Shown here: positions 1 to 64,000 of the stretch, piece after piece
Layout: each line of letters starts with the position of its first letter
Position numbering within the stretch: position 1 is the first letter of the stretch
DNA from: Natrinema amylolyticum
GTDB lineage: Archaea; Halobacteriota; Halobacteria; Halobacteriales; Natrialbaceae
Direction: 5' to 3'
DNA: 64,000 bases
NCBI RefSeq assembly: GCF_020515625.1
Contig: NZ_JAIWPJ010000005.1
Span: 62,001 to 126,000 of the forward strand
Program-made: the position numbers and the translations under genes
Notes under the pieces: model-generated
What the model was told of the DNA's origin: nothing
Seen by the model: only the letters and a program-made list of their open reading frames with translations
Database searches by the model: none

Positions 1-648
1 GAGCATCGTCTGGGCCCACGTCTGGAGGATGCACCACGGCGCGAGCGAGAACGCGAACGGCGTCGCGTCGGTCTGCGACTCCACGGCGTCCAGCGCATCG
101 ATCAACGCGTCAGCGCTGTCGATCGACTCCGGATCGACGCCGGCGTCCTCGAGGACCCCGACGTTGTAGAAGAGGTCGTTCAGGCGGTGGGAGCCGAGCG
201 GGACCGCCGAGAAGCCGTCGTTGTGCTGGCAGAGTTCGACCGCTTCCTCGACGTGGGCGTCCTTCAGGCCGGCCTCGTCCCAGACCTCCGACTCGATGTC
301 GCCGACGGCGTCCCCGTACTGCTCCAAGTTCGCACCCGGCCAGCCGGCGAACGAACTCGGCGGATCGCCGCCCTGAAGTCGGTTGGCGACCGTCTGATCG
401 AGATTCTCGTTTCCGCCGCCACCGATCGGATTCTCATTGAAGTCGACGTCCGAATGCTCGTCCTCGAACGCCGAAAAGAGCGCGTCGGCGGCTTCGGCGC
501 CGTCGCCGCCGGTCCATCCGTGCAGGACCTCGAGCGTGGCGTCGCCACCGCCCCCCGTACAGCCCGCGAGGCCGACGATTCCAGCCGTTCCTGCCATCCC
601 CGCACCCTTGAGCACCGTTCTGCGTGGTAGAGTATCACCGTCAGACAC
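1..648 (-). CDS. Sugar-type ABC transporter substrate-binding lipoprotein (N-terminal part; runs off the left edge)
   Basis: The frame from position 648 to the window edge is open for 216 codons. It starts with GTG at 648-646, because an in-frame TGA lies three codons upstream and no ATG is available. The N-terminus has a twin-arginine signal (PRRTVLKGAG) and a lipobox (LAGC), so the protein should be exported folded and lipid-anchored outside the membrane. The following sequence (LEVLHGWTGGDGAEAADALF, then NENLDQTVANRLQGGDPPS) is typical of family 1 extracellular solute-binding proteins, especially the glucose/sugar type of haloarchaea. Substrate is inferred from family only. The permease and ATPase genes would lie beyond the left edge. 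Confidence 0.8.
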   Translation of the reverse strand, partial: MSDGDTLPRRTVLKGAGMAGTAGIVGLAGCTGGGGDATLEVLHGWTGGDGAEAADALFSAFEDEHSDVDFNENPIGGGGNENLDQTVANRLQGGDPPSSFAGWPGANLEQYGDAVGDIESEVWDEAGLKDAHVEEAVELCQHNDGFSAVPLGSHRLNDLFYNVGVLEDAGVDPESIDSADALIDALDAVESQTDATPFAFSLAPWCILQTWAQTML

Positions 649-859
649 TGTGAATCACACACGATGGATTGGCTGGGGTGCACTTAATAGTTTTCAAAAT
701 TAATTATGTTCCGAGTGAAATGCTTGAATTGTTGAATATCGGTCGCGTAGCCCCGTGAGACGCAATCGAGACACGAGCCGAAAACGGTCTCGTAGTGGCT
801 CCCTGGGTCCCGAAATCAGACCGGTGGATTTTACGCACCTGCCCATCAACCCTCCGCAC

Positions 860-2269
860 ATGAGTGAGGACTACAGAGTCGAACGCGACAGTCTCGGCGA
901 GATGCAGGTACCATCGGACGCCTACTGGGGCGCACAGACTCAGCGTGCGATCCAGAACTTCCCCATCTCCGGGATCACGTTCAGCCGCCGGTTCGTCCGC
1001 GGGCTCGGTGTCGTCAAGAAGGCCGCCGCACAGGCCAACCGCGATCTCGGTCTGGTCGACGACGACGTCGCCGAGGCGATCATCGAGGCCGCCGACGAGG
1101 TCATCGCCGGCGAACACGACGACCAGTTCCCGGTCGACATCTTCCAGACCGGCTCCGGAACGTCGTCGAACATGAACGCCAACGAGGTCATCGCCAACCG
1201 CGCCGCCGAGCTCATGGGCAGCGAGATCGGCGACCGCGTCGTCCACCCCAACGACCACGTCAACTACGGCCAGTCGAGCAACGACGTCATCCCGACCGCG
1301 ATGCACGTCGCCTCCCTCGAGGCCGTCGAGAAGGACGTCATTCCGGCGCTCGACACCCTCCGCGAGGCGCTCGAGGAGAAAGAGGAGGAGTTCGACGACG
1401 TCGTCAAGACCGGCCGCACGCACCTGCAGGACGCGACCCCGGTCACGCTGGGTCAGGAGTTCAGCGGCTACCGCACGCAGGTCGAGAAGGGACTCGCTCG
1501 CGTCGATCAGGTTCGCGACCACCTCGGCGAACTCGCGCTCGGCGGCACCGCGACGGGGACCGGCCTGAACACCCACGAGGAGTTCCCCGGCCGCGCCGCG
1601 GAGTACATCACGAAGGAGACCGGCGTCCAGTTCCGCGAGGCCGACAACCACTTCGAGGCCCAGGCCGCCCACGACGCGATGTCCGAGGCCCATGGCGCGC
1701 TTCGCACGGTAGCGGGCTCGCTGAACAAGATCGCCAACGACCTGCGCCTGCTCGCCTCGGGCCCGCGGAACGGACTCGGTGAGATCGAACAGCCCGAGAA
1801 CCAGCCCGGCTCCTCGATCATGCCGGGCAAGATCAACCCGGTCGTCGCCGAGGCCGTCAACCAGGTCCACAAGCAGGTCGTCGGCAACGACGCCGCGGTG
1901 TCGGCCGGCGCGGCCGAGGGCCAGATCGATCTCAACCTCTACAAGCCCGTGCTGGCCCACAACTTCCTCGAGTCGGCCGAACTCATCTCGAACGCGAGTC
2001 AGGTCTTCGGCGAACGCTTCGTCCGCAAACTCGAGGCCAACGCGGAGTACTGCGAGGAACGCGTCGAGCAGTCGATGGCGATGGCCACCTCGCTGAACGT
2101 TCATATCGGCTACGACAAGGCGAGCGAGGTCGCCAAGACCGCGCTCAAGGAGGACAAGACCGTCCGCGAGGTCGTCCTCGAGAAGGGCTACTTGGACGAG
2201 GAGGAGGCCGACGAGGTGCTCGACCCCCGGAAGATGACCGAGCGCGGCATTCTCGGACAGGACGACTGA
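860..2269 (+). CDS. fumC: Class II fumarate hydratase
   Basis: Reversible hydration of fumarate to malate in the TCA cycle; cytosolic homotetramer. The 469-residue product matches the class II length. It carries the superfamily signature GSSIMPGKINP near residues 317-327, plus TGSGTSSNMNANEV and the TGRTHLQDATP active-site segment. The frame is open further upstream to 755, but the ATG at 860 gives the normal family N-terminus (MSEDYRVERDSLGEMQVP), and the upstream extension is arginine/serine-rich unlike haloarchaeal protein. It stands alone; the next gene is convergent, 530 bp away. Confidence 0.97.
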   Translation: MSEDYRVERDSLGEMQVPSDAYWGAQTQRAIQNFPISGITFSRRFVRGLGVVKKAAAQANRDLGLVDDDVAEAIIEAADEVIAGEHDDQFPVDIFQTGSGTSSNMNANEVIANRAAELMGSEIGDRVVHPNDHVNYGQSSNDVIPTAMHVASLEAVEKDVIPALDTLREALEEKEEEFDDVVKTGRTHLQDATPVTLGQEFSGYRTQVEKGLARVDQVRDHLGELALGGTATGTGLNTHEEFPGRAAEYITKETGVQFREADNHFEAQAAHDAMSEAHGALRTVAGSLNKIANDLRLLASGPRNGLGEIEQPENQPGSSIMPGKINPVVAEAVNQVHKQVVGNDAAVSAGAAEGQIDLNLYKPVLAHNFLESAELISNASQVFGERFVRKLEANAEYCEERVEQSMAMATSLNVHIGYDKASEVAKTALKEDKTVREVVLEKGYLDEEEADEVLDPRKMTERGILGQDD

Positions 2270-2371
2270 GCCACCGACGGCTCTCGTAACAGTAGTTAGC
2301 GGAACGGGTTCGCTATTCAGTCACGGTTCTGCATCTGAACTGGCAGTTCGTTGCCTCGAGATGCAGAAGTA

Positions 2372-2475
2372 CCTTTTTCTCGTCGGGTTCGCTCGCGTGA
2401 CTCGCTCACCGCTCCGCCAAAAATCTACGCTAAAAAGGCCGCTCGCTCCCGTCGGTCGCTCGCGGGTGCGCTCTT
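2372..2475. repeat. Candidate dispersed intergenic repeat with terminator-like arms
   Basis: CCTTTTT at 2372-2378 is matched by AAAAAGG at 2432-2438 (7-bp inverted arms). Between and just after them are near-copies of the word GTCGG(G/T)TCGCTCGCG (about 2383-2398 and 2451-2464) and an AAAAATCTACGC segment. Similar GC-rich CGCTCGC blocks with A/T runs are common at haloarchaeal gene ends, as far as I recall; I cannot count copies elsewhere in this genome. It could serve as a two-way terminator for fumC and the convergent gene. Confidence 0.35.
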
Positions 2476-2544
2476 TCTGACTCGACCGCAACGGTAACTC
2501 CTTCGCCTGTACGTACCGCTAGGGAACGAACTCGAGAGACCCAG

Positions 2545-2558
2545 CGGTTACGTAACCG
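2545..2558. other. 14-bp perfect palindrome CGGTTACGTAACCG
   Basis: The 14 bases read the same on both strands. It is far from both gene starts (both genes end toward it), so an operator role for the neighbours is not obvious. It may be chance or a binding site of a dimeric protein. Confidence 0.3.
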
Positions 2559-2799
2559 GCGCTCTCGAGGGACGATCGCCCGAGGTGTGAAAAGGGCGAC
2601 TTCCGGCCGTGCTCGCCCTCGTGCCGAGAGTCACGCGTAGAACGGAACCACTCGAGGACTGATCGCTATTGATTCGGTTACTACTGCAGTCGGATTCCTA
2701 CAGCGATGTCAGATATCGGTCCACGGTCCACCCTCCATCTAACAGAGACGGATATGAGCTGCTTCGGCGCTGAGAAAGATGAAGCGTCGGGGAGTCTGA

Positions 2800-4713
2800 T
2801 CAGTTCTCGTAGCCGTTGAGTTGGAACTCCGCCTGCGCGACGTAGCCGGTGACGCCCGCCGGGTGGGGAACCTCGTCCATCGAGGCCTCCATGATGAGCC
2901 AGAAAATGACCCGCTGGTCCTGGATGCTCTCGTCGTCGACGTACTGGGCGGGGTGGTAGAACTCGCTCTCGACCTCCCTGTCATCCGTCCGGGTCACCTG
3001 GTCCTGTGCGGGGCCGATTTCGTCGGAGTTGGGCCGGACGACAACGACCTCGAGCTCGCGGCTCAACGGTACGTCGATCTGCTCGCTCCCGTCGGGGTTG
3101 GAGAACCGGACCTTCTGGCCAGGTTCGCCGACGAGGTAGAACTCGTTCTCGGGGGTGATCCACTCCTCTCCGTCGAAGACGTCCGTCTGGACGCCGCCGT
3201 CGGTCGTCCCGGGCGTCGGCTCTAGGGCCGTGAAGTGGAGGTACTGCTGGACCACTGTCTCCTCGCCCTCCCAGTCCTCGGGGACGCCGTAATTGCGCAA
3301 CGCCTCGACCACGTAGCCGGGTCCGTGGCGGCGCCAGATGGGAACGACGCGACCGTCCTCGAAGAACTCGTAGGAGATGTTGTAGTTGTACGGCCCGAAC
3401 TGGGCCCCGGAGTGGAAGTCGATGCTCCCGCGGCCCTGTGCCCCGGTGTGGTAGTGGGTCCGGAACTGGAAGCCCGAGGGATGCCCGCGGCGTGCGGGGT
3501 AGTCTATCTTCGCCAACTGGCCGGGACCGCCGAAGGGAATGCTGTGGACGTCCCAGAAGATGTGATGGCCGTTGATAACCGGCTCGTTGTCCGGGAAGTA
3601 CCACTCTCGGGTGTTGCGGCCCTCGCGCGGCGGGAGCCCGTACGCCGTCGGGGTGGCCATCGCATTCATCGTGCTGAACACGGGCTTGCCGTTGTACTCG
3701 CCCCAGAAGGTCACGCCCTGGGTCTCGGGCGGTTCCCACCTGATGGTCCAGCCGTCCTGCTGGAACTGCTGTTCGGGCAGGGTTTCGAACCGATGGTACC
3801 CGTTGTTGGCCGTCTTCATCGGCCGTTTCTCTAAGGGGACGTTCGGGACCTGTCCGAGGACCGACTCGTCGTTCGTGGCGGTCTCCCGCGCCATCTGCTG
3901 GACCGGATACCGGATGAAGTCGTCGATGATGTACGCCTTCAGGAACTCCGGGTTGCCCTCCTCCCGGACGTCGAGGAATCCGGAGACGACGCTGACACTG
4001 TCCTCGTCTACCACGTAGAGGACGATAGTCGACATCTCGTAGTGCGCGAGGCCGCGGCCGCTCGTGATGCTCTCGGCCACCTTGAACATCGGCCAGAACT
4101 CCTTCCCTTCCACGTACTGCTGGACCTCCGACTGCTCGAGCACGAGCCGGCCGCGCTGGACTTCCTCCTCCGTGTACTCCTCGGTCCACTCGACGTCGGT
4201 GGGATCGCTGATCTGCAGCCCGACGATTTCGTTCCGTCGCCGGTCGATCAGGCCATAGACCGTCTGCCGGTCGACCGCCGTGACGTTGAACGTCCCCGAC
4301 TCGAGACTGCCGTCGACGGTGTAGTCCGTCGGTCCCTGAATGCTGACAGCGTCGAGGTGGTTCGTCAGCGCCTCGTAGCTGATGAAGTGTGCGATCCAGT
4401 TTTGCGCCACGCGGTTGACCTCCGGATCGCGCAACAGCGTCTGAATCGCTTCTTTCCGGCGGTGGACGTTGATTAGCTCGTAGTTTTCCTCGTGGAAGTC
4501 TCGCGGACCGACCCGTTCAGCCATGTCGATGCGCTGCTGTGCGTCCGGTAGTTGCGGTTGCTCATCGGTGGTGATGACCTTGTCGTCGCCCTGATCGTTC
4601 TCCTGTGCTCCGGCGATGCTCGCTTGCAACCCCAGTACACTGGCTGCTCCGGTCGCCTTCATGAACCTGCGCCGGTACCACTCTCCCCCATGTTGCATGT
4701 CATCTTGTGACAT
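2800..4713 (-). CDS. Tat-exported protein distantly resembling copper amine oxidases
   Basis: 637 residues starting at ATG 4713. Residues 13-36 form a twin-arginine signal (YRRRFMKATGAAS, then ASIAGA), so the protein is exported folded. Similarity to copper amine oxidases is by pattern: W322 TIRWEPPETQGVTFWG with YNGKPVFST resembles the start of the catalytic domain, and PYNYNISYEF (Y444) sits where the self-processed topaquinone Tyr of an N-Y-[DEN] motif would be. D388 in HIFWDVHS could be the base. The usual downstream His-x-His copper pair is not visible; His residues after Y444 are isolated (463, 493, 587, 617), although HYH occurs at 420-422. It may therefore be a divergent or non-catalytic member, or another oxidase. 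Stands alone with its own promoter. Confidence 0.5.
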   Translation of the reverse strand: MSQDDMQHGGEWYRRRFMKATGAASVLGLQASIAGAQENDQGDDKVITTDEQPQLPDAQQRIDMAERVGPRDFHEENYELINVHRRKEAIQTLLRDPEVNRVAQNWIAHFISYEALTNHLDAVSIQGPTDYTVDGSLESGTFNVTAVDRQTVYGLIDRRRNEIVGLQISDPTDVEWTEEYTEEEVQRGRLVLEQSEVQQYVEGKEFWPMFKVAESITSGRGLAHYEMSTIVLYVVDEDSVSVVSGFLDVREEGNPEFLKAYIIDDFIRYPVQQMARETATNDESVLGQVPNVPLEKRPMKTANNGYHRFETLPEQQFQQDGWTIRWEPPETQGVTFWGEYNGKPVFSTMNAMATPTAYGLPPREGRNTREWYFPDNEPVINGHHIFWDVHSIPFGGPGQLAKIDYPARRGHPSGFQFRTHYHTGAQGRGSIDFHSGAQFGPYNYNISYEFFEDGRVVPIWRRHGPGYVVEALRNYGVPEDWEGEETVVQQYLHFTALEPTPGTTDGGVQTDVFDGEEWITPENEFYLVGEPGQKVRFSNPDGSEQIDVPLSRELEVVVVRPNSDEIGPAQDQVTRTDDREVESEFYHPAQYVDDESIQDQRVIFWLIMEASMDEVPHPAGVTGYVAQAEFQLNGYEN

Positions 4714-4952
4714 GGAAGGAGTCCTACCCCTGCACGCAGCTTAATGGTTCGGTACACCCGTAAGTATCGAGACAAATTACTAGGCGACCACGCCAGGGAG
4801 CGATTAGCGCGGTGATTGATACGACTCCTCGCTGTTACTGTTGCGATCAGAGATCGTGAGTCGAGGATTCCTACGCTAATCCAGCGAATTTCACCTCTGA
4901 CTTCCAGTGAGTGGTTCCATCGATGGCGCTCCGAGACGCAGTCGGTACACGT

Positions 4953-5395
4953 TCAGGGCCGTGCGATCAACACGGAAGTATCAACAGTGCGCACGACCCG
5001 ATCGGTCGTGCTTCCGAGGAGCCGTCCTTTCACCCCAGAGCGTCCGCTGGCGCCCATGACCACGAGGTCGACCGCGTCGGCGCTGTACTCCGCGATCACT
5101 TCGTGGGGGTCGCCCTCGCGAGTGGATCGCTCATGGGTCACTCCGGCCCGCTCGGCCCGACCCGTCGCGTCGTCGAGGGCCGATTCGGCCTCGTCTGCGA
5201 GCGTTTCGGTCAGTTGGGGCGCGATGCTCCGGACGCGCCCGCGGACATCTCCGTGCCCACGTCGATAACGTGGAGGAAGTGAACCGTCGCCGCGTCCCCG
5301 TCGGCTATCGCGACGGCCTGCTCGACCGCCGCTGCGCTCGAGTCGCTCCCGTCGGTCGGCACCAAGCTATCGTCGTACACGGTTGGCGTGTCCAC
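4953..5395 (-). pseudogene. Universal stress protein (UspA), broken by a frameshift
   Basis: Two adjoining minus-strand frames together make one UspA of about 147 residues. The first (start 5395) reads MDTPTVYDDSLVPTDGSDSS to VIDVGTEMSAGASG, then hits a stop. The continuation in the next frame reads IAPQLTETLADEAESAL, then VDLVVMGASGRSGVKGRLLG and VRTVDTSVLIARP, ending at 4953. The ATP-loop pattern G-x2-G-x9-G-[ST] is intact in the second part. The switch point is about 5221-5233, and one missing base would restore the frame. It is either a true pseudogene or a sequencing error. UspA proteins are small cytosolic dimers, often in several copies in haloarchaea, so loss of one is plausible. Confidence 0.85.
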
Positions 5396-5467
5396 GACGA
5401 CGGAGAAAAAGCGATCCCTCGCAGTCGCGTGGTCGCGGCTTCGTCGTCCGGGGTCGATGGCGGGCGA

Positions 5468-6544
5468 TCAGCGATCGATCGGCTCGAGCTCTGCCTGATC
5501 GAGCGGGTCCTCGATGTCACCCATCACCGCCTCGAGCAAGTCAGTCACGGTGACGAGGCCGACGACCGATCCGTCCTCGATGACTAGCGCGAGCTCCTGA
5601 TTCTCCGCCTGAAACTGGTCGACTGCGTCGCTGACGTCCGCGTCGGGCGAGAGCGTCATCGGCGGTGCTGCCAGCTCCTCGAAGTCGACGGTGCCGTCGG
5701 CCAACTCCTCGCGGTGTCTGACGAGGATCGGCGTATAGAGAATGCCGCGGAAGTCGGTCATCTCGTCGCCGACCAGCGGGTACCGCGTCTGCGGCCGTTC
5801 CTCCATCTTCCGGAAGTTCTCCTCGGCGTCGGCGGTCGCCGACAGTGCGACGATCTCCTCGAGAGGAACCATCAGATCACTGATGGACTGTTCACCGATC
5901 TGAAAGGCGTTCATCACTTCCTCGCGGCGCTCGTCGGAGAGGTCGCCCTCCTCGAGAATCGAGCCGAGCCGGTTCCGGAGATCGGCGCGGGACTCGATGA
6001 CGTCCTCTTCGGTCTCGAGCCACGCGCCGGTCATCTCGATCCCGAAGAGCTTGAGCGTCAGTTTCGCGACCCCGTCGCCGAGCGTGATGATCGGCGAGAT
6101 GAGCCAGTGAAACCAGTACAGCGGCGTGGCACCGTACCGGCAGACCATCCGCGACCGCTCGACGCCCAGATACGTCGGCGTCTGCTCGCCGTGGGTCAGG
6201 TGGACGAGGTTGATGATGAGAAACGCGAGGATCGCGCCGCTTCCGATCGTGGCCAGGACGGTGTTCTCGAACAGCGGCTCGAAGATGGCCGCCAGCGCGG
6301 GTTCGGCGACGATCCCGACCGCGATGCTCGAGGCCGTAATCCCCACCTGACACGTCGTGAGATAGAGTTCGAGGTCGTCGGTCATCGCCCAGGCCCGCTC
6401 CAGTTTGGGGTTGCCGTCGACGAACTCCTCCTCCGTGAACTGTCGAGCGCGCGTCAGCGCGAACTCGATGGCGACGAAGAAGGCGTTCGCCAGAATGAGC
6501 AACACGCCCGCGAACAGCCGCCCACCGATAACGAGCGAGTTCAT
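5468..6544 (-). CDS. CNNM/CorC-type membrane protein with DUF21 and CBS domains
   Basis: 358 residues. N-terminal membrane domain (about residues 1-190, DUF21 type) with several hydrophobic helices: NSLVIGGRLFAGVLLILANA, a segment with TCQVGITASSIAVGIV, and AILAFLIINLVHLTHGEQTP. The GEQTP stretch corresponds to the conserved G-E-x-x-P of this family. It is followed by a CBS pair (about 215-350: SDLMVPLEEIVALS, RYPLVGDE, LALVIEDGSVVGLVTVTDLL). The family is linked to Mg2+/Co2+ or Na+-coupled Mg2+ export in the cell membrane. The ATG at 6544 was chosen over an upstream GTG at 6592 because it starts right before the first helix. No acidic C-terminal CorC_HlyC domain is seen. Confidence 0.85.
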   Translation of the reverse strand: MNSLVIGGRLFAGVLLILANAFFVAIEFALTRARQFTEEEFVDGNPKLERAWAMTDDLELYLTTCQVGITASSIAVGIVAEPALAAIFEPLFENTVLATIGSGAILAFLIINLVHLTHGEQTPTYLGVERSRMVCRYGATPLYWFHWLISPIITLGDGVAKLTLKLFGIEMTGAWLETEEDVIESRADLRNRLGSILEEGDLSDERREEVMNAFQIGEQSISDLMVPLEEIVALSATADAEENFRKMEERPQTRYPLVGDEMTDFRGILYTPILVRHREELADGTVDFEELAAPPMTLSPDADVSDAVDQFQAENQELALVIEDGSVVGLVTVTDLLEAVMGDIEDPLDQAELEPIDR

Positions 6545-6845
6545 TACTCGACCGTTGGTTCGCCGCACACAAATCGGTCGGGGAGATTCCACCCGAGCGA
6601 AATCGGCCGAGCGACGATTGTACTACTAGTCCCGTGACAGTATCTCGAACGGTGTGCTCACACGGATAATTGAGTATCGATCTACCAACCAACGGAATAC
6701 TCGAGGGCGAGTAAACCACCCGTTCGGGCCGTCTTTTTTCCCGAACCGTCGCCGCCAAATCGGGGTATAGCAGCCGAATCAGTCCAGAATCAGGCGGAAT
6801 AAAAGAACCCAAGCAGTTTTGGCGGATGCTCGCGTCAGACGAAAT
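6545..6845. other. 301-bp divergent promoter region
   Basis: Lies between the divergently transcribed CNNM gene and the zinc-finger gene. An AATAAAAG box at about 6797-6804 is placed for the rightward transcript. The inverted pair GTTCGGG (6722-6728) and CCCGAAC (6740-6746) encloses a T6 run. No coding potential is seen. Confidence 0.5.
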
Positions 6846-7079
6846 ATGCACACCTGTCGTAACTGCAACCAGTCGTTCCAGACCGAACTCGCCCTCGAGT
6901 TACACCGAGACACGTGCAAAAAGGGACAACTCCTCTGCGAAGTATGTGGAGAGCAATTTCAAGAAGGCGCAGCGACCCAGGACGGGTGGCACTACGAGTG
7001 CCCGAACGAGGACTGTGATGGAGACGGTCTCGAGGAAGACCTCTATCGCGTCGGGAACGTTCGAACGGCGACACAGTAA
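6846..7079 (+). CDS. Small double zinc-finger protein
   Basis: 77 residues with two metal-binding parts. The first is C2H2/C2HC-like (CRNCNQSFQTELALELHRDTC: two Cys, then His and Cys in C2H2 spacing). The second has CEVCGEQF followed by HYECPNEDC, a C-x2-C ... C-x4-C ribbon. Haloarchaea encode many such small zinc fingers, mostly of unknown role; some affect biofilm or motility in Haloferax. Start ATG 6846 was chosen because it gives MHTCRNC; TTG 6819 is also in frame. The likely TATA box (about 6797) would put an out-of-frame ATG at 6826 near the transcript start. Confidence 0.8.
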   Translation: MHTCRNCNQSFQTELALELHRDTCKKGQLLCEVCGEQFQEGAATQDGWHYECPNEDCDGDGLEEDLYRVGNVRTATQ

Positions 7080-7175
7080 CTCTCGCGTCGCGTTTCTGCT
7101 TCGTACCCCGTGTTCGAACGATGATAGTGGAACGGCTATCGAGTCCGGACCCGAAAATACGAAGTGACAGTTGGG

Positions 7176-7907
7176 TCAGGGTCCGTCATCCGTCGTCTCG
7201 AGAGAGGCAACCAGATCTCCGACGATCACCGGATCGTACGTCCAGAAGCCGTAGTACTGACCCGGATCGCGTTCTTCGGCGACCACTGCACAGCGGTGTC
7301 GGCCGGTTCCGCCGCCGTCGAATATCACGAACCAGAACGCGCCGAGTTCACCACCGACGTCCGTGACGACCGTCACGGCGTCGGTGAGCGCTCCGTCGTA
7401 CTTTCCCTCGAGGAACACTGTCACGGCGATCGAGTCGCGTTCACCGAACCGCTCGTACACGTCGGTCTGTGCCCGGAGCGCAGCGGGGCGCTAAAAACCG
7501 GCGTACAACCGTCCCCTTCCGACGCGCCACGCCCGTTCTTCGATCTCTCGAGACGTGGCCACCATCTGCCGGCGGTCGTACGACGAAAACAGCGTGTTCT
7601 CGAGGAAGCTGAACAGGTCCTCGCTGTCGAGTTCCGTTTCGGCGAGCTCCCACGGCGGATGGATCTCGGGCGAGAGGACCGCCTCGAACTGGTCGATCCC
7701 CAGTGCACCCCGGAACTCGCCGTCGCTATCTCGGATGATCACGAACCCTGTCCCGTCGATCGCTCCCAGTGGCCGGTGGGTCACGTCGACGTTCCGCGTG
7801 TCGAACTGTCGTCGGAACTCCGCGACGACCGGCTCCGCGTCGGTGCGTATCTCGAGCGTCTTCCGTCGTCGGTCGACGGTCTCGAAGGCGTCTCGAAGCG
7901 AGTGCAT
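7176..7907 (-). pseudogene. DICT-like sensory-domain protein split by an in-frame amber codon
   Basis: One continuous frame of 243 sense codons with a single TAG at 7491-7493. Upstream part (138 residues) runs from MHSLRDAFETVDRRRKTLEI to RVGRGRLYAGF. After TAG it continues RPAALRAQTDVYERFGERD to LVASLETTDDGP. The two parts lie in the same frame and read as one domain resembling haloarchaeal DICT-type sensory proteins (YDRRQMVATSREIEERAWRVG, FWFVIFDGGG). A single C-to-T change of a CAG Gln codon would explain the TAG. Start is 1 bp after the stop of the upstream gene (TGACATG), so the two are co-translated. Truncation would remove the C-terminal third. The domain name is from memory of the family. 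Confidence 0.75.
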
Positions 7908-7908
7908 G

Positions 7909-8271
7909 TCAGTCGTCGAACCCCAGCGCGGTAGTGACCGCGTCCGGGATCGACGTCTCGGTCACGGTGTTCGTCTCGCTGTCGAAAGTAATGAACTCCA
8001 ACTCGGCGAGTTGCGGGAGGATCACGTGATACAGTCGGATCCGAATCCGGTCGCGGTCCGACGGCGTCGCGATCGTCTCGTCGCTACTGGCAGCCGCGGC
8101 TGCGAGTACGTCGGCGAGTTCATCGACCGCCACCGTCGGGTGGTCGTGGAGATAGACGAGCGCATTTCGAGCGTGTACGTTCCCGAAGAGGCGGATCACG
8201 TCGTCGACCGGAACGTCATCGGCCGCCGATCGGAGGGCGAACAAATCGGGAGTGACGTAATCGTTGCCCAT
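7909..8271 (-). CDS. Haloarchaeal winged-helix-like DUF7344-type protein
   Basis: 120 residues. The pattern FGNVHARNALVYLHDHPTVAVDELADVL, then RLYHVILPQLAELEFITFDSETNTVT, matches the small winged-helix-like domain (DUF7344 as I recall) that recurs in haloarchaeal regulators. The ATG at 8271 was chosen (MGNDYVTPD) over an upstream in-frame start at 8331. It is the first gene of a two-gene unit with the DICT-like gene, a common pairing in which this protein is the presumed DNA-binding or partner part and the DICT protein senses light or ligand. Function is inferred from domain type only. Confidence 0.75.
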   Translation of the reverse strand: MGNDYVTPDLFALRSAADDVPVDDVIRLFGNVHARNALVYLHDHPTVAVDELADVLAAAAASSDETIATPSDRDRIRIRLYHVILPQLAELEFITFDSETNTVTETSIPDAVTTALGFDD

Positions 8272-8567
8272 TATTAGTGATGTATGGTAACTGTGAACAA
8301 ATAGCTGTGGTTTGTCAACAGTGCAACACACTCACGCGGAACCGGATATCGCCGATCGCAACTCGCTGCTTCGTCTCCGCGTGATCGACGATCTCACCAC
8401 TGAGGGCGCGTACGCTCCTCACTGGTCTTCAGGGAAGATTCGGTCGCCCATTCCCAGTTCGCGGACGCGTTCCGTGTCGATCGCCTCGCCGGATCGCTCT
8501 CCTTTCACGTCGTGAGAACCGCCGCCGCTTTCCTACCCTTTAATCCGGTCGTTCCCTCACGGTACGT

Positions 8568-9056
8568 ATGGAACGGCTCACTCCGCGAGTGCGCGTCGTC
8601 TGGCTGTTTCTCGCGCTCGTCCGAGCCGCGATTTTCGGTGGGGTCATCGTCGGTGCGGCGCTCGGTCTCGTCCGCACGGACTTCTGGGAGGCAGCGCCGG
8701 ACGCTCTCGTGCCGGCCGCCGTCGCCATCGCCGTCGTTCTCGCACTCCTCCGCGTCGTCGTGGCCTGGCGGCGCTACGGCGTCTGGCGGTTCGAGCTCCG
8801 GGACGACGACCTCTACATCGAACGCGGCGTCTTCACGCGCGTCAAGACCGTCGTCCCCTACGTTCGGGTCCAGCACGTCGACTCCCGACGATCACCGCTC
8901 GAGCGAACGACCGGGCTCGCGACGGTCGTCGTCTATACGGCCGGCTCTCGGAGCTCCGACGTCGCGATCCCGGGACTCACGCCGGCTCGAGCCGAGGAAC
9001 TACAGGAGTCGCTTCGCCGACTCGCGATCGAGAGCGCGGGTGAGGACGCCGTATGA
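8568..9056 (+). CDS. PH-domain membrane protein, YdbS-like
   Basis: 162 residues. Two N-terminal membrane helices (about residues 10-35 and 45-65) are followed by one bacterial PH domain type 2 (RFELRDDDLYIERGVFTRVKT, then VPYVRVQHVDSRRSPLERTTGL). The family (YdbS) has unknown biochemical role; in Bacillus, YdbS/YdbT affect resistance to a bacteriocin, suggesting a cell-envelope role. Its stop overlaps the start of the next gene by 4 bp (ATGA), so the two are translationally coupled. Confidence 0.85.
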   Translation: MERLTPRVRVVWLFLALVRAAIFGGVIVGAALGLVRTDFWEAAPDALVPAAVAIAVVLALLRVVVAWRRYGVWRFELRDDDLYIERGVFTRVKTVVPYVRVQHVDSRRSPLERTTGLATVVVYTAGSRSSDVAIPGLTPARAEELQESLRRLAIESAGEDAV

Positions 9057-10657
9057 AGACGCTCCATCCGGCGTCGGTCGCCGTCCGCTCGCTCTCGCGG
9101 AGCCTCAACACCGGCTTTCTGTTCTTCGTCGTGGGGATCGTCGCCTCGCCCGGCGGGAACGGGACGGACCTGCTGTCCGTGTTCGGGCTCGTCGCGGTCG
9201 GCGTCGTCGTCGGCATCGTCTACGAGTTCGCCTACTACCAACGGTTCCGGTACGAACTCACTGACGACACGTTCGACGTTACCTCGGGGGTGGTCGCGCG
9301 CAGGGACCGCGAACTCCCCCTCGGACGCGTCCAGAACGTCGACATCAGACAGAACGTCGTCGGCCGCGTTCTCGGGATCGCTGCCGTCCACATCGAGACC
9401 GCAGGCGGGGGGCAGACCGAAGTCAGTCTGGAGTACGTCTCCGAGGCGGAGGCTCACCGCCTCAGGCGACAGCTCCGCAGCGGTGCGAGCGCCGACGAGA
9501 CCGACGCGACCGACGCGAGCGAGACGAGGACAGACGCGACCGAAACGGACGCGGCGACGGCCGACGACGAGACGCTCCTGTTCGAGATCCGGCCGCACGA
9601 ACTCGCGATCCTGAGCGTCTTCACCATCGATCCGGGGGCGAGTCTGCTGGGCGGTATCGCGCTCTCGTTCGCCAGCGGCCTCGATCCGATGGCGTTGGTT
9701 CCGTCGGACCGCCTCGGCGGACTTCCGGGCCCGGAAACGGGGCTGTTCGCGCTCGCGTGGGGTCTCCTGCTCTTCCTGCTCGCGGCCTGGGTCATCAGTG
9801 CCGTTCTCACGTTCACCCGCTACTACGGCTTTCGGCTCACCCGCGTCGGCGACGAACTCTACTACGAACGTGGCCTCCTCCAGCGCTACAGCGGGACGAT
9901 CCCCCTCGAGAAGGTCCAGACGCTGACGATCACGGAATCGATCCCCTTCCGCTGGTTCGGCTACGCTGCCTTGAGCGTCGAGACGGCCGGCTACGCCCCC
10001 GGACAGTCCGACTCTCGCGGGACCGAGTCCGCGATTCCGCTCGCCGACGCCGGCCGGGTCGCCGAACTCGCCCGCGCGATCGAGCCGTTCGGGCCCGTCG
10101 ACCTCGAGTCCCCGCCGCGGCGCGCTCGCGAGCGGTACGCGGTCCGATACCTGCTCGTCGTCACCGCTGTCGTCGGCGTCGCGTACCTGCTGGCGCGATA
10201 CACGGGGATCGTCCGGCAGTGGTACGTCCTCGCCGCCCTCGCCGTCCTCGCCCCGATCGCGGCGCACCTGAAGTGGCGGAATCGGGGCTACCGCATCGAC
10301 GACCGGTACTTCCTCACGCGAACGGGGTTCTGGCGGCGGACGACGAAGGTCGTCCCCTACTACCGTGTCCAGGCTGTCCTCCACCAGGCGACGATCTTCC
10401 AGCGCCGACGGCGACTCGCCAGCGTCACCGCCGACACCGCCAGCTCCGCCTCGCTGCTCGGCCGCGCCGCGACCGCCTACGACGTGGACGCGGACCGGGG
10501 CCTCGAGATGCAGGCCGTCATCGAGGAGCGGTTACAGGACCGTCTCCGGGCGCGCCAACGCCAGCGGACGGTCGGGCGGTGGTTTCGCGACTCGGGCAAT
10601 GACGAGTCGAGGAACGACGAATCGTCGGCGGAGCCCGGCGACGGCGACGGCGGGTGA
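9053..10657 (+). CDS. Multi-PH-domain membrane protein, YdbT-like
   Basis: 534 residues with three bPH2 repeats at roughly residues 62-140 (RYELTDDTFDVTSGVVARRD), 255-345 (FRLTRVGDELYYERGLLQRY) and 405-490 (YRIDDRYFLTRTGFWRRTTK). Each is preceded by a pair of membrane helices. A Thr/Asp/Glu-rich linker at about 145-175 separates the first two units. This is the YdbT arrangement, and the 4-bp overlap with the single-domain YdbS-like gene is the conserved pair. The C-terminus is charged and low in complexity. Confidence 0.87.
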   Translation: MKTLHPASVAVRSLSRSLNTGFLFFVVGIVASPGGNGTDLLSVFGLVAVGVVVGIVYEFAYYQRFRYELTDDTFDVTSGVVARRDRELPLGRVQNVDIRQNVVGRVLGIAAVHIETAGGGQTEVSLEYVSEAEAHRLRRQLRSGASADETDATDASETRTDATETDAATADDETLLFEIRPHELAILSVFTIDPGASLLGGIALSFASGLDPMALVPSDRLGGLPGPETGLFALAWGLLLFLLAAWVISAVLTFTRYYGFRLTRVGDELYYERGLLQRYSGTIPLEKVQTLTITESIPFRWFGYAALSVETAGYAPGQSDSRGTESAIPLADAGRVAELARAIEPFGPVDLESPPRRARERYAVRYLLVVTAVVGVAYLLARYTGIVRQWYVLAALAVLAPIAAHLKWRNRGYRIDDRYFLTRTGFWRRTTKVVPYYRVQAVLHQATIFQRRRRLASVTADTASSASLLGRAATAYDVDADRGLEMQAVIEERLQDRLRARQRQRTVGRWFRDSGNDESRNDESSAEPGDGDGG

Positions 10658-10734
10658 GCGCCGAGCGGCGGGGACCAGTGCCGGCCGCTCGAGAGGGGTA
10701 GTTACATGACCCCGACTCCGAAACGGCCACCGGA

Positions 10735-11763
10735 ATGAGCGACGAGCACACGAAAGTCGCGATCGCCTGCCAGGGCGGCGGAAGTCACACGGCGTTCACT
10801 GCGGGGGCGCTCCAGCGGCTCCTCCCGGAGATCGCCCGCCCGGAGTACGATCTCGTCGGGTTCTCGGGGACGTCCGGCGGCGCGATCTGTGCGCTGCTCG
10901 GCTGGTACGGACACGTCCATCCCGACCTCGCGCCCGGCGCACTGCTCGGCGAGTTCTGGAACGATCTGAAAGCGACGACGCCCGCCGAGCGGTTCGTCAA
11001 CGATTTCGCGGTCGCGATGACCGAACTCCGGACGATGGGGGTCGGATTACCACAGTACAGTCCGACACAGACTCCCGCCGGGATGATGGCACAGCGGGAG
11101 CTTCGATCGCTGCTGGAGCGACACGTCGACTTCGAGCGCGTTCGATCGCTGAGCGATACGATCCGCGAGCGACGACGGACCGAGGGCGCCGTCCTCCCGG
11201 CGTTACTGGTGAGCGCGATCGACGTGCTAACCGGTGAGTTTCGCGTGTTTCGCGGCCACGAGATGTCCGCCGATGCCGTCCTCGCCAGCGCCGCCGAGCC
11301 CGGCATCTTCGACGCCATCGACGTCGACGGTGGTCACTACTGGGACGGGCTCTTCTCGAAGAACCCACCGGTCCGGGACTTCTCGACGGCCGACGACATT
11401 CCGGACCCCGACGAGGTCTGGCTCGTCCAGATCAATCCCTCCACCCGGTCGAAAGTCCCCCGCTCCCAGGCCGAAATCGCCGACCGACGAAACGAACTCA
11501 GCGGCAACACTGCACTCGAGCAGGAGGTCGAGTTCATCGAACAGGTGAACGAGTGGATCGATGCGGGCTATCTGCCGGATCGATACACGCACACCGACAT
11601 CCGGCGGGTCAGATTCGACGAGGAACTCCGGTGGTCGACGAAACTCGACCGGTCACCCCACCTCATCGACGCGCTGTTCCGGACCGGCCGCGAGCGAGCG
11701 GGGTCCTTCCTCGCCGATCGGGCCGCCGACGCACGGCCGACGAACTACTCCGAGGATCCGTGA
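10735..11763 (+). CDS. Patatin-like phospholipase
   Basis: 342 residues. The N-terminus has the oxyanion-hole glycine run (CQGGGSHTAFTAGAL, residues 12-26). The catalytic nucleophile is Ser47 in G-T-S-G-G (VGFSGTSGGAICALLGWYG). The dyad Asp is probably D204 in HYWDGLFSKNPP, matching the D-G of bacterial patatins, after the usual ASAAEPGIF segment. Serine acyl hydrolases of this class cleave acyl lipids. No signal peptide is seen, so it is likely cytosolic or membrane-associated. The gene ends 13 bp before the convergent SDR gene. Confidence 0.88.
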   Translation: MSDEHTKVAIACQGGGSHTAFTAGALQRLLPEIARPEYDLVGFSGTSGGAICALLGWYGHVHPDLAPGALLGEFWNDLKATTPAERFVNDFAVAMTELRTMGVGLPQYSPTQTPAGMMAQRELRSLLERHVDFERVRSLSDTIRERRRTEGAVLPALLVSAIDVLTGEFRVFRGHEMSADAVLASAAEPGIFDAIDVDGGHYWDGLFSKNPPVRDFSTADDIPDPDEVWLVQINPSTRSKVPRSQAEIADRRNELSGNTALEQEVEFIEQVNEWIDAGYLPDRYTHTDIRRVRFDEELRWSTKLDRSPHLIDALFRTGRERAGSFLADRAADARPTNYSEDP

Positions 11764-11776
11764 GTTCCCTCGGGAA

Positions 11777-12652
11777 TCAGTAGGTCAGGCTCATCCCGCC
11801 CTCGTGGGTCATGTCGCCGCCGTTGAGGTGTTTGCTATGCTGTGAACAGCCCATCACGAACAGGTTCGCGACCTCGTAGGGCTCCATCATCTCCTTGACC
11901 CGAGTGCGCTCTAACATGACGTTCTCGACAACCTCGTCGACGGTCATGTCCCGCCTGTCGGCCGTGTCCGGGAGCTGTTTCGCGACGAGCGCCGTCTTGA
12001 CGTAGGCGGTGCTGACGGTGAACGCCCGCACCTTCCCCTCGCCCTCGGCCGCGATCGACTGCGTGAGTCCCCGGAGCCCGAACTTCGTCGTGTTGTAAGC
12101 CACCTTGTCCCGGGTCACGATGTGGCCGTGGACCGAGCACATGTTCCCGACGACGCCCGTCCCGTCCTCGTTGGCACGGAAGTGGGGCAGACAGTGTTTC
12201 GCGAGCACCATCGGTGCGCGCTGCATGACGTCGTGCATCAGGTCGTACTTCTCGAGCGGGAACGATTCGATCGGCGCGACCGTCTGAATCCCGGCGATGT
12301 TGGCCAGATACCGGAGGTCGCCCTGCGCTGCCGCTTCGTCGACGATCCGCTCGAGATCGTCGTCGTTCGTCAGGTCGGCGACGACCGTGACGAGTTCGCC
12401 CGGCAGGGACAGGTCTTCGGTCTGACTCTGCGTCTCGGCGAGCCCCTCCTCGTCGCGGTCCGTCGCGACGACGGTCAGTTCGTTCGCGGCGAAGGCCAGC
12501 GCAGTGGCCTGTCCGATACCGGAGCCGGCCCCCGTCACGATCGCGACGTTCTCGGCGGCGTAGTGTGGATCCTCGAGCTCCAGGAGATCGTCGCGCGTTA
12601 GTTCGGACGGTCCGTACTTTTCCATCGCTTCCTCGACGGTCATATCAGCCAT
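11777..12652 (-). CDS. Short-chain dehydrogenase resembling D-3-hydroxybutyrate dehydrogenase
   Basis: 291 residues, classical SDR. NAD-binding T-G-A-G-S-G-I-G at 40-47, NIAG at 118-121, catalytic S173, Y186 and K190 (YNTTK). The end (MTHEGGMSLTY) and the spacing resemble 3-hydroxybutyrate dehydrogenases, which interconvert 3-hydroxybutyrate and acetoacetate. About 30 extra residues precede the Rossmann core (MADMTVEEAMEKYGPSELTR), unusual for the family. D66 after the second strand (VVATDRDEEG) favours NAD over NADP. Substrate is an inference. Confidence 0.8.
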   Translation of the reverse strand: MADMTVEEAMEKYGPSELTRDDLLELEDPHYAAENVAIVTGAGSGIGQATALAFAANELTVVATDRDEEGLAETQSQTEDLSLPGELVTVVADLTNDDDLERIVDEAAAQGDLRYLANIAGIQTVAPIESFPLEKYDLMHDVMQRAPMVLAKHCLPHFRANEDGTGVVGNMCSVHGHIVTRDKVAYNTTKFGLRGLTQSIAAEGEGKVRAFTVSTAYVKTALVAKQLPDTADRRDMTVDEVVENVMLERTRVKEMMEPYEVANLFVMGCSQHSKHLNGGDMTHEGGMSLTY

Positions 12653-12973
12653 ACCGGGGCGGACGACCAGTAGCGGGGAATAACTACCGCCGATACGGAC
12701 TGCGCTCTCTCATCGACGGGGAAAGACTGGCTCCGATCCCAGCGACGGGACAGAAAAACGGATTTCATCGAATCCGACTCCCTCGTCCCGTTTCGATGAT
12801 CCGTTTCGGACGAGTGTCGATAGTCGCCGCACGGAGTCGCTCCTCCGCCGTGAAGTCGGGTACGTCGAGAATAATCACTTGAATCGCTCGAATCCGGGCG
12901 TATAAACGACTTAGCTCAGATGGCCGTTTGACTCTAAAGAAGGTATTTACGTATTTCGCCCAACTCATTTGAT
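12653..12973. other. 321-bp divergent promoter region with a tRNA-like fragment
   Basis: Between the leftward SDR and the rightward lipoprotein gene. A TATA-like TATTTACGTATTT (about 12943-12955) lies some 25 nt before the ATG at 12974, fitting leaderless transcription. The stretch 12911-12923 (TTAGCTCAGATGG) looks like a tRNA D-arm, but no complete cloverleaf can be drawn. Confidence 0.45.
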
Positions 12974-13537
12974 ATGAACCGCCGCACGATCCTCGCTGGT
13001 GCCGGCTTCGCCTTCTCCACTCCGTTCGCTGGGTGTCTCGCAGACAGCGTTTCGTCGGGAGATACCGGTGCTGAACACGACCCCGACAGTTCGGATATAC
13101 CAGATTCGCCCGGAGACTATCCGGTTAACACGGGTGGCTTAGAGGAATTCGACCCGGAAAGCACATACGAGGAGATTGATATCGGGAGTCGAGAGGGAGT
13201 GGACGATTCCTCTAGACCACACGATGTGGAAATTTGGAACGAAGCCGCTGAATCCGAAGTAGTGCTCCGAACTATCGACTTCAGAGAAGAACTCGTGGTT
13301 CACCACGAGACGTATGAAATCCCGGACGACACGTCACTCTCGGTCTCACTCGTAGAGCCGTCAGAATACCTCATTGAGATGCGCGTTCCTGCCACCGAGA
13401 CACAACGCATGTTGCGAGTACCCTGTCACTTCTTCGATTGCAACGCATCAGTCACACGAATCGGAATCTTCGAGGACGGGAAAATGCGGTCTTCCGTGCT
13501 CTTGACGACGGCAGCGTGTCCATCCGCAGAATGTTAA
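12974..13537 (+). CDS. Tat-type lipoprotein of unknown function
   Basis: 187 residues. The N-terminus has a twin-arginine-like MNRRTIL and a lipobox FAGC at about residues 18-21, followed by an acidic Ser/Asp-rich spacer (residues 22-70) typical of haloarchaeal surface lipoproteins. The remainder (about 75-187) looks like a small beta-sandwich (VEIWNEAAESEVVLRTIDF, VVHHETYEIPDDTS, YLIEMRVPATETQR) with two pairs of Cys near the end (PCHFFDCNAS, then CPSAEC). That suggests a disulfide or metal site. I do not recognise the family. Codon use is less GC-biased than its neighbours. Confidence 0.7.
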   Translation: MNRRTILAGAGFAFSTPFAGCLADSVSSGDTGAEHDPDSSDIPDSPGDYPVNTGGLEEFDPESTYEEIDIGSREGVDDSSRPHDVEIWNEAAESEVVLRTIDFREELVVHHETYEIPDDTSLSVSLVEPSEYLIEMRVPATETQRMLRVPCHFFDCNASVTRIGIFEDGKMRSSVLLTTAACPSAEC

Positions 13538-13745
13538 ATTTCGCACAAATGTCGAATCGGTCAGACGATTTCTTCGTGAGCTCGTCTCTTCTCTCGGCTA
13601 TATACCCGGGAATTCTGAACTGGCTACTCACTTATCGTATCCTCAGTGAGTTTGTGCAGTCTCGAGGCAACCGTGAAACGGTCGCTTTTACCTAGTCTCA
13701 CCCCGTCGAATGGATATAGCGCTATGTGCTTTATTAGTCTGGGTA

Positions 13746-13764
13746 CAGACAGCAATTCTGTCTG
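13746..13764. repeat. Perfect 7-bp inverted repeat with 5-nt loop
   Basis: CAGACAG (13746-13752), loop CAATT, CTGTCTG (13758-13764). It lies inside the gene desert, with no gene start close enough to suggest an operator. Confidence 0.4.
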
Positions 13765-14060
13765 GAGAACGGAATTCGAGGGGCCGTCTCATCGACGTAG
13801 ACCGTTCGAAACGGACAGCCTGTCGTGCTGAAACCGATGGAGAAGAAACGATGTCGCAGATAGTGTACGGATTCCCACCACTGAAACCGCTCAGTGACGT
13901 TCTGAGAGGCTTCGAACTGAAGCGATTGAATACTACTTGGAACTGAGTTTAAGCCGGCGAGAGTCTCCGCCAGAAGAGTAAACGAACTCTCCTGATCGAC
14001 TCGAGACCACACTCTATAGATGAGCGCTGCGACGAAGACCGGGGGCGGCCGAGACCAGTG

Positions 14061-14088
14061 GCCCGCTGCCGAGTTCCTCGCAGCGGGC
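14061..14088. repeat. Strong GC-rich hairpin
   Basis: GCCCGCTGC (14061-14069) pairs with GCAGCGGGC (14080-14088). The inner GAG/CTC pairs extend the stem to 12 bp around a TTC loop with one bulged C. It is the strongest local structure in the gene desert. No T-run follows on either strand, so a classical terminator is unlikely. Confidence 0.5.
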
Positions 14089-14986
14089 ATTCGGTGTCGA
14101 ATCGCAGACTCCCAGTGGCGTTCGAGCACGGAACAGGCAATGCATGTCGATGCTGCCGACAAACCGAACGAAGCGCCACCCGGAGAGAGTCACGACGCCA
14201 CAGCAGTAAGCCGTCAGTGGGACAGCGACTCGACGTCCGCTGTGGTCGACTGGAACGCTAATTACTGATTGACGATTGGGGAAGTTTCCACGACAGCCGA
14301 AGAATTACAGAGGTACGAGAACGGGAGCACGACGACTCGTCGAGGCGACCGGGGAGACACTCACGAACCGGGTCGCGGTCGATCGGCCTCGAGAGTCGAT
14401 TTCGGGCCCGGTACCGCGCTGTTCCTCGCCGACAGACCGCGTTTTTGTCCGAGAAGCGGAGCAGGTCGACTCGAGTTCGAGCCCCACCCGAGCGAAACCG
14501 CTGAACGAACTCCCGATCGAACTTCGGTGCTCGACCGCGCGGCGGAACGAGAACTCGAACTGATCCCGGCCGACCGGATCGATGATCACGACTCATCGGT
14601 AGCCGGTCGGCCGCGGCGACGGCCGCGACAGCTACATGGAGATCGCGGCCCGCTCGAGCAGTTCCGGACTCCCTCACGCGAGTCGGCGTTCCCGCTCGAG
14701 TCCCACATGAGAACGGACGAGATCGCATTCACTGGTCGCCGAGTGGGTGATGGCTGACACGAGGTGACGGCGAGAGACCAATCGCCGACAGTCTTCCCGA
14801 CGGCATACATCTCAGATCATAGTACCACCTACCAGAATATTATATCTGCATTCATGGGACTTCTACTGCAGTTAATATGCAACCAGAGTACAATACTTCG
14901 CACAATATGGGTCCCGTAGCTCGAGATAAACTCACTTAGCTCGAATAATGGGTAGATTGAATATCACCGCGTCTGATGGATGGCGT

Positions 14987-15382
14987 ATGAGCGATTCGGC
15001 GGATACATCTAAGACTGCTGTCAAAACGTACGTCCCGACCTACCAGAAGGAGGAGTGGGAATCCCATGCCGACGAACTCGACATGAGCCAGAGCGAGTTC
15101 GTTCGAACGATGGTCCAGGCGGGGCGTCGGGGGTTCGAATCCGGCTCAGCGGAACCCGATTCTTCGGACCAAGACCCTGGGGGTAACGGCCTCGAGACAC
15201 AGGTTCTCGAATTACTATCTACTGACACGTATTCGTGGGACGAGCTCCTCGAGGCGGTCGCCGACGACATCGAGTCGCGGTTGGACGAGACCCTCGAGGA
15301 ACTCCAGTCGGCGAACCGGGTTCGATACAGCGGACGCCACGGTGGGTACACGACTATCGACGGTGGTGGCGATGGCGACTGA
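14987..15382 (+). CDS. DUF5805-like small protein coupled to the recombinase
   Basis: 131 residues from ATG 14987. N-terminal part (SKTAVKTYVPTYQKEEWESH, then SQSEFVRTMVQAGRR) looks like a ribbon-helix-helix-type DNA-binding segment. C-terminal part (LSTDTYSWDELLEAVAD, then LEELQSANRVRYSGRHGGYT) looks like a winged helix. I recall this as the DUF5805 family that sits beside XerC-like recombinases in haloarchaea. An upstream in-frame ATG at 14948 is possible but gives an untypical N-terminus. It overlaps the recombinase gene by 11 bp, so the two are co-expressed and it may regulate or assist the recombinase. Confidence 0.75.
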   Translation: MSDSADTSKTAVKTYVPTYQKEEWESHADELDMSQSEFVRTMVQAGRRGFESGSAEPDSSDQDPGGNGLETQVLELLSTDTYSWDELLEAVADDIESRLDETLEELQSANRVRYSGRHGGYTTIDGGGDGD

Positions 15383-16418
15383 GCCCGGGACCGACGCCCC
15401 GGCGGACGTCGCGGACCCAATCGAGTACTTCCTCGACGACCAGCGATACCACGGCAAGAGCGAGCGGACCCTCGAGGCCTACGAGCGCGTGCTCCGGCGG
15501 TTCGAGGCGTTCGTCCGGGAGCGCTTCGACGTCGAGGCGGTCGGGGCGGCCCAGCGCCGCGAGTGTATGGCCTGGATTCACTCGCTGCGCGGCGAGTTCG
15601 AATCCAGCACGATCGCGACCTACGCGTCCTATCTCAACCGATTCTACGATTACATGACTCGCGTCGGCGTCTTCGACGACAACCCGATGGGGCTGGTCAT
15701 GGAAGAGATGTCCGAATCGATCGATACGAACCCGACGCGGCGGGACATCTCCGTCGGCGAAATGCGATCGTTCGTCGGCTCGATCGATCATCCCCTCGAG
15801 CGGGCCGTCGTCGTCACTCTCCTGAAGACCGGGATGCGCGTCGGCGAACTGTGTAACCTCGATCTCCGGGACCTCCACCTCGAGATTCCGGAACTCGACC
15901 TCGAGTGGACGCCCCGCGTCGGGCTCGAGCGGCGGCCGTCGTCGCTGTTCGTCTCGTCCGAACCGGCCCGCGGGACGACCGTCAACGGTGAGGAACGGAC
16001 GGCGTCGAACAAGCGAAAGCGGGACACGGTGGTTCCCGTCGACGCCGAACTTCGGCGCGTACTGCTCGAGTGGCTGGCGATCCGACCGGACGCGGTCTCG
16101 GGGGCGCGGCCGCTCTTTCTCGACACGCGTGACTCGTGGGGCGAGCGGCTCACGCCGTCGGACGTGCGCTATATCGTCGAGAAACACGCTCGAGAGCACG
16201 GCTGGTACCGGACCGGCGGCGGGACTCAGGAGAACGTCACGCCCCACTACTTCCGGCACTTCTTCACCACCCATCTGCGGGATCGGACCGGCGATCGGGG
16301 GATCGTCCAGTACCTCCGCGGCGACGTCGCCGGCGACGTGATCGACACCTACACTCACAACTGGGGCGACCGGGTCCGCGAGACCTACCTCGAGTGCATC
16401 TACGGCGTGACTCGGTAG
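15372..16418 (+). CDS. Tyrosine recombinase (XerC/XerD-like, haloarchaeal)
   Basis: 348 residues. N-terminal SAM-like core-binding domain (about 15-105: EYFLDDQRYHGKSERTLEAY, YLNRFYDYM), then catalytic domain. Catalytic residues visible: R156 (GMRVGEL), a Lys near 214-216 on the beta-hairpin, H292-x-x-R295-H296 (HYFRH) and nucleophile Y327 (DTYTHN). Cuts and rejoins DNA through a 3'-phosphotyrosine, probably in chromosome dimer resolution. The start at 15372 (MATEPGTDAP) lies inside the previous gene. No att-like direct repeats, tRNA or phage genes are nearby, so it reads as a resident housekeeping recombinase rather than an integrase of a mobile element. Confidence 0.87.
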   Translation: MATEPGTDAPADVADPIEYFLDDQRYHGKSERTLEAYERVLRRFEAFVRERFDVEAVGAAQRRECMAWIHSLRGEFESSTIATYASYLNRFYDYMTRVGVFDDNPMGLVMEEMSESIDTNPTRRDISVGEMRSFVGSIDHPLERAVVVTLLKTGMRVGELCNLDLRDLHLEIPELDLEWTPRVGLERRPSSLFVSSEPARGTTVNGEERTASNKRKRDTVVPVDAELRRVLLEWLAIRPDAVSGARPLFLDTRDSWGERLTPSDVRYIVEKHAREHGWYRTGGGTQENVTPHYFRHFFTTHLRDRTGDRGIVQYLRGDVAGDVIDTYTHNWGDRVRETYLECIYGVTR

Positions 16419-16616
16419 CGAGACGGGATAGTGCAGCGATGAGGGCCGCGACTTCGGCGGGTTCGATGTGACCACGTCGGACAATTCTGTCCGAATCTAC
16501 CCGTGGGTGCTGCATATTTACTATATCTGGACTCAATTGCAGCGTCCGAAACCCGTCTCATAAATCAAATAGTGATATACCAATATGCCACCATCCGGGA
16601 CGAAAACGGGAACCCG

Positions 16617-17084
16617 TTATTCGACGAGCGAGGTCATCTCACAGGAGAGGACCGTCGTCTCGTCGTCTTTGACGACGTCGACCTGATAGCGGACCGTGCC
16701 GGTACCCGGCGCGTCGGGCGTTCGCTCCGTCTCGAGGACCTCGCGTTCGACGCGGATCGTGTCGCCGATGAACGTCGGCGCGGTGAATCGGAGGTCGTCC
16801 ATGCCGTAGAAGGCGACGATCGATTCGCGCTCGAGGGGGGTGCGACTCTGCCAGATCAGGCCCGTCGCGGCCGAGAGGACGAGCATGCCGTGGGCGATCC
16901 GCTCGCCGAACGCCGAGTCGGCCATCCGGTCACCGTCGGTGTGGAGGTGATTGAAGTCGCCGGAGACGCCGGCGAAGTTCGTCACGTCGGCCTCGGTGAT
17001 CGTCCGGCCCTGAGTGACCATGCGATCGCCGACCGCGGCTCGCTCGAAGAAGCCGTCCGCTTCGGGGTCGGTTCCGGCGCTCAT
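16617..17084 (-). CDS. MaoC-like (R)-specific enoyl-CoA hydratase
   Basis: 155 residues, single hot-dog fold. The hydratase-2 motif is complete: D43-F-N45-H-L-H48 (SGDFNHLHTD), followed by FGERIAHGML. Asp43 and His48 are the expected catalytic pair. Hydrates trans-2-enoyl-CoA to (R)-3-hydroxyacyl-CoA and can feed polyhydroxyalkanoate synthesis or modified beta-oxidation. It starts inside the stop of a 43-residue upstream ORF (4-bp ATGA overlap). Confidence 0.87.
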   Translation of the reverse strand: MSAGTDPEADGFFERAAVGDRMVTQGRTITEADVTNFAGVSGDFNHLHTDGDRMADSAFGERIAHGMLVLSAATGLIWQSRTPLERESIVAFYGMDDLRFTAPTFIGDTIRVEREVLETERTPDAPGTGTVRYQVDVVKDDETTVLSCEMTSLVE

Positions 17085-17212
17085 CGGTCGGTCCCCGTGA
17101 CGGACGCCCCTGCGTTCTCGAGGGGTCGGATCTCCGCTCGGGCTGTGACCGTTCGTCCCGCGTCTCGTCGACGAGTCGTCCGTTCGTCTGCCGTCGGTGT
17201 CGGATCTGACAT
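17081..17212 (-). CDS. Possible 43-residue ORF translationally coupled to the MaoC gene
   Basis: ATG at 17212, stop TGA at 17083-17081 overlapping the MaoC start as ATGA. The peptide (MSDPTPTADERTTRRR, then TVTARAEIRPLENAGASV) has a usual haloarchaeal MSD start but no recognisable domain. It may be a real small protein, the remnant of a longer gene, or just a leader frame. The 4-bp overlap is the only strong argument. Confidence 0.35.
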   Translation of the reverse strand: MSDPTPTADERTTRRRDAGRTVTARAEIRPLENAGASVTGTDR

Positions 17213-17373
17213 ACGTCCATACCCGATGATCGCTCTGTTAAGCGTTATGGCGGCAGTGACGGACCGGCGTCTGATCCCGCCGCTCACCGGGGGACGAAGG
17301 ACGGATCGAGTCTCGAGCAGCCGCGCTGTGGGGTCTCGACAGAGGGACCGTAGTCGCGGATTCGGCCGGCGAG

Positions 17374-18552
17374 TCACTCGATGGGAGTCGGGCTCGAGTC
17401 ACTGGTCAGGAATAGGACGCCGATGCCGACGACGCCGATGCAGGCGTAGCAGAGAAACGTCGTCTCCCAGGAGAACGCACCGATCAGCCAGCCGCCCAGC
17501 GTCGGCGAGACGAGCGTGCCGCTGAACGCGATCGACGTGAACACGGCGAGGCTCGTTCCGCCGGATCCGGCCGCCGCGAGCTCTCGCGTGTAGACGTAGT
17601 AGACGCCCATCCCGAACTGAAGCGAGAAGCCGACGCCGAGCAGAATGATCGAAAAGAGGGCCGTCGATATGGTCCGCGAGACGACGAAGAACGCCGGCAG
17701 CGCGAAGGCGAGCGAGCAGACGACGATCAGCCGCCGACGGTAGCCGACGTAGTCCGAGAGCCAGCCCCCGACGGGTCGGGCGACCATCCCGACCGCGGGC
17801 AACAGCGCCGTGATCGCGCCCGCCTCGCCGAGCGACAGCGGCAATCGCTCCGTCGCGTAGGTCGGCATCCACGAGTTCATGAAGATATAGAGGAGGTACG
17901 AACAGAACCCGGAGAGCGAGACGAGCAGAACTGATCGGTTCCGTAGCGCGTGCCCGAACTCGCCGAGCGTGATCTGATCGCCGGACCGTATCGCCGCGGG
18001 CCTCGAGAGGCGAAAGACGAGATACCCGATCGCCGAGAGGATCGGATAGGCGACGAACACGGCCGCCCAACCGAACGCCGACGCGATGATCGGACCGCCG
18101 AACTGACTGATCGCGAAGCCGAGCGGTGCGCTCGCGATGAACACTGTCGTCACGAATCCCTGCCGGGGACCGCTGAAGACCTGCGCGACGACGTTGGTGC
18201 CGAGAACGAACAGCGCACCCCCGGCGACGCCCGCGACGGCTCGAGTCACGAGGAAGAGCGGATACGCGCCCGCGAACGAGCCCGCGATCGCGACCGGCGC
18301 GAAGACGACCGTGCCGAGGGTCATCAGCCGCCGGTTGTCGTAGTGATCCATGAGGTAGCCGAACGGGAGCTGGATGAGAACGGAGCCGAGGACGGCCGCG
18401 CTGATCGCCAACCCGGCACTGGCCTTGTCGATTCCGAAGGCCGCCTCGAGCAGCGGCACGATGCTCGCCGGGGCGATCATGTACGCGTTCGCGCCGACCG
18501 AGACGAGGAAACACGCCGCGAAGACGCCGCCTCGAGACCGGTGATCGCTCAT
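17374..18552 (-). CDS. MFS transporter
   Basis: 392 residues with about 12 hydrophobic segments. Motif A is visible after the second helix as GYLMDHYDNRRLM and again in the second half as GGWLSDYVGYRRR, the hallmark of the major facilitator superfamily. A cytoplasmic loop at about 190-210 separates the two six-helix halves. Substrate is unknown; carriers of this kind often move organic anions or nitrate/nitrite. It lies head-to-head with the acyl-CoA ligase gene 230 bp away, so it could serve the same catabolic locus. Confidence 0.85.
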   Translation of the reverse strand: MSDHRSRGGVFAACFLVSVGANAYMIAPASIVPLLEAAFGIDKASAGLAISAAVLGSVLIQLPFGYLMDHYDNRRLMTLGTVVFAPVAIAGSFAGAYPLFLVTRAVAGVAGGALFVLGTNVVAQVFSGPRQGFVTTVFIASAPLGFAISQFGGPIIASAFGWAAVFVAYPILSAIGYLVFRLSRPAAIRSGDQITLGEFGHALRNRSVLLVSLSGFCSYLLYIFMNSWMPTYATERLPLSLGEAGAITALLPAVGMVARPVGGWLSDYVGYRRRLIVVCSLAFALPAFFVVSRTISTALFSIILLGVGFSLQFGMGVYYVYTRELAAAGSGGTSLAVFTSIAFSGTLVSPTLGGWLIGAFSWETTFLCYACIGVVGIGVLFLTSDSSPTPIE

Positions 18553-18782
18553 TCCGTCCCCCGATCCGTCGACTGCCTGAAGTCGTATTCACACATGCCG
18601 TCCGGTTGGAGACGTTTCATACTCGTCTACTTATATGTATCTCGAATTATTTCCCCCTCGACCGGTCCAAATTTCACATTTCGGTTTATTTCCGGAATTA
18701 GCGCGTTAGAGAAACCAGCGGACACTGTGGGTTGGTGTGACCTACCATAAATTGTATTACTCGCCTAGTAATTCAGTAGATT

Positions 18783-20468
18783 ATGACAGCTACCGATGAA
18801 CTCGAGGCCTATCACTTCTACGAGCGCGAGTGGGACGATTACGACAGCCTCCGCGAGGCGTTCGAGTGGGAGGTGCCGGAGACGTTCAACATGGCGAGAT
18901 ACGTGTGCGACCAGTGGGCGGACGAGAAGGGGCGAGTCGCAATCTTCGCCGACGACGGCGAGGGCGGCCGGGAGACGTACACGTACTGGCGACTCCGGAA
19001 CGCCGCTAACGCGACGGCGAACGCGTTGCGTGAGCGCGGCGTCGAGCGCGGCGACCGGGTCGCGATCAATCTCCGGCAGCGACCGGAGACGGTCGTCGCC
19101 CACCTCGCCTGCTGGAAACTCGGCGCGGTCTCGGTCCCGTTGAGCACGCTGTTCGGAACGGAGGCCGTCTCCTACCGGCTGAACGACGCCGATGCGGTCG
19201 CCTGTTTCGTCGACGACTCGAACGTCGACACGCTCCGAGACGTCGCGGACGATTCCCCGTCGCTCGAGACCGTGATTACGGTCGGCGACGTCAACCCTGC
19301 GGGCGACGAACTCGCCTTCCGGAACCTGGTCGACTCGCACTCGCGGGAGTTCGAAACCGTGGAGACCGCCGCCGAGGACGACGCCATCATCATCTACACG
19401 TCCGGAACGACGGGCGATCCGAAGGGCGTCAGGCACGCACACCGAGTGCTCCTCGGGAACCTCCCGCTGGTCGTCACCGGGTTCTGTAACATGGAACTGC
19501 GGGAGAGCGACGTGTTCTGGACGCCGTCGGAGTGGGCCTGGGTGGCGACGCTGTTCGACGTGGTCTTCCCGGCCCTGTTCTACGGGAAGCCGGTGGTCGC
19601 CCACACCGCCGACGAGTCGTTCGATCCCGAGACCGCCATGGAGATCATCGAACGCCACGGCGTCTCGGTCTTTTTCGGCCCCGCGACGGCGCTCCGGATG
19701 CTGGAGCGACTGGACGACCCCGACCGGTGGGACGTCTCCAGCCTGCGGTGTCTCCCCAGCGGCGGCGAGTCGCTCGGGCGGTCGCTCGTCGAGTGGGCGC
19801 GAGACGTTTTCGACGGCGCCGCCGTCCACGAGGCGTACGGCCAGACCGAAGCGAACATGCTCGCCGGAGACTGTACGGCGCTGACCGAGTTCCGCGACGG
19901 CAAGATCGGCCGCGCCGCGCCGGGCCACGAGATCGCGATCGTCGATCCGGACACCGCAGAGGAGACGGTCGAAACGGGTGAAGTCGGCGAGATCGCCGTC
20001 CGATACGAGGGGAACCCGGTCTGCTTCAAAGAGTACTGGAACAAACCCAAGCAGACCGATCGGAAGGTCCGTAACGGCTGGCTGCTCACCGAGGATCTCG
20101 GACGGATGGACGAGGACGGCTACCTGGAGTTCGTCTCGCGGAAGGACAGCGTCATCATCAGTGCGGGCTATCGCATCGGCCCCGTCGAGATCGAGGAGGC
20201 GCTGGCGAACAGCGACGCGGTCGCGGACGCGGGCGTCATCGGCGTTCCCGACGACGAACGCGGGGAGGTACCGAAGGCCTTCGTCGTGCTCGCCGAGGGC
20301 TACGAGGAATCTCCCGAACTCAAGGAGCGTCTCCGCCAAGAGATCCGCGACCGACTCGCGAAGTACGAGTACCCACAGGACATCGAGTTCCTCGCGGAAC
20401 TCCCGAAGACGTCCTCCGGCAAGATCCGTCGGACCTCACTCGAGGAACGCGAGGGAGTTCTCGAATAA
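18783..20468 (+). CDS. AMP-forming acyl-CoA synthetase (medium-chain/aromatic acid type)
   Basis: 561 residues. P-loop-like AMP motif IIYTSGTTGDPKGV, A5 region AYGQTEANMLAGDC, hinge DLGRMDEDGYLEFVSRKDS and A10 Lys in PKTSSGKIRR are all present. The enzyme adenylates a carboxylic acid and makes its CoA thioester. The layout resembles the medium-chain and benzoate-CoA-type ligases rather than acetyl-CoA synthetase, and E-S-D-V-F-W-T-P-S-E-W-A-W is typical of that group. First gene of the locus that continues with the Liv importer; transcription likely starts at the AT-rich block at 18746-18775. Exact substrate unknown. Confidence 0.87.
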   Translation: MTATDELEAYHFYEREWDDYDSLREAFEWEVPETFNMARYVCDQWADEKGRVAIFADDGEGGRETYTYWRLRNAANATANALRERGVERGDRVAINLRQRPETVVAHLACWKLGAVSVPLSTLFGTEAVSYRLNDADAVACFVDDSNVDTLRDVADDSPSLETVITVGDVNPAGDELAFRNLVDSHSREFETVETAAEDDAIIIYTSGTTGDPKGVRHAHRVLLGNLPLVVTGFCNMELRESDVFWTPSEWAWVATLFDVVFPALFYGKPVVAHTADESFDPETAMEIIERHGVSVFFGPATALRMLERLDDPDRWDVSSLRCLPSGGESLGRSLVEWARDVFDGAAVHEAYGQTEANMLAGDCTALTEFRDGKIGRAAPGHEIAIVDPDTAEETVETGEVGEIAVRYEGNPVCFKEYWNKPKQTDRKVRNGWLLTEDLGRMDEDGYLEFVSRKDSVIISAGYRIGPVEIEEALANSDAVADAGVIGVPDDERGEVPKAFVVLAEGYEESPELKERLRQEIRDRLAKYEYPQDIEFLAELPKTSSGKIRRTSLEEREGVLE

Positions 20469-20621
20469 TTACTGACGGTCAAGCCGGCTGAACTCCTTGC
20501 GATCACCGGAATCAATTATCGTTTCGAAATCGCCGTAACTATTCCAAAGCGAACGAACGCGCGAAATAATATTTCAAGTAAGGGACAATATTTATTATGA
20601 GGAATAGTGACATGGCACACT

Positions 20622-21983
20622 ATGGCATCGTCGTTCGATCCTGATGGTGAAATCGTGAAACGTGGGGTTCCAAATATCAAAGAAAAGATTGGTCGGCGGC
20701 GGTTCATGAAGGGTGCCGGGACCGCAACCGCCGCGGCGTCGATGGGGCTCGCCGGCTGTAGCAATCCCGCGGACCAGGGCGAAGACAGTTCGGGCGGCGG
20801 CCCGATTCCCGACGAACCGCTTCGGATGGCCTGCATCGGGTTCACGTCCGGTCCGGCGTCCGTCTTCGGCACCCCGATGATGCAGTCCGCCAGAATGGTC
20901 GTCGATCAGATCAACGAGAACGGCGGCATTCTGGGCGAGCGAGAGATCGAGATGGAGGAGTTCGACGAGAACGTCGACGAGGTCGTCCAGCAGTACCGGC
21001 GACTGGCGACCCGAGAGGAGTTCGACGTGATCATGGGCTACATCTCCAGTGCGAACGTGCTGTCGATCGCTCCCATCGCGGAGGAACTCGAGCAGCCGAC
21101 GGTCGTCTGGGACACGGGGACGACGGACCTGTTCGACGACGCGGTGACGGATCCACAGTATATCTTCCGAACGTGTGCGAGCAGTTCGACCGACGCGGTC
21201 GGCGCGGCACGGCTCTTGCAGAACGCGCTTCCCGACGTCGAGACCGTCGCCGGCGTCAATCAGGACTACGCCTTCGGGCGGAACAACTGGGATCTGTTCC
21301 AGCGAGCGGTCGAGAGCCTCGGGATCGACGTCGAACTCGTCGACGCGCGGTTCACGCCGTTCCCGAACGACGACTACAGCTCGACGATCAGCGCGCTCAA
21401 CGACACGAATCCGGACTTCATCTACTCGAGTCACTGGGGCGGTGACGCGGTGAACTTTATCACTCAGGCGAACAATCAGGGACTCTTCGACGATACGCTC
21501 CCCTGTTTCACTGCCGGAAGTCACGTTATCGGGAACATTCCGGACGAAATTCCGGAGGGCATTCTCTTCGGTGCCCGCGGGCCGCACTACCCGTTCGGTG
21601 ACCAGCAGTGGAACTCGCTCCACGGAGAGTTCGTCCAGAGCTACCAGGACGAGTACGGCGAACCGCCGTACGCCCACGGGGCCTTCCACGCCTGGCAGGC
21701 CATCTGGGCGTACGTCTACGCGGTCGAACGAGCGTACAACGTGAGCGGCGAGTACCCCACGAAGGACCAGTGGGTGCAGTCGATGGAGGGGATCGGCTTC
21801 AACTCCCCGAGCGGGTTCGTCAACATGCCACAGGGGAGCCACAACGTCGTCGAGCCGTCCTTCTACGGGTTCTCGGAGCGACAGGAGGATCGGGTCGCCC
21901 TCCGAGATACCGTCTGGATCACTCCCGAGCACGTCAATCCGCCGGCGTCGATGAGCACCGGCGAGTGGATCGACAATCTATAG
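20622..21983 (+). CDS. Liv/Amide-type ABC transporter substrate-binding lipoprotein
   Basis: 453 residues from ATG 20622 (MASSFD). Twin-arginine signal (IGRRRFMKGAGTATAAA) and lipobox (LAGC) at about residues 24-46, then a type I periplasmic-binding fold (ACIGFTSGPASVFGTPM, QINENGGILGEREIEMEE, YISSANVLSIAPIAEEL). Family members bind branched-chain amino acids, amides, urea or aromatic acids. Strong TATA-like AATATTTATTATG lies about 35 nt upstream. The four following genes complete the importer, and the CoA ligase upstream suggests an organic acid rather than an amino acid as ligand. Confidence 0.9.
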   Translation: MASSFDPDGEIVKRGVPNIKEKIGRRRFMKGAGTATAAASMGLAGCSNPADQGEDSSGGGPIPDEPLRMACIGFTSGPASVFGTPMMQSARMVVDQINENGGILGEREIEMEEFDENVDEVVQQYRRLATREEFDVIMGYISSANVLSIAPIAEELEQPTVVWDTGTTDLFDDAVTDPQYIFRTCASSSTDAVGAARLLQNALPDVETVAGVNQDYAFGRNNWDLFQRAVESLGIDVELVDARFTPFPNDDYSSTISALNDTNPDFIYSSHWGGDAVNFITQANNQGLFDDTLPCFTAGSHVIGNIPDEIPEGILFGARGPHYPFGDQQWNSLHGEFVQSYQDEYGEPPYAHGAFHAWQAIWAYVYAVERAYNVSGEYPTKDQWVQSMEGIGFNSPSGFVNMPQGSHNVVEPSFYGFSERQEDRVALRDTVWITPEHVNPPASMSTGEWIDNL

Positions 21984-22005
21984 CGAGCTGACAGTAGCAC
22001 AATTT

Positions 22006-22929
22006 ATGGTTCAACAAATACTCAGCGAACAACTGGTAATCATCCTCAACGGGCTGTCGGGAGCGGCGACGCTGTTCCTGCTCGGGACCGGGCTGTCCCT
22101 GATATACGGGATGCTCAACTTCCTGAACCTCGCCCACGCGGCCTTCCTGCCACTCGGGGCGTATCTCGCCGCGAGCCTCATCCACGCGACGGTCGGAGCG
22201 GTCGGCGGGACCCTCGGGTTCGTCGGCCTGTTCGTGGTCTTCCTCGTCCTGCTCCTCGTCGTCGTCCCGGCGGTCGTCTCGATCGTCGGCCTGGCAATGG
22301 AACGGACCGCGTTCAAGCCGCTGTACGGGATCGAGGACGATTACCAGCTGTTAGCGACGTTCGGTATCATCCTGATGATGGAGGACGCGATGAAGTTCAT
22401 CTGGGGCGGCGAACCGGTGAGCGCGACGGCACCGTCGAACCTGCTCGGCACGTTCAGCCTCCCCGGGGGAACGTATCCCTGGTGGTCGGTGCTGACCATC
22501 CTCGTCACCGCACTGGTCGCCGGCACGCTCTACTACTTCTTCGAGGCGACCCGCCTCGGGAAGATCACGCTCGCGATGGCCGAGGACGAGGAAGCCGTCG
22601 GCTTCACCGGGATCGACACGCGGTCGATCCACCTCAAGGTGTTCGTCATCGGCATCGCGCTGGCGGCGCTCGGCGGCGCGCTCTACCTCCCGACCGCCTC
22701 GATGACGACCGGGCTGGCACTCGAGTTCGTCATCCTCGCGTTCGCGGTGTTGGTCATCGGCGGCCTCGGGAGCCTCAAGGGGGCCATCGCCGCCTCGCTG
22801 ATTATCGGCATGGTACAGGCCTACGGCTCGTACTACGTGCCGGTCCTCGAACTCGCCCTCGTCTTCCTCCTGATGGCCACGATAATGCTGATTAAACCAA
22901 CCGGACTGTTCGGAGAGATCGAAGCATGA
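22006..22929 (+). CDS. Branched-chain-type ABC permease LivH-like
   Basis: 307 residues, about eight membrane helices, starting ILNGLSGAATLFLLGTGLSL and containing the LivH-type EAA region (ATRLGKITLAMAEDEEAVGF, where G-x-x-x-x-A-M-A matches the family). The end (LIKPTGLFGE) is typical. Forms the heterodimeric membrane channel with the next gene. Overlaps it by 4 bp (ATGA). Confidence 0.92.
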   Translation: MVQQILSEQLVIILNGLSGAATLFLLGTGLSLIYGMLNFLNLAHAAFLPLGAYLAASLIHATVGAVGGTLGFVGLFVVFLVLLLVVVPAVVSIVGLAMERTAFKPLYGIEDDYQLLATFGIILMMEDAMKFIWGGEPVSATAPSNLLGTFSLPGGTYPWWSVLTILVTALVAGTLYYFFEATRLGKITLAMAEDEEAVGFTGIDTRSIHLKVFVIGIALAALGGALYLPTASMTTGLALEFVILAFAVLVIGGLGSLKGAIAASLIIGMVQAYGSYYVPVLELALVFLLMATIMLIKPTGLFGEIEA

Positions 22930-23966
22930 GTCAGGACACGAAAACCGGAATCACGGTCGGTATCAGACAGCGGTTCGGGAATCGCTCGAGCGCCGTCGGT
23001 GCCCTGTTGCTGGTCGGTGCGTTCGCCTTCCCGTACCTGCCCGGCACCGGGCAGTACGAGGTGTTCCTGCTGGGCCAGATACTCGCGTTCGCCATCGCGG
23101 CGCTCGCGTACAACGTGTTGCTTGGTTACACCGGTCTGCTGTCGTTCGGGCACGCCGCCTTCTTCGGCGGCTCGGCGTACGCGGTCGGACTCGCGATGCA
23201 GTACTACGGGATGACCGAACTGCTCCTGTTGATCCCCTTCGGCGTCCTCGTCGCGGGGACGATCGCGGTCGTCATCGGCTTCATCTCGGTTCGCCACACC
23301 GAGGTGTACTACGCGCTGTTGATGCTGGCGCTCGCGCACCTGATCTACGTGCTGACGGTGAAGCTGTACACCGTCACCGGCGGGACCGACGGCGTCGCGA
23401 TCACGACGCCGACCATCGCCGGCGTCAACTACCTCACGGCGTGGGGGTACGCGGGCTATCTGATGGGAATCCTCTACTACGTCATCCTGATCTCGTTCGT
23501 GGTGACGGTCGTGTTGCTGTGGACGTTCATGCACTCGCCGTTCGGCCTCACGCTCAAGACCATCCGGGACGATCCGGAGCGAGCGCGAGCCATCGGCATC
23601 CCGGTCCGGCGCTACCGGTGGTACGCGAGCATCATGTCCGGACTCTTCACCGGTCTCGGGGGCGCGATGTACGCGTTTCTCAACGGTCACGTCACGCCGG
23701 GCACGGTGCTGCACTGGTCGCGCTCCGGCGAACTGGCCTTCATGACCGTTCTCGGCGGGACGGGCTGGTTCTTCGGCCCGATCACCGGCGCGGGCGCGTT
23801 CATCCTCATCCGGAGTCAGGCCCAGCAGCTGACCGAGTACTGGCACTTCATGATGGGGCTCGTCCTGTTCCTCGTGATCGTGTTCGAGCCCGAGGGCATC
23901 TCGGGCATCGGCGCGCGGATCCGTCGCAGGGTTCGCGACTGGCGAGGCGGCGGAGGTGAGCAGTGA
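22926..23966 (+). CDS. Branched-chain-type ABC permease LivM-like
   Basis: 346 residues with about nine to ten hydrophobic helices. Conserved LivM segments are YNVLLGYTGLLSFGHAAFFG and PFGLTLKTIRDDPERARAIG (the EAA loop that docks the ATPases). It overlaps livH-like by 4 bp and shares its stop with the start of the ATPase gene (TGATG). C-terminus (RIRRRVRDWRGGG) is positively charged and cytosolic. Confidence 0.92.
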   Translation: MSQDTKTGITVGIRQRFGNRSSAVGALLLVGAFAFPYLPGTGQYEVFLLGQILAFAIAALAYNVLLGYTGLLSFGHAAFFGGSAYAVGLAMQYYGMTELLLLIPFGVLVAGTIAVVIGFISVRHTEVYYALLMLALAHLIYVLTVKLYTVTGGTDGVAITTPTIAGVNYLTAWGYAGYLMGILYYVILISFVVTVVLLWTFMHSPFGLTLKTIRDDPERARAIGIPVRRYRWYASIMSGLFTGLGGAMYAFLNGHVTPGTVLHWSRSGELAFMTVLGGTGWFFGPITGAGAFILIRSQAQQLTEYWHFMMGLVLFLVIVFEPEGISGIGARIRRRVRDWRGGGGEQ

Positions 23967-24712
23967 TGTCCGTCCTCGAGACCCAGGGGCTGACCAAGGA
24001 GTTCGGCGATCTCAGGGCCGTCGACGAGATGAACTTCGAAGTCGACAGCGGCGAGATCGTCGGTATCATCGGCCCGAACGGTGCCGGCAAGACGACCTTC
24101 GTCAACCTGCTGACCGGCGTGCTCGACGCGACGTCCGGCGAGATCGTCTTCGACGGGAAATCGCTGCAGGGATCGGCGGTCCACGACCGGGCTCGAGCGG
24201 GACTCGTCCGCTCCTTCCAGATCCCGCGGGTCTGCGACGACCTCACGCTCGTCGAGAACGTCCGCTCGGCGATCCTCTCCCGGGAGCGGAAGAATAGCTC
24301 CCTGTTCACCGTGCTCGACTGGGAGAACGACACCCGCGCCGAAGCGATCGACCTGCTCGAGGAGTTCGGCCTCGCGGAGAAACGAGAGACTGAGGCCGAA
24401 GCGATTCCCCACGGGGACAAGAAGATCCTCGACGTCTGCATGAGCGTCGCGATGCGGCCGAAGCTGCTCATCCTCGACGAGCCGACCAGCGGCGTCGCGA
24501 CGGAGAACAAGTACGCCATCATGGACCGACTGCAAAACTACTTCGAGACCTCCGATTCGGCGGTACTGTTCATCGAACACGACATGGAACTCGTCGCCGA
24601 CTACGCCGAGCGCGTCGTCGCGATGGACCAGGGGCGGAAGCTCATCGACGGCACGCCCGAGGAAGTGCTCGAGGACCAGACGGTCAAACAGCGCATCCGG
24701 GGTGAGGAGTGA
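23966..24712 (+). CDS. ABC transporter ATPase LivG-like
   Basis: 248 residues. Walker A GPNGAGKTT, Walker B LLILDEPTSG, H-loop near IEHDMELV. The signature loop is IPHGDKKILDVC, a degenerate form of the LivG/BraF type (normally SxGxxR), with Asp-Lys-Lys in place of Gln-Arg-Arg. The long insert after strand 3 (SRERKNSSLFTVLDWENDTR) is also LivG-like. ATG 23966 is preferred over GTG 23963 because it overlaps the upstream stop. Confidence 0.92.
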   Translation: MSVLETQGLTKEFGDLRAVDEMNFEVDSGEIVGIIGPNGAGKTTFVNLLTGVLDATSGEIVFDGKSLQGSAVHDRARAGLVRSFQIPRVCDDLTLVENVRSAILSRERKNSSLFTVLDWENDTRAEAIDLLEEFGLAEKRETEAEAIPHGDKKILDVCMSVAMRPKLLILDEPTSGVATENKYAIMDRLQNYFETSDSAVLFIEHDMELVADYAERVVAMDQGRKLIDGTPEEVLEDQTVKQRIRGEE

Positions 24713-25428
24713 TGTTGCTCGAACTCGACGGCGTCGACGCCTCGATCGAGAACATCACCGTGCTCCGGGACATCGACCTCGCGGTCGACGAGAGCGAAAC
24801 CGTCGGCATCATCGGTCGGAACGGGGCCGGCAAGACCTCGACGTTCCGCTCCGTCATGGGGCTCCAGACCGTCCAGAAGGGGTCCGTGTCGTTCCGCGGC
24901 AAGGACATCACGAACCTCCCGACCCACGACCGCAAGCGTCTCGGGATCGGCTTCGCACCCGAGGACCGCCGGCTCATCTCGAAGCTGACGTCTCGAGAGA
25001 ACATCGAGATGGCGCTGTGGGGCGGTGAGAACGACGCGATCGATTTCGACGACCGACTCTCGGTCGTCCTCGACATCTTCCCCGCGATGGAGAGCTTCCT
25101 CGACCAACCGGCCGGAAAGCTTTCCGGGGGCCAACAGCAGATGGTCACCGTCTCCCGCGCGCTCGTCGCCGAACCGGAACTGGTCCTGTTGGACGAACCC
25201 TTCGAGGGGCTCGCACCGAGCATCAAGCAGGACCTGATCGAGAGCATTCCGCGAATCCGCGAGGAGTTCGACGCCGCCGTCTTCGTCGCCGAATCCCAGA
25301 TCAATCAGGTCAAGGACTTCGTCGACCGGTTGTACGTCATCGAGCGCGGCGAGATCATCGCCGAGACGGACGACGCCGCGGCGGTCACCGAAGACGAGGA
25401 ACTGATGCAGATCATCGGCGGTGCCTGA
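24712..25428 (+). CDS. ABC transporter ATPase LivF-like
   Basis: 238 residues. Walker A GRNGAGKTS, signature LSGGQQQM, Walker B LVLLDEPFEGLAP, which is the LivF consensus. LivF normally ends in a shorter C-terminus than LivG, as here. ATG 24712 overlaps the livG-like stop by one base. It partners with LivG to power uptake through LivH/LivM. Last gene of the tight importer string. Confidence 0.92.
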   Translation: MLLELDGVDASIENITVLRDIDLAVDESETVGIIGRNGAGKTSTFRSVMGLQTVQKGSVSFRGKDITNLPTHDRKRLGIGFAPEDRRLISKLTSRENIEMALWGGENDAIDFDDRLSVVLDIFPAMESFLDQPAGKLSGGQQQMVTVSRALVAEPELVLLDEPFEGLAPSIKQDLIESIPRIREEFDAAVFVAESQINQVKDFVDRLYVIERGEIIAETDDAAAVTEDEELMQIIGGA

Positions 25429-25495
25429 CCGATACCGCGGCTGATCGCCGCGGCCGAGCGTCGCTTCTACGTCCGTCGTCATCCTCTCTCCGACC

Positions 25496-26179
25496 ATGAC
25501 CGAGGCCCCATCCCACGCCGACTGGATCGATCTCACCCAGCCGTTCGACGGCGACGTCCCGCACTCGGCGGCGCTTCCGGCCCCCGAGTTCGAGACGATC
25601 AGCGACGTCGATCGCGACGGAGTCAACGCCCAGTGGATCGGAACGCCGACCCACGTCGGCACGCACGTCGACGCGCCCCGCCACATGATCGCCGGCGGCG
25701 CGACGATCGATGAGCTCCCGCTCGAGCGCTTCGCCGGTCCCGCGACGGTCGTCGACGTTGCCCGCGAGGACTCCGAACCGATCGCCGCGGCCGAACTGGC
25801 GGCGGCCGCCGACGACGTTCGCCCCGGCGATATCCTGCTCGTCCGGACCGGCTGGGGCGACCGATACGACTGCGAGGAGTACGAGCGGTATCCGTGGCTC
25901 GCCGCCGACGCGGGCGACTGGCTGCTCGAGCAGGGAGTGAAACTGCTCGCCGTCGACACGCCGAGTCCGGACCGGCCCCGTGCGACGCGACCCGACGGCT
26001 GGGACGAGTATCCGATCCACCGGACGCTGTTCTCGGCGGACGTGCTCATCGCGGAACACCTCAACATTCCGGCCAAGCTGGCCGGCACTCGGCCGACCGT
26101 CTTCGGATTTCCGCTGTCCCTCCGCGGCGGCGACGGCGCGCCCGCCCGGTTCGTCGCGACCCCGACGGCCGCGCCGTGA
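25496..26179 (+). CDS. Cyclase-family metal-dependent hydrolase
   Basis: 227 residues. The family metal motif H53-V-G-T-H57-V-D59-A-P-R-H63 is complete. The family includes kynurenine formamidase and isatin hydrolase, which open amide or lactam bonds using Mn2+ or Zn2+. It follows livF by 67 bp and so is probably in the same transcript. In a catabolic locus it could hydrolyse an aryl-formamide, lactam or cyclic intermediate; that role is inference. Confidence 0.85.
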   Translation: MTEAPSHADWIDLTQPFDGDVPHSAALPAPEFETISDVDRDGVNAQWIGTPTHVGTHVDAPRHMIAGGATIDELPLERFAGPATVVDVAREDSEPIAAAELAAAADDVRPGDILLVRTGWGDRYDCEEYERYPWLAADAGDWLLEQGVKLLAVDTPSPDRPRATRPDGWDEYPIHRTLFSADVLIAEHLNIPAKLAGTRPTVFGFPLSLRGGDGAPARFVATPTAAP

Positions 26180-26298
26180 CTCGTCTCGAGCCGCGATCGT
26201 CGACACCTCGAGATGCAATCGCAGACACATCGACGACGAGACCTGTCTCTCCGACAGACCGGGAAAACGCTTTTACTGCTCCCTGATGAGTGGGTCGT

Positions 26299-27087
26299 AT
26301 GTCCGAAATCGGAAACGGTCACGTTCGGATCGAGCGCGACGGACCGCGCGCCGACGTGATCATCGATCGCCCGGAGAAACGCAACGCGATGAACGAGGCG
26401 ACCGTCGCGGATCTCACCGCCGCCATCGGCGAGGTCGACGCGGACGACGACGTCCGCGCCGCGACCCTGCTGGGCGAGGGCTCGGTGTTCTGTGCCGGCT
26501 TCCAACTCGAGATGATGCACGAGAAGGACGTCGACGACCACGACGAGTTCCACCGCGCGTTCCGCGAGCTGCTGGACGCGATCGACGAGACGACGACACC
26601 GGTCGTCGCGGGCATCAAGGGCGCCGGCATCGCCGGCGGGTTCGAGCTCACGCTCCCCGCGGACCTCCGCGTGCTGGGCGCGGAGACGAAGTACGGCATC
26701 ATCGAGGTGAACCTGGGCATCTTCCCGCATCAGGGCTCGACCCAGCGCCTACCCCGAATCGTCGGCATCGGGAAGGCCAAGGAACTCGTCCTGACGGGCG
26801 ACTACGTCGACCCCGAAGAGGCGGCGCAGTGTAACCTCGTCACCGAGGTCGTCGCCGAGGACGCCGTCGACGACCGCGCGAGGGAACTGGCAGACGAACT
26901 GACCGAGAAGGCACCGCTGGGCATCGCGAACGCGCTCGAGGCCTTCCAGACGACGTTCGACGTGCCCCTCGAGGACGGGCTCTCGACCGAGCACCGACTG
27001 GCGATGCAGGTGTATGGCACTCGCGACCGGAAGGAAGGGTTCGAGGCGCAGTTAGAGCGCCGAGAACCGGAGTTCGAGGGTCGGTAG
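26299..27087 (+). CDS. Enoyl-CoA hydratase/isomerase family protein
   Basis: 262 residues, crotonase fold. The N-terminal NRP-like motif is IDRPEKRNAMN. Oxyanion-hole segments are GEGSVFCAGFQLEM and GIKGAGIAGGFELTLPADLR. The position of the usual first catalytic Glu (in the LGIFPHQGSTQRLPR region) reads EVNLGIFPHQGS, so E is retained shortly before, while the GG-SQ variant resembles hydratases. Probable role is hydration of an enoyl-CoA made after the CoA ligase. ATG 26299 chosen (MSEIGNGHVRIE); a GTG at 26290 is also in frame. Confidence 0.85.
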   Translation: MSEIGNGHVRIERDGPRADVIIDRPEKRNAMNEATVADLTAAIGEVDADDDVRAATLLGEGSVFCAGFQLEMMHEKDVDDHDEFHRAFRELLDAIDETTTPVVAGIKGAGIAGGFELTLPADLRVLGAETKYGIIEVNLGIFPHQGSTQRLPRIVGIGKAKELVLTGDYVDPEEAAQCNLVTEVVAEDAVDDRARELADELTEKAPLGIANALEAFQTTFDVPLEDGLSTEHRLAMQVYGTRDRKEGFEAQLERREPEFEGR

Positions 27088-27132
27088 CACCATCGAGTCA
27101 ACGTTCGAAGACCGATACGCTCGCGGGACCGG

Positions 27133-27894
27133 TCAGTCGTCGAAGAAGTCGGCGACCCGCCGCTGGGTCTCGTCTTCCTGATAGGCCGCGATCGCGTGGT
27201 GAATCGCCTGCTGCATCGCCTCCTCGAGGTTCAGCGGCCGGGCCGAGTGGACCTGGCGTTTGGCGAGCCCGTGGACGTAGGTGGGCTTGCTCGCGAGGTC
27301 GTCCTCGAGGGCCCGGAGTTCGTCCTCGAACGCCGCGGAATCGTGGACTTCCTCGACCAGCCCCGCGTCGAACGCGCGGTCGGCATCGATCGTTCGATCG
27401 GTCATGATCAGGTACTTGGTCAGTCCCTCGCCGACGAATCCCGGGAGCTTCTGTGCGCCGCCCAGGTCCATCGCGAGTCCCATCTCGGACTCCGGAAGGC
27501 CGAACTCCGCGGATTCGTCGGCGATGCGGATATCACAGGCCAGCGCTAGTTCGAGACCGCCGCCGAGGACGTGGCCTTCCAAGGCGGCGACGACGGGCGC
27601 GTCCAGTCGCTCGATGGCCCGCAAGTCCTCGTGGATCGACTCGAGTTGATCGCGGACGACGAGCGGATCCGCCGCGCCCCACTCCGGTACGTCCGACATG
27701 TCCACGCCGGCCGAGAAGGTTCCGTCCGCGCCGCGGATCGTCACCACGTCGACGTCCTCGGCCGCGAACTCGTCGAATGCGTCGCCGATCGCGGCGAACA
27801 TCTCGCCGGTCAGCGAGTTGGCCTTCTCCGGCCGGTCGAGCGTCACCGTCGCGCGGCCGTTCGATCGCTCTACGAGAATGTCACTCCCACTCAT
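27133..27894 (-). CDS. Enoyl-CoA hydratase/isomerase family protein (second, convergent)
   Basis: 253 residues, crotonase fold. LDRPEKANSLTGEMF at the N-terminus, GADGTFSAGVDMSD and ALEGHVLGGGLELALACDIR for the oxyanion hole, ESEMGLAMDLGGAQKLPGFVG for the active-site helix. It is a paralog of the gene on the other strand that ends 45 bp away. Position suggests a role in the same degradation pathway, but it has its own promoter. Could be a 2,3-enoyl hydratase or an isomerase. Confidence 0.85.
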   Translation of the reverse strand: MSGSDILVERSNGRATVTLDRPEKANSLTGEMFAAIGDAFDEFAAEDVDVVTIRGADGTFSAGVDMSDVPEWGAADPLVVRDQLESIHEDLRAIERLDAPVVAALEGHVLGGGLELALACDIRIADESAEFGLPESEMGLAMDLGGAQKLPGFVGEGLTKYLIMTDRTIDADRAFDAGLVEEVHDSAAFEDELRALEDDLASKPTYVHGLAKRQVHSARPLNLEEAMQQAIHHAIAAYQEDETQRRVADFFDD

Positions 27895-28080
27895 GGATGT
27901 TCGTACCTTATCCCGGGTGTTAGTGCTTCCGCAGAATCGACTCGCTGCTCGGCCGTCGGTGGTCGCATCGGCTCGAGGAAGGAGTTCGTGGGTACTCGAG
28001 ACGAGCGACCGATAGCGAATCGTCCGGCAGGAGAATACCGAGTTACTCGGCGTTTCGCGGCGACCGAGCGGGATTTCGGC

Positions 28081-29007
28081 TTATCGACCGACGGCGAGTT
28101 CCGTCTCGAGGTCGCCGCCGTTCAGCAGCGATCGAACGAGGTCGACCGTCTCGGTCGTCTCCGCCGTGTTCTCGAGCAACACCGTCTCGCTGGGGAACAG
28201 CTGCTCGCCCAGCAGGAGCCCGTGTTCGCGCGCGGTCGATCCGGTCACCGTCAGGTAGACGCCCAGACCCGCGTCAGCGATGGCCGCCTCCTCCTCGCGG
28301 CCCTCCTCGGGATAGTAAAATTCGATGCCCTCGAGCGCCCGCGTGCCGAGGACCGCTTGCACGAGCCGTTCGTATCGCGGCTCGATACAGAGCGGGCCCT
28401 CGTAGCTCTCGAGGAAGTCCCGATCGAGCGATCCCGAAGCCGGGGCGACCTCGGGCGTGGCCAACAGCGTGTGGTAGACGGTATCGCCGAGCCCGGTAAC
28501 GACCTGGACGTCGGTGTCGGAGGGATCGATCCGGGCGTTGACGTCGGCGATCCGGCCGAGCGGCTCCGGTCGGAGCTCGACGACCTCCTCGAGGACGAGG
28601 TCGGCGCTGTCGAACCCGAGCGCGAACTCGTGGGTCCGAAGCGATCGAAACGGCTCCTCGCGACCCACGAGCTGGATCACCGCGTCGTCGGGGGCTCCCT
28701 CGACGCCCGTTAGCGGAATTATCACGCTGTCGAAGACGATCCGGCGCGGTTTGCCGGCCCGATCGTCCCGCAAGAGTGTGTACTCGGGTTCGGTCGGATC
28801 GTCGACGGCGCTGTAGTCGGCGAGACGATGGTAGACATCCTCCTCGTCGGAGTCTATGGTGCCCTTCGTGAGCGCCTTTTCGTGGCGAAGCGTCGACGTA
28901 ATGTCGTCCGCGAGCTCGGGGACGTCCAGGCGGTTAGCGAGGCGGTCGAGCACCGACTCGAGGGGGCGCCCCTTGCGCGGAACAGCGATCGGTATCGTCT
29001 CGCCCAT
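28081..29007 (-). CDS. HisG-like protein of unknown function
   Basis: 308 residues from ATG 29007. It begins like ATP phosphoribosyltransferase (IPIAVPRKGRPLESVLDRLA), and its C-terminal third follows the HisG plan: LCIEPRYERLVQAVL, then AIADAGLGVYLTVTGSTARE, HGLLLGEQLF and a final VLLEN. The middle is different, and the canonical phosphate-loop sequence of HisG is not seen. It is likely a type 2 periplasmic-binding-fold relative with another substrate. A TTTATCC box about 25 nt before 29007 supports a leaderless start there rather than at the GTG 15 nt upstream. Confidence 0.55.
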   Translation of the reverse strand: MGETIPIAVPRKGRPLESVLDRLANRLDVPELADDITSTLRHEKALTKGTIDSDEEDVYHRLADYSAVDDPTEPEYTLLRDDRAGKPRRIVFDSVIIPLTGVEGAPDDAVIQLVGREEPFRSLRTHEFALGFDSADLVLEEVVELRPEPLGRIADVNARIDPSDTDVQVVTGLGDTVYHTLLATPEVAPASGSLDRDFLESYEGPLCIEPRYERLVQAVLGTRALEGIEFYYPEEGREEEAAIADAGLGVYLTVTGSTAREHGLLLGEQLFPSETVLLENTAETTETVDLVRSLLNGGDLETELAVGR

Positions 29008-29088
29008 CGACAGATGGTCCACTGCCGACGGATAAACGAGTTGTGTTTCCGGAATAGCGCTGCATCGAGTCGATAGCGGCGACGCGGC

Positions 29089-31332
29089 TCAGTCCGAGAA
29101 CATCGAGCCGAGCTGGTCGCGCCACTCCTGCATGTCCGTCACGTCCGCCTTCACGTCCTCGAGTTCGTCCTCGACGGATTCGACGTCGTCTTCGACGTCC
29201 TCGAGATCTGCCGCGACGTCCTCGACGTCCGATTCGACGGCCCCGATCTCTTCTTCCACGGACTCGACGTCGGCTTCGACGGCCTCGACGTCTCCTTCCA
29301 CGGACTCGACATCGGATTCGACCGATTCGACGTCTTCCTCTACGGACTCGACGTCCGATTCGACGGTTTCCAGTTCGCCCTCGACCGTCTCGAGTCCGTT
29401 CGACACCGTTTCGACCTCGGCGTCGACCCCGTCGATATCGGTCGCGAGGTCGTCGACGGTCGCTTCGAGGTCGCCGACGTCGTCGTCGACCGCGTTCAGA
29501 TCGGCCTCGATATCGGCGTTCCAGTCGCTGAGATCGGCGACGTCACCGTCGAGGTCGGCGACCTGTGACTCCGTTCCCGCGAGTCGGTCGTCCATCGACG
29601 CGAGGTCGCCTTCGAGCGCCTCGATATCGGTCTGGATCTCCTCGATGAGCTGTGCGCCCGTCCCGTTCTCCTCGAGGAACGTCTCGAGCGCGTCGGTGTA
29701 GGCCGCGACCTCCTCGACACGAGACTGGAGGTGCTCGACTTTCGCGATGTCGGGCCCCGAGGGCTCGAGATCGAGTGCCGCCCGGACGGTCTCGAGATCG
29801 TCGTCGTCGACCGTCCCGTCGCGGATCTCGGCCGCGAGACGGGTCGCGATCGACCCGCTGACGTCGGGAGCGGAGGTCGGCGCTGTGTCGGCCGGTTCTG
29901 ACTCGGCCGCGTCCTCGGCGTCGACGTCGGTGTCGTCGGCCTCGGCCACTGCGTCTTCGGACTCCGCCTCGAGGTCGGGCTCGGTCGCCGTCTCGCTCGA
30001 GTCGTCCGCGACGCCATCGTCCGTCACGGGTTCGTCGTCCGCGACTTCGTGGTCGTCTCCGGCGGTCGGTTCGGAATCCGCAGTCGGTTCGTTGTCGCCC
30101 TCGGCTGCATCGACAGCCGGCTCGTCGGCGTCCGAATCGTCTGCACCGACAGCCGGCTCGTCGACGTCCGCATCGGCTGCATCGACAGTCGGCTCGTCGA
30201 TGTCCGTCTCGTCGGCGTCGTCAGCCTGCTCGTCAGCGTCCGTATCCGCGTCGGCGTCGGTCTCGGAATCGGCGTCGAGTTCCGGCTCGGGCGACCCGCT
30301 GTCGTCGTCCTCGGCCTCGTCGTCAGATTCGTCGCCCTCGTCGATGGACTCGATGGCGTCGGATTCGGTCTCAACCGTCTCGTCTGCGTCGGCCGCCGAC
30401 TCTGCGTCGGTGTCGGCCGCCGACTCCTCGAGACCGAGATCGATCGCGGGTTCGTCCTCCTCGTCCGCCTCAGCGTCGTCTTCGAGCGTGTCGTCGGTAT
30501 CGTCCGGCTCGGAATCTCCCGGTACGGTTTCGTCACTCCCCGTCTCGTCCGTGTCGGTGCCGAGATCGAGTTCGACTGCGGATTCATCGGTCCCGTCGTC
30601 TGCGTCGAGGTCGAGTGCGGATTCGTCGTCGCCGTCCGACTCCGGGATCTCCTCTTCCGCGAATCCGAGATCGATGTCTGGCGCGTCCGCTTCGTCCTCG
30701 GCATCGTCCGCGTCGGCGTCGACCGGATCGGGGTCGGTGTCGATGTCACCGAGATCGAGATCGAGCCCGCCCGACTCCTCGTCGGCGTCCTCGCTCGAGT
30801 CGGACTCCGCGTCCGCCGTCGCGTCGTCGGACTCGCCGTCCTCGAGTCCCGGAACGGAGTCGGAGTCGCCGGCGATCATGTCCTTGACGGCCTGGTTGCG
30901 GTCCTCGGAGACGATGTTATCGATGACCTCGTCGTCGACTTCGTCGGCCGCCGCGGCGTCGTTGCTGGTCTCGCGTTCGGTGATCGTCGGTTCGGTGAGG
31001 AACTCCGCGGCCTGACTCTCGTCGTCGATCTGGATGCCGTAGACCGTCTCGAGTCGCTCGCCGGGCTCGAGCGTGGCGATGAACTCGACGTGGTGGTCCT
31101 GATAGGCCGTCCAGTCGTCGCTGTGAAAGTCGGGATGGAACCCGACCTTGTCCATCGGGAACGACTCGGGAACGTCCTCCGAGAGCTGAAACGTCACGGG
31201 GTCGTCGCGATCCGATTCGATCTCGAACCGGATCGCGGGGACGGGAAACTCGTCCGCAGTGAACGTCTTTCGGACGCCTATCCCGTCAGTACTGACCTCG
31301 ATCACGTCGTCCGTGTCGGCGGTGCTACTCAT
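29089..31332 (-). CDS. Very acidic coiled-coil protein with an N-terminal beta domain
   Basis: 747 residues. Residues 1-115 form a globular beta-rich domain (VRKTFTADEFPVPAIRFEIE, VTFQLSEDVPESFPMDK, VEFIATLEPGERLETVYGI). About 125-485 is low-complexity Asp/Glu/Ser/Ala (mean charge extremely negative). From about 489 a short structured part (SIATRLAAEIRDGTVDDDDL) leads into a coiled coil (about 525-735) ending in ten near-perfect heptads. No membrane segment or signal is seen. The architecture suggests a scaffolding or spacer protein; I do not recognise the family. It has its own TATA-like TTTATAG about 28 nt upstream. Confidence 0.8.
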   Translation of the reverse strand: MSSTADTDDVIEVSTDGIGVRKTFTADEFPVPAIRFEIESDRDDPVTFQLSEDVPESFPMDKVGFHPDFHSDDWTAYQDHHVEFIATLEPGERLETVYGIQIDDESQAAEFLTEPTITERETSNDAAAADEVDDEVIDNIVSEDRNQAVKDMIAGDSDSVPGLEDGESDDATADAESDSSEDADEESGGLDLDLGDIDTDPDPVDADADDAEDEADAPDIDLGFAEEEIPESDGDDESALDLDADDGTDESAVELDLGTDTDETGSDETVPGDSEPDDTDDTLEDDAEADEEDEPAIDLGLEESAADTDAESAADADETVETESDAIESIDEGDESDDEAEDDDSGSPEPELDADSETDADADTDADEQADDADETDIDEPTVDAADADVDEPAVGADDSDADEPAVDAAEGDNEPTADSEPTAGDDHEVADDEPVTDDGVADDSSETATEPDLEAESEDAVAEADDTDVDAEDAAESEPADTAPTSAPDVSGSIATRLAAEIRDGTVDDDDLETVRAALDLEPSGPDIAKVEHLQSRVEEVAAYTDALETFLEENGTGAQLIEEIQTDIEALEGDLASMDDRLAGTESQVADLDGDVADLSDWNADIEADLNAVDDDVGDLEATVDDLATDIDGVDAEVETVSNGLETVEGELETVESDVESVEEDVESVESDVESVEGDVEAVEADVESVEEEIGAVESDVEDVAADLEDVEDDVESVEDELEDVKADVTDMQEWRDQLGSMFSD
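29152..29361 (-). repeat. Ten tandem 21-bp units encoding coiled-coil heptads
   Basis: Within the acidic coiled-coil gene, ten consecutive seven-residue units of the form V-E-x-[DE]-[VIL]-x-[SAD] (for example VESDVES, VEEDVES, VEGDVEA) give a 21-bp DNA period. The hydrophobic residues at positions 1 and 5 produce the 3-4 spacing of a left-handed coiled coil. The high unit similarity suggests growth by slippage or unequal crossing-over. Confidence 0.75.
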
Positions 31333-31390
31333 ATGGGCCCAACGTTACCATACCATTACTATAAATTGTGCGGACGGACTCATATCTGAT

Positions 31391-32227
31391 CTACGACAGG
31401 TCGACGCGATCACCGATCTCGACGATTTCGAGTCGCTGCGGATACTCGAAGCTGTTCGCGTGATGGTGCAGCGCCGTCGGATCGGCGGTGAGTCCCTTCC
31501 ACATGTCCCAGTGACTCGGCAGGAGCCGCTCGCACTCGAGGGCGTCGGCGCACTCGACGATCTGGTTCTCGTCGTTGTACCAGCGGGTCCGCTGTAGCTC
31601 GCGGGTCTGTTTGTCCGGAACCCGTCCGACGGTACCGAACGCGAGCGCCGCGAGGTCGATCTCGTACTCCTCGCCGATCCGCTCGAACTCGTCGGTGGGT
31701 TTCGTGTCCCCGCCGTGGAAGAACGTTCCCGCCTCGTGTTCGAACACGTAACTCACGGGGTGGGTCGAGTCCGGATCGTTCGCCTGCTCGACGTGGACGG
31801 TAAATTCGCCGATCTCGAGGGTGTCGCCTTCGGTGATCTCGGTCAACTGGTCGCCGGTCACCTCCCACTCGTCGGTCCAGGCCTCGTCCTCGCGGGCGAC
31901 CGCGATGCTGTCGTCGGGTGCGTAGAAGGTGGTGCCCGTGTTCGCGAGGATCGGTGCCTGGCTCGGCCCGTGAACGTGGTCGGTGTGTTCGTGGGTCGCC
32001 AGCACCGCGTCGGCTTCGGTCACGTCGTCCGGCTCGAACGGGACGGGGATCATGCGGATCGTCCGCGGCGGACTGCCCAGCCCGAAGTACGGGTCGACGT
32101 AGATCGTCGTCCCGTCGCCGCCCTTGACGACGAAGCCGTTACAGCCGAGATACCATATCGCGACGCCGTCCGGAGTCGCGTCTTCGATCTCTCGAACGAG
32201 CCAGTCTCCCCAGTCGCTTGCGATCAT
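31391..32227 (-). CDS. MBL-fold metal-dependent hydrolase (UlaG-like)
   Basis: 278 residues from ATG 32227. Metallo-beta-lactamase motif H79-E-H81-T-D83-H84 (ATHEHTDHVHG), a later metal-binding Asp in HGGDTKPTDE, and a C-terminal His in LPSHWDMWKG. The layout, with IYVDPYFG before the HxHxDH and no long exonuclease insert, is that of the UlaG/L-ascorbate-6-phosphate lactonase-like subgroup. Substrate unknown. The frame is open far upstream of 32227, but that part is Ser/Arg-rich shadow of the next gene. Confidence 0.83.
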   Translation of the reverse strand: MIASDWGDWLVREIEDATPDGVAIWYLGCNGFVVKGGDGTTIYVDPYFGLGSPPRTIRMIPVPFEPDDVTEADAVLATHEHTDHVHGPSQAPILANTGTTFYAPDDSIAVAREDEAWTDEWEVTGDQLTEITEGDTLEIGEFTVHVEQANDPDSTHPVSYVFEHEAGTFFHGGDTKPTDEFERIGEEYEIDLAALAFGTVGRVPDKQTRELQRTRWYNDENQIVECADALECERLLPSHWDMWKGLTADPTALHHHANSFEYPQRLEIVEIGDRVDLS

Positions 32228-32357
32228 ACTCGAGGATGCGCGGACCGATTGGGTAAGTGTTGTCGTCTCCGGCGACGGGGTGACGTGACGGGAGCAGCGA
32301 GACCGGCGCGACGAGATCGAACTAAGAGAAGCAGTGCGATGAACGGACGGCCACTGT

Positions 32358-33569
32358 CTAGAGCGGGAACTGCGAGCGCCGGTCCGTCTCGCGCGCGTCG
32401 AGTTCGTCGAGTCGCGAGCCGAGCATCTGGCGCATGATGACGACGAGGCCGTTGTCCGGGCCGTCGCCAACGAGTGCCGTTTCGGCGTACTCGCCGTCGC
32501 CCGGGGCCGGCCGTCCGAGCGTACCGATCATGACCGCGTCGCGGTCTGCGAATACCAGCCGGCCGACCGACTCGCCCTCCGGCGGCAGGTTGAGCCAGTC
32601 CACGCGGGGCTCCCAGAGTTCGACTTCGGGTACGCGCTCGCGGACGAGGTCACGGACGCGCGGATCTCGCGACCCGAGGGTGACGTCGACGCCGCGGTCG
32701 ACCGCATCTTCGATCCGGCGGAAACAGCCCTCCTCGAGCAGTCCGGTCGTCGTGAACAGCAAGAAGAGTTCGTCGTCGGCTCGCTCACAGAGGGACTGTC
32801 CGGTCGCGATGACCTCGTCCCGGCCCTCGAGGGTTCGAACGTCCGTTCGACCCGTCTCGGCATCGCCCGCGGCCGTTTCGGCGTCCGTCGCCGGCGCACT
32901 GTCAGCGGGCCGGATCCACTCGGCGCGAACGACGGGGTGGCCCTCGTAGGAGACGCGGTCCGCGTCGTCGTCGTAGCCCACGAGCGTCGCGTCGTGTAAC
33001 ACCGGGAGGTGAACGTGAACGAGCGATGCCAGCACCTCGTCGACGCGCTCTCTCGAGACGTCGCGCTCGTTCGTCTCGGCCTCGCGCGCCGCGACGTCGC
33101 GGGCGAGCGTTTCGGTGGTAATCAGATGATACTGATCGCTGAGCACCGCGAGGACGGTCCGCCGGCGGTCGTCGGCGAGCGCCTCGAGAACGGCGTCGAG
33201 TTCGTCCGCGTCGGTCGTCTCGCGGTCCGACGTGACAGTCTCGAACGCAGGCTCGTCGAACACCCAGTGATCGGTCGTCCGGAGCAGTCCGTCGTCGGTC
33301 TCCTCGAGTAGCCCCGCGTCCGTCAGTCGAGGCACGAGCCGGTGGTGGAGCGCGACGAGCGCTCGCTGGTGATCGTCGTCGGTGACCGCGGCGAGGCGTT
33401 TATCATCGGTTACTGCCGCGAGTCGGAAGGCAAGATCCTCTTTCCCGATCCCGTGGGGCGTTCGGTCGCGGACGAGACGGAGGACGGTCCGTCGGCGGGC
33501 GTTGGCGAGGGCGTCGAAAAGTTCGTCGCGGGTGGCGGCCGCGGATCCGCTCTGGACTGAGTTACTCAT
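32358..33569 (-). CDS. Regulator with two DUF7344-like winged-helix domains and a TrmB-like sensor domain
   Basis: 403 residues. Two similar N-terminal units: about 12-105 (DELFDALANARRRTVLRLV, then LVALHHRLVPRLTDAGLLEE) and about 125-225 (DAVLEALADDRRRTVLAVL, then LASLVHVHLPVLHDATLVGY). Each looks like the duplicated haloarchaeal winged-helix module. The C-terminal part (about 255-390: LCERADDELFLLFTTTGLLE, CFRRIEDAVDRGVDVTLGSR, VGRLVFADRDAVMIGT) matches the phospholipase-D-like sensor region of TrmB-type regulators. Probably a ligand-responsive transcription regulator; target genes are not evident. Lies upstream of the MBL gene on the same strand. Confidence 0.75.
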   Translation of the reverse strand: MSNSVQSGSAAATRDELFDALANARRRTVLRLVRDRTPHGIGKEDLAFRLAAVTDDKRLAAVTDDDHQRALVALHHRLVPRLTDAGLLEETDDGLLRTTDHWVFDEPAFETVTSDRETTDADELDAVLEALADDRRRTVLAVLSDQYHLITTETLARDVAAREAETNERDVSRERVDEVLASLVHVHLPVLHDATLVGYDDDADRVSYEGHPVVRAEWIRPADSAPATDAETAAGDAETGRTDVRTLEGRDEVIATGQSLCERADDELFLLFTTTGLLEEGCFRRIEDAVDRGVDVTLGSRDPRVRDLVRERVPEVELWEPRVDWLNLPPEGESVGRLVFADRDAVMIGTLGRPAPGDGEYAETALVGDGPDNGLVVIMRQMLGSRLDELDARETDRRSQFPL

Positions 33570-33847
33570 CGACTACTGGTCGGGGACTAGCGTGCAAAAG
33601 GACTGCTCCAAACTACTTTGGATTCAGTGTCGTATTACCCATCATTAGGAAGATATTTAATGATATATACTATTTTTCTAGAGAACGTAGTACTCTATTT
33701 CGGTGAGGGTTGAGAATATGAAATTATTTACTACTATTGTCCATCGCTGACGATCGTCGATACCTGAACGTCGGCGATATCGGAATGACGTCGATACCGA
33801 TCGATCGACTCGGAGAACGAGCGAGGGGCGACGAGCGGTTTCCGTCG

Positions 33848-34897
33848 CTACCAGGTGCCGTGGAACGTGTCGAACGAGAGGCTATCGAGCGGTTCGTCGC
33901 CGACGGCGATGCGATACTCTCCGGGGGTGAGCATCGGCTTGTGGAACTGCGGGCCGTCGTCGGTCGTGATCCGCGGACAGCCGGTGTTGACGAACGCGTC
34001 CATGTCGAAGTTCCGCAGGCGGTCCGGCGTCACCTCGTCCATCGTGATGAGATAGGCGTTGTCGTTGTCGTCGATGATCTCCTGAGCCATCTCCCAGCGG
34101 CCCTGGCCGATCTTGGTACAGAAGATAACGCCCCACTTCTCAGCGTCCATCGCGCGGTGGACCGCGCCGTACCGTTGCTTCATGAACTTCTCGGTGTCCG
34201 CGAGGGTGACGACGTTGTTGACGGGGTCGGCGATGACGACGTGTTTCTCGGGGTACTCCATTGCCAGCCCCAGGGGATGGAATTTGCCGCCGCCGACGTA
34301 GAGCACTTGATCCGCCGGTACGTCCGCGCTCGCGTAGTTACAGCCCAGCACCTGTCCTTCGTTGGTCAGCCGTTCGTCGCCGCGACGGCTGTGGACCTCG
34401 TAGCCCCGCTCCTCTAAGAACTCGCTCATCTCCTCGTAGCGGTTCATGTGCTGAGCGGTCGTCACGAGACCGACGTCTTCGGTCTCCTCGGGCGGCTCTA
34501 AGGTGTCGAGGGACTCCTCCATGATCGGCGTGACCTCGACGTTCGAGAACAGCGGCACGTAGATCACCTTGTCCGTGTTCTTCATCGGCGAGTGGCCGAA
34601 GTGGACGAACACGTCGGTGCGTTTCATTAGATAGGTATCGAGGTCACAGGCGCCGTAACACGGCTGACCCGAGAGCATGAACGTCACGTCGTCGCCGGAC
34701 AGTTCGCGGAGGTCGTCGGCGACGGCCGGGCCGCGCCGTTTCAGTCCCTCCGGGAACTGCAGGCCGACCTTCTTCGCGTCTCGCTCCTCGATCGCCTTGA
34801 CGATCTGCTCGAGTTCGTAGTCCCACTCGCGGTCGTGCTTGAGCTGCATTCCGGTGTTCCGGAGGTCCCCCTCGGTGTACTCCGACTCCTGACTCAT
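33848..34897 (-). CDS. dph2: Diphthamide biosynthesis enzyme Dph2
   Basis: 349 residues from ATG 34897 (MSQESEYTEG). Archaeal Dph2 is a radical-SAM-like homodimer that transfers the 3-amino-3-carboxypropyl group of SAM to a His of elongation factor 2. The three cluster Cys are present with family spacing: C84 (QPCYGACD), C186 (LGCNYAS) and C307 (NTGCPRI). An earlier in-frame ATG at 34933 would add 12 untypical residues. Stands alone on the minus strand. Confidence 0.95.
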   Translation of the reverse strand: MSQESEYTEGDLRNTGMQLKHDREWDYELEQIVKAIEERDAKKVGLQFPEGLKRRGPAVADDLRELSGDDVTFMLSGQPCYGACDLDTYLMKRTDVFVHFGHSPMKNTDKVIYVPLFSNVEVTPIMEESLDTLEPPEETEDVGLVTTAQHMNRYEEMSEFLEERGYEVHSRRGDERLTNEGQVLGCNYASADVPADQVLYVGGGKFHPLGLAMEYPEKHVVIADPVNNVVTLADTEKFMKQRYGAVHRAMDAEKWGVIFCTKIGQGRWEMAQEIIDDNDNAYLITMDEVTPDRLRNFDMDAFVNTGCPRITTDDGPQFHKPMLTPGEYRIAVGDEPLDSLSFDTFHGTW

Positions 34898-35029
34898 TGA
34901 GCGTCCTAACGCCCACGGACGTATATACTGCACGCTGTGCCGAAACGGTCGCCTTCGTCGTGTCCACCGTCGAATTCAGGGATCGATTTCGGAGACGGGG
35001 TCCGCCGACGGCGTCTCTCCGACCCGCGA

Positions 35030-35620
35030 TCAGGAGAGTTCGCCGGCTCGCTCGGACGGGGTGACGTCGCCGGCCGCACACGTCTCGAACGCGGCCCGGA
35101 AGTCGTCGCGGTCGAACGACGCCACCAACTCGTCCAGGTCCGAAAATACCGCCTCGAGTCGACGCTCGAGGGCGGCGTACTCCGCGTCGCACTCGGAGGT
35201 GGGGTCCGCGTTCGAGCGGGCCTCGAGCGTGCCGCGTTTCGCGGCGAGGGTCGCGCATTCGGCCATCAACTCGTCGTAGCGAGCGCGGCGCAGCAGACGG
35301 TCGACGGTCTCGCGGAGGTCGGCTTTCGCGAGCGGCTTGACGAGCGTTTCGCCGGCCACAGTGGAGGTGTTCCCTCGCTCGCCGTCGCAAAGTGTCCCCG
35401 TCGCGGCTCGGTGCTCGACTTCGGCTGCGACGGCGGTTCCGGCCGCCGTCCGGAGGCCCTGTCCGACCAGTACGACGTCGACGTCCGCGAGCGCTGCGAG
35501 AGCGTCGTCGCCGTCCGTCGTCGCCTCGATGCGATAGTCTCCCACGAGCCATGACCGTATCTCCGTTACTACGGCGGGATCCTCGTCCGCGACGAGGACG
35601 GTGTTGGTATCACCAGTCAT
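35030..35620 (-). CDS. Receiver-like/HalX protein lacking the phospho-acceptor Asp
   Basis: 196 residues. N-terminal receiver fold (VLVADEDPAVVTEIRSWLV) keeps the acidic pocket (D12-E13-D14) and the K95-P (TLVKPLAKADL). The position after strand 3, normally Asp, reads VVLVG at 49-53, so Gly53 replaces the phosphorylated residue. The C-terminal region (about 125-190: LERRLEAVFSDLDELVASFD) is the haloarchaeal HalX domain. It is therefore probably a phosphorylation-independent (pseudo-receiver) signalling protein. No kinase gene is adjacent. Confidence 0.8.
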   Translation of the reverse strand: MTGDTNTVLVADEDPAVVTEIRSWLVGDYRIEATTDGDDALAALADVDVVLVGQGLRTAAGTAVAAEVEHRAATGTLCDGERGNTSTVAGETLVKPLAKADLRETVDRLLRRARYDELMAECATLAAKRGTLEARSNADPTSECDAEYAALERRLEAVFSDLDELVASFDRDDFRAAFETCAAGDVTPSERAGELS

Positions 35621-35894
35621 CATTCGGAATGGTATCCGTTCGTGCCCCTATCAATATCAAACTGTGGAAAAATTTATATCTGTTTACACGAACCCGGACG
35701 GTTCAGTGGCTGGAACCGACGGTCGCTGATGGAACGCCGAGCCAGTACGACAGTGTCGGCGACGGAAACGGAGCAGACGTACTTCCCGCGGTTGCTACTG
35801 TCCGTTCGAACCGGCCGATCCGGAGTATACGATCACTGACTCGGTTCGTTTTTCGTCCCAACAGTCATAGTACTGGAGTGTAAACGAAGGACTA

Positions 35895-36821
35895 ATGGCA
35901 GCGGAACAGGCCGCAGACGGCTATCTCTTCGACCTCTACCGTCGATACATCGGTGAACCGGAGGATCGGACCGACGTCTACGTGGGATTCGGTCTGTTTC
36001 TCGGCGGAATCGGGCTGGCGATTATCGGCCTCGTGCTCTTCCTCTGGGGCAGCACGTTCGAGGCGCGATCCGGGACGTACTTCGCGTGGGTCGGTCCCGC
36101 GTACGCGCTCGCGATGATGGCACTTCCCGCGATGATGCTCGGAATCGTCGTGCTCCTGCCCTCGGAGCGCCGGATGCTGTACGCGTCGGTCGCCGGCGTC
36201 GCCATCACCGTCGGCGCGGTCGTCGGCTTTCTCTTCGCCTATCCCAACGACTGGAACGGCTACGGCGCGGATTACACCGTTCAGGTCGTCGCGGTCTACG
36301 CCCTCGGGCTCGCCGGCATCACCGCCTCGACGGGCGCGGCACTGATCGCTCACTACCTCGATATGGCACAGCAGGCCGAGGTCGTCGCGACCGAAGACGA
36401 CGAGGACGACGACGAGAACGAACTCACTGACGAAGAGATCCAGCGGGATATCGACGACGCGATGGACGGCGTCGAACTCTCGTGGGGCGGCGTCGAACAG
36501 ACCGAACACAAACGGCTGAACTTCTCGAGCGACGACCTCGAGGAGGTCAGTATCGACTCCGACGCCGGTACCACGACCACCCGATCGTCGGGCGTCGACG
36601 CACAGGTCGCCGGCCTCCAGGGACTGAAAGGTGGCGAGACGAAAGAAACCACCTCGAGTTCGACGGTCGACGACCAGACGGCGAAACTGAAGGAACTGCG
36701 CGAGCAACAGCGCGTCGAGGAACTGGCGACGGCCGACGACGACGGCGGTGCCGTCGACACCGTGACGAAACCGTTCTCCGGACTGCTCGAGCGCTTGCGG
36801 AAGCTGGTAAAACGGAATTAA
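35895..36821 (+). CDS. Haloarchaeal membrane protein next to salactin (DUF7139-like)
   Basis: 308 residues. Four hydrophobic helices (about 30-55, 65-90, 98-118, 130-155), then a long acidic cytoplasmic tail (about 165-300) with Glu/Asp runs and a basic end ([12 protein letters not shown]). No enzyme motif. I recall the family as DUF7139, found in haloarchaea. It sits 97 bp upstream of the salactin gene on the same strand, so it could anchor or localise salactin filaments; that is inference. AT-rich promoter about 35667-35680 and T-rich stretch near 35850. Confidence 0.75.
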
Positions 36822-36888
36822 GACCAGTCAACCAGAAGAAATAGCGTATTGTATCGGTATTCTTGAAAGTGAAATTAATGCACATAGA

Positions 36889-36897
36889 TTTATAATC
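36889..36897 (+). promoter_or_regulatory. TATA box of the salactin gene
   Basis: TTTATAATC centred about 27 nt before the ATG at 36919. This spacing fits an archaeal promoter with a leaderless transcript, so salactin can be transcribed independently of the upstream membrane-protein gene. Confidence 0.6.
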
Positions 36898-36918
36898 CGT
36901 CGGTGGCCTTGCCCACAT

Positions 36919-37950
36919 ATGGCCAAAGGCCTAGACGTCGGAACGATGAACATCCTGTCAGCACAGCAGGATGGGAACGATACGGTTTTCGTGCAACAGC
37001 GTAACTCATTCGTCGAGATCGAGTACTCGGATATGGCCGAGCAGATGCTCTCGCGAAGCGAAGTGCTCCACATTCGCAAGGACGACAAGGTCTACGTCGT
37101 CGGCGACGACGCGCTCAACTTTGCGAACATTTTCAACAAGGAGACTCGCCGTCCGATGAAACACGGGATCCTCTCGAACGACGAGCAGAGCGCGATCCCG
37201 ATGATGAAGCTCATCATCGAGCAGGTCGTCGGCGAGCCCGCCTATCCCGACGAGAAACTTTACTTCTCGTCCCCTGCGGACCCGATCGACTCCGATCTCT
37301 CGACGCTGTACCACCAGAAGACGATCGAGTCGTTCCTCGACGACATGGGGTACGACTCCGAACCGATCAACGAGGGGATGTCCGTCATCTACAGCGAACT
37401 CGCGGACAACAACTTCACCGGACTGGGGATCAGTTTCGGTGCCGGGATGACGAACGTCTGTCTCTCCTACTACGCGGTCCCCGTCATGAAGTTCTCCGTC
37501 GCCCGCGGTGGCGACTGGGTCGACGAGCAGGCCGCCCGCGCGACCGGGACGCCCGTCGACAAGGTCACCTCTATCAAGGAGGACGACTTCGAACTCGACT
37601 TCACGACCGACGTCGGCGGCGTCGAGGGGGCGCTCTCGATTTACTACGAGAACCTGCTCGACTACGTCATCGAGAACATCGTCAAAGAGGTCGACGAGGA
37701 AGACGTCGAGGAAGGCCTGGACGTCCCCGTCGTCGTCACCGGCGGCACCTCGAGTCCCAGCGGCTTCGAGGCGCTGTTCAAGGACCACCTCGAGGACGCG
37801 AACATTCCGTTCTCGATCAGCGGCGTGACCCACGCGAACGAACCGCTGTATAGCGTCGCCCGCGGTGGCCTCGTCGCCGCGCGCTCCGACGAGGACGTCG
37901 ACCACCAGCAGGACGACGAGGAAGCGGAAGCGGCGGCCGCAAACGAGTAA
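36919..37950 (+). CDS. Salactin (haloarchaeal actin homologue)
   Basis: 343 residues. Actin-fold nucleotide-binding motifs are visible: phosphate-1 loop GLDVGTMNI (residues 4-12), phosphate-2 loop [11 protein letters not shown], and adenosine motif [13 protein letters not shown]. The acidic C-terminal tail ([20 protein letters not shown]) is disordered-like. The sequence corresponds to salactin of Halobacterium salinarum, an actin homologue described as forming dynamically unstable filaments growing from the cell poles, with a role linked to chromosome inheritance under low phosphate. Leaderless promoter; T6 terminator 22 bp after the stop. Confidence 0.88.
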
Positions 37951-37972
37951 CCGTCGAGACTGACCGGTCGGA

Positions 37973-37978
37973 TTTTTT
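37973..37978 (+). terminator. T6 tract after salactin
   Basis: A run of six T lies 22 bp past the salactin stop and before the convergent zinc-ribbon gene. T-rich ends are the usual archaeal intrinsic terminator. Confidence 0.5.
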
Positions 37979-38080
37979 CGATACTCGACGGACAGCGGCT
38001 CGTCTCACGGCTCTCGTAGCTACTCGCAGTCGATGCAGACCTGATCGCGCGACAGCCGTGCGATCGGCAGATAGCTCGGT

Positions 38081-38275
38081 TCAGTGGCCACTCTCGTCGT
38101 CGGCCGATTCCTCGTAGAAGCGATTGAACGCGTCCCGCCAGGACTCGCGGTCCTCGCCCTCGGGCTGGTGTTCGACGGGGACGTCGGCGAACCCACAGTG
38201 AGGACACGCGACCGTCGACACCTCCCCGAGCGCGAGTTCTTCGACGGCACCCCCACACCGTGGACACTGCTCCAT
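38081..38275 (-). CDS. Small zinc-ribbon protein
   Basis: 64 residues. Two knuckles CPRCGG (residues 4-9) and CPHCGF (24-29) make a rubredoxin-type ribbon, followed by an acidic amphipathic part (SWRDAFNRFYEESADD). This CPxCG mini-protein type is abundant in haloarchaea; the molecular role is unknown. Starts ATG 38275. Convergent with salactin. Confidence 0.82.
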   Translation of the reverse strand: MEQCPRCGGAVEELALGEVSTVACPHCGFADVPVEHQPEGEDRESWRDAFNRFYEESADDESGH

Positions 38276-38442
38276 ACGTATAACTTTCCCGGGGCGTCCT
38301 TAACTCTATTCGAACCTATCGCGGAACGGAAACTTCCTGCCGGATCGATCATCGGCTCCGCAGACGTCGTCAGGTCGCTTCGGGTGTATTACTACTACGT
38401 ATTCAACAACCTTTTTGTATGCAAGCCATGTATGGCTCGGTA

Positions 38443-38835
38443 ATGAGTACGTCGTCCCACGGAACCGCGATCGATCGCTGTCAGCCCGCAGACGCCACGC
38501 CCGTCGCCCTCGAGGCCGCGGCGCTCGAGTCGACGGCACCGGAGTACCTCCGCGATCTCAAGGCCGAACTGACCGACGAGGGGATGATCCCCGCCGAACT
38601 GACCGTCGACGCGTGTTTCGACGAGGACTGCTCGCTCGCGACGCAGGACGAAGTGGATCGCATCCGCGGCTACGTGCGCGCCGGCTCCTTCCTCGGCGTC
38701 GGCACCGTGACCGTCACCGTCGACGACGTCGCCGATCCCGAGAAGGTCCGACCCGCGCTGGCGGCCTGTGCCGAGCGGGCCGACCGCGAGGGGCTCGCGT
38801 TCGACCTCGAGGGACCGATCGCCGTCGACGCGTGA
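38443..38835 (+). CDS. Conserved haloarchaeal protein upstream of the METTL5-like gene
   Basis: 130 residues from ATG 38443 (MSTSSHGTAIDRC); ATG 38419 is also in frame. Contains a Cys/acid segment (ACFDEDCSLATQDEVDRIRG), then a beta-strand-rich part (FLGVGTVTVTVDDVADPEKV) and a helix with Cys (ALAACAERADREG). I recognise no named domain. It ends 1 bp before the methyltransferase start (TGAGATG), so they are one operon, and it may assist that enzyme or a ribosome-related task. Confidence 0.7.
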   Translation: MSTSSHGTAIDRCQPADATPVALEAAALESTAPEYLRDLKAELTDEGMIPAELTVDACFDEDCSLATQDEVDRIRGYVRAGSFLGVGTVTVTVDDVADPEKVRPALAACAERADREGLAFDLEGPIAVDA

Positions 38836-38836
38836 G

Positions 38837-39475
38837 ATGGCCGGCCCCTCGCGGCGCACGCTCGCCCGCCGCCTCGAATCGATCGCGGACTTTTCGGACC
38901 CCGCCGCCGACCTCGAGCAGTATCTGACGCCGGCGGAGCTGGCGGCCCACATCTGTCACCTGGCCGGGTTACACGACGACCTCGAGCGGCCAGTCGTCGA
39001 TCTGGGCACGGGGACCGGAATGCTCGCGATCGCGGCGTCGCTTGCCGGTGCCGATCGGGTCGCGGGGATCGACGTGGATGCGGGCGCACTCGACCTGGCT
39101 CGCCGGAACGAACGGACGGTTCTGGACGATTACAGCGGGGACGGCCGCGCTCTCGAGTGGCTCCGCGGGGACGTCACTCGACATCCGTTTTCGACGACCG
39201 ACGCGACCGTGGTCTCGAATCCCCCGTTCGGCGCGCAGCGCGGGAATCGACACGCGGATCGAGACTTCCTCGAGACGGCCGGCGAGATCGCGGCCGTCTC
39301 CTATACGATCCACAACGAGGGAAGTCAGGAGTTCGTCGAGTCGTACGCCGCGGACGCGGGTGGCGACGTGACGCACGCGTTCCGGGCCGAGTTTCCGCTC
39401 GCGAAGCGATTCGAGTTTCACACCGAAGCTGAGGAGACGCTCGAGGCCGAGGTCTTCCGAATCGAGTGGGAGTAA
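38837..39475 (+). CDS. METTL5-like rRNA adenine-N6 methyltransferase
   Basis: 212 residues from ATG 38837. It starts with the family segment LEQYLTPAELAAHI, then SAM motif I DLGTGTGMLAIAASLAGA, acidic D after strand 2 (GIDVDAGALDLARRN), and catalytic motif IV N-P-P-F in VSNPPFGAQRGNRHAD. The protein family includes human METTL5, which methylates an adenosine of 18S rRNA; archaeal relatives are expected to modify 16S rRNA. Human METTL5 needs TRMT112; no such gene is here. Confidence 0.88.
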   Translation: MAGPSRRTLARRLESIADFSDPAADLEQYLTPAELAAHICHLAGLHDDLERPVVDLGTGTGMLAIAASLAGADRVAGIDVDAGALDLARRNERTVLDDYSGDGRALEWLRGDVTRHPFSTTDATVVSNPPFGAQRGNRHADRDFLETAGEIAAVSYTIHNEGSQEFVESYAADAGGDVTHAFRAEFPLAKRFEFHTEAEETLEAEVFRIEWE

Positions 39476-39556
39476 CGGTATCAGGTTCGATCGGGACGGA
39501 TTCGAGGACCGGAATTACCGCGATCCTCGCCGACGCCGGTGCGTCTCACCTAATGA

Positions 39557-39593
39557 GATGCTTTTTCTAATTCGAACGGAGATAAAAAGCATC
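39557..39593. terminator. Bidirectional terminator-like hairpin
   Basis: Perfect 10-bp inverted repeat GATGCTTTTT (39557-39566) and AAAAAGCATC (39584-39593) with a 17-nt loop. It lies between the convergent METTL5-like and rhomboid genes. Each strand carries a T5 run, so it could stop both transcripts. Confidence 0.6.
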
Positions 39594-39621
39594 GGCGGTC
39601 GATCGCGTCGTCACCGGGCGC

Positions 39622-41466
39622 TTAGCCGACCGAATCGTACGTCTCCTCGCTCGCGATCGCGACTCGCGTCCCGTCGGCGGCCGCGTAGACCGACTCGTTC
39701 TGGCGTTCGAAGGTGAGCCCGCCCGCCGTCGCCGTCTCGTTCGCGTCCGGAATCGGCGTCGTCGCGACGGCGTCGCGCTCGGTCGATGTCACTTCGAGGA
39801 CGAACGTCCCGTCGTCGGAGTCGATCGTCACGTTCCGATCGGCGATTCGCGCTTCGGCCCGTGACTCGTTCGATTCGTACGCGAGTTCGGTCGCCTCGCC
39901 GTCTTCGTCCAGTCGGACCTGATAGACGGTATCGTTGCCGACCGGTTCCCAGCCGGTGCGTTCGACGTGAACCGCTTCGCGCCAGCCGGGCCCGCCGACG
40001 TAAACCGTCTCCTCGCCCGTAAAGGAGAGGCGCTGCGCGCTGACCGCCTCGAGCCAGATCTCCCGCTCGTCGCTCGAGACGATCACCCCGCTCGACTCGA
40101 GACCCTCGTCGCTCTCGAGGGCCTCGATGCCGATGCCGCTGACGAGCCCGTTCTGGACGCCCTCGACGTACTCGACCGTGTAGTCCTCGACCTGGACGGC
40201 CGAGTCCGAGGACGCGGTGGCCTCGTCGACGACGAGGAAATTAGCGGGGATGGCGATGCCGGCAAGGACCGCGAGGATGCCGACGACCGCCAGAACGGCG
40301 GTCCCTCTGCGACCGAGGCCGAGCGGCGAACTCGAGTCGCGGGCTCGCGTTCGCGCGCCCGCGGCGATCTCGCGGACGCGGTCGACGCGCGCGGTGACGG
40401 CACCGCCCTGATAACTGGCATCGGCCAGCTCGAGCACCCGATCGACCGACGGCCGACCGCCGCCGTCCGATCGGGGAGTCGTCCCCGTTGACCGCGTGAA
40501 CAGCCCCTCGAGTCGGCGGGGGAGGAGCGGCCGCTCCGAGGCGGTCATCGATAGCGTGACGACCAGTGCGAGGACCGACACGACGGCGACGCCCGGGCCC
40601 TGATAGAGGACGTACGTGTTCTCGCCGCCGAACCAGTAGATCGCCCACAGCCGCTTCGAGAACCCGAACAGGAGGATCGCGAGCCAGAGCCGCAGCGGAT
40701 TCGGGCGCTGCCCCCGGCGCTCGAGGAGCGCGATGCCGAGGACGAAGCCGAGAAAGAGGCCCAGCGCGTGGCCCTGAATGGCGATGCCAGCCCACGACGG
40801 GGCGGAGGGCGGGCTCGGCTGGGCGGTGTAGACGTTGATCGGATCCCGGAGCGCGTAGAAGAGGCGCAGGACCACGCCCTGGACGCCGAGGGTGCCGACG
40901 ATCGTGACGATCGGGTAGTGGACGACGGCAAAGCCAGCGAGGGCGAAGACGACGCCGGAGAAGCCGATTACGGGACCGAGCGCGAACAGGCTCGTCACCA
41001 GCCCGATACCGATGACGATGAGCGGAAAGATCGCGAACGCCCGCACTCGAGGGTCGGTATGCCAGGCGTCGGCCCGCTGCGGATCGCGCGCGTCCGAATA
41101 GTGGCCCCAGGCGAACTCGGCGAGCGGTGCGACGACGACCGTTCCGGCCAGGTTTCCGACGAGGTGACCCAAACTCGCGTGGGAGAACGACGCCGCGGCC
41201 ATCCCGAGCGGGTAGAAGTACGACCAAGTTCGGTAGGGGATCGTCACCGGGTCGTCGAGGTTCGTGATGCCGTCCTGAACGAAGAGATAGACGCAGACCA
41301 CGAACGCGATGACGACGAGCGACCCCCACGGGACGCCGTACACGAATCGCGACCGGAGCACGTCGCGCCAGCGCCGAGCCGGCCGATGGACCCGTCGAAC
41401 GACCGCGATCGACCCCACCAGCGCTGCGACGACGAGGGCCGTCAGCAGGGCCGTGAGCGAGAGCAT
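39622..41466 (-). CDS. Rhomboid-family intramembrane serine protease with a large C-terminal domain
   Basis: 614 residues. The rhomboid core spans about 45-345: H101-x-x-x-N105 in [11 protein letters not shown], nucleophile S170 in G-F-S-G (168-171), and the partner His233 in [10 protein letters not shown] linker follows (about 350-410), then another helix ([20 protein letters not shown], about 413-432) and a 180-residue domain outside the membrane (about 435-614), rich in Glu/Asp with repeated strand patterns ([45 protein letters not shown]). This extracellular domain is not part of ordinary rhomboids. Probably cleaves membrane proteins, with the added domain choosing substrates. Confidence 0.85.
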
Positions 41467-41567
41467 GGCTCGTGGTTCGAACGGGGGCGTATAGTGATTT
41501 GCCTTCAGCGACCGCGACGAGCGGCGGCTTCGAAAGGTACAAGCAGCCGACGGCCGGACTGAATGAC

Positions 41568-41852
41568 ATGGAACTGCGGGTCACCGAGAGCACCGAGAAC
41601 GAACTCTCGATCGAAATCGCCGGCGAGGACCACACCTTCATGAACGTGCTCAAGGGCGCACTGCTCGAGCACGACGACGTGAGTGCAGCGACCTACGACG
41701 TCAACCCCGAACAGTCGGGGGGACAGACCGAGCCCATCCTGACCATCAAGACCGAGGGCGGTGCCGATCCCCTCGAGTGTCTCGAGGACGGGGCCGTGAC
41801 CGTCCGCGAGAAGGCGATGTCGTTCCGAGAAGCGTTCGAAGCAGCCGCCTGA
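41568..41852 (+). CDS. rpoL: DNA-directed RNA polymerase subunit L
   Basis: 94 residues from ATG 41568. Archaeal Rpb11 homologue: [20 protein letters not shown], then [18 protein letters not shown], which is the family signature for dimerisation with RpoD. The frame is open to 41472, but homologues start at MELRV. Divergent from the rhomboid gene. Confidence 0.96.
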
Positions 41853-41903
41853 ACGGGACAACCGCCGGCCGATAGCCGATCGCACGACTCGTTTCGGCGC
41901 TCG

Positions 41904-41908
41904 TTTTT
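41904..41908 (+). terminator. T5 tract after rpoL
   Basis: CTCGTTTTTCG about 52 bp past the rpoL stop. A weak archaeal-type terminator ahead of a convergent gene. Confidence 0.35.
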
Positions 41909-41958
41909 CGTTCGAATCGGTTCGCCTGTCGGTCCTCGATAGCGGCGGCTCGATCGAC

Positions 41959-41999
41959 TGACGGCGACTCGATCACCGTGGTCGAGTGACGGCGACTCG
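41959..41999. repeat. 13-bp direct repeat
   Basis: TGACGGCGACTCG occurs at 41959-41971 and again at 41987-41999, in the spacer between rpoL and the zinc-ribbon gene. It may be a relic of a local duplication. Confidence 0.5.
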
Positions 42000-42019
42000 G
42001 CAGTGCGTCGCGACCCTCG

Positions 42020-42901
42020 TCAGCACGTCGCGTAAAAGGTGTAGATGTCCCCGTTCGGGGCGACGTGAACGTCGATTCCTTCCGCGTCGAACCCGGTTCG
42101 CATATCGTCGCCGTACCGCGAGAGATACTCCGCGACGATCGCCTCGGCGAGGGCGGACTCGTCGGTGTAATCCGCGGCCGAGACGCCCGTAATGACGACC
42201 GGCGCCTCTCGAGGGATCGCGTCGCCGCACGCGTGATCGAACCTGTCAGCGTCTACGTTCTCGGGATCGGAATCCCCGAACTCGCGCTCGACGAGCCGAC
42301 GGTTCTGGTACTCCGCGTAGGCCGCGAGGCCGCTATCGTACGTTCGACTCTCGGCGGCGTCTCGTTCGTTCTCGAGGCGGTCGTGAATCTCCTCTTCCGT
42401 GGCCTCGAGATCGAGCCCGCCGGACTCGGCCCCGTCACCGGGCGCGTCCGGCGGCGACGGCTGGCCGATCCCCGGCAGCACCGACAGCGGGACGATCCCC
42501 GTCGCGAACAGCGCGACGACGACGCCGAGAACGGCGAAAATAGGCAGATAGGGTTTCGCAACCTCGAACCAGCTCGGCGTGTCGAGGTCCCGTTCCAGAC
42601 CCTCGTAGGTCTGCTCGACCCGCTCGAGGTCCGGATTGCCACAGCGCGAACACGGCGGAGTGTTTCGGACGTGTTCGCGGCCGCAGTTCGGACAGGCCCA
42701 GACGTACTCCTCGCCGGTTTCGACGGTTCCGGAGGGTATCGGCTCGCGATCGACGTCGGGAGCGCCGTCGCTCCCGGGCCCGGATTCGCGCTCCTCGTCG
42801 ACGCGGACGACCGCCTTCTCGAACGAGTTATGGCCGCAGTCGTCACAGGGCGGGTCGTTCTCCGCGTGCGGTTTGCCACACCGCGTACACCGCCAGTTCA
42901 C
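42020..42901 (-). CDS. Double zinc-ribbon membrane protein with a reduced CAP-like domain (copy 1)
   Basis: 293 residues. Two N-terminal zinc knuckle pairs: CTRCGKPH/CDDCGHNSF (residues 5-27) and CPNCGREH/CSRCGNPD (about 70-92). Then one membrane helix (about 118-140: LPIFAVLGVVVALFATGIVP), a proline/glycine linker, and a C-terminal domain (about 165-293: EEEIHDRLENERDAAESRTY, LAAYAEYQNRRL, ending in IYTFYATC). The start and end of this domain recall CAP/SCP domains (…N-x-x-R…, final Y-x-T-x-x-C), but the CAP His/Glu cluster is not visible. A close paralog follows upstream on the same strand. Ribbons inside, CAP-like part outside. Confidence 0.72.
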   Translation of the reverse strand: MNWRCTRCGKPHAENDPPCDDCGHNSFEKAVVRVDEERESGPGSDGAPDVDREPIPSGTVETGEEYVWACPNCGREHVRNTPPCSRCGNPDLERVEQTYEGLERDLDTPSWFEVAKPYLPIFAVLGVVVALFATGIVPLSVLPGIGQPSPPDAPGDGAESGGLDLEATEEEIHDRLENERDAAESRTYDSGLAAYAEYQNRRLVEREFGDSDPENVDADRFDHACGDAIPREAPVVITGVSAADYTDESALAEAIVAEYLSRYGDDMRTGFDAEGIDVHVAPNGDIYTFYATC

Positions 42902-43042
42902 TGATAGAAGTGCACGACTGCGGAGGGATAAGCGTATTGGACGGTCGAACGCGTTGATCCGTGAGTCGCTAGGCCAACTCGACGATGCGGTTTCGGTCGT
43001 CGGTCCGCTCCCTCGGAGAGCGTTCGATCGAACACGGACCGG

Positions 43043-43867
43043 CTAGCACGTCGCGTAGAACACGTAGACCGAGCCGTCGACGACGTGGAGATCGATCCCC
43101 TCGCCGTCGTACCCGGACCCGGTAACGCCGTCGCCCGAGCGCATGAGATCGACGACGCCGTCGGCGAGCGCCGCTTCATCGTCGTAGTTCGCCGTCGACA
43201 GGGCGTACGGTAACTGGCCCTCCTCGAGCCTGCCGCGACAGTCGATTCCGAAGTCGCTCAGCGATACCGCCTCGACCCTCGCGTCCTCGTATTCGATCGC
43301 CACGTACGCACGGTTGTGGTACTCCGCGTACGCCGCGAGCCCGTCGTCGTACGTCCGCGAGTCGGCGCGCTCGTCCTCGAGGCGGTCGTGGATCAACTCC
43401 TCAGTCCGTTCGAGATCGATCCCCGCCGCCTCGGTTCCGTCGCCGGGCGCGTCGGGCGGGTCCGGCGTGACGATTCCGTTTATCATCGTTGGCGAGACGA
43501 TTCCCGTCGCGAACAGCGCGCCGATCAGGACGACGACGGCGACAACGGGCAGGTACGGTTTGGCGACTCCCAGCCAGCCCGGCGCGTCGAGATCGCGGTC
43601 GACGTCGTCGTACGTCTGCTCGGCCTTCTCGAGGGTCGGATCGCCACAGCGCGAGCAGGGCGGATTGTTCTTGACGTGCTCGCGGCCGCAGCTCGTGCAG
43701 GCCCAGACGTAGGACGGGCCGCTGTCTATTCCGCCGGCCGACGAGGACGCCGACTCGTCGTCCCCCTCGCGGACGACCGCCTCTTCGAACGAGTTATGGC
43801 CACACTCGTCACAGGGCGGGTCGTTCTCCGCGTGCGGCTTCCCACACCACGTACATCGCCATCTCAC
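43043..43867 (-). CDS. Double zinc-ribbon membrane protein with a reduced CAP-like domain (copy 2)
   Basis: 274 residues and the same layout as the neighbouring copy: CTWCGKPH/CDECGHNSF, CTSCGREH/CSRCGDPT, one helix (YLPVVAVVVLIGALFATGIV), then LIHDRLEDERADSRTY to VYVFYATC. The two genes are 141 bp apart and aligned end to end, so a tandem duplication is clear. Copy 2 has a shorter linker after the first ribbon. Function unknown. A sensing or envelope role is possible, since cytoplasmic ribbons are linked to an outer domain. Confidence 0.72.
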   Translation of the reverse strand: MRWRCTWCGKPHAENDPPCDECGHNSFEEAVVREGDDESASSSAGGIDSGPSYVWACTSCGREHVKNNPPCSRCGDPTLEKAEQTYDDVDRDLDAPGWLGVAKPYLPVVAVVVLIGALFATGIVSPTMINGIVTPDPPDAPGDGTEAAGIDLERTEELIHDRLEDERADSRTYDDGLAAYAEYHNRAYVAIEYEDARVEAVSLSDFGIDCRGRLEEGQLPYALSTANYDDEAALADGVVDLMRSGDGVTGSGYDGEGIDLHVVDGSVYVFYATC

Positions 43868-43953
43868 TGATACTACCCGCTAATCACTCGAATATAAATA
43901 TGTCGGATAGCGAACGAAACCCGTCGCTCGACCGCCGGTCGTCCGGTTCGGAG

Positions 43954-44769
43954 TCAGAGGCGGACGGGAACGCCGCGTTCGTCGAGATAGGCCTTCGTCT
44001 CCTCGATCGAGTACTCGTCAAAGTGGAAGATCGAGGCCGCGAGGCCGGCGTCGGCGCCCGCCTCGGTGAAGACGTCGTACATGTCTTCGGGGCCGCCACA
44101 GCCCGACGAGGCGATAACGGGCGTGTCGACGGTGTCACAGACAGCCTCCGTCAGGTGGAGGTCGTAGCCGTCTTTCGTTCCGTCCTTGTCGATCGAGTTG
44201 ACGAAGAGTTCGCCCGCACCGCGGGACTCGGCCTCTGCCGCCCACTCGAGGACGTCGATTCCGGTTCCCTCGCGGCCGCCCTTTTTGGTGCACTCGAACC
44301 AGCAGGACTCGCCGTCGACCTTGACGTAGTGTTCGCCCTGTTCGTCGAAGCGCCGTCTGGCGTCGACGCTGATGACGATACACTGGCTGCCGAACGCGCG
44401 CGCGCCCTCGTTGATCAGTTCGGGCCGCTCGAGCGCGCCCGTAGTGATCGAGACCTTGTCCGCGCCGGCCCGCAGCGTCTCCTTGATGTCCTCGGTAGTC
44501 CGGATGCCGCCGCCCACGGTGAGGGGGATGAAGACCTCGTCGGCGACGCGCTCGACGACGTCGAGCATCGTCTCGCGGCCCTCCGCGGAGGCGGTGATGT
44601 CGAGGAAGACGAACTCGTCCGCGCCGGACTCGTTGTAGGCCTTGGCCATCTCGACCGGATCGCCGGTGTACTTCAGGTCCTCGAAGTTGACGCCGGTGTA
44701 GACCGCCGGGTTCCCGTCCTCGTCGAGATCCACGTCGATACACGGGATGACTCGCTTGGTCAGTACCAT
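43954..44769 (-). CDS. hisF: Imidazole glycerol phosphate synthase cyclase subunit
   Basis: 271 residues, TIM barrel. [16 protein letters not shown] carries the catalytic Asp near residue 11; the phosphate-binding [13 protein letters not shown] and [12 protein letters not shown] are present; [13 protein letters not shown] follows VISV. With HisH (amidotransferase, not in the window) it makes IGP and AICAR in histidine synthesis. One extra loop ([19 protein letters not shown]) is common in haloarchaea. Other his genes are not clustered here. Confidence 0.95.
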
Positions 44770-44886
44770 GTGGTTCTTACCGGACCGTTCGCACCGGGGA
44801 TAGTAAAGGGGTCTGGATCGGGTGCCGAGTGATCGGCCGTCCGCGGCCGCGCGACGCCGGACTCGAGTCGGCGCTCGACGGTCACC

Positions 44887-45498
44887 TCAGGCCGTCTGGA
44901 GTCGCTTTCGGAACGCCGCGACGGCGTCCGGCAGGACCTCGAGTTGCGCTCGCAGGCGCACGTACTCGCCGTATTCGTCGCCGAGCGAGACGGCGGTGTC
45001 GGCGTCGTCGTCCGCGGCTCGCCGTACCCGCTCGTCGGTCCACTCGAGCGATCGCAGCGTCTCCGCGAGGACGTCCGTCCCGAGCGAGGGGTAGGTCAGC
45101 GACTCCCGCACCGACGCGGCCGCGTCGATCGCCGCCGTTCGTTCCGCGCGGATCTCGTCGACGGTGTCGGGGACCGAGACCGTCCCGTCCTCGATTCCGT
45201 CGCGCACGCGCTCGAGAGCCCGATACCGCTGTTCGAACCGGACGGCCTCCTGGAGGCCGATCCCGAGCCGTCCGTCTTCGATCGCCTCGCGAAGGCCGCT
45301 TTCCGCGCTCGAAACCGGATCCGCGACTCGCCAGAGCGCGCCTTCGAGGTGATCGTCGAGCTCCGCGTCGACGCCGTCGAGCCAGTCCCGATCCGTCCGC
45401 CGGGTTGGAAGGTCTGCAGCCTCGACGCGATCGGTCGCCGCCTCGAGCGCGGCGTCGAAGACCGGCGCCAAATCCGTCGGCTCGTCGAGACGGTCCAC
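44887..45498 (-). CDS. Uncharacterised helical protein; reading frame continues upstream to 45876 without a usual start codon
   Basis: From GTG 45498 the frame gives 203 residues, mostly acidic helices (GLQEAVRFEQRYRALERVRD, then TLRSLEWTDERVRRAADDDA). The same frame stays open and coding-like upstream for another 126 codons to the TAA at 45879-45877, reading for example EALVETVLDERREVRSIARD and YRGSDDYRLRAALLYARLES. I checked every codon there and found no ATG, GTG or TTG. The true gene is probably about 300 codons long with a non-standard or mutated start, or has an indel near its 5' end. Family not recognised. Confidence 0.6.
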   Translation of the reverse strand: MDRLDEPTDLAPVFDAALEAATDRVEAADLPTRRTDRDWLDGVDAELDDHLEGALWRVADPVSSAESGLREAIEDGRLGIGLQEAVRFEQRYRALERVRDGIEDGTVSVPDTVDEIRAERTAAIDAAASVRESLTYPSLGTDVLAETLRSLEWTDERVRRAADDDADTAVSLGDEYGEYVRLRAQLEVLPDAVAAFRKRLQTA

Positions 45499-45905
45499 GT
45501 ATCGCTCGTCGAGATGGTCCCAGACAGTCGTCGTTGCCGCCCCCGACTCGACCGCGCCCGCACCGGTCCCGATCTCGACGACGTTCGAGTCGGGGTAGAC
45601 GTCCCAGCGTCGATCGCCGAGGCGGGTCGCGACGGTCTCGAGATCCGATTCGAGCCGCGCGTACAGCAGCGCCGCCCGGAGGCGGTAGTCGTCACTCCCG
45701 CGGTACGCGACCGACTCGAGTCGGTCGCGGGCGATCGATCGGACCTCGCGACGCTCGTCGAGGACGGTTTCGACCAGCGCTTCGTCGCCGATCGCGGTGA
45801 AAGTAGTCGCCGCGGTCCGAGCGCGTCGATCGCTCGAGCGACGGGTGGCCTCCGCTCGTCGCCGAGAGAGGTGTCTTTAAGGTGGTGAGTCGGCAATACC
45901 CGGAT

Positions 45906-46094
45906 ATGACAGACGACTCGGAGCAGTCGGCGGATCAGGATACGGGTGCCGACGTCGGCCACGATCTCGAGGCCGAGCGGACGACCGCACCGATGAGCGA
46001 CTACTCGTCGCGAGCCGTCCTGATCGGGACAATCGTCGCGCTGGTCGGCGCGGCGATCGTGTTCGGAATACCAGTACTCGCAGTCGGCGTATAA
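45906..46094 (+). CDS. Small single-helix membrane protein
   Basis: 62 residues from ATG 45906. Acidic N-terminal half, then one membrane helix (VLIGTIVALVGAAIVFGIPV) reaching the C-terminus. I recall such proteins as the haloarchaeal DUF7550 type. TTTAAGG about 26 nt upstream of the ATG supports a leaderless start here, not at the in-frame ATG at 45882. It ends 2 bp before the convergent RHH gene. Confidence 0.75.
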   Translation: MTDDSEQSADQDTGADVGHDLEAERTTAPMSDYSSRAVLIGTIVALVGAAIVFGIPVLAVGV

Positions 46095-46096
46095 AG

Positions 46097-46327
46097 CTAG
46101 AAGACGTACTCGTCGTCGTGGCCCATCATGCCGTCGTCTTCGAAGCCGGTGCCGCCGGTTCCTGTACCCTCCTCCTCGTCCGAGGGACCACTGGTCTTGT
46201 AGGCCTTGATGCCCGTCGAAAGGAGGTCCTCGATCGCCTCCTCGCGGTTGACGAACTCGCCGCGTTCGACCATCTGGGCGATCTGCATCTCGAGGTGTTC
46301 CGGTATGGTGATCTCTACTTTCGGCAT
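46097..46327 (-). CDS. Ribbon-helix-helix DNA-binding protein
   Basis: 76 residues. The N-terminal strand KVEITIPEHLEMQIAQM and helix FVNREEAIEDLLSTGIKAY fit the CopG/Arc RHH fold, which binds DNA as a dimer. The C-terminal 30 residues are Gly/Glu/Asp-rich and disordered-like (EEEGTGTGGTGFEDDGMM). No obvious toxin partner adjoins, so it is more likely a regulator than an antitoxin. Confidence 0.8.
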   Translation of the reverse strand: MPKVEITIPEHLEMQIAQMVERGEFVNREEAIEDLLSTGIKAYKTSGPSDEEEGTGTGGTGFEDDGMMGHDDEYVF

Positions 46328-46484
46328 CTGATTCGGCTTTCGGCGAGGGGGTATTTAGGTTTGACGGGGACCCTACAACGACTGGGAGAAACCAATCAAT
46401 CGTTGAATGAAACGAGTCCCGGTCGAGCGCGGATCGAAGCCGACGGCGGGATCGCGGGTGAGAAGTCGGCTGACTCGGCTCGGC

Positions 46485-46784
46485 TTAGCGGTTGCCCATC
46501 ATCGAGTCGAACGCGTCTTTCAGCTTCGTCCCGGGCTGAGTCAGCGTCTCGAGTTGCTGGCGCATCTTGCGCTGGTTGAAGTAACTCGCGAACGCGAGGA
46601 TCGTCGGTGGCCAGAGGCCGATGAATGTGCCGAGTCGCTGCTCTCCTCGGAGGAAGAAGTAATAGAGCGAGAGGCCGACCGATGCGGCCGACGCAACGAA
46701 TGCGGGCCCCATCGCCTGCTCGCCGACTTCTTCTGCTGCCTGTCCGGACGGTTCTTGTTCCATTAGTTGTTGTCTACTCGCCAT
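46485..46784 (-). CDS. Small membrane protein of unknown function
   Basis: 99 residues. Two hydrophobic segments (AFVASAASVGLSLYYFFL and LGTFIGLWPPTILAFASYF) separated by RGEQR, then a charged tail (NQRKMRQQLETLTQPG, DAFDSMMGNR). The pattern is shared by haloarchaeal small membrane proteins. No motif suggests an activity. Upstream region 46785-47091 has promoter-like AT words only near 46800. Confidence 0.68.
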   Translation of the reverse strand: MASRQQLMEQEPSGQAAEEVGEQAMGPAFVASAASVGLSLYYFFLRGEQRLGTFIGLWPPTILAFASYFNQRKMRQQLETLTQPGTKLKDAFDSMMGNR

Positions 46785-47091
46785 GCACTGCTATCTCTCG
46801 GTCAGACCGTACTAAGTGATGACGAGGGTTTCGCCGGAAACTCTCGAGTTGGGACGAGACTGGTATCGTTTCAGTCAATTCCTGCCCCGATCCCGTCCCG
46901 CAAATGTCGCGTTTTTCGAGCGCCGGTCTCTCGAATTCGGTGCCGGTCGCGGATTCCGTCTCAAGTCGCCGGTCACCGTCGGAATGACGAGGCCGCAGTC
47001 AGTGGTACGGCCGGTGACACGTCGAATCGAGCGAATGCCGGCCGTCAGCGGATGGCGTCACATCTACGTCCGTCCGGGCGTAGGCACGAGT

Positions 47092-47688
47092 ATGGACACG
47101 ACGGACGTAACGGATCTCTATCAGGAGTTCGGCGACGAGCGGCTACCGCCGGGACAGCGAGAGACGTCCGAGTTCCCCGTCCTCTCGAAGAGCGGGACGC
47201 CCGACTGGGACCCCGAGACGTGGGAGTTCACCGTCACCGGCGCGGTCGACGAGGAGCTGACGTTCTCGTGGGACGAGTTCCGAGAGCTACCGACCGTCAC
47301 CCAGCGACAGGACTTCCACTGTGTGACCGGCTGGAGCAAGTTCGACTGCGAGTTCACGGGGGTCTCGTTTCTCGAACTCGCCGAACGAGCCGGCGTTCGT
47401 GACGATGCCGTCCACGTCATGTTCTCCGCGCTCGACGACTACACGACGGACCTGCCCCTCGAGGACTGCATGCGCGAGGAAGTCCTCTTCACCTGGGCGT
47501 TCGACGGCGACCCGCTTCCCGAGGACCACGGCGGTCCGCTCCGTGTCGTCACGCCCCACAGGTACGCCTACAAGGGCGCGAAGTGGGTCGACGGCGTCGA
47601 GTTCCTCACCGAGCCCCAGCGGGGCTACTGGGAGCGACGCGGCTACTCGCAGACGGCGGACCCGTGGCAGGAGGAACGGTACAGTTAA
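47092..47688 (+). CDS. Sulfite-oxidase-like molybdopterin protein
   Basis: 198 residues from ATG 47092. Single molybdopterin-binding domain of the sulfite oxidase/YedY (MsrP) type: WEFTVTGAVDEELTFSWDEF, then molybdenum-ligand Cys77 in QDFHCVTGWSKFDCEFTGV, later GGPLRVVTPHRYAYKGAKWV. No Tat signal and no dimerisation domain, so it is a short cytosolic form. The upstream frame to 46816 lacks haloarchaeal character and was not included. Substrate unknown. Confidence 0.87.
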   Translation: MDTTDVTDLYQEFGDERLPPGQRETSEFPVLSKSGTPDWDPETWEFTVTGAVDEELTFSWDEFRELPTVTQRQDFHCVTGWSKFDCEFTGVSFLELAERAGVRDDAVHVMFSALDDYTTDLPLEDCMREEVLFTWAFDGDPLPEDHGGPLRVVTPHRYAYKGAKWVDGVEFLTEPQRGYWERRGYSQTADPWQEERYS

Positions 47689-47753
47689 CGTGACCGTCTC
47701 GGTCGGTCACCGAATAGTTAGGCTGAAGGCCGGGCGGTCCTGACGTGCGGTCG

Positions 47754-49094
47754 ATGGACCGATCGTCGGGCGATGGCCGACTGGCGGGTGAGACGGAGCC
47801 GGCTGATGGCGTCGACCTCGTCAGCCGGAGTCGCGAACTCGAGGGAGTCTCTTTCAGTGCAATGCTCGACGGGAGCGCCGAGTCGCGCGTCCAGTGGGCC
47901 ACGCCCGGCGGTCTCGAACTCGTCGGTCGGGGCGTCGCCGCTCGCTTCGCTGCCGGCGGCACCGACCGATTCGATCGCGTTCGAACGCAGGCGAGCCGCG
48001 CATTCGACGGGCTCGCACACGACGGTCCCGATGCGGCCAGACCGCGAGCCTTCGGGGGCGTCTCGTTTCACGACGGCCACGAGCCGGACCCGCCCTGGAC
48101 CGGCTTCGAGGCGGCCTCGTTCGTCGTCCCGCAGGTGCTCGTCACTCGGACCGACGACGGGACGTGGCTGACCGCCGTCGGTACCCGGAGCGACGATACC
48201 GACGACCGCCTCGAGCGCTGGCACGAGCGCCTGACGTCGCTGCCGGCGATGCGACCGAGCGGATCGACGCCCGGCGTCGCCGCGACGCGGCGGACGACCT
48301 CGCCCGCCCAGTGGACCGATCAGGTCGAGACCGCACTCGAGCGGATCGCCGACGGCCGATTGACGAAAGTCGTCCTCGCACAGTCCCTCTCGGTGGAACT
48401 CGAAGGGCCGGTCGACGTCCCCGCGACCCTCGAGCGTCTGCGCCGCCGGTATCCGAACTGTTATCGCTTCCTGATCGGTCACGAGATCGGCGGCACCTTC
48501 TTCGGCGCGCCACCCGAGCGACTGGTCTCGAAACGCGGCCGGCGCGTCGAGACGGAAGCGCTCGCCGGCTCGGTGCCCCGCGGCGAGACACCGGCCGAGG
48601 ACGAGGAGCACGTCGAACGCATGCGAGCGGACGAGAAGTTTCAGCACGAACACGGGCTCGTCGCGGACGCGATCCGGGAGCAACTCGCCCCGTTCGCGCG
48701 CGATCTCACCGTGAGCGAACAGACGATCCGCCGGCTGGCGACGATTCAGCACCTCCAGACGCCGATCGAAGCGACGCTCTCGGGCGATCGCCACGTCCTC
48801 GAGATCGTCGAAGCGTTGCACCCGACGCCCGCGGTCGGCGGCGTTCCGCCGGACGCGGCGTGGGAGACGATCCGAGACACGGAGACGTTCGAGCGCGGCT
48901 GGTACGCCGCGCCGGTGGGCTGGTTCGACGCCGACGGCGACGGCGAGTTCGCGGTCGCTATCCGCTCGGGCATCGCGGCCGACGGAACGGTGACGCTCTT
49001 CGCCGGGAACGGCATCGTCGCCGACAGCGATCCGGACGACGAGTGGGACGAAGTACAGCTGAAGTACCGACCGATCCTCGATGAACTGCGGTAG
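47754..49094 (+). CDS. menF: Isochorismate synthase
   Basis: 446 residues from ATG 47754. Chorismate-utilising fold: TDQVETALERIADGRLTKVV, RFLIGHEIGGTFFGAPPERL, ALAGSVPRGETPAEDEEHVE, then HPTPAVGGVPPDAAW and GWFDADGDGEFAVAIRSG. Converts chorismate to isochorismate, the first committed step to menaquinone. It is followed by menD after 10 bp. GTG 47745 is an alternative start. Confidence 0.92.
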   Translation: MDRSSGDGRLAGETEPADGVDLVSRSRELEGVSFSAMLDGSAESRVQWATPGGLELVGRGVAARFAAGGTDRFDRVRTQASRAFDGLAHDGPDAARPRAFGGVSFHDGHEPDPPWTGFEAASFVVPQVLVTRTDDGTWLTAVGTRSDDTDDRLERWHERLTSLPAMRPSGSTPGVAATRRTTSPAQWTDQVETALERIADGRLTKVVLAQSLSVELEGPVDVPATLERLRRRYPNCYRFLIGHEIGGTFFGAPPERLVSKRGRRVETEALAGSVPRGETPAEDEEHVERMRADEKFQHEHGLVADAIREQLAPFARDLTVSEQTIRRLATIQHLQTPIEATLSGDRHVLEIVEALHPTPAVGGVPPDAAWETIRDTETFERGWYAAPVGWFDADGDGEFAVAIRSGIAADGTVTLFAGNGIVADSDPDDEWDEVQLKYRPILDELR

Positions 49095-49104
49095 TCCCTG
49101 ACCG

Positions 49105-50946
49105 ATGTCTGCACCGAACCGCGCGACCCTGTGGGGTCGCGTCCTCGCCGACGAACTCGCGAACGGCGGCCTCGAGGCCGTCTGTATCGCCCCGGGAAGC
49201 CGCTCGACGCCGCTGACGGTCGCGTTCGCCGAGCACCCCGAGATCGATGTCTACTCGCACTTAGACGAGCGCTCGGCGGCCTACTTCGCGCTCGGACGCG
49301 CCCGCCGGACCGGCGAGCCGACGGCGCTGGTCTGTACCTCCGGGACGGCCGCGGCGAACTTTCATCCCGCCGTGATGGAGGCCGATCAGGCGCGGGTCCC
49401 GCTGCTCGTCCTCACGGCCGATCGGCCGCCCGAACTCCGGGACAGCGGCGCGAACCAGACCGTCGATCAGGTCAAACTTTACGGCGACGCGGTCCGGTGG
49501 TATACCGAACTCCCCGAACCCGAAGCCGACGAGCGGAAGGTCCGGAGTCTCCGGACGACCGCCGCTCGAGCGCTCTCGGAGACGACCGGCGTCCCGCCGG
49601 GTCCCGTCCACCTGAACTGTCCGTTCCGCAAGCCCCTCGAGCCGATCGAGGTGCCGGGCGACGTGCCCGACTCGTTCGCCGAGACGACGGCCGGCTGGGG
49701 GCGGGACGGCCCCTTCGTCGACGCCACCGGTGGAACGCGGACGCTCGCCGACGACGACCACCGACGGCTGCTGCGAGCGCTCGCGGCCGCCGACCGGCCG
49801 CTGCTCGTCGCGGGTCCCGCCGATCCGGCGACGCTCGCGGCGCTCGAGCCCGCGGCCGTCACCGAACTTGCCGACCGGCTCGGTGCACCGCTCCTCGCGG
49901 ATCCGCTCTCTGGACTGCGATTCGGCCCCCACGTCGGCGGGGAGAGCGAACGCGACGACGGAAACGGGGGACCGCGGACGATCTACGGCGGTTACGACGC
50001 GTATATCGCCGAGTTACCGGCTCCGGACGTCGTGCTCCGGATCGGCGACTCTCCGACGTCGAAACCGCTCCGTCACTGGCTGCGGGACGCCAACGCCCGA
50101 CAGTTCCTCGTCGATCCCGCGGGCTCGTGGCGCGAGGCGACCTTTACCGCGACGGACCTGCTGGCGGCCGAGCCCGAGGCTGTCGTCGACGGACTGCTCG
50201 AGGCACTCGCGGCTTCAGGCGGCGAGATCGAGGAGATCGGGACCGACGACGCGTGGCGCGCCCGGTTCGACGCGGCCGAACGCCGCCACTGGGCGATCCG
50301 CGACGAGGCGCTGACCGCGGACGCGCTCGAGTCCGACCCCTTCGAGGGGGCGATCCTCGCCTCGGCGGTGTCGAACGCGCCGGATCCGGCGACGGTGTTC
50401 GTCTCGAACAGCATGCCGATCCGGGACGCCGACCGATTCGCCCGGCCGCGAGCCGCCGACCTGACGGTGCTCGCGAACCGCGGCGCGAGCGGGATCGACG
50501 GGATCGCCAGCACGGCACTCGGGGCCGGCAGCGCGACCGACGACCCGCTGGTGCTGGTGACCGGCGATTTAGCGTTCTACCACGATTCGAACGGTCTGCT
50601 CGCGGTCGATCGGTGTGACGTCGCCGCTACGATCGTCCTCCTCGACAACGACGGCGGCGGTATCTTCCACAAACTCCCAATCGAAGAGTTCGATCCGCCC
50701 TTCACGGACCAGTTCAAGACGCCCCACGGCGTTGAGTTCGAGGAACTCGCCGACGCACACGGCCTCGAGTTCGAGCGCGTCGCGCCCGCGGCGTTCGCGG
50801 ACGCCTACCGACGGTCGCTCGAGCGACCCGGAACGCAGGTGCTCGCCGTCGAATTCGATTCGGATGCGAATCACCGGCGGCGCGACGCGCTCGAAAGGAG
50901 GGTCCAGAACGCGATCGGAGCAGGGTCCGAGCCGGAGCGAGACTGA
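49105..50946 (+). CDS. menD: SEPHCHC synthase (thiamine-diphosphate enzyme)
   Basis: 613 residues. Decarboxylates 2-oxoglutarate and adds it to isochorismate in menaquinone synthesis. Family signs are WGRVLADELANGGLEAVCIA, PGSRSTPLTVAFAEHP, the ThDP-binding GDLAFYHDSNGL with NDGGGIFHKLP, and NLNC-type HLNCPFRKPLEP. Long Asp/Arg-rich linkers are typical for haloarchaea. It stops 2 bp before the convergent dnaJ-like gene's end. Confidence 0.96.
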   Translation: MSAPNRATLWGRVLADELANGGLEAVCIAPGSRSTPLTVAFAEHPEIDVYSHLDERSAAYFALGRARRTGEPTALVCTSGTAAANFHPAVMEADQARVPLLVLTADRPPELRDSGANQTVDQVKLYGDAVRWYTELPEPEADERKVRSLRTTAARALSETTGVPPGPVHLNCPFRKPLEPIEVPGDVPDSFAETTAGWGRDGPFVDATGGTRTLADDDHRRLLRALAAADRPLLVAGPADPATLAALEPAAVTELADRLGAPLLADPLSGLRFGPHVGGESERDDGNGGPRTIYGGYDAYIAELPAPDVVLRIGDSPTSKPLRHWLRDANARQFLVDPAGSWREATFTATDLLAAEPEAVVDGLLEALAASGGEIEEIGTDDAWRARFDAAERRHWAIRDEALTADALESDPFEGAILASAVSNAPDPATVFVSNSMPIRDADRFARPRAADLTVLANRGASGIDGIASTALGAGSATDDPLVLVTGDLAFYHDSNGLLAVDRCDVAATIVLLDNDGGGIFHKLPIEEFDPPFTDQFKTPHGVEFEELADAHGLEFERVAPAAFADAYRRSLERPGTQVLAVEFDSDANHRRRDALERRVQNAIGAGSEPERD

Positions 50947-50948
50947 TT

Positions 50949-51959
50949 CTAGGGCCGCAAGACCCACCAGAGCGCAACTGCGTAGCCGAGCGGAACCCAG
51001 GCGAAGGCGAGCGCCAGCAAGCCGAACAGGGAGAGGAGTTCGACCGACTCGAACCGAGCGATTCCGACCGGAAAGAGCACGCTCCAGACGCCGAACGTCA
51101 CGGCCGCGATCCGCGGCATCGTCAGCAGGTAGCCGATCAGCGCGAGCGTACAGGCGGCGACGACCGCGTTGATCGGCAGCGAAAACAGCGGCGTCAGGCT
51201 CGCGGCGACGAAGAGCGGATACAGGAGGGCGACGGTCCCGAGCGATATCACCGCGGTCTGATCGAGCGTCGGCCCCTCCCACTCGAGGTCGACTTCGTCG
51301 TCCCAGTCGTGGACGGAGTAGCCGGCCTCTTCGGGGTCCCCCGTCTCAGTCGTAGCCCCCGACGCGGCCGTGTCGGCCCTCGAACTCCCGGACTCGTCCG
51401 CGCCGAACGGATCGCCGTTCGCCGCTCGCCGTTTCGATCGCTGGCGGCGGCGTTTGGACCGTTGGCGCGCGTGGTGGTTCCCCGTCTGAGCAGTGTCTCC
51501 GTTCCCGGTTTGCCCGCCCGTCTGTCGGCCGCTTGCGGTCGTCCGTCCGCCGGCCGCGTCGGACTCGGTCGTTCCCGTTCCGGTCGCCCTCCCCGAGCCG
51601 GTCGTCGTCTTCCCAGTGGCTCCCGTCTCGCTACCGGTCGACGTCTGCCGGGAGTGCGTCCGGCTCGAGCCTGCAGCCGACTGCGCGGACCCGTCGCTCG
51701 CAGCGCTCGAGTCGTCGGCGGCCGCTCCGTCGCCGGGTCCGACGTACGCCTCGTGACCGAGTCGGTCGTACCGCGCGCGCTCCGTCTCGTCCGTGAGCAC
51801 CGATTTCGCGGTCATCACCCGCTGGAATCGCTCGGCCGCGTCGGGGTCGTCGGAGTGGTCCGGATGCGTCTCGAGGACGCGGTCGCGGTAGGCCGACTCG
51901 ATTTCGTCCCGGGTCGCGTCCGGCTCGACCTCGAGGACGTCGTAGTACGTCTCCCCCAT
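50949..51959 (-). CDS. J-domain protein with membrane helices
   Basis: 336 residues from ATG 51959. The J domain occupies 1-65 with the H-P-D motif (THPDHSDDPDAAERFQRVMT), so it should stimulate Hsp70 (DnaK) ATPase. A low-complexity Ser/Thr/Gly/Arg linker (about 75-220) follows, then four short membrane helices at the C-terminus (TAVISLGTVALLYPLFVAAS, LFSLPINAVVAACTLALIGY, then to YAVALWWVLRP). It is not DnaJ proper: no Gly/Phe box and no zinc centre. It lies on the opposite strand inside the men block. The open frame beyond 51959 is not haloarchaeal-like. Confidence 0.83.
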   Translation of the reverse strand: MGETYYDVLEVEPDATRDEIESAYRDRVLETHPDHSDDPDAAERFQRVMTAKSVLTDETERARYDRLGHEAYVGPGDGAAADDSSAASDGSAQSAAGSSRTHSRQTSTGSETGATGKTTTGSGRATGTGTTESDAAGGRTTASGRQTGGQTGNGDTAQTGNHHARQRSKRRRQRSKRRAANGDPFGADESGSSRADTAASGATTETGDPEEAGYSVHDWDDEVDLEWEGPTLDQTAVISLGTVALLYPLFVAASLTPLFSLPINAVVAACTLALIGYLLTMPRIAAVTFGVWSVLFPVGIARFESVELLSLFGLLALAFAWVPLGYAVALWWVLRP

Positions 51960-52253
51960 CTCGTGGACGGTCGGATGGCTGGGTGAAAAATCACTCGAAT
52001 GAAATGACTGTCGCCGTCGGCGACTCGTTTCTCGAGCGGAGGGAGTTCGGTCACGAGGCCAGAGCGGTCGATTTCGGCCATTTAAATCACATAGCGATAT
52101 ATCAAATACGGGCCTCGAGCGGAGAGACAGTCCGAACCGGGCACCCCGAATAGCGACCGGCAACGAATCGACGAGACGACGAGTCGCCACCGGACGGTCG
52201 AAGCGACGGCGGACGCGAACCTATTTCACGCCCGGCACACCAACGTCGAACCA

Positions 52254-53144
52254 ATGGTTTCGGAACTCTTTGATCCTGAGAAATGGGATCCCACGGAGCT
52301 AAACGACGAGTTTCAGGACATCACGTACCATCGAGCGGTCGACTCCGGGACGGTCCGGATCGCGTTCGATCGGCCCGACGTCCGCAACGCCTTCCGACCC
52401 GGAACGGTCGATGAACTGTACGACGCGCTCGACCACGCCAAGCGCCAGACCGACGTAGGCTGTATTCTGCTGACCGGAAACGGGCCATCCTCGAAGGACG
52501 GCGGCTGGGCGTTCTGTTCCGGCGGCGACCAGACGATTCGCGGCGAGGACGGGTATCAGTACGAGGGCGACGAGGAACGGGCATCGGAACAGGGACGACT
52601 CCATATTCTCGAGGTCCAGCGCCTGATCCGCCACATTCCGAAGGTGGTCGTCGCCGTGGTTCCGGGCTGGGCCGTCGGCGGCGGTCACTCGCTGCACGTG
52701 GTCTGCGATCTCACGCTCGCGAGCGAGGAGCACGCGAAGTTTCTCCAGACCGATCCGGACGTGGCGAGCTACGACGCCGGCTTCGGCTCGGCCTACCTCG
52801 CCAAACAGATCGGACAGAAGAAGGCCCGCGAGGTCTTCTTCCTCGGGAAGACTTACGACGCCGAGGAGGCCGCGGAGATGGGGATGGTCAACGAAGCGGT
52901 TCCCCACGAGGAGTTAGAGGAGACCGCCCTCGAGTGGGGCGACCGCATTAACTCCAAGAGCCCGACGGCGATGCGGATGCTCAAGTACGCGTTCAACATG
53001 ACCGACGACGGGATGGTCGGCCAGCAGGTCTTCGCCGGCGAGGCGACGCGGCTGGGCTACATGACCGACGAGGCGAAGGAGGGGCGGGACGCGTTCGTGG
53101 AAGGTCGCGAGCCGGACTTCGACGACTTCCCGTGGCACTACTGA
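52254..53144 (+). CDS. menB: 1,4-dihydroxy-2-naphthoyl-CoA synthase
   Basis: 296 residues. Crotonase fold specialised for Dieckmann cyclisation of OSB-CoA: FDRPDVRNAFRPGTVDELY, GWAFCSGGDQTIRGEDGYQY (the MenB insertion that binds the ring), VVPGWAVGGGHSLHVVCDLT, and DPDVASYDAGFGSAYLAKQIG with the Asp-rich site instead of the usual hydratase Glu. Divergent from the dnaJ-like gene; TATA-like CTATTTCACG about 30 nt upstream. Confidence 0.96.
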   Translation: MVSELFDPEKWDPTELNDEFQDITYHRAVDSGTVRIAFDRPDVRNAFRPGTVDELYDALDHAKRQTDVGCILLTGNGPSSKDGGWAFCSGGDQTIRGEDGYQYEGDEERASEQGRLHILEVQRLIRHIPKVVVAVVPGWAVGGGHSLHVVCDLTLASEEHAKFLQTDPDVASYDAGFGSAYLAKQIGQKKAREVFFLGKTYDAEEAAEMGMVNEAVPHEELEETALEWGDRINSKSPTAMRMLKYAFNMTDDGMVGQQVFAGEATRLGYMTDEAKEGRDAFVEGREPDFDDFPWHY

Positions 53145-53186
53145 CGTGACCGAGCGGTCGCAGCGTTACTCGAGTCCACAGCTGAT

Positions 53187-54386
53187 ATGAACCGACGAAC
53201 GATCCTCCGGCGGACGACCGCGCTCCCGGCGGCACTGGCCGTCGCGGGCTGTGCGGCACCGGGCAGTGAGCCCGGCGAGAGCGACGGCAGCGCCGATGAC
53301 GGTGGGGACGGGACCGACTCTCCAGACGTCTCGGGAACCGCCCCGATCCCGCAAATAGAGGACCCGCCCGAGGCGGTCTACCTCCCCGGCCACCGGAAGT
53401 CGATGCGGGTCCTCGAGCCGGTCACTGCCGGCGAGTACGCGCTCGCGCCGATGCTCTCGTATCCGCATCCGTTCTGGACCGTCACCGGGACCGACCGACA
53501 CCGCGTCGAACCGACGGCCGGTCGCGGCGTCCATCTCATGCTCGTCTGCTGGGATCGGGAGACCGGCGTCGTCCTCCCCGGCGACGCCGAGCCGAGAGTG
53601 ACGATTACTCGGCGGGGAGAGCGGGTCACGTCGCGACAGCTCTGGCCCATGCTCTCCCAGGAGATGGGTCTCCACTTCGGCGACAACCTCACGCTGCCGG
53701 CGGACGACACCTACACCGTCAGCGTCGACCTCCCGCCGCTGCCGACGCGGCGGACCGGCTCCCTCGCGGACCGGTTCACCGACGGCGGGTCCGCTACGTT
53801 CGAGTTCGCGTACGATCGGGCGTTCCGCGAGGCGGTCGTCGAGGGGATCGACCTGCTCGAGCGAGAGCGCTGGGGCGAACGGGGGGCGCTCGAGCCGATG
53901 GCGCACGGCGACGGGAGTTCCAACGCCGAACGCCCGTACTCCGCGCTACCGCCGGCCGCCGACGTTCCCGGCACGCGGCTGGTCGAATCGAACGCAGCGG
54001 CAGACGCGAACGCCGATGACGACCTTCCCAGCAGCGGCGACGCGGCGTTCGTCGTCACGCTGCTCGAGTCCGACTCGCAGTTGGCAGACGGCGAAGGGCG
54101 ATACCTGCTCGTCTCGCCGCGAACGCCGTACAACCGCGTTCCGCTGGTGAACACGTCGCTGCGCGCTGTCGTCCGACGGGACGGTTCGACAGTCGAGGAC
54201 CTCGAACTGACGCAGACGCTCGACGCCGAGGTCGGCCTCCACTACGGACGATCGGGTGCGGACGTTCGACCGGGCGATTCGGTCATGCTCGAGATCGAAT
54301 CGCCGCCGCAAGCGGCCCGCCACCAGGGGTACGAGACCGCTTTTTTCGACATGGAACCCCTCGAGCTGGTGGTCCCCGCGGCGTGA
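53187..54386 (+). CDS. Tat lipoprotein inside the men cluster (DUF7350-like)
   Basis: 399 residues. Signal MNRRTILRRTTALPAAL with lipobox (VAGC, Cys22), acidic spacer, then two beta-rich repeats: about 60-185 (YPHPFWTVTGTDRH, VVLPGDAEPRVTITRRGERV, LWPMLSQEMGLHFGDNLTL) and about 265-395 (AAFVVTLLESDSQLADGEG-type, TLDAEVGLHYGRSGADVRPG). M-x-LH-(F/Y)-G-(D/R) recurs in both halves, suggesting an internal duplication. The family is common in haloarchaea (DUF7350 as I recall) and resembles metal-binding Tp34-type domains only in outline. No known menaquinone step needs it. Confidence 0.7.
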   Translation: MNRRTILRRTTALPAALAVAGCAAPGSEPGESDGSADDGGDGTDSPDVSGTAPIPQIEDPPEAVYLPGHRKSMRVLEPVTAGEYALAPMLSYPHPFWTVTGTDRHRVEPTAGRGVHLMLVCWDRETGVVLPGDAEPRVTITRRGERVTSRQLWPMLSQEMGLHFGDNLTLPADDTYTVSVDLPPLPTRRTGSLADRFTDGGSATFEFAYDRAFREAVVEGIDLLERERWGERGALEPMAHGDGSSNAERPYSALPPAADVPGTRLVESNAAADANADDDLPSSGDAAFVVTLLESDSQLADGEGRYLLVSPRTPYNRVPLVNTSLRAVVRRDGSTVEDLELTQTLDAEVGLHYGRSGADVRPGDSVMLEIESPPQAARHQGYETAFFDMEPLELVVPAA

Positions 54387-54451
54387 GGGTAGGTCGGGGC
54401 GGCGACTCGCAATGCCAACGTTGACACTCTCTCGAGTGGGACACTCGTACA

Positions 54452-55396
54452 ATGAGTTCGGCCGAGGTCGATATTTCACGGACGAAGGCGTGGCTGATGG
54501 CGGCCCGCCCCCAGACCTTGCCCGCGGCTGCGGCCCCGATCATCGTGGGGACGGGGTTGGCGGTCCACGAGGGCGTGTTCGCGCCGCTGCCGGCGGTGAT
54601 AGCGTTCGTCGGTGCGGCGCTGATTCAGGTCGGGACGAACTTCGCGAACGACTATTACGACGCGGTCAAGGGTGCCGATACCGAGGATCGCGAGGGCTTT
54701 ACCCGCGTCACCCAATCAGGGCTCATCTCCCCCGAACAGGTCAAGCTCGCGACCGCCGTGACGTTCGGGCTGGCGATCCTCACCGGTACCTATCTCGTCT
54801 ACGTCGGGGGGCTTCCGATCCTCGTCGTGGGGCTCGTGAGCGTCTTCTGCGGCTGGGCCTACACCGGCGGTCCCTACCCGCTGGGCTATCACGGGCTGGG
54901 CGATCTCTTCGTGTTCGTCTTCTTCGGCCTCATTGCGGTGACGGGAACCTACTACGTCCAGGCCGCGGCCGTCCTCGCGGAGCCGCTTGCGACGACGATC
55001 CCCGAGGGGACGATCACGCGCGAAGCCGTCGCGGCGAGCCTGCCGGTCGCCGGGCTCTCGACGGCCATCATCATCGTGAACAACGTTCGCGACCGGGAGA
55101 CCGACGCCGAGACCGGCAAGCGAACCCTCGCGGTCCGGCTCGGCTACCGGTGGAGCCGTATCGAGTACGTCGCCATGCTCGCGCTCGCCTACGTCGTGCC
55201 CGTCTGGTTCTGGCTCCGCGCGGACGTCGGCCCCGGCGCGTTGCTCCCGCTGGTGACGCTCCCCTACGCCGCGATGGTCGCCCGAACGGTCTGTACGCGA
55301 ACCGATGGTGAGGCGCTCAACCCGGCGCTCGAGCAGACGGGCAAACTGCTCGCGATATACGCGATCTGTTTCGCTGGAGGACTGGTTGCGCTATGA
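54452..55396 (+). CDS. menA: 1,4-dihydroxy-2-naphthoate polyprenyltransferase
   Basis: 314 residues, about nine membrane helices. UbiA-type motifs N-D-x-x-D ([20 protein letters not shown]) and the second acidic motif [18 protein letters not shown]. Attaches the prenyl chain to DHNA at the membrane. Begins with [20 protein letters not shown], the MenA N-terminal signature. Overlaps menC by 4 bp (ATGA). Confidence 0.95.
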
Positions 55397-56487
55397 GTCC
55401 GAACGACGATCTCTCCCTGGAGTACCGCTCGTTCTCGCTGGAGCTGGCCGAGCCCCTCGAGACGGCGGACGGGGCGATCGACTCCCGAGACGGCTTTCTC
55501 GTCCGGTTGGTCGACGACGCGGCGAGCGGGGACGGCCCCGGCGACGATCCGGCCGTCGGCTACGGCGAAGCGACGCCGCTGTCGGGCTGGACGGAGTCGC
55601 GCGAGGACTGCGAGGCGGCCCTCGAGCGCGCACGGGACGCGATTCGAACGAACGGCCCGAGCGAGGCGCTCGAGGCGGTCGACCGGCAGGTCGCGGCCCG
55701 ACACGCACTGGCGCTCGCGCTGGCGGACCTGCAGGCGACCCGCGAGTCGACGCCGCTGTACCGCTACCTCGGACAGGGGCCGATGGTCGGTCGCGTGCCG
55801 GTCAACGCGACGATCGGTGACGGATCGCCGACCGAGACCGCCGAGGAGGCCCGCGCCGCCGTCGATCGCGGCTTCGGCTCCTGTAAGCTGAAGGTCGGCC
55901 TCCGGAGCGTCGAGGAGGACGTCGAACGCGTCCGCCGCGTTCGCGAGACCGTCGGCGACGGCGTCGAACTGCGGGCCGACGCCAACGAGGCCTGGACCTA
56001 CGAGGAGGCCCGGTCGGCGCTCGAGTCCTTCGGCGACCTCGGCGTTTCGATCCTCGAGCAACCGCTGCCCGCGGGCGCGCTCGAGGGCCACGCGGACCTC
56101 CGCGAGCTGCAGACCGGTGTCTCGATCGCGCTCGACGAGGGGCTGCTCGAGCACGGCGTCGACGCGATCTGTGACGCCGGCGCGGCGGACGTCGTCGTCC
56201 TGAAACCCATGGCGCTGGGCGGGATCGACGTGGCCCGTAAGGTCGCGGCCTGGCTGACTGAACTCGACGTCACGCCGCTGGTGACGACGACGATCGACGG
56301 GGTCGTCGCTCGGACGGGCGCGGTCCACCTCGCGGCGGCGATTCCGGACGTGCCGGCCTGCGGGCTCGCGACCGGCGAACTGCTCGCGACCGATCTGGGT
56401 CGCGATCCCGTGTTGCTCGAGAAAGGGTCGGCCGTCGTCCCGCAGGCGAAGGGACTCGGCGTCTCGGACGTGTGGGGCGATCGATGA
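55393..56487 (+). CDS. menC: o-Succinylbenzoate synthase
   Basis: 364 residues, enolase superfamily. Catalytic K-x-K in SCKLKVGLRS, metal ligands in LRADANEAW, SILEQPLP and IALDEGL, then the other lysine in VVVLKPMALGG. Dehydrates SHCHC to OSB. Both ends overlap neighbours by 4 bp, so menA-menC-menE are tightly coupled. Confidence 0.94.
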   Translation: MSPNDDLSLEYRSFSLELAEPLETADGAIDSRDGFLVRLVDDAASGDGPGDDPAVGYGEATPLSGWTESREDCEAALERARDAIRTNGPSEALEAVDRQVAARHALALALADLQATRESTPLYRYLGQGPMVGRVPVNATIGDGSPTETAEEARAAVDRGFGSCKLKVGLRSVEEDVERVRRVRETVGDGVELRADANEAWTYEEARSALESFGDLGVSILEQPLPAGALEGHADLRELQTGVSIALDEGLLEHGVDAICDAGAADVVVLKPMALGGIDVARKVAAWLTELDVTPLVTTTIDGVVARTGAVHLAAAIPDVPACGLATGELLATDLGRDPVLLEKGSAVVPQAKGLGVSDVWGDR

Positions 56488-58103
56488 TCGGCGAGCCGGT
56501 CGACTGGCCGACGCGCGATCTGGTCGCCCATCGCGCCGCCGCGACGCCACAGCAGACGGCGCTGATCGATATCGAGACCGGGACGGCGTGGCGTTTCCGC
56601 GAGTTCGATAACCGCGTCGACCGCGTCGCGTCGCGTCTCGAGGACCGCGTCCTCGCGGGGAGCGGTACCGAGCGAGACGATCGGGAGCGGATCGGCCTCC
56701 TCATGGACACCCGTCCCGCCTTCGCGACGCTCTTTTTCGCCGCGATGCGGACCGGCGCGACGGTGGTCCCGCTGAACGTCCGCGAGACGACCGGCGAACT
56801 CGCGGCGAAGGTCGAACGGACGGACGTCACCGCGATCGTCTGCGAGCGCGAGACCGAAGCCGCCGCGCTCGAGATCGCTGCCGACACCGCAGTTGACGTT
56901 CGCTCGGTGGACGAGCCGGGGAGGGACCGAACGGGGTCACTGGTCCCGTCCGATTCGAGCGACGTGACGGATTCCGGTCTCGAGAGCCGGTCGGTCGAGC
57001 CGGTCCCGCTCGAGCGCGACGACACCCAGTTGATCATGTTCACGTCCGGCACGTCCGGGGAGCCGAAGGCCGTCCGGCTGACGGTCGGCAACCTCGTCGC
57101 GAGCGCGACCGCTTCGGCGTTCCGGCTGGGCGCGAATCCGGCCGATCGGTGGCTGTGCTGTCTCCCGATGTATCACATGGGCGGACTGGCTCCCGTGATT
57201 CGGTCAGTGTTGTACGGGACGACCGTAGTGATCCAGCGCGACTTCGGCGCGGAATCGACCGCTCGTGTGCTCGACGACTACGACGTGACCGGCGTCTCGC
57301 TCGTTCCGACGATGTGCAAGCGGTTACTCGACGCCGGCTGGGAGCCGGCCGACGCGCTGCGGTTCGTCCTGCTCGGCGGCGCGCCCGCGTCCGACGAGTT
57401 GCTCGAGCGCTGCCGAAGGGCGGGCGTTCCGGCCCATCCGACGTACGGGATGACCGAGACGGCGTCCCAGATCGCGACGGCGACGCCCGCCGAGACCGGA
57501 ACACACGAGGGAACCGTGGGACAGCCGCTGCTTTTCACCGACGTCTCCGTCGTCGACGGGACGGGTTCGCCGGTCGAATCCGGCGAGCCAGGCGAACTCG
57601 TCGTCTCGGGACCAACGGTGACGCCAGGCTATCTCGATGACGAGCAGACTGCGGCGGTGTTCGGCGAACGCGGCTTCCACACCGGCGACGTCGGCTATCG
57701 CGACGCCGACGGCCGCCTGTGGATCCTCAACCGCCGCAGCGATCGCATCGTCACCGGCGGTGAGAACGTCGATCCCGGCGAGGTCGTCGCCGCGCTCCGT
57801 GCGCATTCCCGCGTCGAGGACGCCGCGGTCGTCGGGCTCGCCGACGAGGAGTGGGGCGAACGGGTCGCGGCGCTCGTCGTTCCCGATTCGGAGACGAGGA
57901 CAGAGACGGGACCGGACGCCGATCGGGTCCTCGAGCCCCGGTCGCTGCTCGCCCACTGCGACGAGCGCCTCGCCGGGTTCAAGCGCCCGAAGACGATCGG
58001 CTTCGCCGACGCGCTCCCCCGGACGGCCTCGGGAACCGTCGATCGCGAGGCGGTTCGAGAGCGCCTGCTCGAGGCGGGGACGGACGTCACCGACGCGGTG
58101 TGA
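56484..58103 (+). CDS. menE: o-Succinylbenzoate-CoA ligase
   Basis: 539 residues from ATG 56484, which overlaps the menC stop as ATGA. AMP-forming ligase: LIMFTSGTSGEPKAVRLT, then CLPMYHMGGLAP (MenE-type), TYGMTETASQI, GDVGYRDADGRLWILNRRSD and the C-terminal Lys in PRTASGTVDRE, where the usual Lys of the A10 motif reads Thr-Val (GTVDR) as in many MenE-like proteins. Activates OSB to OSB-CoA for MenB. A 40-residue Asp/Ser/Arg-rich insert (about 145-175) precedes the P-loop-like motif. Confidence 0.93.
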   Translation: MIGEPVDWPTRDLVAHRAAATPQQTALIDIETGTAWRFREFDNRVDRVASRLEDRVLAGSGTERDDRERIGLLMDTRPAFATLFFAAMRTGATVVPLNVRETTGELAAKVERTDVTAIVCERETEAAALEIAADTAVDVRSVDEPGRDRTGSLVPSDSSDVTDSGLESRSVEPVPLERDDTQLIMFTSGTSGEPKAVRLTVGNLVASATASAFRLGANPADRWLCCLPMYHMGGLAPVIRSVLYGTTVVIQRDFGAESTARVLDDYDVTGVSLVPTMCKRLLDAGWEPADALRFVLLGGAPASDELLERCRRAGVPAHPTYGMTETASQIATATPAETGTHEGTVGQPLLFTDVSVVDGTGSPVESGEPGELVVSGPTVTPGYLDDEQTAAVFGERGFHTGDVGYRDADGRLWILNRRSDRIVTGGENVDPGEVVAALRAHSRVEDAAVVGLADEEWGERVAALVVPDSETRTETGPDADRVLEPRSLLAHCDERLAGFKRPKTIGFADALPRTASGTVDREAVRERLLEAGTDVTDAV

Positions 58104-58184
58104 CCGCCGGTCGCTCGTTATCCGCGTCTCGGTGAGACTGCCGCTGGAACGGAAGTTAAGGCATTGGCGTCCCTACCCCGAGTC

Positions 58185-59000
58185 GTGTGTACGCTCACGC
58201 TCGCCTGGCAGGTCTTCGACGACGCGCCGGTCGCGGTCGCCGCCAACCGCGACGAAGCGCTGGGCCGGGAGTCGACTCCGCCCGCCGTCTACGACGAGGA
58301 GCCGCTGATCGTCGCGCCGCGCGACGCCGAGGCCGGCGGCACGTGGATCGGCTACAACGAACACGGCGTCTTTGCGGGACTGACGAACAAGTGGACCGAC
58401 ACTGACCTCGCCGGCGAACGGTCGCGCGGGTTGCTCGTCGCCGACGCGCTCGAGGCGCGGTCCGCCGCGGCGGCGAAATCGATCGTCGAGGACGCGACCG
58501 ATGCCGACGAGTACGGCGGCTTCTACCTCGTCGTCGCGGACGAAGCGGACGCGTTCTGTTACCAGTGGGACGGCGCGCTCTCCCTGACCGAGTTCGAGCC
58601 GGGGATTCACATCGTCGTCAACGTCGCCGTCGACGAGGACGTCGACGTGCCGTCGATTCGGTCTGAAGCGGGACGTGAGCAAGCGGCGAACGCTCGAGCG
58701 GTGCGCGAGGCGCTCGCGGCCGAACCGGGAGAGACGGCCGCGGAGTGGCTCGAGCGGGCGGGCGACGTCCTCGGTGATCACGAGTACGGCGTCTGTATCC
58801 ATCGAGACGGGTTCGGGACCCGGTCGTCGTCGCTGATCGCGCTCGGTCCGGAGCTGACGCGATACGCCTACGCACCCGGCCCGCCCTGTCGGACGAGCTA
58901 CGAGGGCGTGACCGTCACCGCGGGGTCCGGCACGGCCGTCGACCTCGCGAGCGACCGTCGGGGCGACGACCCGGCAGTCGACGGCGAAGGGCACATTTAA
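58185..59000 (+). CDS. NRDE/TANGO2-family protein
   Basis: 271 residues starting with GTG 58185, giving M-C-T-L-T-L-A-W. The family begins MCT/MCL with Cys2 as a probable Ntn-hydrolase nucleophile, so this GTG fits far better than the TTG at 58164. The N-R-D-E box is at 21-24 (AVAANRDEALGRESTPP), followed by AGGTWIGYNEHGVFAGLTN and ARGLLV-type GLLVADALEA. Human TANGO2 affects heme and lipid handling; the archaeal role is unknown. It follows menE by 81 bp on the same strand. Confidence 0.85.
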   Translation: MCTLTLAWQVFDDAPVAVAANRDEALGRESTPPAVYDEEPLIVAPRDAEAGGTWIGYNEHGVFAGLTNKWTDTDLAGERSRGLLVADALEARSAAAAKSIVEDATDADEYGGFYLVVADEADAFCYQWDGALSLTEFEPGIHIVVNVAVDEDVDVPSIRSEAGREQAANARAVREALAAEPGETAAEWLERAGDVLGDHEYGVCIHRDGFGTRSSSLIALGPELTRYAYAPGPPCRTSYEGVTVTAGSGTAVDLASDRRGDDPAVDGEGHI

Positions 59001-59019
59001 GCGGCTCGCTCCATCTCGT

Positions 59020-59076
59020 ATGGATATGGACGCACTCCTGCCAGTAGCGACGCACACGGTGAGGTGGTCACCGTGA
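59020..59076 (+). CDS. 18-residue upstream ORF of the HTH gene
   Basis: ATG at 59020, sequence MDMDALLPVATHTVRWSP, TGA at 59074-59076. A TTTAAG box at about 58996-59001 would place a leaderless transcript start at this ATG. Its stop overlaps the GTG start (59073) of the HTH gene as GTGA. It may act as a leader peptide coupling or tuning translation of the regulator. Short length makes coding status uncertain. Confidence 0.4.
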   Translation: MDMDALLPVATHTVRWSP

Positions 59077-59423
59077 GCGTTTCCGCGGCCGAAGCCGAAC
59101 TCACCGACGACGAGCGGGCCGGTCTCGAACTCGTTCGTGAGTCCGGCGGCATCCACCAGAGCGACTTCTGGAAGGAATTGGACGTCTCCTCGCGGAAGGG
59201 TAGCCGGATCGTCGAGTCCCTCGTCGAGAAGGAACTCGTCGACCGAGAGGAGACGGTCTACGACGGTCACAACACCTACTACATCTCGCCGACCGCTCGA
59301 GACCTCGATTTCACCCTCTTGATGGCCGGCGACATGCTCTCGCCCTTTATCGGCGAGGAAGAGGTCGATCCCAACAGCGACGCCTTCTCGCAGTGGATCA
59401 TGAACCTCGCGTACGAGGAATAA
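59073..59423 (+). CDS. Winged-helix transcription regulator
   Basis: 116 residues from GTG 59073 (GTG 59064 is also in frame). The winged helix covers LTDDERAGLELVRESGGIHQ, then SDFWKELDVSSRKGSRIVES and LVEKELVDREETVYDGHNTYYI. The C-terminal tail (LMAGDMLSPFIGEEEVDPN) is acidic. Typical haloarchaeal MarR/Lrp-like regulator with no ligand domain. Tail-to-tail with the broken FNT gene; no target identified. Confidence 0.8.
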   Translation: MSVSAAEAELTDDERAGLELVRESGGIHQSDFWKELDVSSRKGSRIVESLVEKELVDREETVYDGHNTYYISPTARDLDFTLLMAGDMLSPFIGEEEVDPNSDAFSQWIMNLAYEE

Positions 59424-59559
59424 TCGCCGCCCCGGCCGACCGAACGAGCCGAAAACGGATTTTGCGGATTTGTCGCCCGGAAGCGCCTCGAGCGCTCGGT
59501 GTCGAGTCGTCCGCGTTTCGGCGTCTCGGCCTGGTTCGGCATGCTCGCGAATTTACGCT

Positions 59560-59945
59560 CGATTCCTCTGCGCCCCGCACCTGAGCGACGTGCGTGAACG
59601 TGACCAGCCCGATTCCGCCGACGAGGTTCCTCGCGGTCGCGACGACGACCGTCTCGACCAGCGCACCGTAGCCGACCGCGGCACCGAAGCAGATCCCGAA
59701 AAAGACGTGGATCGCAGTGACGACGACGTGGTCGAAGGGGCCGAGGGCCAACAGGAATCCGACGACGTACCCGAACTGGGGTTCGACCAGCCCGTCGACG
59801 ACGCCCAGCGCGGCGATGCCGAAGACGATGTGAATCCCACGATGAAACTCGTCGACGCGAACTCGAGCAGCGACTGATCGAGTTGTCATTGCCCTTCCGT
59901 GACCGCCCGGTCGAATACTTCCGCGGGATCCGGTGCGATCGGCAC
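59560..59945 (-). pseudogene. Formate/nitrite-transporter (FNT) family gene, multiply broken
   Basis: Reading the minus strand from GTG 59945: VPIAPDPAEVFDRAVTEGQ, then TGA at 59888-59886 where homologues have Arg. The same frame goes on QLDQSLLEFASTSFIVGFT. About 59830 a one-base loss shifts to IVFGIAALGVVDGLVEPQFG. Near 59770 a large internal piece is missing (roughly 120-150 residues by family length), and the frame resumes VGFLLALGPFDHVVVTAIHV, ending in NLVGGIGLVTFTHVAQVRG. So nonsense, frameshift and deletion are all present. The intact family is a pentameric channel for formate, nitrite or similar anions in the membrane. Confidence 0.8.
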
Positions 59946-60146
59946 ACGGTACGTACGGTTCGCTGACAAATAAGCGCGTGACATGAATACACCGTAGCGA
60001 TGAGCGACGGTGGAGGCACGCAAAGCGTCACCGAGCGATTCTCTCACGCGAACGATATATTCGTATAATCTGATAGGTACACGTTCGAGCAGGCGACAGA
60101 TATCGGGTTCCACGACGGAGTCCGGTCGGGCCCGAATTCGCGACCG

Positions 60147-60560
60147 CTACTCGTAGAGATCGAATCGCTCGATGAGGACGAACGGGTCTCGTTCGCGATT
60201 GTAGTAGGAGACGTCGCCGTCGACGGCCTCGATGACCCGCCGGTGGACCTCGCGTGCGGCCCGGCCCTCGTCGGGATCCAGGTGGTGTTTCCCGCGCATG
60301 TCGGTCCAGAACCCGCCGTCGAGCCACAGTAGGGTCTCGTCGGTGGACTGGTAGACGACCTCCCCCTGATCGGTCAGGCCGTCGATCGCGAACTGGCGGC
60401 CGGAGAGCTGTGCGCGAGCGAGGACGGCGATGAGCTGCCGACGTGAGATCGGTGCATGGAGCGCGACGTCGTCGATGGTTTCGCCGAAATACGCCTCGAC
60501 GAGGTCACACGCCCGCGAGAACTCGTCGAACTCGACTTCCTGATCCTGTGCGATCTTCAT
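60147..60560 (-). CDS. Conserved protein of unknown function behind an inverted repeat
   Basis: 137 residues from ATG 60560. N-terminal helical part (VEFDEFSRACDLVEAYFGET, ALHAPISRRQLIAVLARAQL) and a C-terminal beta-rich part (DQGEVVYQSTDETLLWLDGG, DPFVLIERFDLYE). No catalytic motif recognised. A strong ATTTTTATA box (60612-60620) sits about 25 nt before a 27-bp dyad (60566-60592) that would form the 5' end of the transcript. Expression is probably controlled there. Confidence 0.7.
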   Translation of the reverse strand: MKIAQDQEVEFDEFSRACDLVEAYFGETIDDVALHAPISRRQLIAVLARAQLSGRQFAIDGLTDQGEVVYQSTDETLLWLDGGFWTDMRGKHHLDPDEGRAAREVHRRVIEAVDGDVSYYNRERDPFVLIERFDLYE

Positions 60561-60565
60561 AACGG

Positions 60566-60592
60566 TCTAACCGAGCGATTCTTTCGGTTAGA
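60566..60592 (-). promoter_or_regulatory. Operator-like inverted repeat / 5' hairpin
   Basis: TCTAACCGA (60566-60574) and TCGGTTAGA (60584-60592) are perfect 9-bp inverted arms with a 9-nt spacer, 6 nt upstream of the ATG at 60560. The upstream TATA box places the transcription start at the arm distal to the gene. It could be a repressor operator over the start site or an RNA hairpin at the mRNA 5' end. Confidence 0.6.
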
Positions 60593-60611
60593 TGGCTGTT
60601 AGGAAAACCAG

Positions 60612-60620
60612 TATAAAAAT
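60612..60620 (-). promoter_or_regulatory. TATA box of the 60147-60560 gene
   Basis: TATAAAAAT on the plus strand (ATTTTTATA on the minus strand), centred about 26 nt from the distal arm of the inverted repeat. Confidence 0.6.
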
Positions 60621-60690
60621 CTATGCCTCGGTCAGTCACCCCGTCACCACCGTCATTGGGTCGATCCCGGTCTGCAGGCGCTCGAGCGGG

Positions 60691-61959
60691 TTAGGCGAGC
60701 GCACTCGCAGCGCGGATCAACCGCTCCTCGCCGAAGGCGGGACCGACGAGTTGGAGGCCGACGGGGAGGCCGTCGGTTTCGCCCGCCGGAACCGAGATAG
60801 CGGGCAGATCGGCGAGGTTGACCGGCACCGTGTTCGCGTCGGCGAGGTACAACTGGAGCGGATCGTCCAGGCTCTCGCCGAGTTCGAACGGCGGGACCGG
60901 CATCGTGGGGCTCGCGAGGACGTCGGCCTCCGAGAGCGCCTCGTCGAAGTCCTGCTTGACCCACGCGCGAGCGTCTTGGGCCTTCTTGTAGTACTTGTCG
61001 TGGTAACCTGCCGAGAGCGCGTAGGTACCGAGCAGGATCCGTCGCTTGACCTCGTCACCGAAGCCCTCCTCGCGGGCCCGAGCGAAGGTCTCGTTCCAGT
61101 TGCCGTCGTAGCCGCCCGAGTGCCCGTAGCGGACGCCGTCGAACCGCGCGAGGTTCGAAGAGGCTTCCGACATCGCGATCACGTAGTAGGCCTCGACGGC
61201 GTGCTCGACCGACGGCAGCGAGACCTCGTGATACTCCGCACCGCGGTCCTCGAGTTCGCCAAGGGCCTCCCAGAACGTCTCGACGACGCCCTCGTCGGCC
61301 CCCTCGAGCAACTCCGTGGGAACGCCGATCTGGAGCCCGTCGACGTCGCCGGTCGCGGCGTCGGCGTAGTTCGAGTCGTCGCCCTCGCTGCGAGTGGTCG
61401 CGTCGCGTTCGTCGCTCCCGGCGATCACGTCGAGCAGTTCGGCGGCGTCCTCGACGGTCTCGCCGAAGGGACCGATCTGTTCTAAACTGTTGCCGTAGGC
61501 CACGAGGCCGTACCGCGAGACCAGCCCGTACGTGGGTTTGATGCCGACGACGCCACAGAAGGCGGCCGGACAGCGGACCGAGCCGCCGGTGTCGGAACCG
61601 AGCGCGAGGTCGGCCTCGCCGGCGGCGACGGCGGCCGCAGAGCCGCCCGAAGAGCCGCCGGGCACGTGGCCCGGTGCGGCGGGGTTGTCCGTCTCGCCGA
61701 AGTAGGAGGTCTCGGTGGTCGTCCCCATCCCGAACTCGTCCATGTTAGCCTTGCCGACGATGGTCGCACCGGCGTCTTTCAGGCGCTCGACGACTGTCGC
61801 GTCGTAGGGCGGCACGTAGTCCTCGAGCATCCGCGAGCCGCAGGTCGTCCGGACGCCCTCGGTCGAGATATTGTCCTTGACCGCGACCGTTTTGCCGGCG
61901 AGAGGGCCGTCCTCGGCTCCCTCGATCCCCTCCTCGGTGATGAAAATGTTCTCCGACAT
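60691..61959 (-). CDS. gatA: Asp-tRNA(Asn)/Glu-tRNA(Gln) amidotransferase subunit A
   Basis: 422 residues from ATG 61959. Amidase-signature triad Lys28 (TVAVKDNIS), cis-Ser103 (GGSSGGSAAAVA) and Ser127 (SDTGGSVRCPAAF). Releases ammonia from glutamine for GatB to amidate mischarged tRNA. It is somewhat shorter than bacterial GatA (about 485). It starts 2 bp after the gatC stop, so the two form one operon; gatB is not in the window. Confidence 0.95.
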   Translation of the reverse strand: MSENIFITEEGIEGAEDGPLAGKTVAVKDNISTEGVRTTCGSRMLEDYVPPYDATVVERLKDAGATIVGKANMDEFGMGTTTETSYFGETDNPAAPGHVPGGSSGGSAAAVAAGEADLALGSDTGGSVRCPAAFCGVVGIKPTYGLVSRYGLVAYGNSLEQIGPFGETVEDAAELLDVIAGSDERDATTRSEGDDSNYADAATGDVDGLQIGVPTELLEGADEGVVETFWEALGELEDRGAEYHEVSLPSVEHAVEAYYVIAMSEASSNLARFDGVRYGHSGGYDGNWNETFARAREEGFGDEVKRRILLGTYALSAGYHDKYYKKAQDARAWVKQDFDEALSEADVLASPTMPVPPFELGESLDDPLQLYLADANTVPVNLADLPAISVPAGETDGLPVGLQLVGPAFGEERLIRAASALA

Positions 61960-61961
61960 GG

Positions 61962-62240
61962 TTATGAGACGTTCGGCCCCTTGAAGTAGCCGTCCTCGGT
62001 TTCCGGCGCGTTCCGGAGCGCTTCCTCGCTGTCCAGCGAGGCGCGTTCCTCGTCCGGTCGCATCACGTTCGCGAGGTCGGCGTCCCGATCGACTTCCGGC
62101 ACCTCGTCTAACGTCTCGAAGTACTCGAGGATGTCCGCGAACTGCCCGGTGAACCGGTCGACCTCGTCGTCTGCGAGGTCGACGCGAGCCAAATCCGCGA
62201 CGTGGCGGACCTCCTCGGGACTGACGGCGTCGTCGCTCAT
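61962..62240 (-). CDS. gatC: Asp-tRNA(Asn)/Glu-tRNA(Gln) amidotransferase subunit C
   Basis: 92 residues from ATG 62240 (MSDDAVSPEEVRHVADLARV). The middle GQFADILEYFETLDEVPEVD and the end RPDEERASLDSEEALRNAP are GatC consensus. It wraps around GatA and GatB to hold the complex. First gene of the gatCA unit. Confidence 0.94.
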   Translation of the reverse strand: MSDDAVSPEEVRHVADLARVDLADDEVDRFTGQFADILEYFETLDEVPEVDRDADLANVMRPDEERASLDSEEALRNAPETEDGYFKGPNVS

Positions 62241-62436
62241 ACGTGTTCGCACCGGCCTCCGGAGAGTAAGGGTTTCGATACGGCCGGCGCGACCGCAGGC
62301 CGCGTTCCCGCGCGTCGGGTGTCGGAGCCCGTCTCGGTTTCGTCCCGTCCTCGTTACCCCCAGCGTTTAAGTGACAGGAATCCGTTAAAATAGACGAGAG
62401 AACGTTTTCCAGCGATTGGTTCCCGATTCGCTGACA

Positions 62437-63426
62437 ATGACCGATACTCCCATTCGAACGCGGACTGACGAGCGAGAGCAGACCGAGCCCGAAACCGAGA
62501 GCGAAGCGTCGGCCGAAACCGCCCGCGAGCGAGAGCAGTGTCCGGAGTGTGGCGGCCGACTGGTCGCCGACGACGAACACGCCGAGACCGTCTGCGAGGA
62601 CTGCGGACTGGTCGTCGACGAGGGCGAGATCGACCGCGGCCCCGAGTGGCGCGCCTTCGACGCCGCCGAGAAAGACGAGAAGTCCCGCGTCGGTGCGCCG
62701 ACGACCAACATGATGCACGATCAGGGGCTCTCGACGAACATCGGCTGGCAGAACAAGGACGCCTACGGGAAGTCCCTGAGCTCCCGCCAACGCGAGAAGA
62801 TGCAGCGCCTGCGCACATGGAACGAGCGCTTCCGGACTCGCAACTCCAGGGAACGCAACCTGAAGCAGGCGCTGGGCGAGATCGATCGGATGGCCTCCGC
62901 GCTCGGCCTCCCGGAGAACGTCCGAGAAACCGCCAGCGTCATCTACCGGCGCGCCCTCGAGGAGGACCTCCTGCCGGGTCGCTCGATCGAAGGCGTCGCG
63001 ACCGCGTCGCTGTACGCCGCCGCTCGCCAGGCCGGCACCCCGCGCAGCTTGGACGAGATCTCGGCCGTCTCCCGCGTCGAGAAACCCGAGGTCGCCCGCA
63101 CCTATCGATACGTCGTCCGGGAACTCGGACTGGAGGTCCAGCCGGCCGATCCCGAGAGCTACGTTCCCCGCTTCGCCAGCGACCTCGACCTCTCCGACGA
63201 GACCGAACTGCGCGCTCGCGACCTGCTGGCGACGGCGAAAGAGAAGGGAATTCACAGCGGTAAGTCCCCGGTCGGCCTCGCCGCCGCGGCGGTCTACGCG
63301 GCCGCGCTCCTGACGAACGAACAGGTCACCCAGAACGACGTCAGCGAGGTCGCCAGTATCTCCGAAGTGACTATCCGAAACCGCTACCACGAGCTGCTCG
63401 AGGCCGAAGACGGAGCGACGGTCTGA
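62437..63426 (+). CDS. tfb: Transcription initiation factor IIB (TFB)
   Basis: 329 residues from ATG 62437. Zn ribbon C35-P-E-C38 and C53-E-D-C56, B-reader/linker region (RGPEWRAFDAAEKDEKSRVG, GLSTNIGWQNKDAYGK), and two cyclin repeats (about 125-215: LKQALGEIDRMASALGLPEN; about 220-310: YVPRFASDLDLSDETELRAR). A C-terminal helix-turn-helix in NDVSEVASISEVTIRNRYHE contacts the BRE. Haloarchaea have several TFBs; which paralog this is cannot be told here. Divergent from gatC. Confidence 0.95.
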   Translation: MTDTPIRTRTDEREQTEPETESEASAETAREREQCPECGGRLVADDEHAETVCEDCGLVVDEGEIDRGPEWRAFDAAEKDEKSRVGAPTTNMMHDQGLSTNIGWQNKDAYGKSLSSRQREKMQRLRTWNERFRTRNSRERNLKQALGEIDRMASALGLPENVRETASVIYRRALEEDLLPGRSIEGVATASLYAAARQAGTPRSLDEISAVSRVEKPEVARTYRYVVRELGLEVQPADPESYVPRFASDLDLSDETELRARDLLATAKEKGIHSGKSPVGLAAAAVYAAALLTNEQVTQNDVSEVASISEVTIRNRYHELLEAEDGATV

Positions 63427-63565
63427 TTTACCGGTGGAATCGCCCCTCGAGTCGTTCGTTCAATAGCTAATTACCGGATCTTAATTCGTTACTACCGCGC
63501 CGAATGCTCGCGTTCGATCGGTTAAGAACTGTATACTCAAGGACTATTTCATCGGTGTTGATAGT

Positions 63566-63691
63566 ATGCACTGTGATAACTGTGACGCCGACGAGGTTGC
63601 ATACACGTTAACGACCCACGTCGAACCGGCGGGGCAGGAGCACGTCCAACTCCACTTCTGCTCGACCGACTGCCTCCGCGTCTGGACGTGA
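63566..63691 (+). CDS. 41-residue zinc-finger protein
   Basis: ATG 63566 gives MHCDNCDADEVAY, then TTHVEPAGQEHVQLHFCSTD, ending CLRVWT. C-x2-C (3 and 6) and C-x3-C (32 and 36) make a compact treble-clef-like zinc site; HFCSTDCLRVW is typical of small haloarchaeal zinc fingers (DUF7576 as I recall). The size is below usual gene-calling limits. It follows TFB by 140 bp, with TATA-like AT words just upstream. Confidence 0.78.
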   Translation: MHCDNCDADEVAYTLTTHVEPAGQEHVQLHFCSTDCLRVWT

Positions 63692-63863
63692 CGTGGGTCT
63701 CGGGCGGACCGGCCGGTTCACGACGGCGAGACGACTCCGCAGCCGGTATCGTCCGCGAGCGGCGGCTCCGAATCGCCTCGAGCGGCGTCGAGTCGAGCAG
63801 GCAGGTCGAACGGGGAACGGATAGGTTCGGAAAAGAGCTGATGGGGGAGCGGGACGGTCCCGC

Positions 63864-64000
63864 TCACGGGTCTTCGTCGTAGACGTCTCGAGTGGGCTCG
63901 CCGCTGACGTCGATGACGCCGAGGGCGCCGCGGCGGGCCGCGCGGGTCAGCGCGTGGTCGACGATCTTGACCGGCCCGGGCACCGGGAACTCCATCTCGG
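63864..64000 (-). CDS. C-terminal end of a NirK-like multicopper oxidase (runs off the right edge)
   Basis: The frame from the window edge to TGA at 63866-63864 reads EMEFPVPGPVKIVDHALTRA, then RRGALGVIDVSGEPTRDVYD. The pattern P-G-x-x-x-[IL]-V-D-H-[AS]-x-x-R-x-x-x-[KR]-G-A-L-G matches the end of copper nitrite reductases such as Neisseria AniA, where this His is a copper-site ligand. In NirK it reduces nitrite to NO outside the cell. Only about 45 codons are visible, so related multicopper oxidases cannot be excluded. Confidence 0.68.
   Translation of the reverse strand, partial: EMEFPVPGPVKIVDHALTRAARRGALGVIDVSGEPTRDVYDEDP

Follow-up and report, generated by a model that had tools for sequence, protein, structure and literature searches.

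A candidate haloarchaeal module for import, CoA activation and breakdown of a carboxylic acid in Natrinema amylolyticum

Gene content and organisation of the locus

The locus lies in a 64,000-nucleotide stretch of a Natrinema amylolyticum contig, which we refer to as the window. Open reading frame and domain calls recovered, at their coordinates, all genes that the initial annotation had named. The features are:

16617..17084, minus strand: MaoC-type hydratase (PF01575; L063 96%)
17374..18552, minus strand: MFS carrier (PF07690, MFS_1), divergent from the ligase gene, kept in four Natrinema
18744..18782, plus strand: block before the ligase gene, ACCATAAATTGTATTAC...GTAATTCAG, an imperfect inverted repeat (intergenic alignment, four genomes)
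18783..20468, plus strand: AMP-forming acyl-CoA ligase, predicted medium-chain (MACS) type (PF00501/PF13193)
20622..21983, plus strand: solute-binding lipoprotein of a Liv/HAAT importer (PF13458, Peripla_BP_6; twin-arginine (TAT) signal, lipobox)
22006..22929, plus strand: LivH-type permease (PF02653, BPD_transp_2)
22926..23966, plus strand: LivM-type permease (PF02653, BPD_transp_2)
23963..24712, plus strand: LivG-type ATPase (PF00005)
24709..25428, plus strand: LivF-type ATPase (PF00005)
25496..26179, plus strand: PF04199 metal-dependent hydrolase ('cyclase'; domain call, conserved catalytic set, fold)
26299..27087, plus strand: enoyl-CoA hydratase 1 (PF00378), a conserved module member
27133..27894, minus strand: enoyl-CoA hydratase/isomerase 2 (crotonase-family matches, PF00378-type), kept in four Natrinema

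The run 20622-25428 combines a Peripla_BP_6 protein with a pair of BPD_transp_2 permeases and a pair of ABC ATPases, and so encodes a Liv/HAAT-type ABC importer. Its four junctions are indeed tight, as had been proposed: the binding protein and LivH genes are 22 bp apart, and the LivH/LivM, LivM/LivG and LivG/LivF junctions each overlap by 4 bp. Conservation places the probable starts of the binding protein and hydratase 1 at 20622 and 26299, in reading frames that open at 20607 and 26290. The spacers between LivF and the cyclase and between the cyclase and hydratase 1 measure 67 bp and 110 bp.

The initial description of genes following each other holds from the ligase to hydratase 1, all on the plus strand, but not for hydratase 2, which is convergent on hydratase 1 and therefore not part of one transcript with it. 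The MFS carrier and MaoC hydratase adjoin the locus as described, both on the minus strand and divergent upstream of the ligase. Since these two genes and hydratase 2 are all on the minus strand, the locus is not a single operon. The conserved block at 18744..18782 is a possible promoter or operator. A promoter scan found 2 sites where 1.3 were expected, which is near chance for a bacterial model whose scope does not extend to archaeal promoters.

Conservation across haloarchaea

We compared eight loci with a binding protein at least 63% identical to that of the window, from four Natrinema (window included), Halomarina, Haladaptatus, Haloglomus and one MAG. The order ligase, binding protein, LivHMGF is kept in all eight, with the ligase directly before the binding-protein gene. 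An arrangement this invariant is therefore not a chance neighbourhood. Hydratase 1 is linked in seven of the eight loci; besides the window these are the remaining three Natrinema together with Haladaptatus, Haloglomus and Halomarina, at 73-97%. The last three genera all have a linked (second) MaoC and Zn-dehydrogenase, and two of them a linked acyl-CoA dehydrogenase; none of the latter is encoded inside the window module. Among the eight loci, the window-type MaoC is limited to the window and the relative closest to it. Within this set, the cyclase, the MFS carrier and hydratase 2 occur in Natrinema alone, and may therefore serve another route. The module reads as mobile, travelling on plasmids among haloarchaea.

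The ligase and hydratase 1

The best PDB matches of the ligase are 5u2a, 9g79, 3etc and ACSM2A. Its Gly353 stands at the position of Acs Trp414, where glycine marks medium-chain rather than acetate enzymes (PMC10455477, PMC6122825), and its HEAYGQTE aligns with RESYGQTE of ACSM2A. By these residues it is a predicted medium-chain (MACS-type) acyl-CoA synthetase. It shares the family and the medium-chain pocket glycine with ACSM2A and with MacsMa, the 2-methylbutyryl-CoA synthetase of Methanosarcina acetivorans (3etc). In contrast to MacsMa it has Phe258 in place of Trp259, and its conserved motif WTP[SA]EWAW is absent from the aligned PDB enzymes.

Two glutamates have catalytic roles in crotonase-type enoyl-CoA hydratases. 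Hydratase 1 keeps both, its GGFELTL/IIEVNLG aligning with GGLELAL/LPEINLG of 5zai.

The binding protein and the nature of the ligand

By fold and profile, the binding protein is nearest to 3i45 and to aromatic-acid-binding proteins. The 3i45 structure was reportedly solved with nicotinate, a point that carries no weight here. Its profile gives 126 bits with 3i45, 82 with the p-hydroxybenzoate-binding 4ey3 and 57-64 with LivJ/LivK; the corresponding fold Z scores are 42.2, 39.1 and 35.5-37.1. The fold is also near the urea- and amide-binding UrtA and AmiC. Compared with LivJ/LivK, relatives that bind aromatic acids or urea thus appear modestly closer to the protein, the differences being small. 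A urea importer (Urt) was rejected, as all five subunits fall below the NCBIfam cut-offs; the binding protein, for example, scores 81.7 bits where the cut-off is 494.8. Ligands of Liv-type binding proteins are poorly predicted from sequence, according to one study (PMC3223731).

The LivHMGF fold family and the existing annotation would suit an ordinary branched-chain amino acid importer adjoining the ligase by accident. This is very improbable given the ligase adjacency in every locus. Moreover, LivJ/LivK score below acid- and urea-binding proteins, and Phe301 stands where the leucine-binding 3td9 has Asp; sequence and fold lean away from a branched-chain amino acid ligand.

Another reading is that a benzoate-like or phenylpropanoid aromatic acid is imported and its ring opened by an unrecognised route. 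The nearest binding proteins with characterised ligands bind 4-hydroxybenzoate or vanillate, but at only 17-19% identity in structural alignments. Liv importers adjoining CoA ligases in Rhodopseudomonas palustris do carry aromatic acids (PMC3223731). Targeted searches of the host genome covered PaaA/PaaC, homogentisate dioxygenase (HgmA), gentisate dioxygenase and Rieske oxygenases. They found neither PaaA/PaaC nor HgmA, and no gentisate dioxygenase above the cut-off. The sole Rieske oxygenase adjoins dimethylglycine/sarcosine-oxidase-like genes, a betaine-type context. On this marker set an aromatic substrate is therefore disfavoured and, in our judgement, distinctly unlikely, and a role in phenylacetate breakdown was rejected for the absence of PaaA/PaaC. 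Of the initially proposed uptake and degradation of an aromatic or alicyclic acid, acid uptake and CoA activation stand, while the substrate class is tentative, its aromatic half being disfavoured by the absence of the markers searched. A better candidate would be an alicyclic or branched acid.

The cyclase and its pairing with the ligase

The description of the cyclase as kynurenine-formamidase/isatin-hydrolase-like is confirmed by its PF04199 assignment, its motif and its fold. HxGTHxDAPxH, H175 and E187 are conserved, and H53, G55, T56, H57, D59, H63, H175 and E187 are invariant in 11 sequences. It shares the HxGTHxDxPxH motif and the fold (Z 23-25) with KynB and isatin hydrolase at 22-30% identity. 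Identity as an arylformamidase (KynB) was rejected, at 77.1 bits against a TIGR03035 equivalog cut-off of 223.05. The neighbourhoods also differ, being organic-acid clusters rather than tryptophan-breakdown loci. In two Halomarina-type genomes the cyclase adjoins a 64-65% identical ligase without the importer. This recurrent pairing of ligase and cyclase, independent of the importer, is the odd feature of the locus.

These observations raise the question whether an amide or lactam is imported, hydrolysed by the cyclase and activated as its acid product by the ligase. We consider this unlikely. In its favour, the binding-protein fold lies near UrtA and AmiC, the cyclase has its catalytic residues in common with kynurenine formamidase and isatin hydrolase, a 35% identical binding protein of Agrobacterium rubi adjoins an amidase and a nitrile hydratase, and the intergenic alignment revealed no conserved promoter-like block in the LivF-cyclase spacer. 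However, importer relatives outside Natrinema have no cyclase, and the importer therefore works without it.

Proposed function

We suggest, with a probability of about 0.62, that the locus is a mobile haloarchaeal catabolic module by which an external monocarboxylic acid would be imported, CoA-activated and broken down in the manner of beta-oxidation. Carboxylic acid uptake and CoA activation are well supported by the invariant ligase-importer linkage, the MACS-type ligase and the acyl-CoA dehydrogenase, hydratase and dehydrogenase genes of relatives. The lipoprotein and LivHMGF would bring in either the acid itself or a precursor, a cyclic amide or ester, and the ligase would form the acid's CoA thioester. 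Acyl-CoA dehydrogenase, hydratase and dehydrogenase steps of the beta-oxidation type would then degrade the thioester, with hydratase 1 supplied locally and the remaining enzymes presumably encoded elsewhere in the host genome. Natrinema would have gained the PF04199 hydrolase together with the MFS carrier and second hydratase; the hydrolase most likely supplies the ligase with its acid by opening a cyclic amide or ester. The favoured substrate class is a branched-chain or alicyclic acid, ahead of aromatic and amino acids. As such an ordinary route suffices, and R. palustris clusters share the architecture (PMC3223731), the novel pathway initially envisaged is not required.

An acyl-CoA mutase adjoins the cluster in two Natrinema, and none occurs in the window. 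2-hydroxyisobutyryl-CoA mutase is its closest PDB relative (610 bits), but this identity is doubtful, since Phe and Ala stand at the aligned positions of that enzyme's Ile and Asp; the methylmalonyl-type Tyr and Arg are also missing. In a rather improbable extension, a cyclic amide or lactone would be imported, opened by the PF04199 hydrolase and activated by the partner ligase; in some species a neighbouring B12 acyl-CoA mutase, not of the methylmalonyl type, would then rearrange the carbon skeleton before beta-oxidation.

Comparison with known systems

Our literature searches for haloarchaeal Liv/CoA-ligase operons gave nothing relevant. Several distinct haloarchaeal operon types pair 'branched-chain amino acid' importers with CoA ligases, and these importers therefore probably carry organic acids. 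Such importers are likely often misnamed, which, if true, changes the genome-based reading of carbon use. The repeated ligase-cyclase pairing gives a testable clue to what a large, poorly characterised hydrolase family acts on.

A cluster on Thermus thermophilus plasmid pAA2-2c encodes an AMP-binding protein, a binding protein, LivHMGF, a Zn-alcohol dehydrogenase and SSADH. It has the gene order of the window from ligase to LivF, and its adjoining Zn dehydrogenase recalls the non-Natrinema haloarchaea. It differs in its low identity (30-42%), and the stretch examined encodes neither a hydratase nor a cyclase; its function is a predicted one.

In R. palustris, hbaEFGHI (between the bad and hba clusters), the RPA1789 (p-coumarate) locus and RPA3723-3725/pimFABCDE each place a Liv/HAAT importer beside an acyl-CoA ligase and hydratase or beta-oxidation genes, as here (PMC3223731). 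The available part of that account does not mention a PF04199 cyclase, which the window locus has. The R. palustris systems are bacterial, with measured aromatic or fatty/dicarboxylic ligands, whereas the window locus is haloarchaeal and known from its genes. Given the same architecture, the window locus can therefore be seen as a haloarchaeal case of a known bacterial arrangement.

Organisation of the cluster

The open reading frames and domains of the initial annotation are borne out at their coordinates by our ORF and domain calls:

18783-20468, plus strand: acyl-CoA ligase
20607 (20622 by conservation) to 25428, plus strand: Liv-type importer, consisting of the solute-binding lipoprotein (SBP) and LivHMGF
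25496-26179, plus strand: cyclase (PF04199 metal-dependent hydrolase)
26290 (26299 by conservation) to 27087, plus strand: hydratase 1
Minus strand: MFS carrier, MaoC and hydratase 2

The LivH/LivM, LivM/LivG and LivG/LivF junctions each overlap by 4 bp, and gaps of 22, 67 and 110 bp separate the binding-protein gene from livH, livF from the cyclase and the cyclase from hydratase 1. In an alignment of the intergenic gaps from four Natrinema genomes, the ligase, the binding-protein gene and hydratase 1 are each preceded by a conserved AT-rich promoter-like block, and no such block lies between livF and the cyclase. From sequence we infer three plus-strand units: ligase, SBP-LivHMGF-cyclase and hydratase 1. 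A scan with the bacterial promoter consensus, which is uninformative for archaea, gave matches near chance level. Directly 5' of the ligase (18744-18782) lies an imperfect inverted repeat, TTGTATTAC-n7-GTAATTCAG, whose left half is common to four genomes and right half to three.

Conservation and genomic setting

Among 125 family genomes, the binding protein is 88-92% identical in only three others, the next tier being at 35-39%. Sampling 391 genomes across the class gave four with a close binding protein, and in all four the ligase lies directly 5' of it. When named loci are added to this sample, the ligase-SBP-LivHMGF order is found in 8/8 loci (the window, Natrinema L063, L159 and L160, Halomarina L163, MAG L147, Haloglomus L007 and Haladaptatus L146). 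Hydratase 1, 73-97% identical in relatives, is linked in seven of the eight; the cyclase, MFS carrier and hydratase 2 are found in the cluster only in the four Natrinema. The Halomarina, Haladaptatus and Haloglomus loci all have a linked zinc dehydrogenase and FAS1-like MaoC; an acyl-CoA dehydrogenase is linked as well in the first two, and a 3-hydroxyacyl-CoA dehydrogenase in the third. In 2/4 Natrinema the MFS gene lies next to an acyl-CoA mutase, and in N. caseinilyticum the mutase's B12 subunit and a 3-hydroxyacyl-CoA dehydrogenase are there too. Genes of the relatives come from a simple ORF picker based on composition, and neighbours were named from BLAST to window genes, NCBIfam (ten genes) and public annotation (L155-L165); the remaining names are our own sequence reading, a lead and not a test.

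Plasmids of N. salinisoli and N. caseinilyticum, of the same genus as the window, are among the closest cluster relatives, and the cluster is also plasmid-borne in Haladaptatus QDMS2 and Halomarina PSR21. Given these plasmid copies and the housekeeping genes that flank it in the window and in its nearest relative (G072), the cluster probably moves between replicons. Upstream of MaoC, a small DUF-like gene and a tyrosine-recombinase-like gene (14948-16418) are kept in L063 but not at the plasmid copies.

Ligase, cyclase and substrate

The best structural relatives of the ligase are 5u2a, 9g79, MacsMa (3etc) and ACSM2A. Its Gly353 occupies the position of Trp414 in the acetate enzymes, where Gly marks medium-chain enzymes (PMC10455477, PMC6122825). 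Trp259 of MacsMa is Phe258 here. The WTP[SA]EWAW motif is retained in most homologues, down to about 35% identity.

In fold the cyclase matches both kynurenine formamidase and isatin hydrolase, and its catalytic set does not vary across 11 relatives. Arylformamidase was rejected as its identity, the score being far under the cut-off. Its relatives at 40-59% identity are found in organic-acid clusters, alongside ligases, CoA-transferases, thiolases, MmgE/PrpD and 3-hydroxyisobutyrate-dehydrogenase-like or DHDPS-family genes. Seven sampled genomes have close relatives of both cyclase and ligase. In four of them, two being Halomarina-type genomes that lack the importer, the pair is adjacent or in the same cluster. 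These neighbourhoods and this pairing lead us to think that hydrolysis by the cyclase would supply the ligase with an acid.

The acid had been proposed to be aromatic or alicyclic. In the 4.71 Mb host genome PaaA/PaaC and HgmA were not found, gentisate dioxygenase gave only a 19-bit fragment, and the one Rieske protein lies beside dimethylglycine/sarcosine-oxidase-like genes (named from our sequence reading). The known aerobic aromatic routes tested are therefore missing, which speaks against the aromatic half of the proposal. Together with the non-methylmalonyl mutase of two Natrinema, the beta-oxidation genes of relatives suggest, as a first guess of low confidence, a branched or alicyclic aliphatic acid.

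A binding-protein profile, for which 16 haloarchaeal relatives were used, reaches 126 bits with 3i45, 82 with the p-hydroxybenzoate-binding 4ey3 and 57-64 with LivJ/LivK. The AlphaFold model (pLDDT 77.8) likewise ranks 3i45 first (Z 42.2), then 4maa and 4-hydroxybenzoate and vanillate binders (Z about 39-40) with UrtA (39), and LivK/LivJ lower (35.5-37.1). Phe301 stands for an Asp of leucine-binding 3td9. These profile, model and residue comparisons are leanings as to the ligand, not proof, since sequence is a poor predictor of what Liv-type binding proteins bind (PMC3223731).

Other importers and mutases

A different type of Liv importer, with a 30-33% binding protein, occurs in the host genome (L072, C2:405000-424900) and in L070, L071, L073 and L074. 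It is accompanied by an SDR (60-63% to window 11777-12652) whose best scores are with 3-hydroxybutyrate dehydrogenase models. All of these loci but L073 also have an acetate/acetoacetate-type ligase of 674-694 aa; the type is a candidate 3-hydroxybutyrate or acetoacetate importer. In L066 and L150, a CoA ligase, UbiD-family decarboxylase genes and thiolase-like genes lie beside Liv importers, which points to degradation of an acid via decarboxylation. Both a 38-40% ligase and a carboxyltransferase lie close to the Liv binding proteins of L067, L068, L069 and L153. An acyl-CoA dehydrogenase-like gene is added in L067, L068 and L069, and a biotin carboxylase in L067 and L153; the set is isovalerate- or methylcrotonyl-like. 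About 40% binding proteins with LivHMGF adjoin an aldehyde ferredoxin oxidoreductase-type gene in L149 and on Haloferax alexandrinus pBNX82-4 (L164), and a 35% relative on Agrobacterium rubi pW2_73_1 (L162) accompanies LivHMGF, amidase and nitrile hydratase genes.

Haloarchaea have a second B12 acyl-CoA mutase (host C2:507001-508689, in L121 and L139; L064 13986-15683; L065 3290-4987), each time near a Liv importer. It has Phe and Asp/Glu instead of the methylmalonyl-type Tyr and Arg, and its closest PDB relative is 2-hydroxyisobutyryl-CoA mutase. On a 313 kb host contig, C4:80000-159600 (L135-L138) is a dense catabolic island where acyl-CoA dehydrogenase-, hydratase-, ligase- and CaiB-like genes are numerous. 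The island also contains a second member of the window ligase's family (53%) and a further Liv importer next to a ligase and hydratases.

Comparison with known systems

The architecture of the cluster is the same as in the hbaEFGHI, p-coumarate and pim-linked importer loci of R. palustris, and its gene order is that of Thermus pAA2-2c. The window cluster is therefore a haloarchaeal example of an already known architecture; the ligase-cyclase pair is its less expected element.
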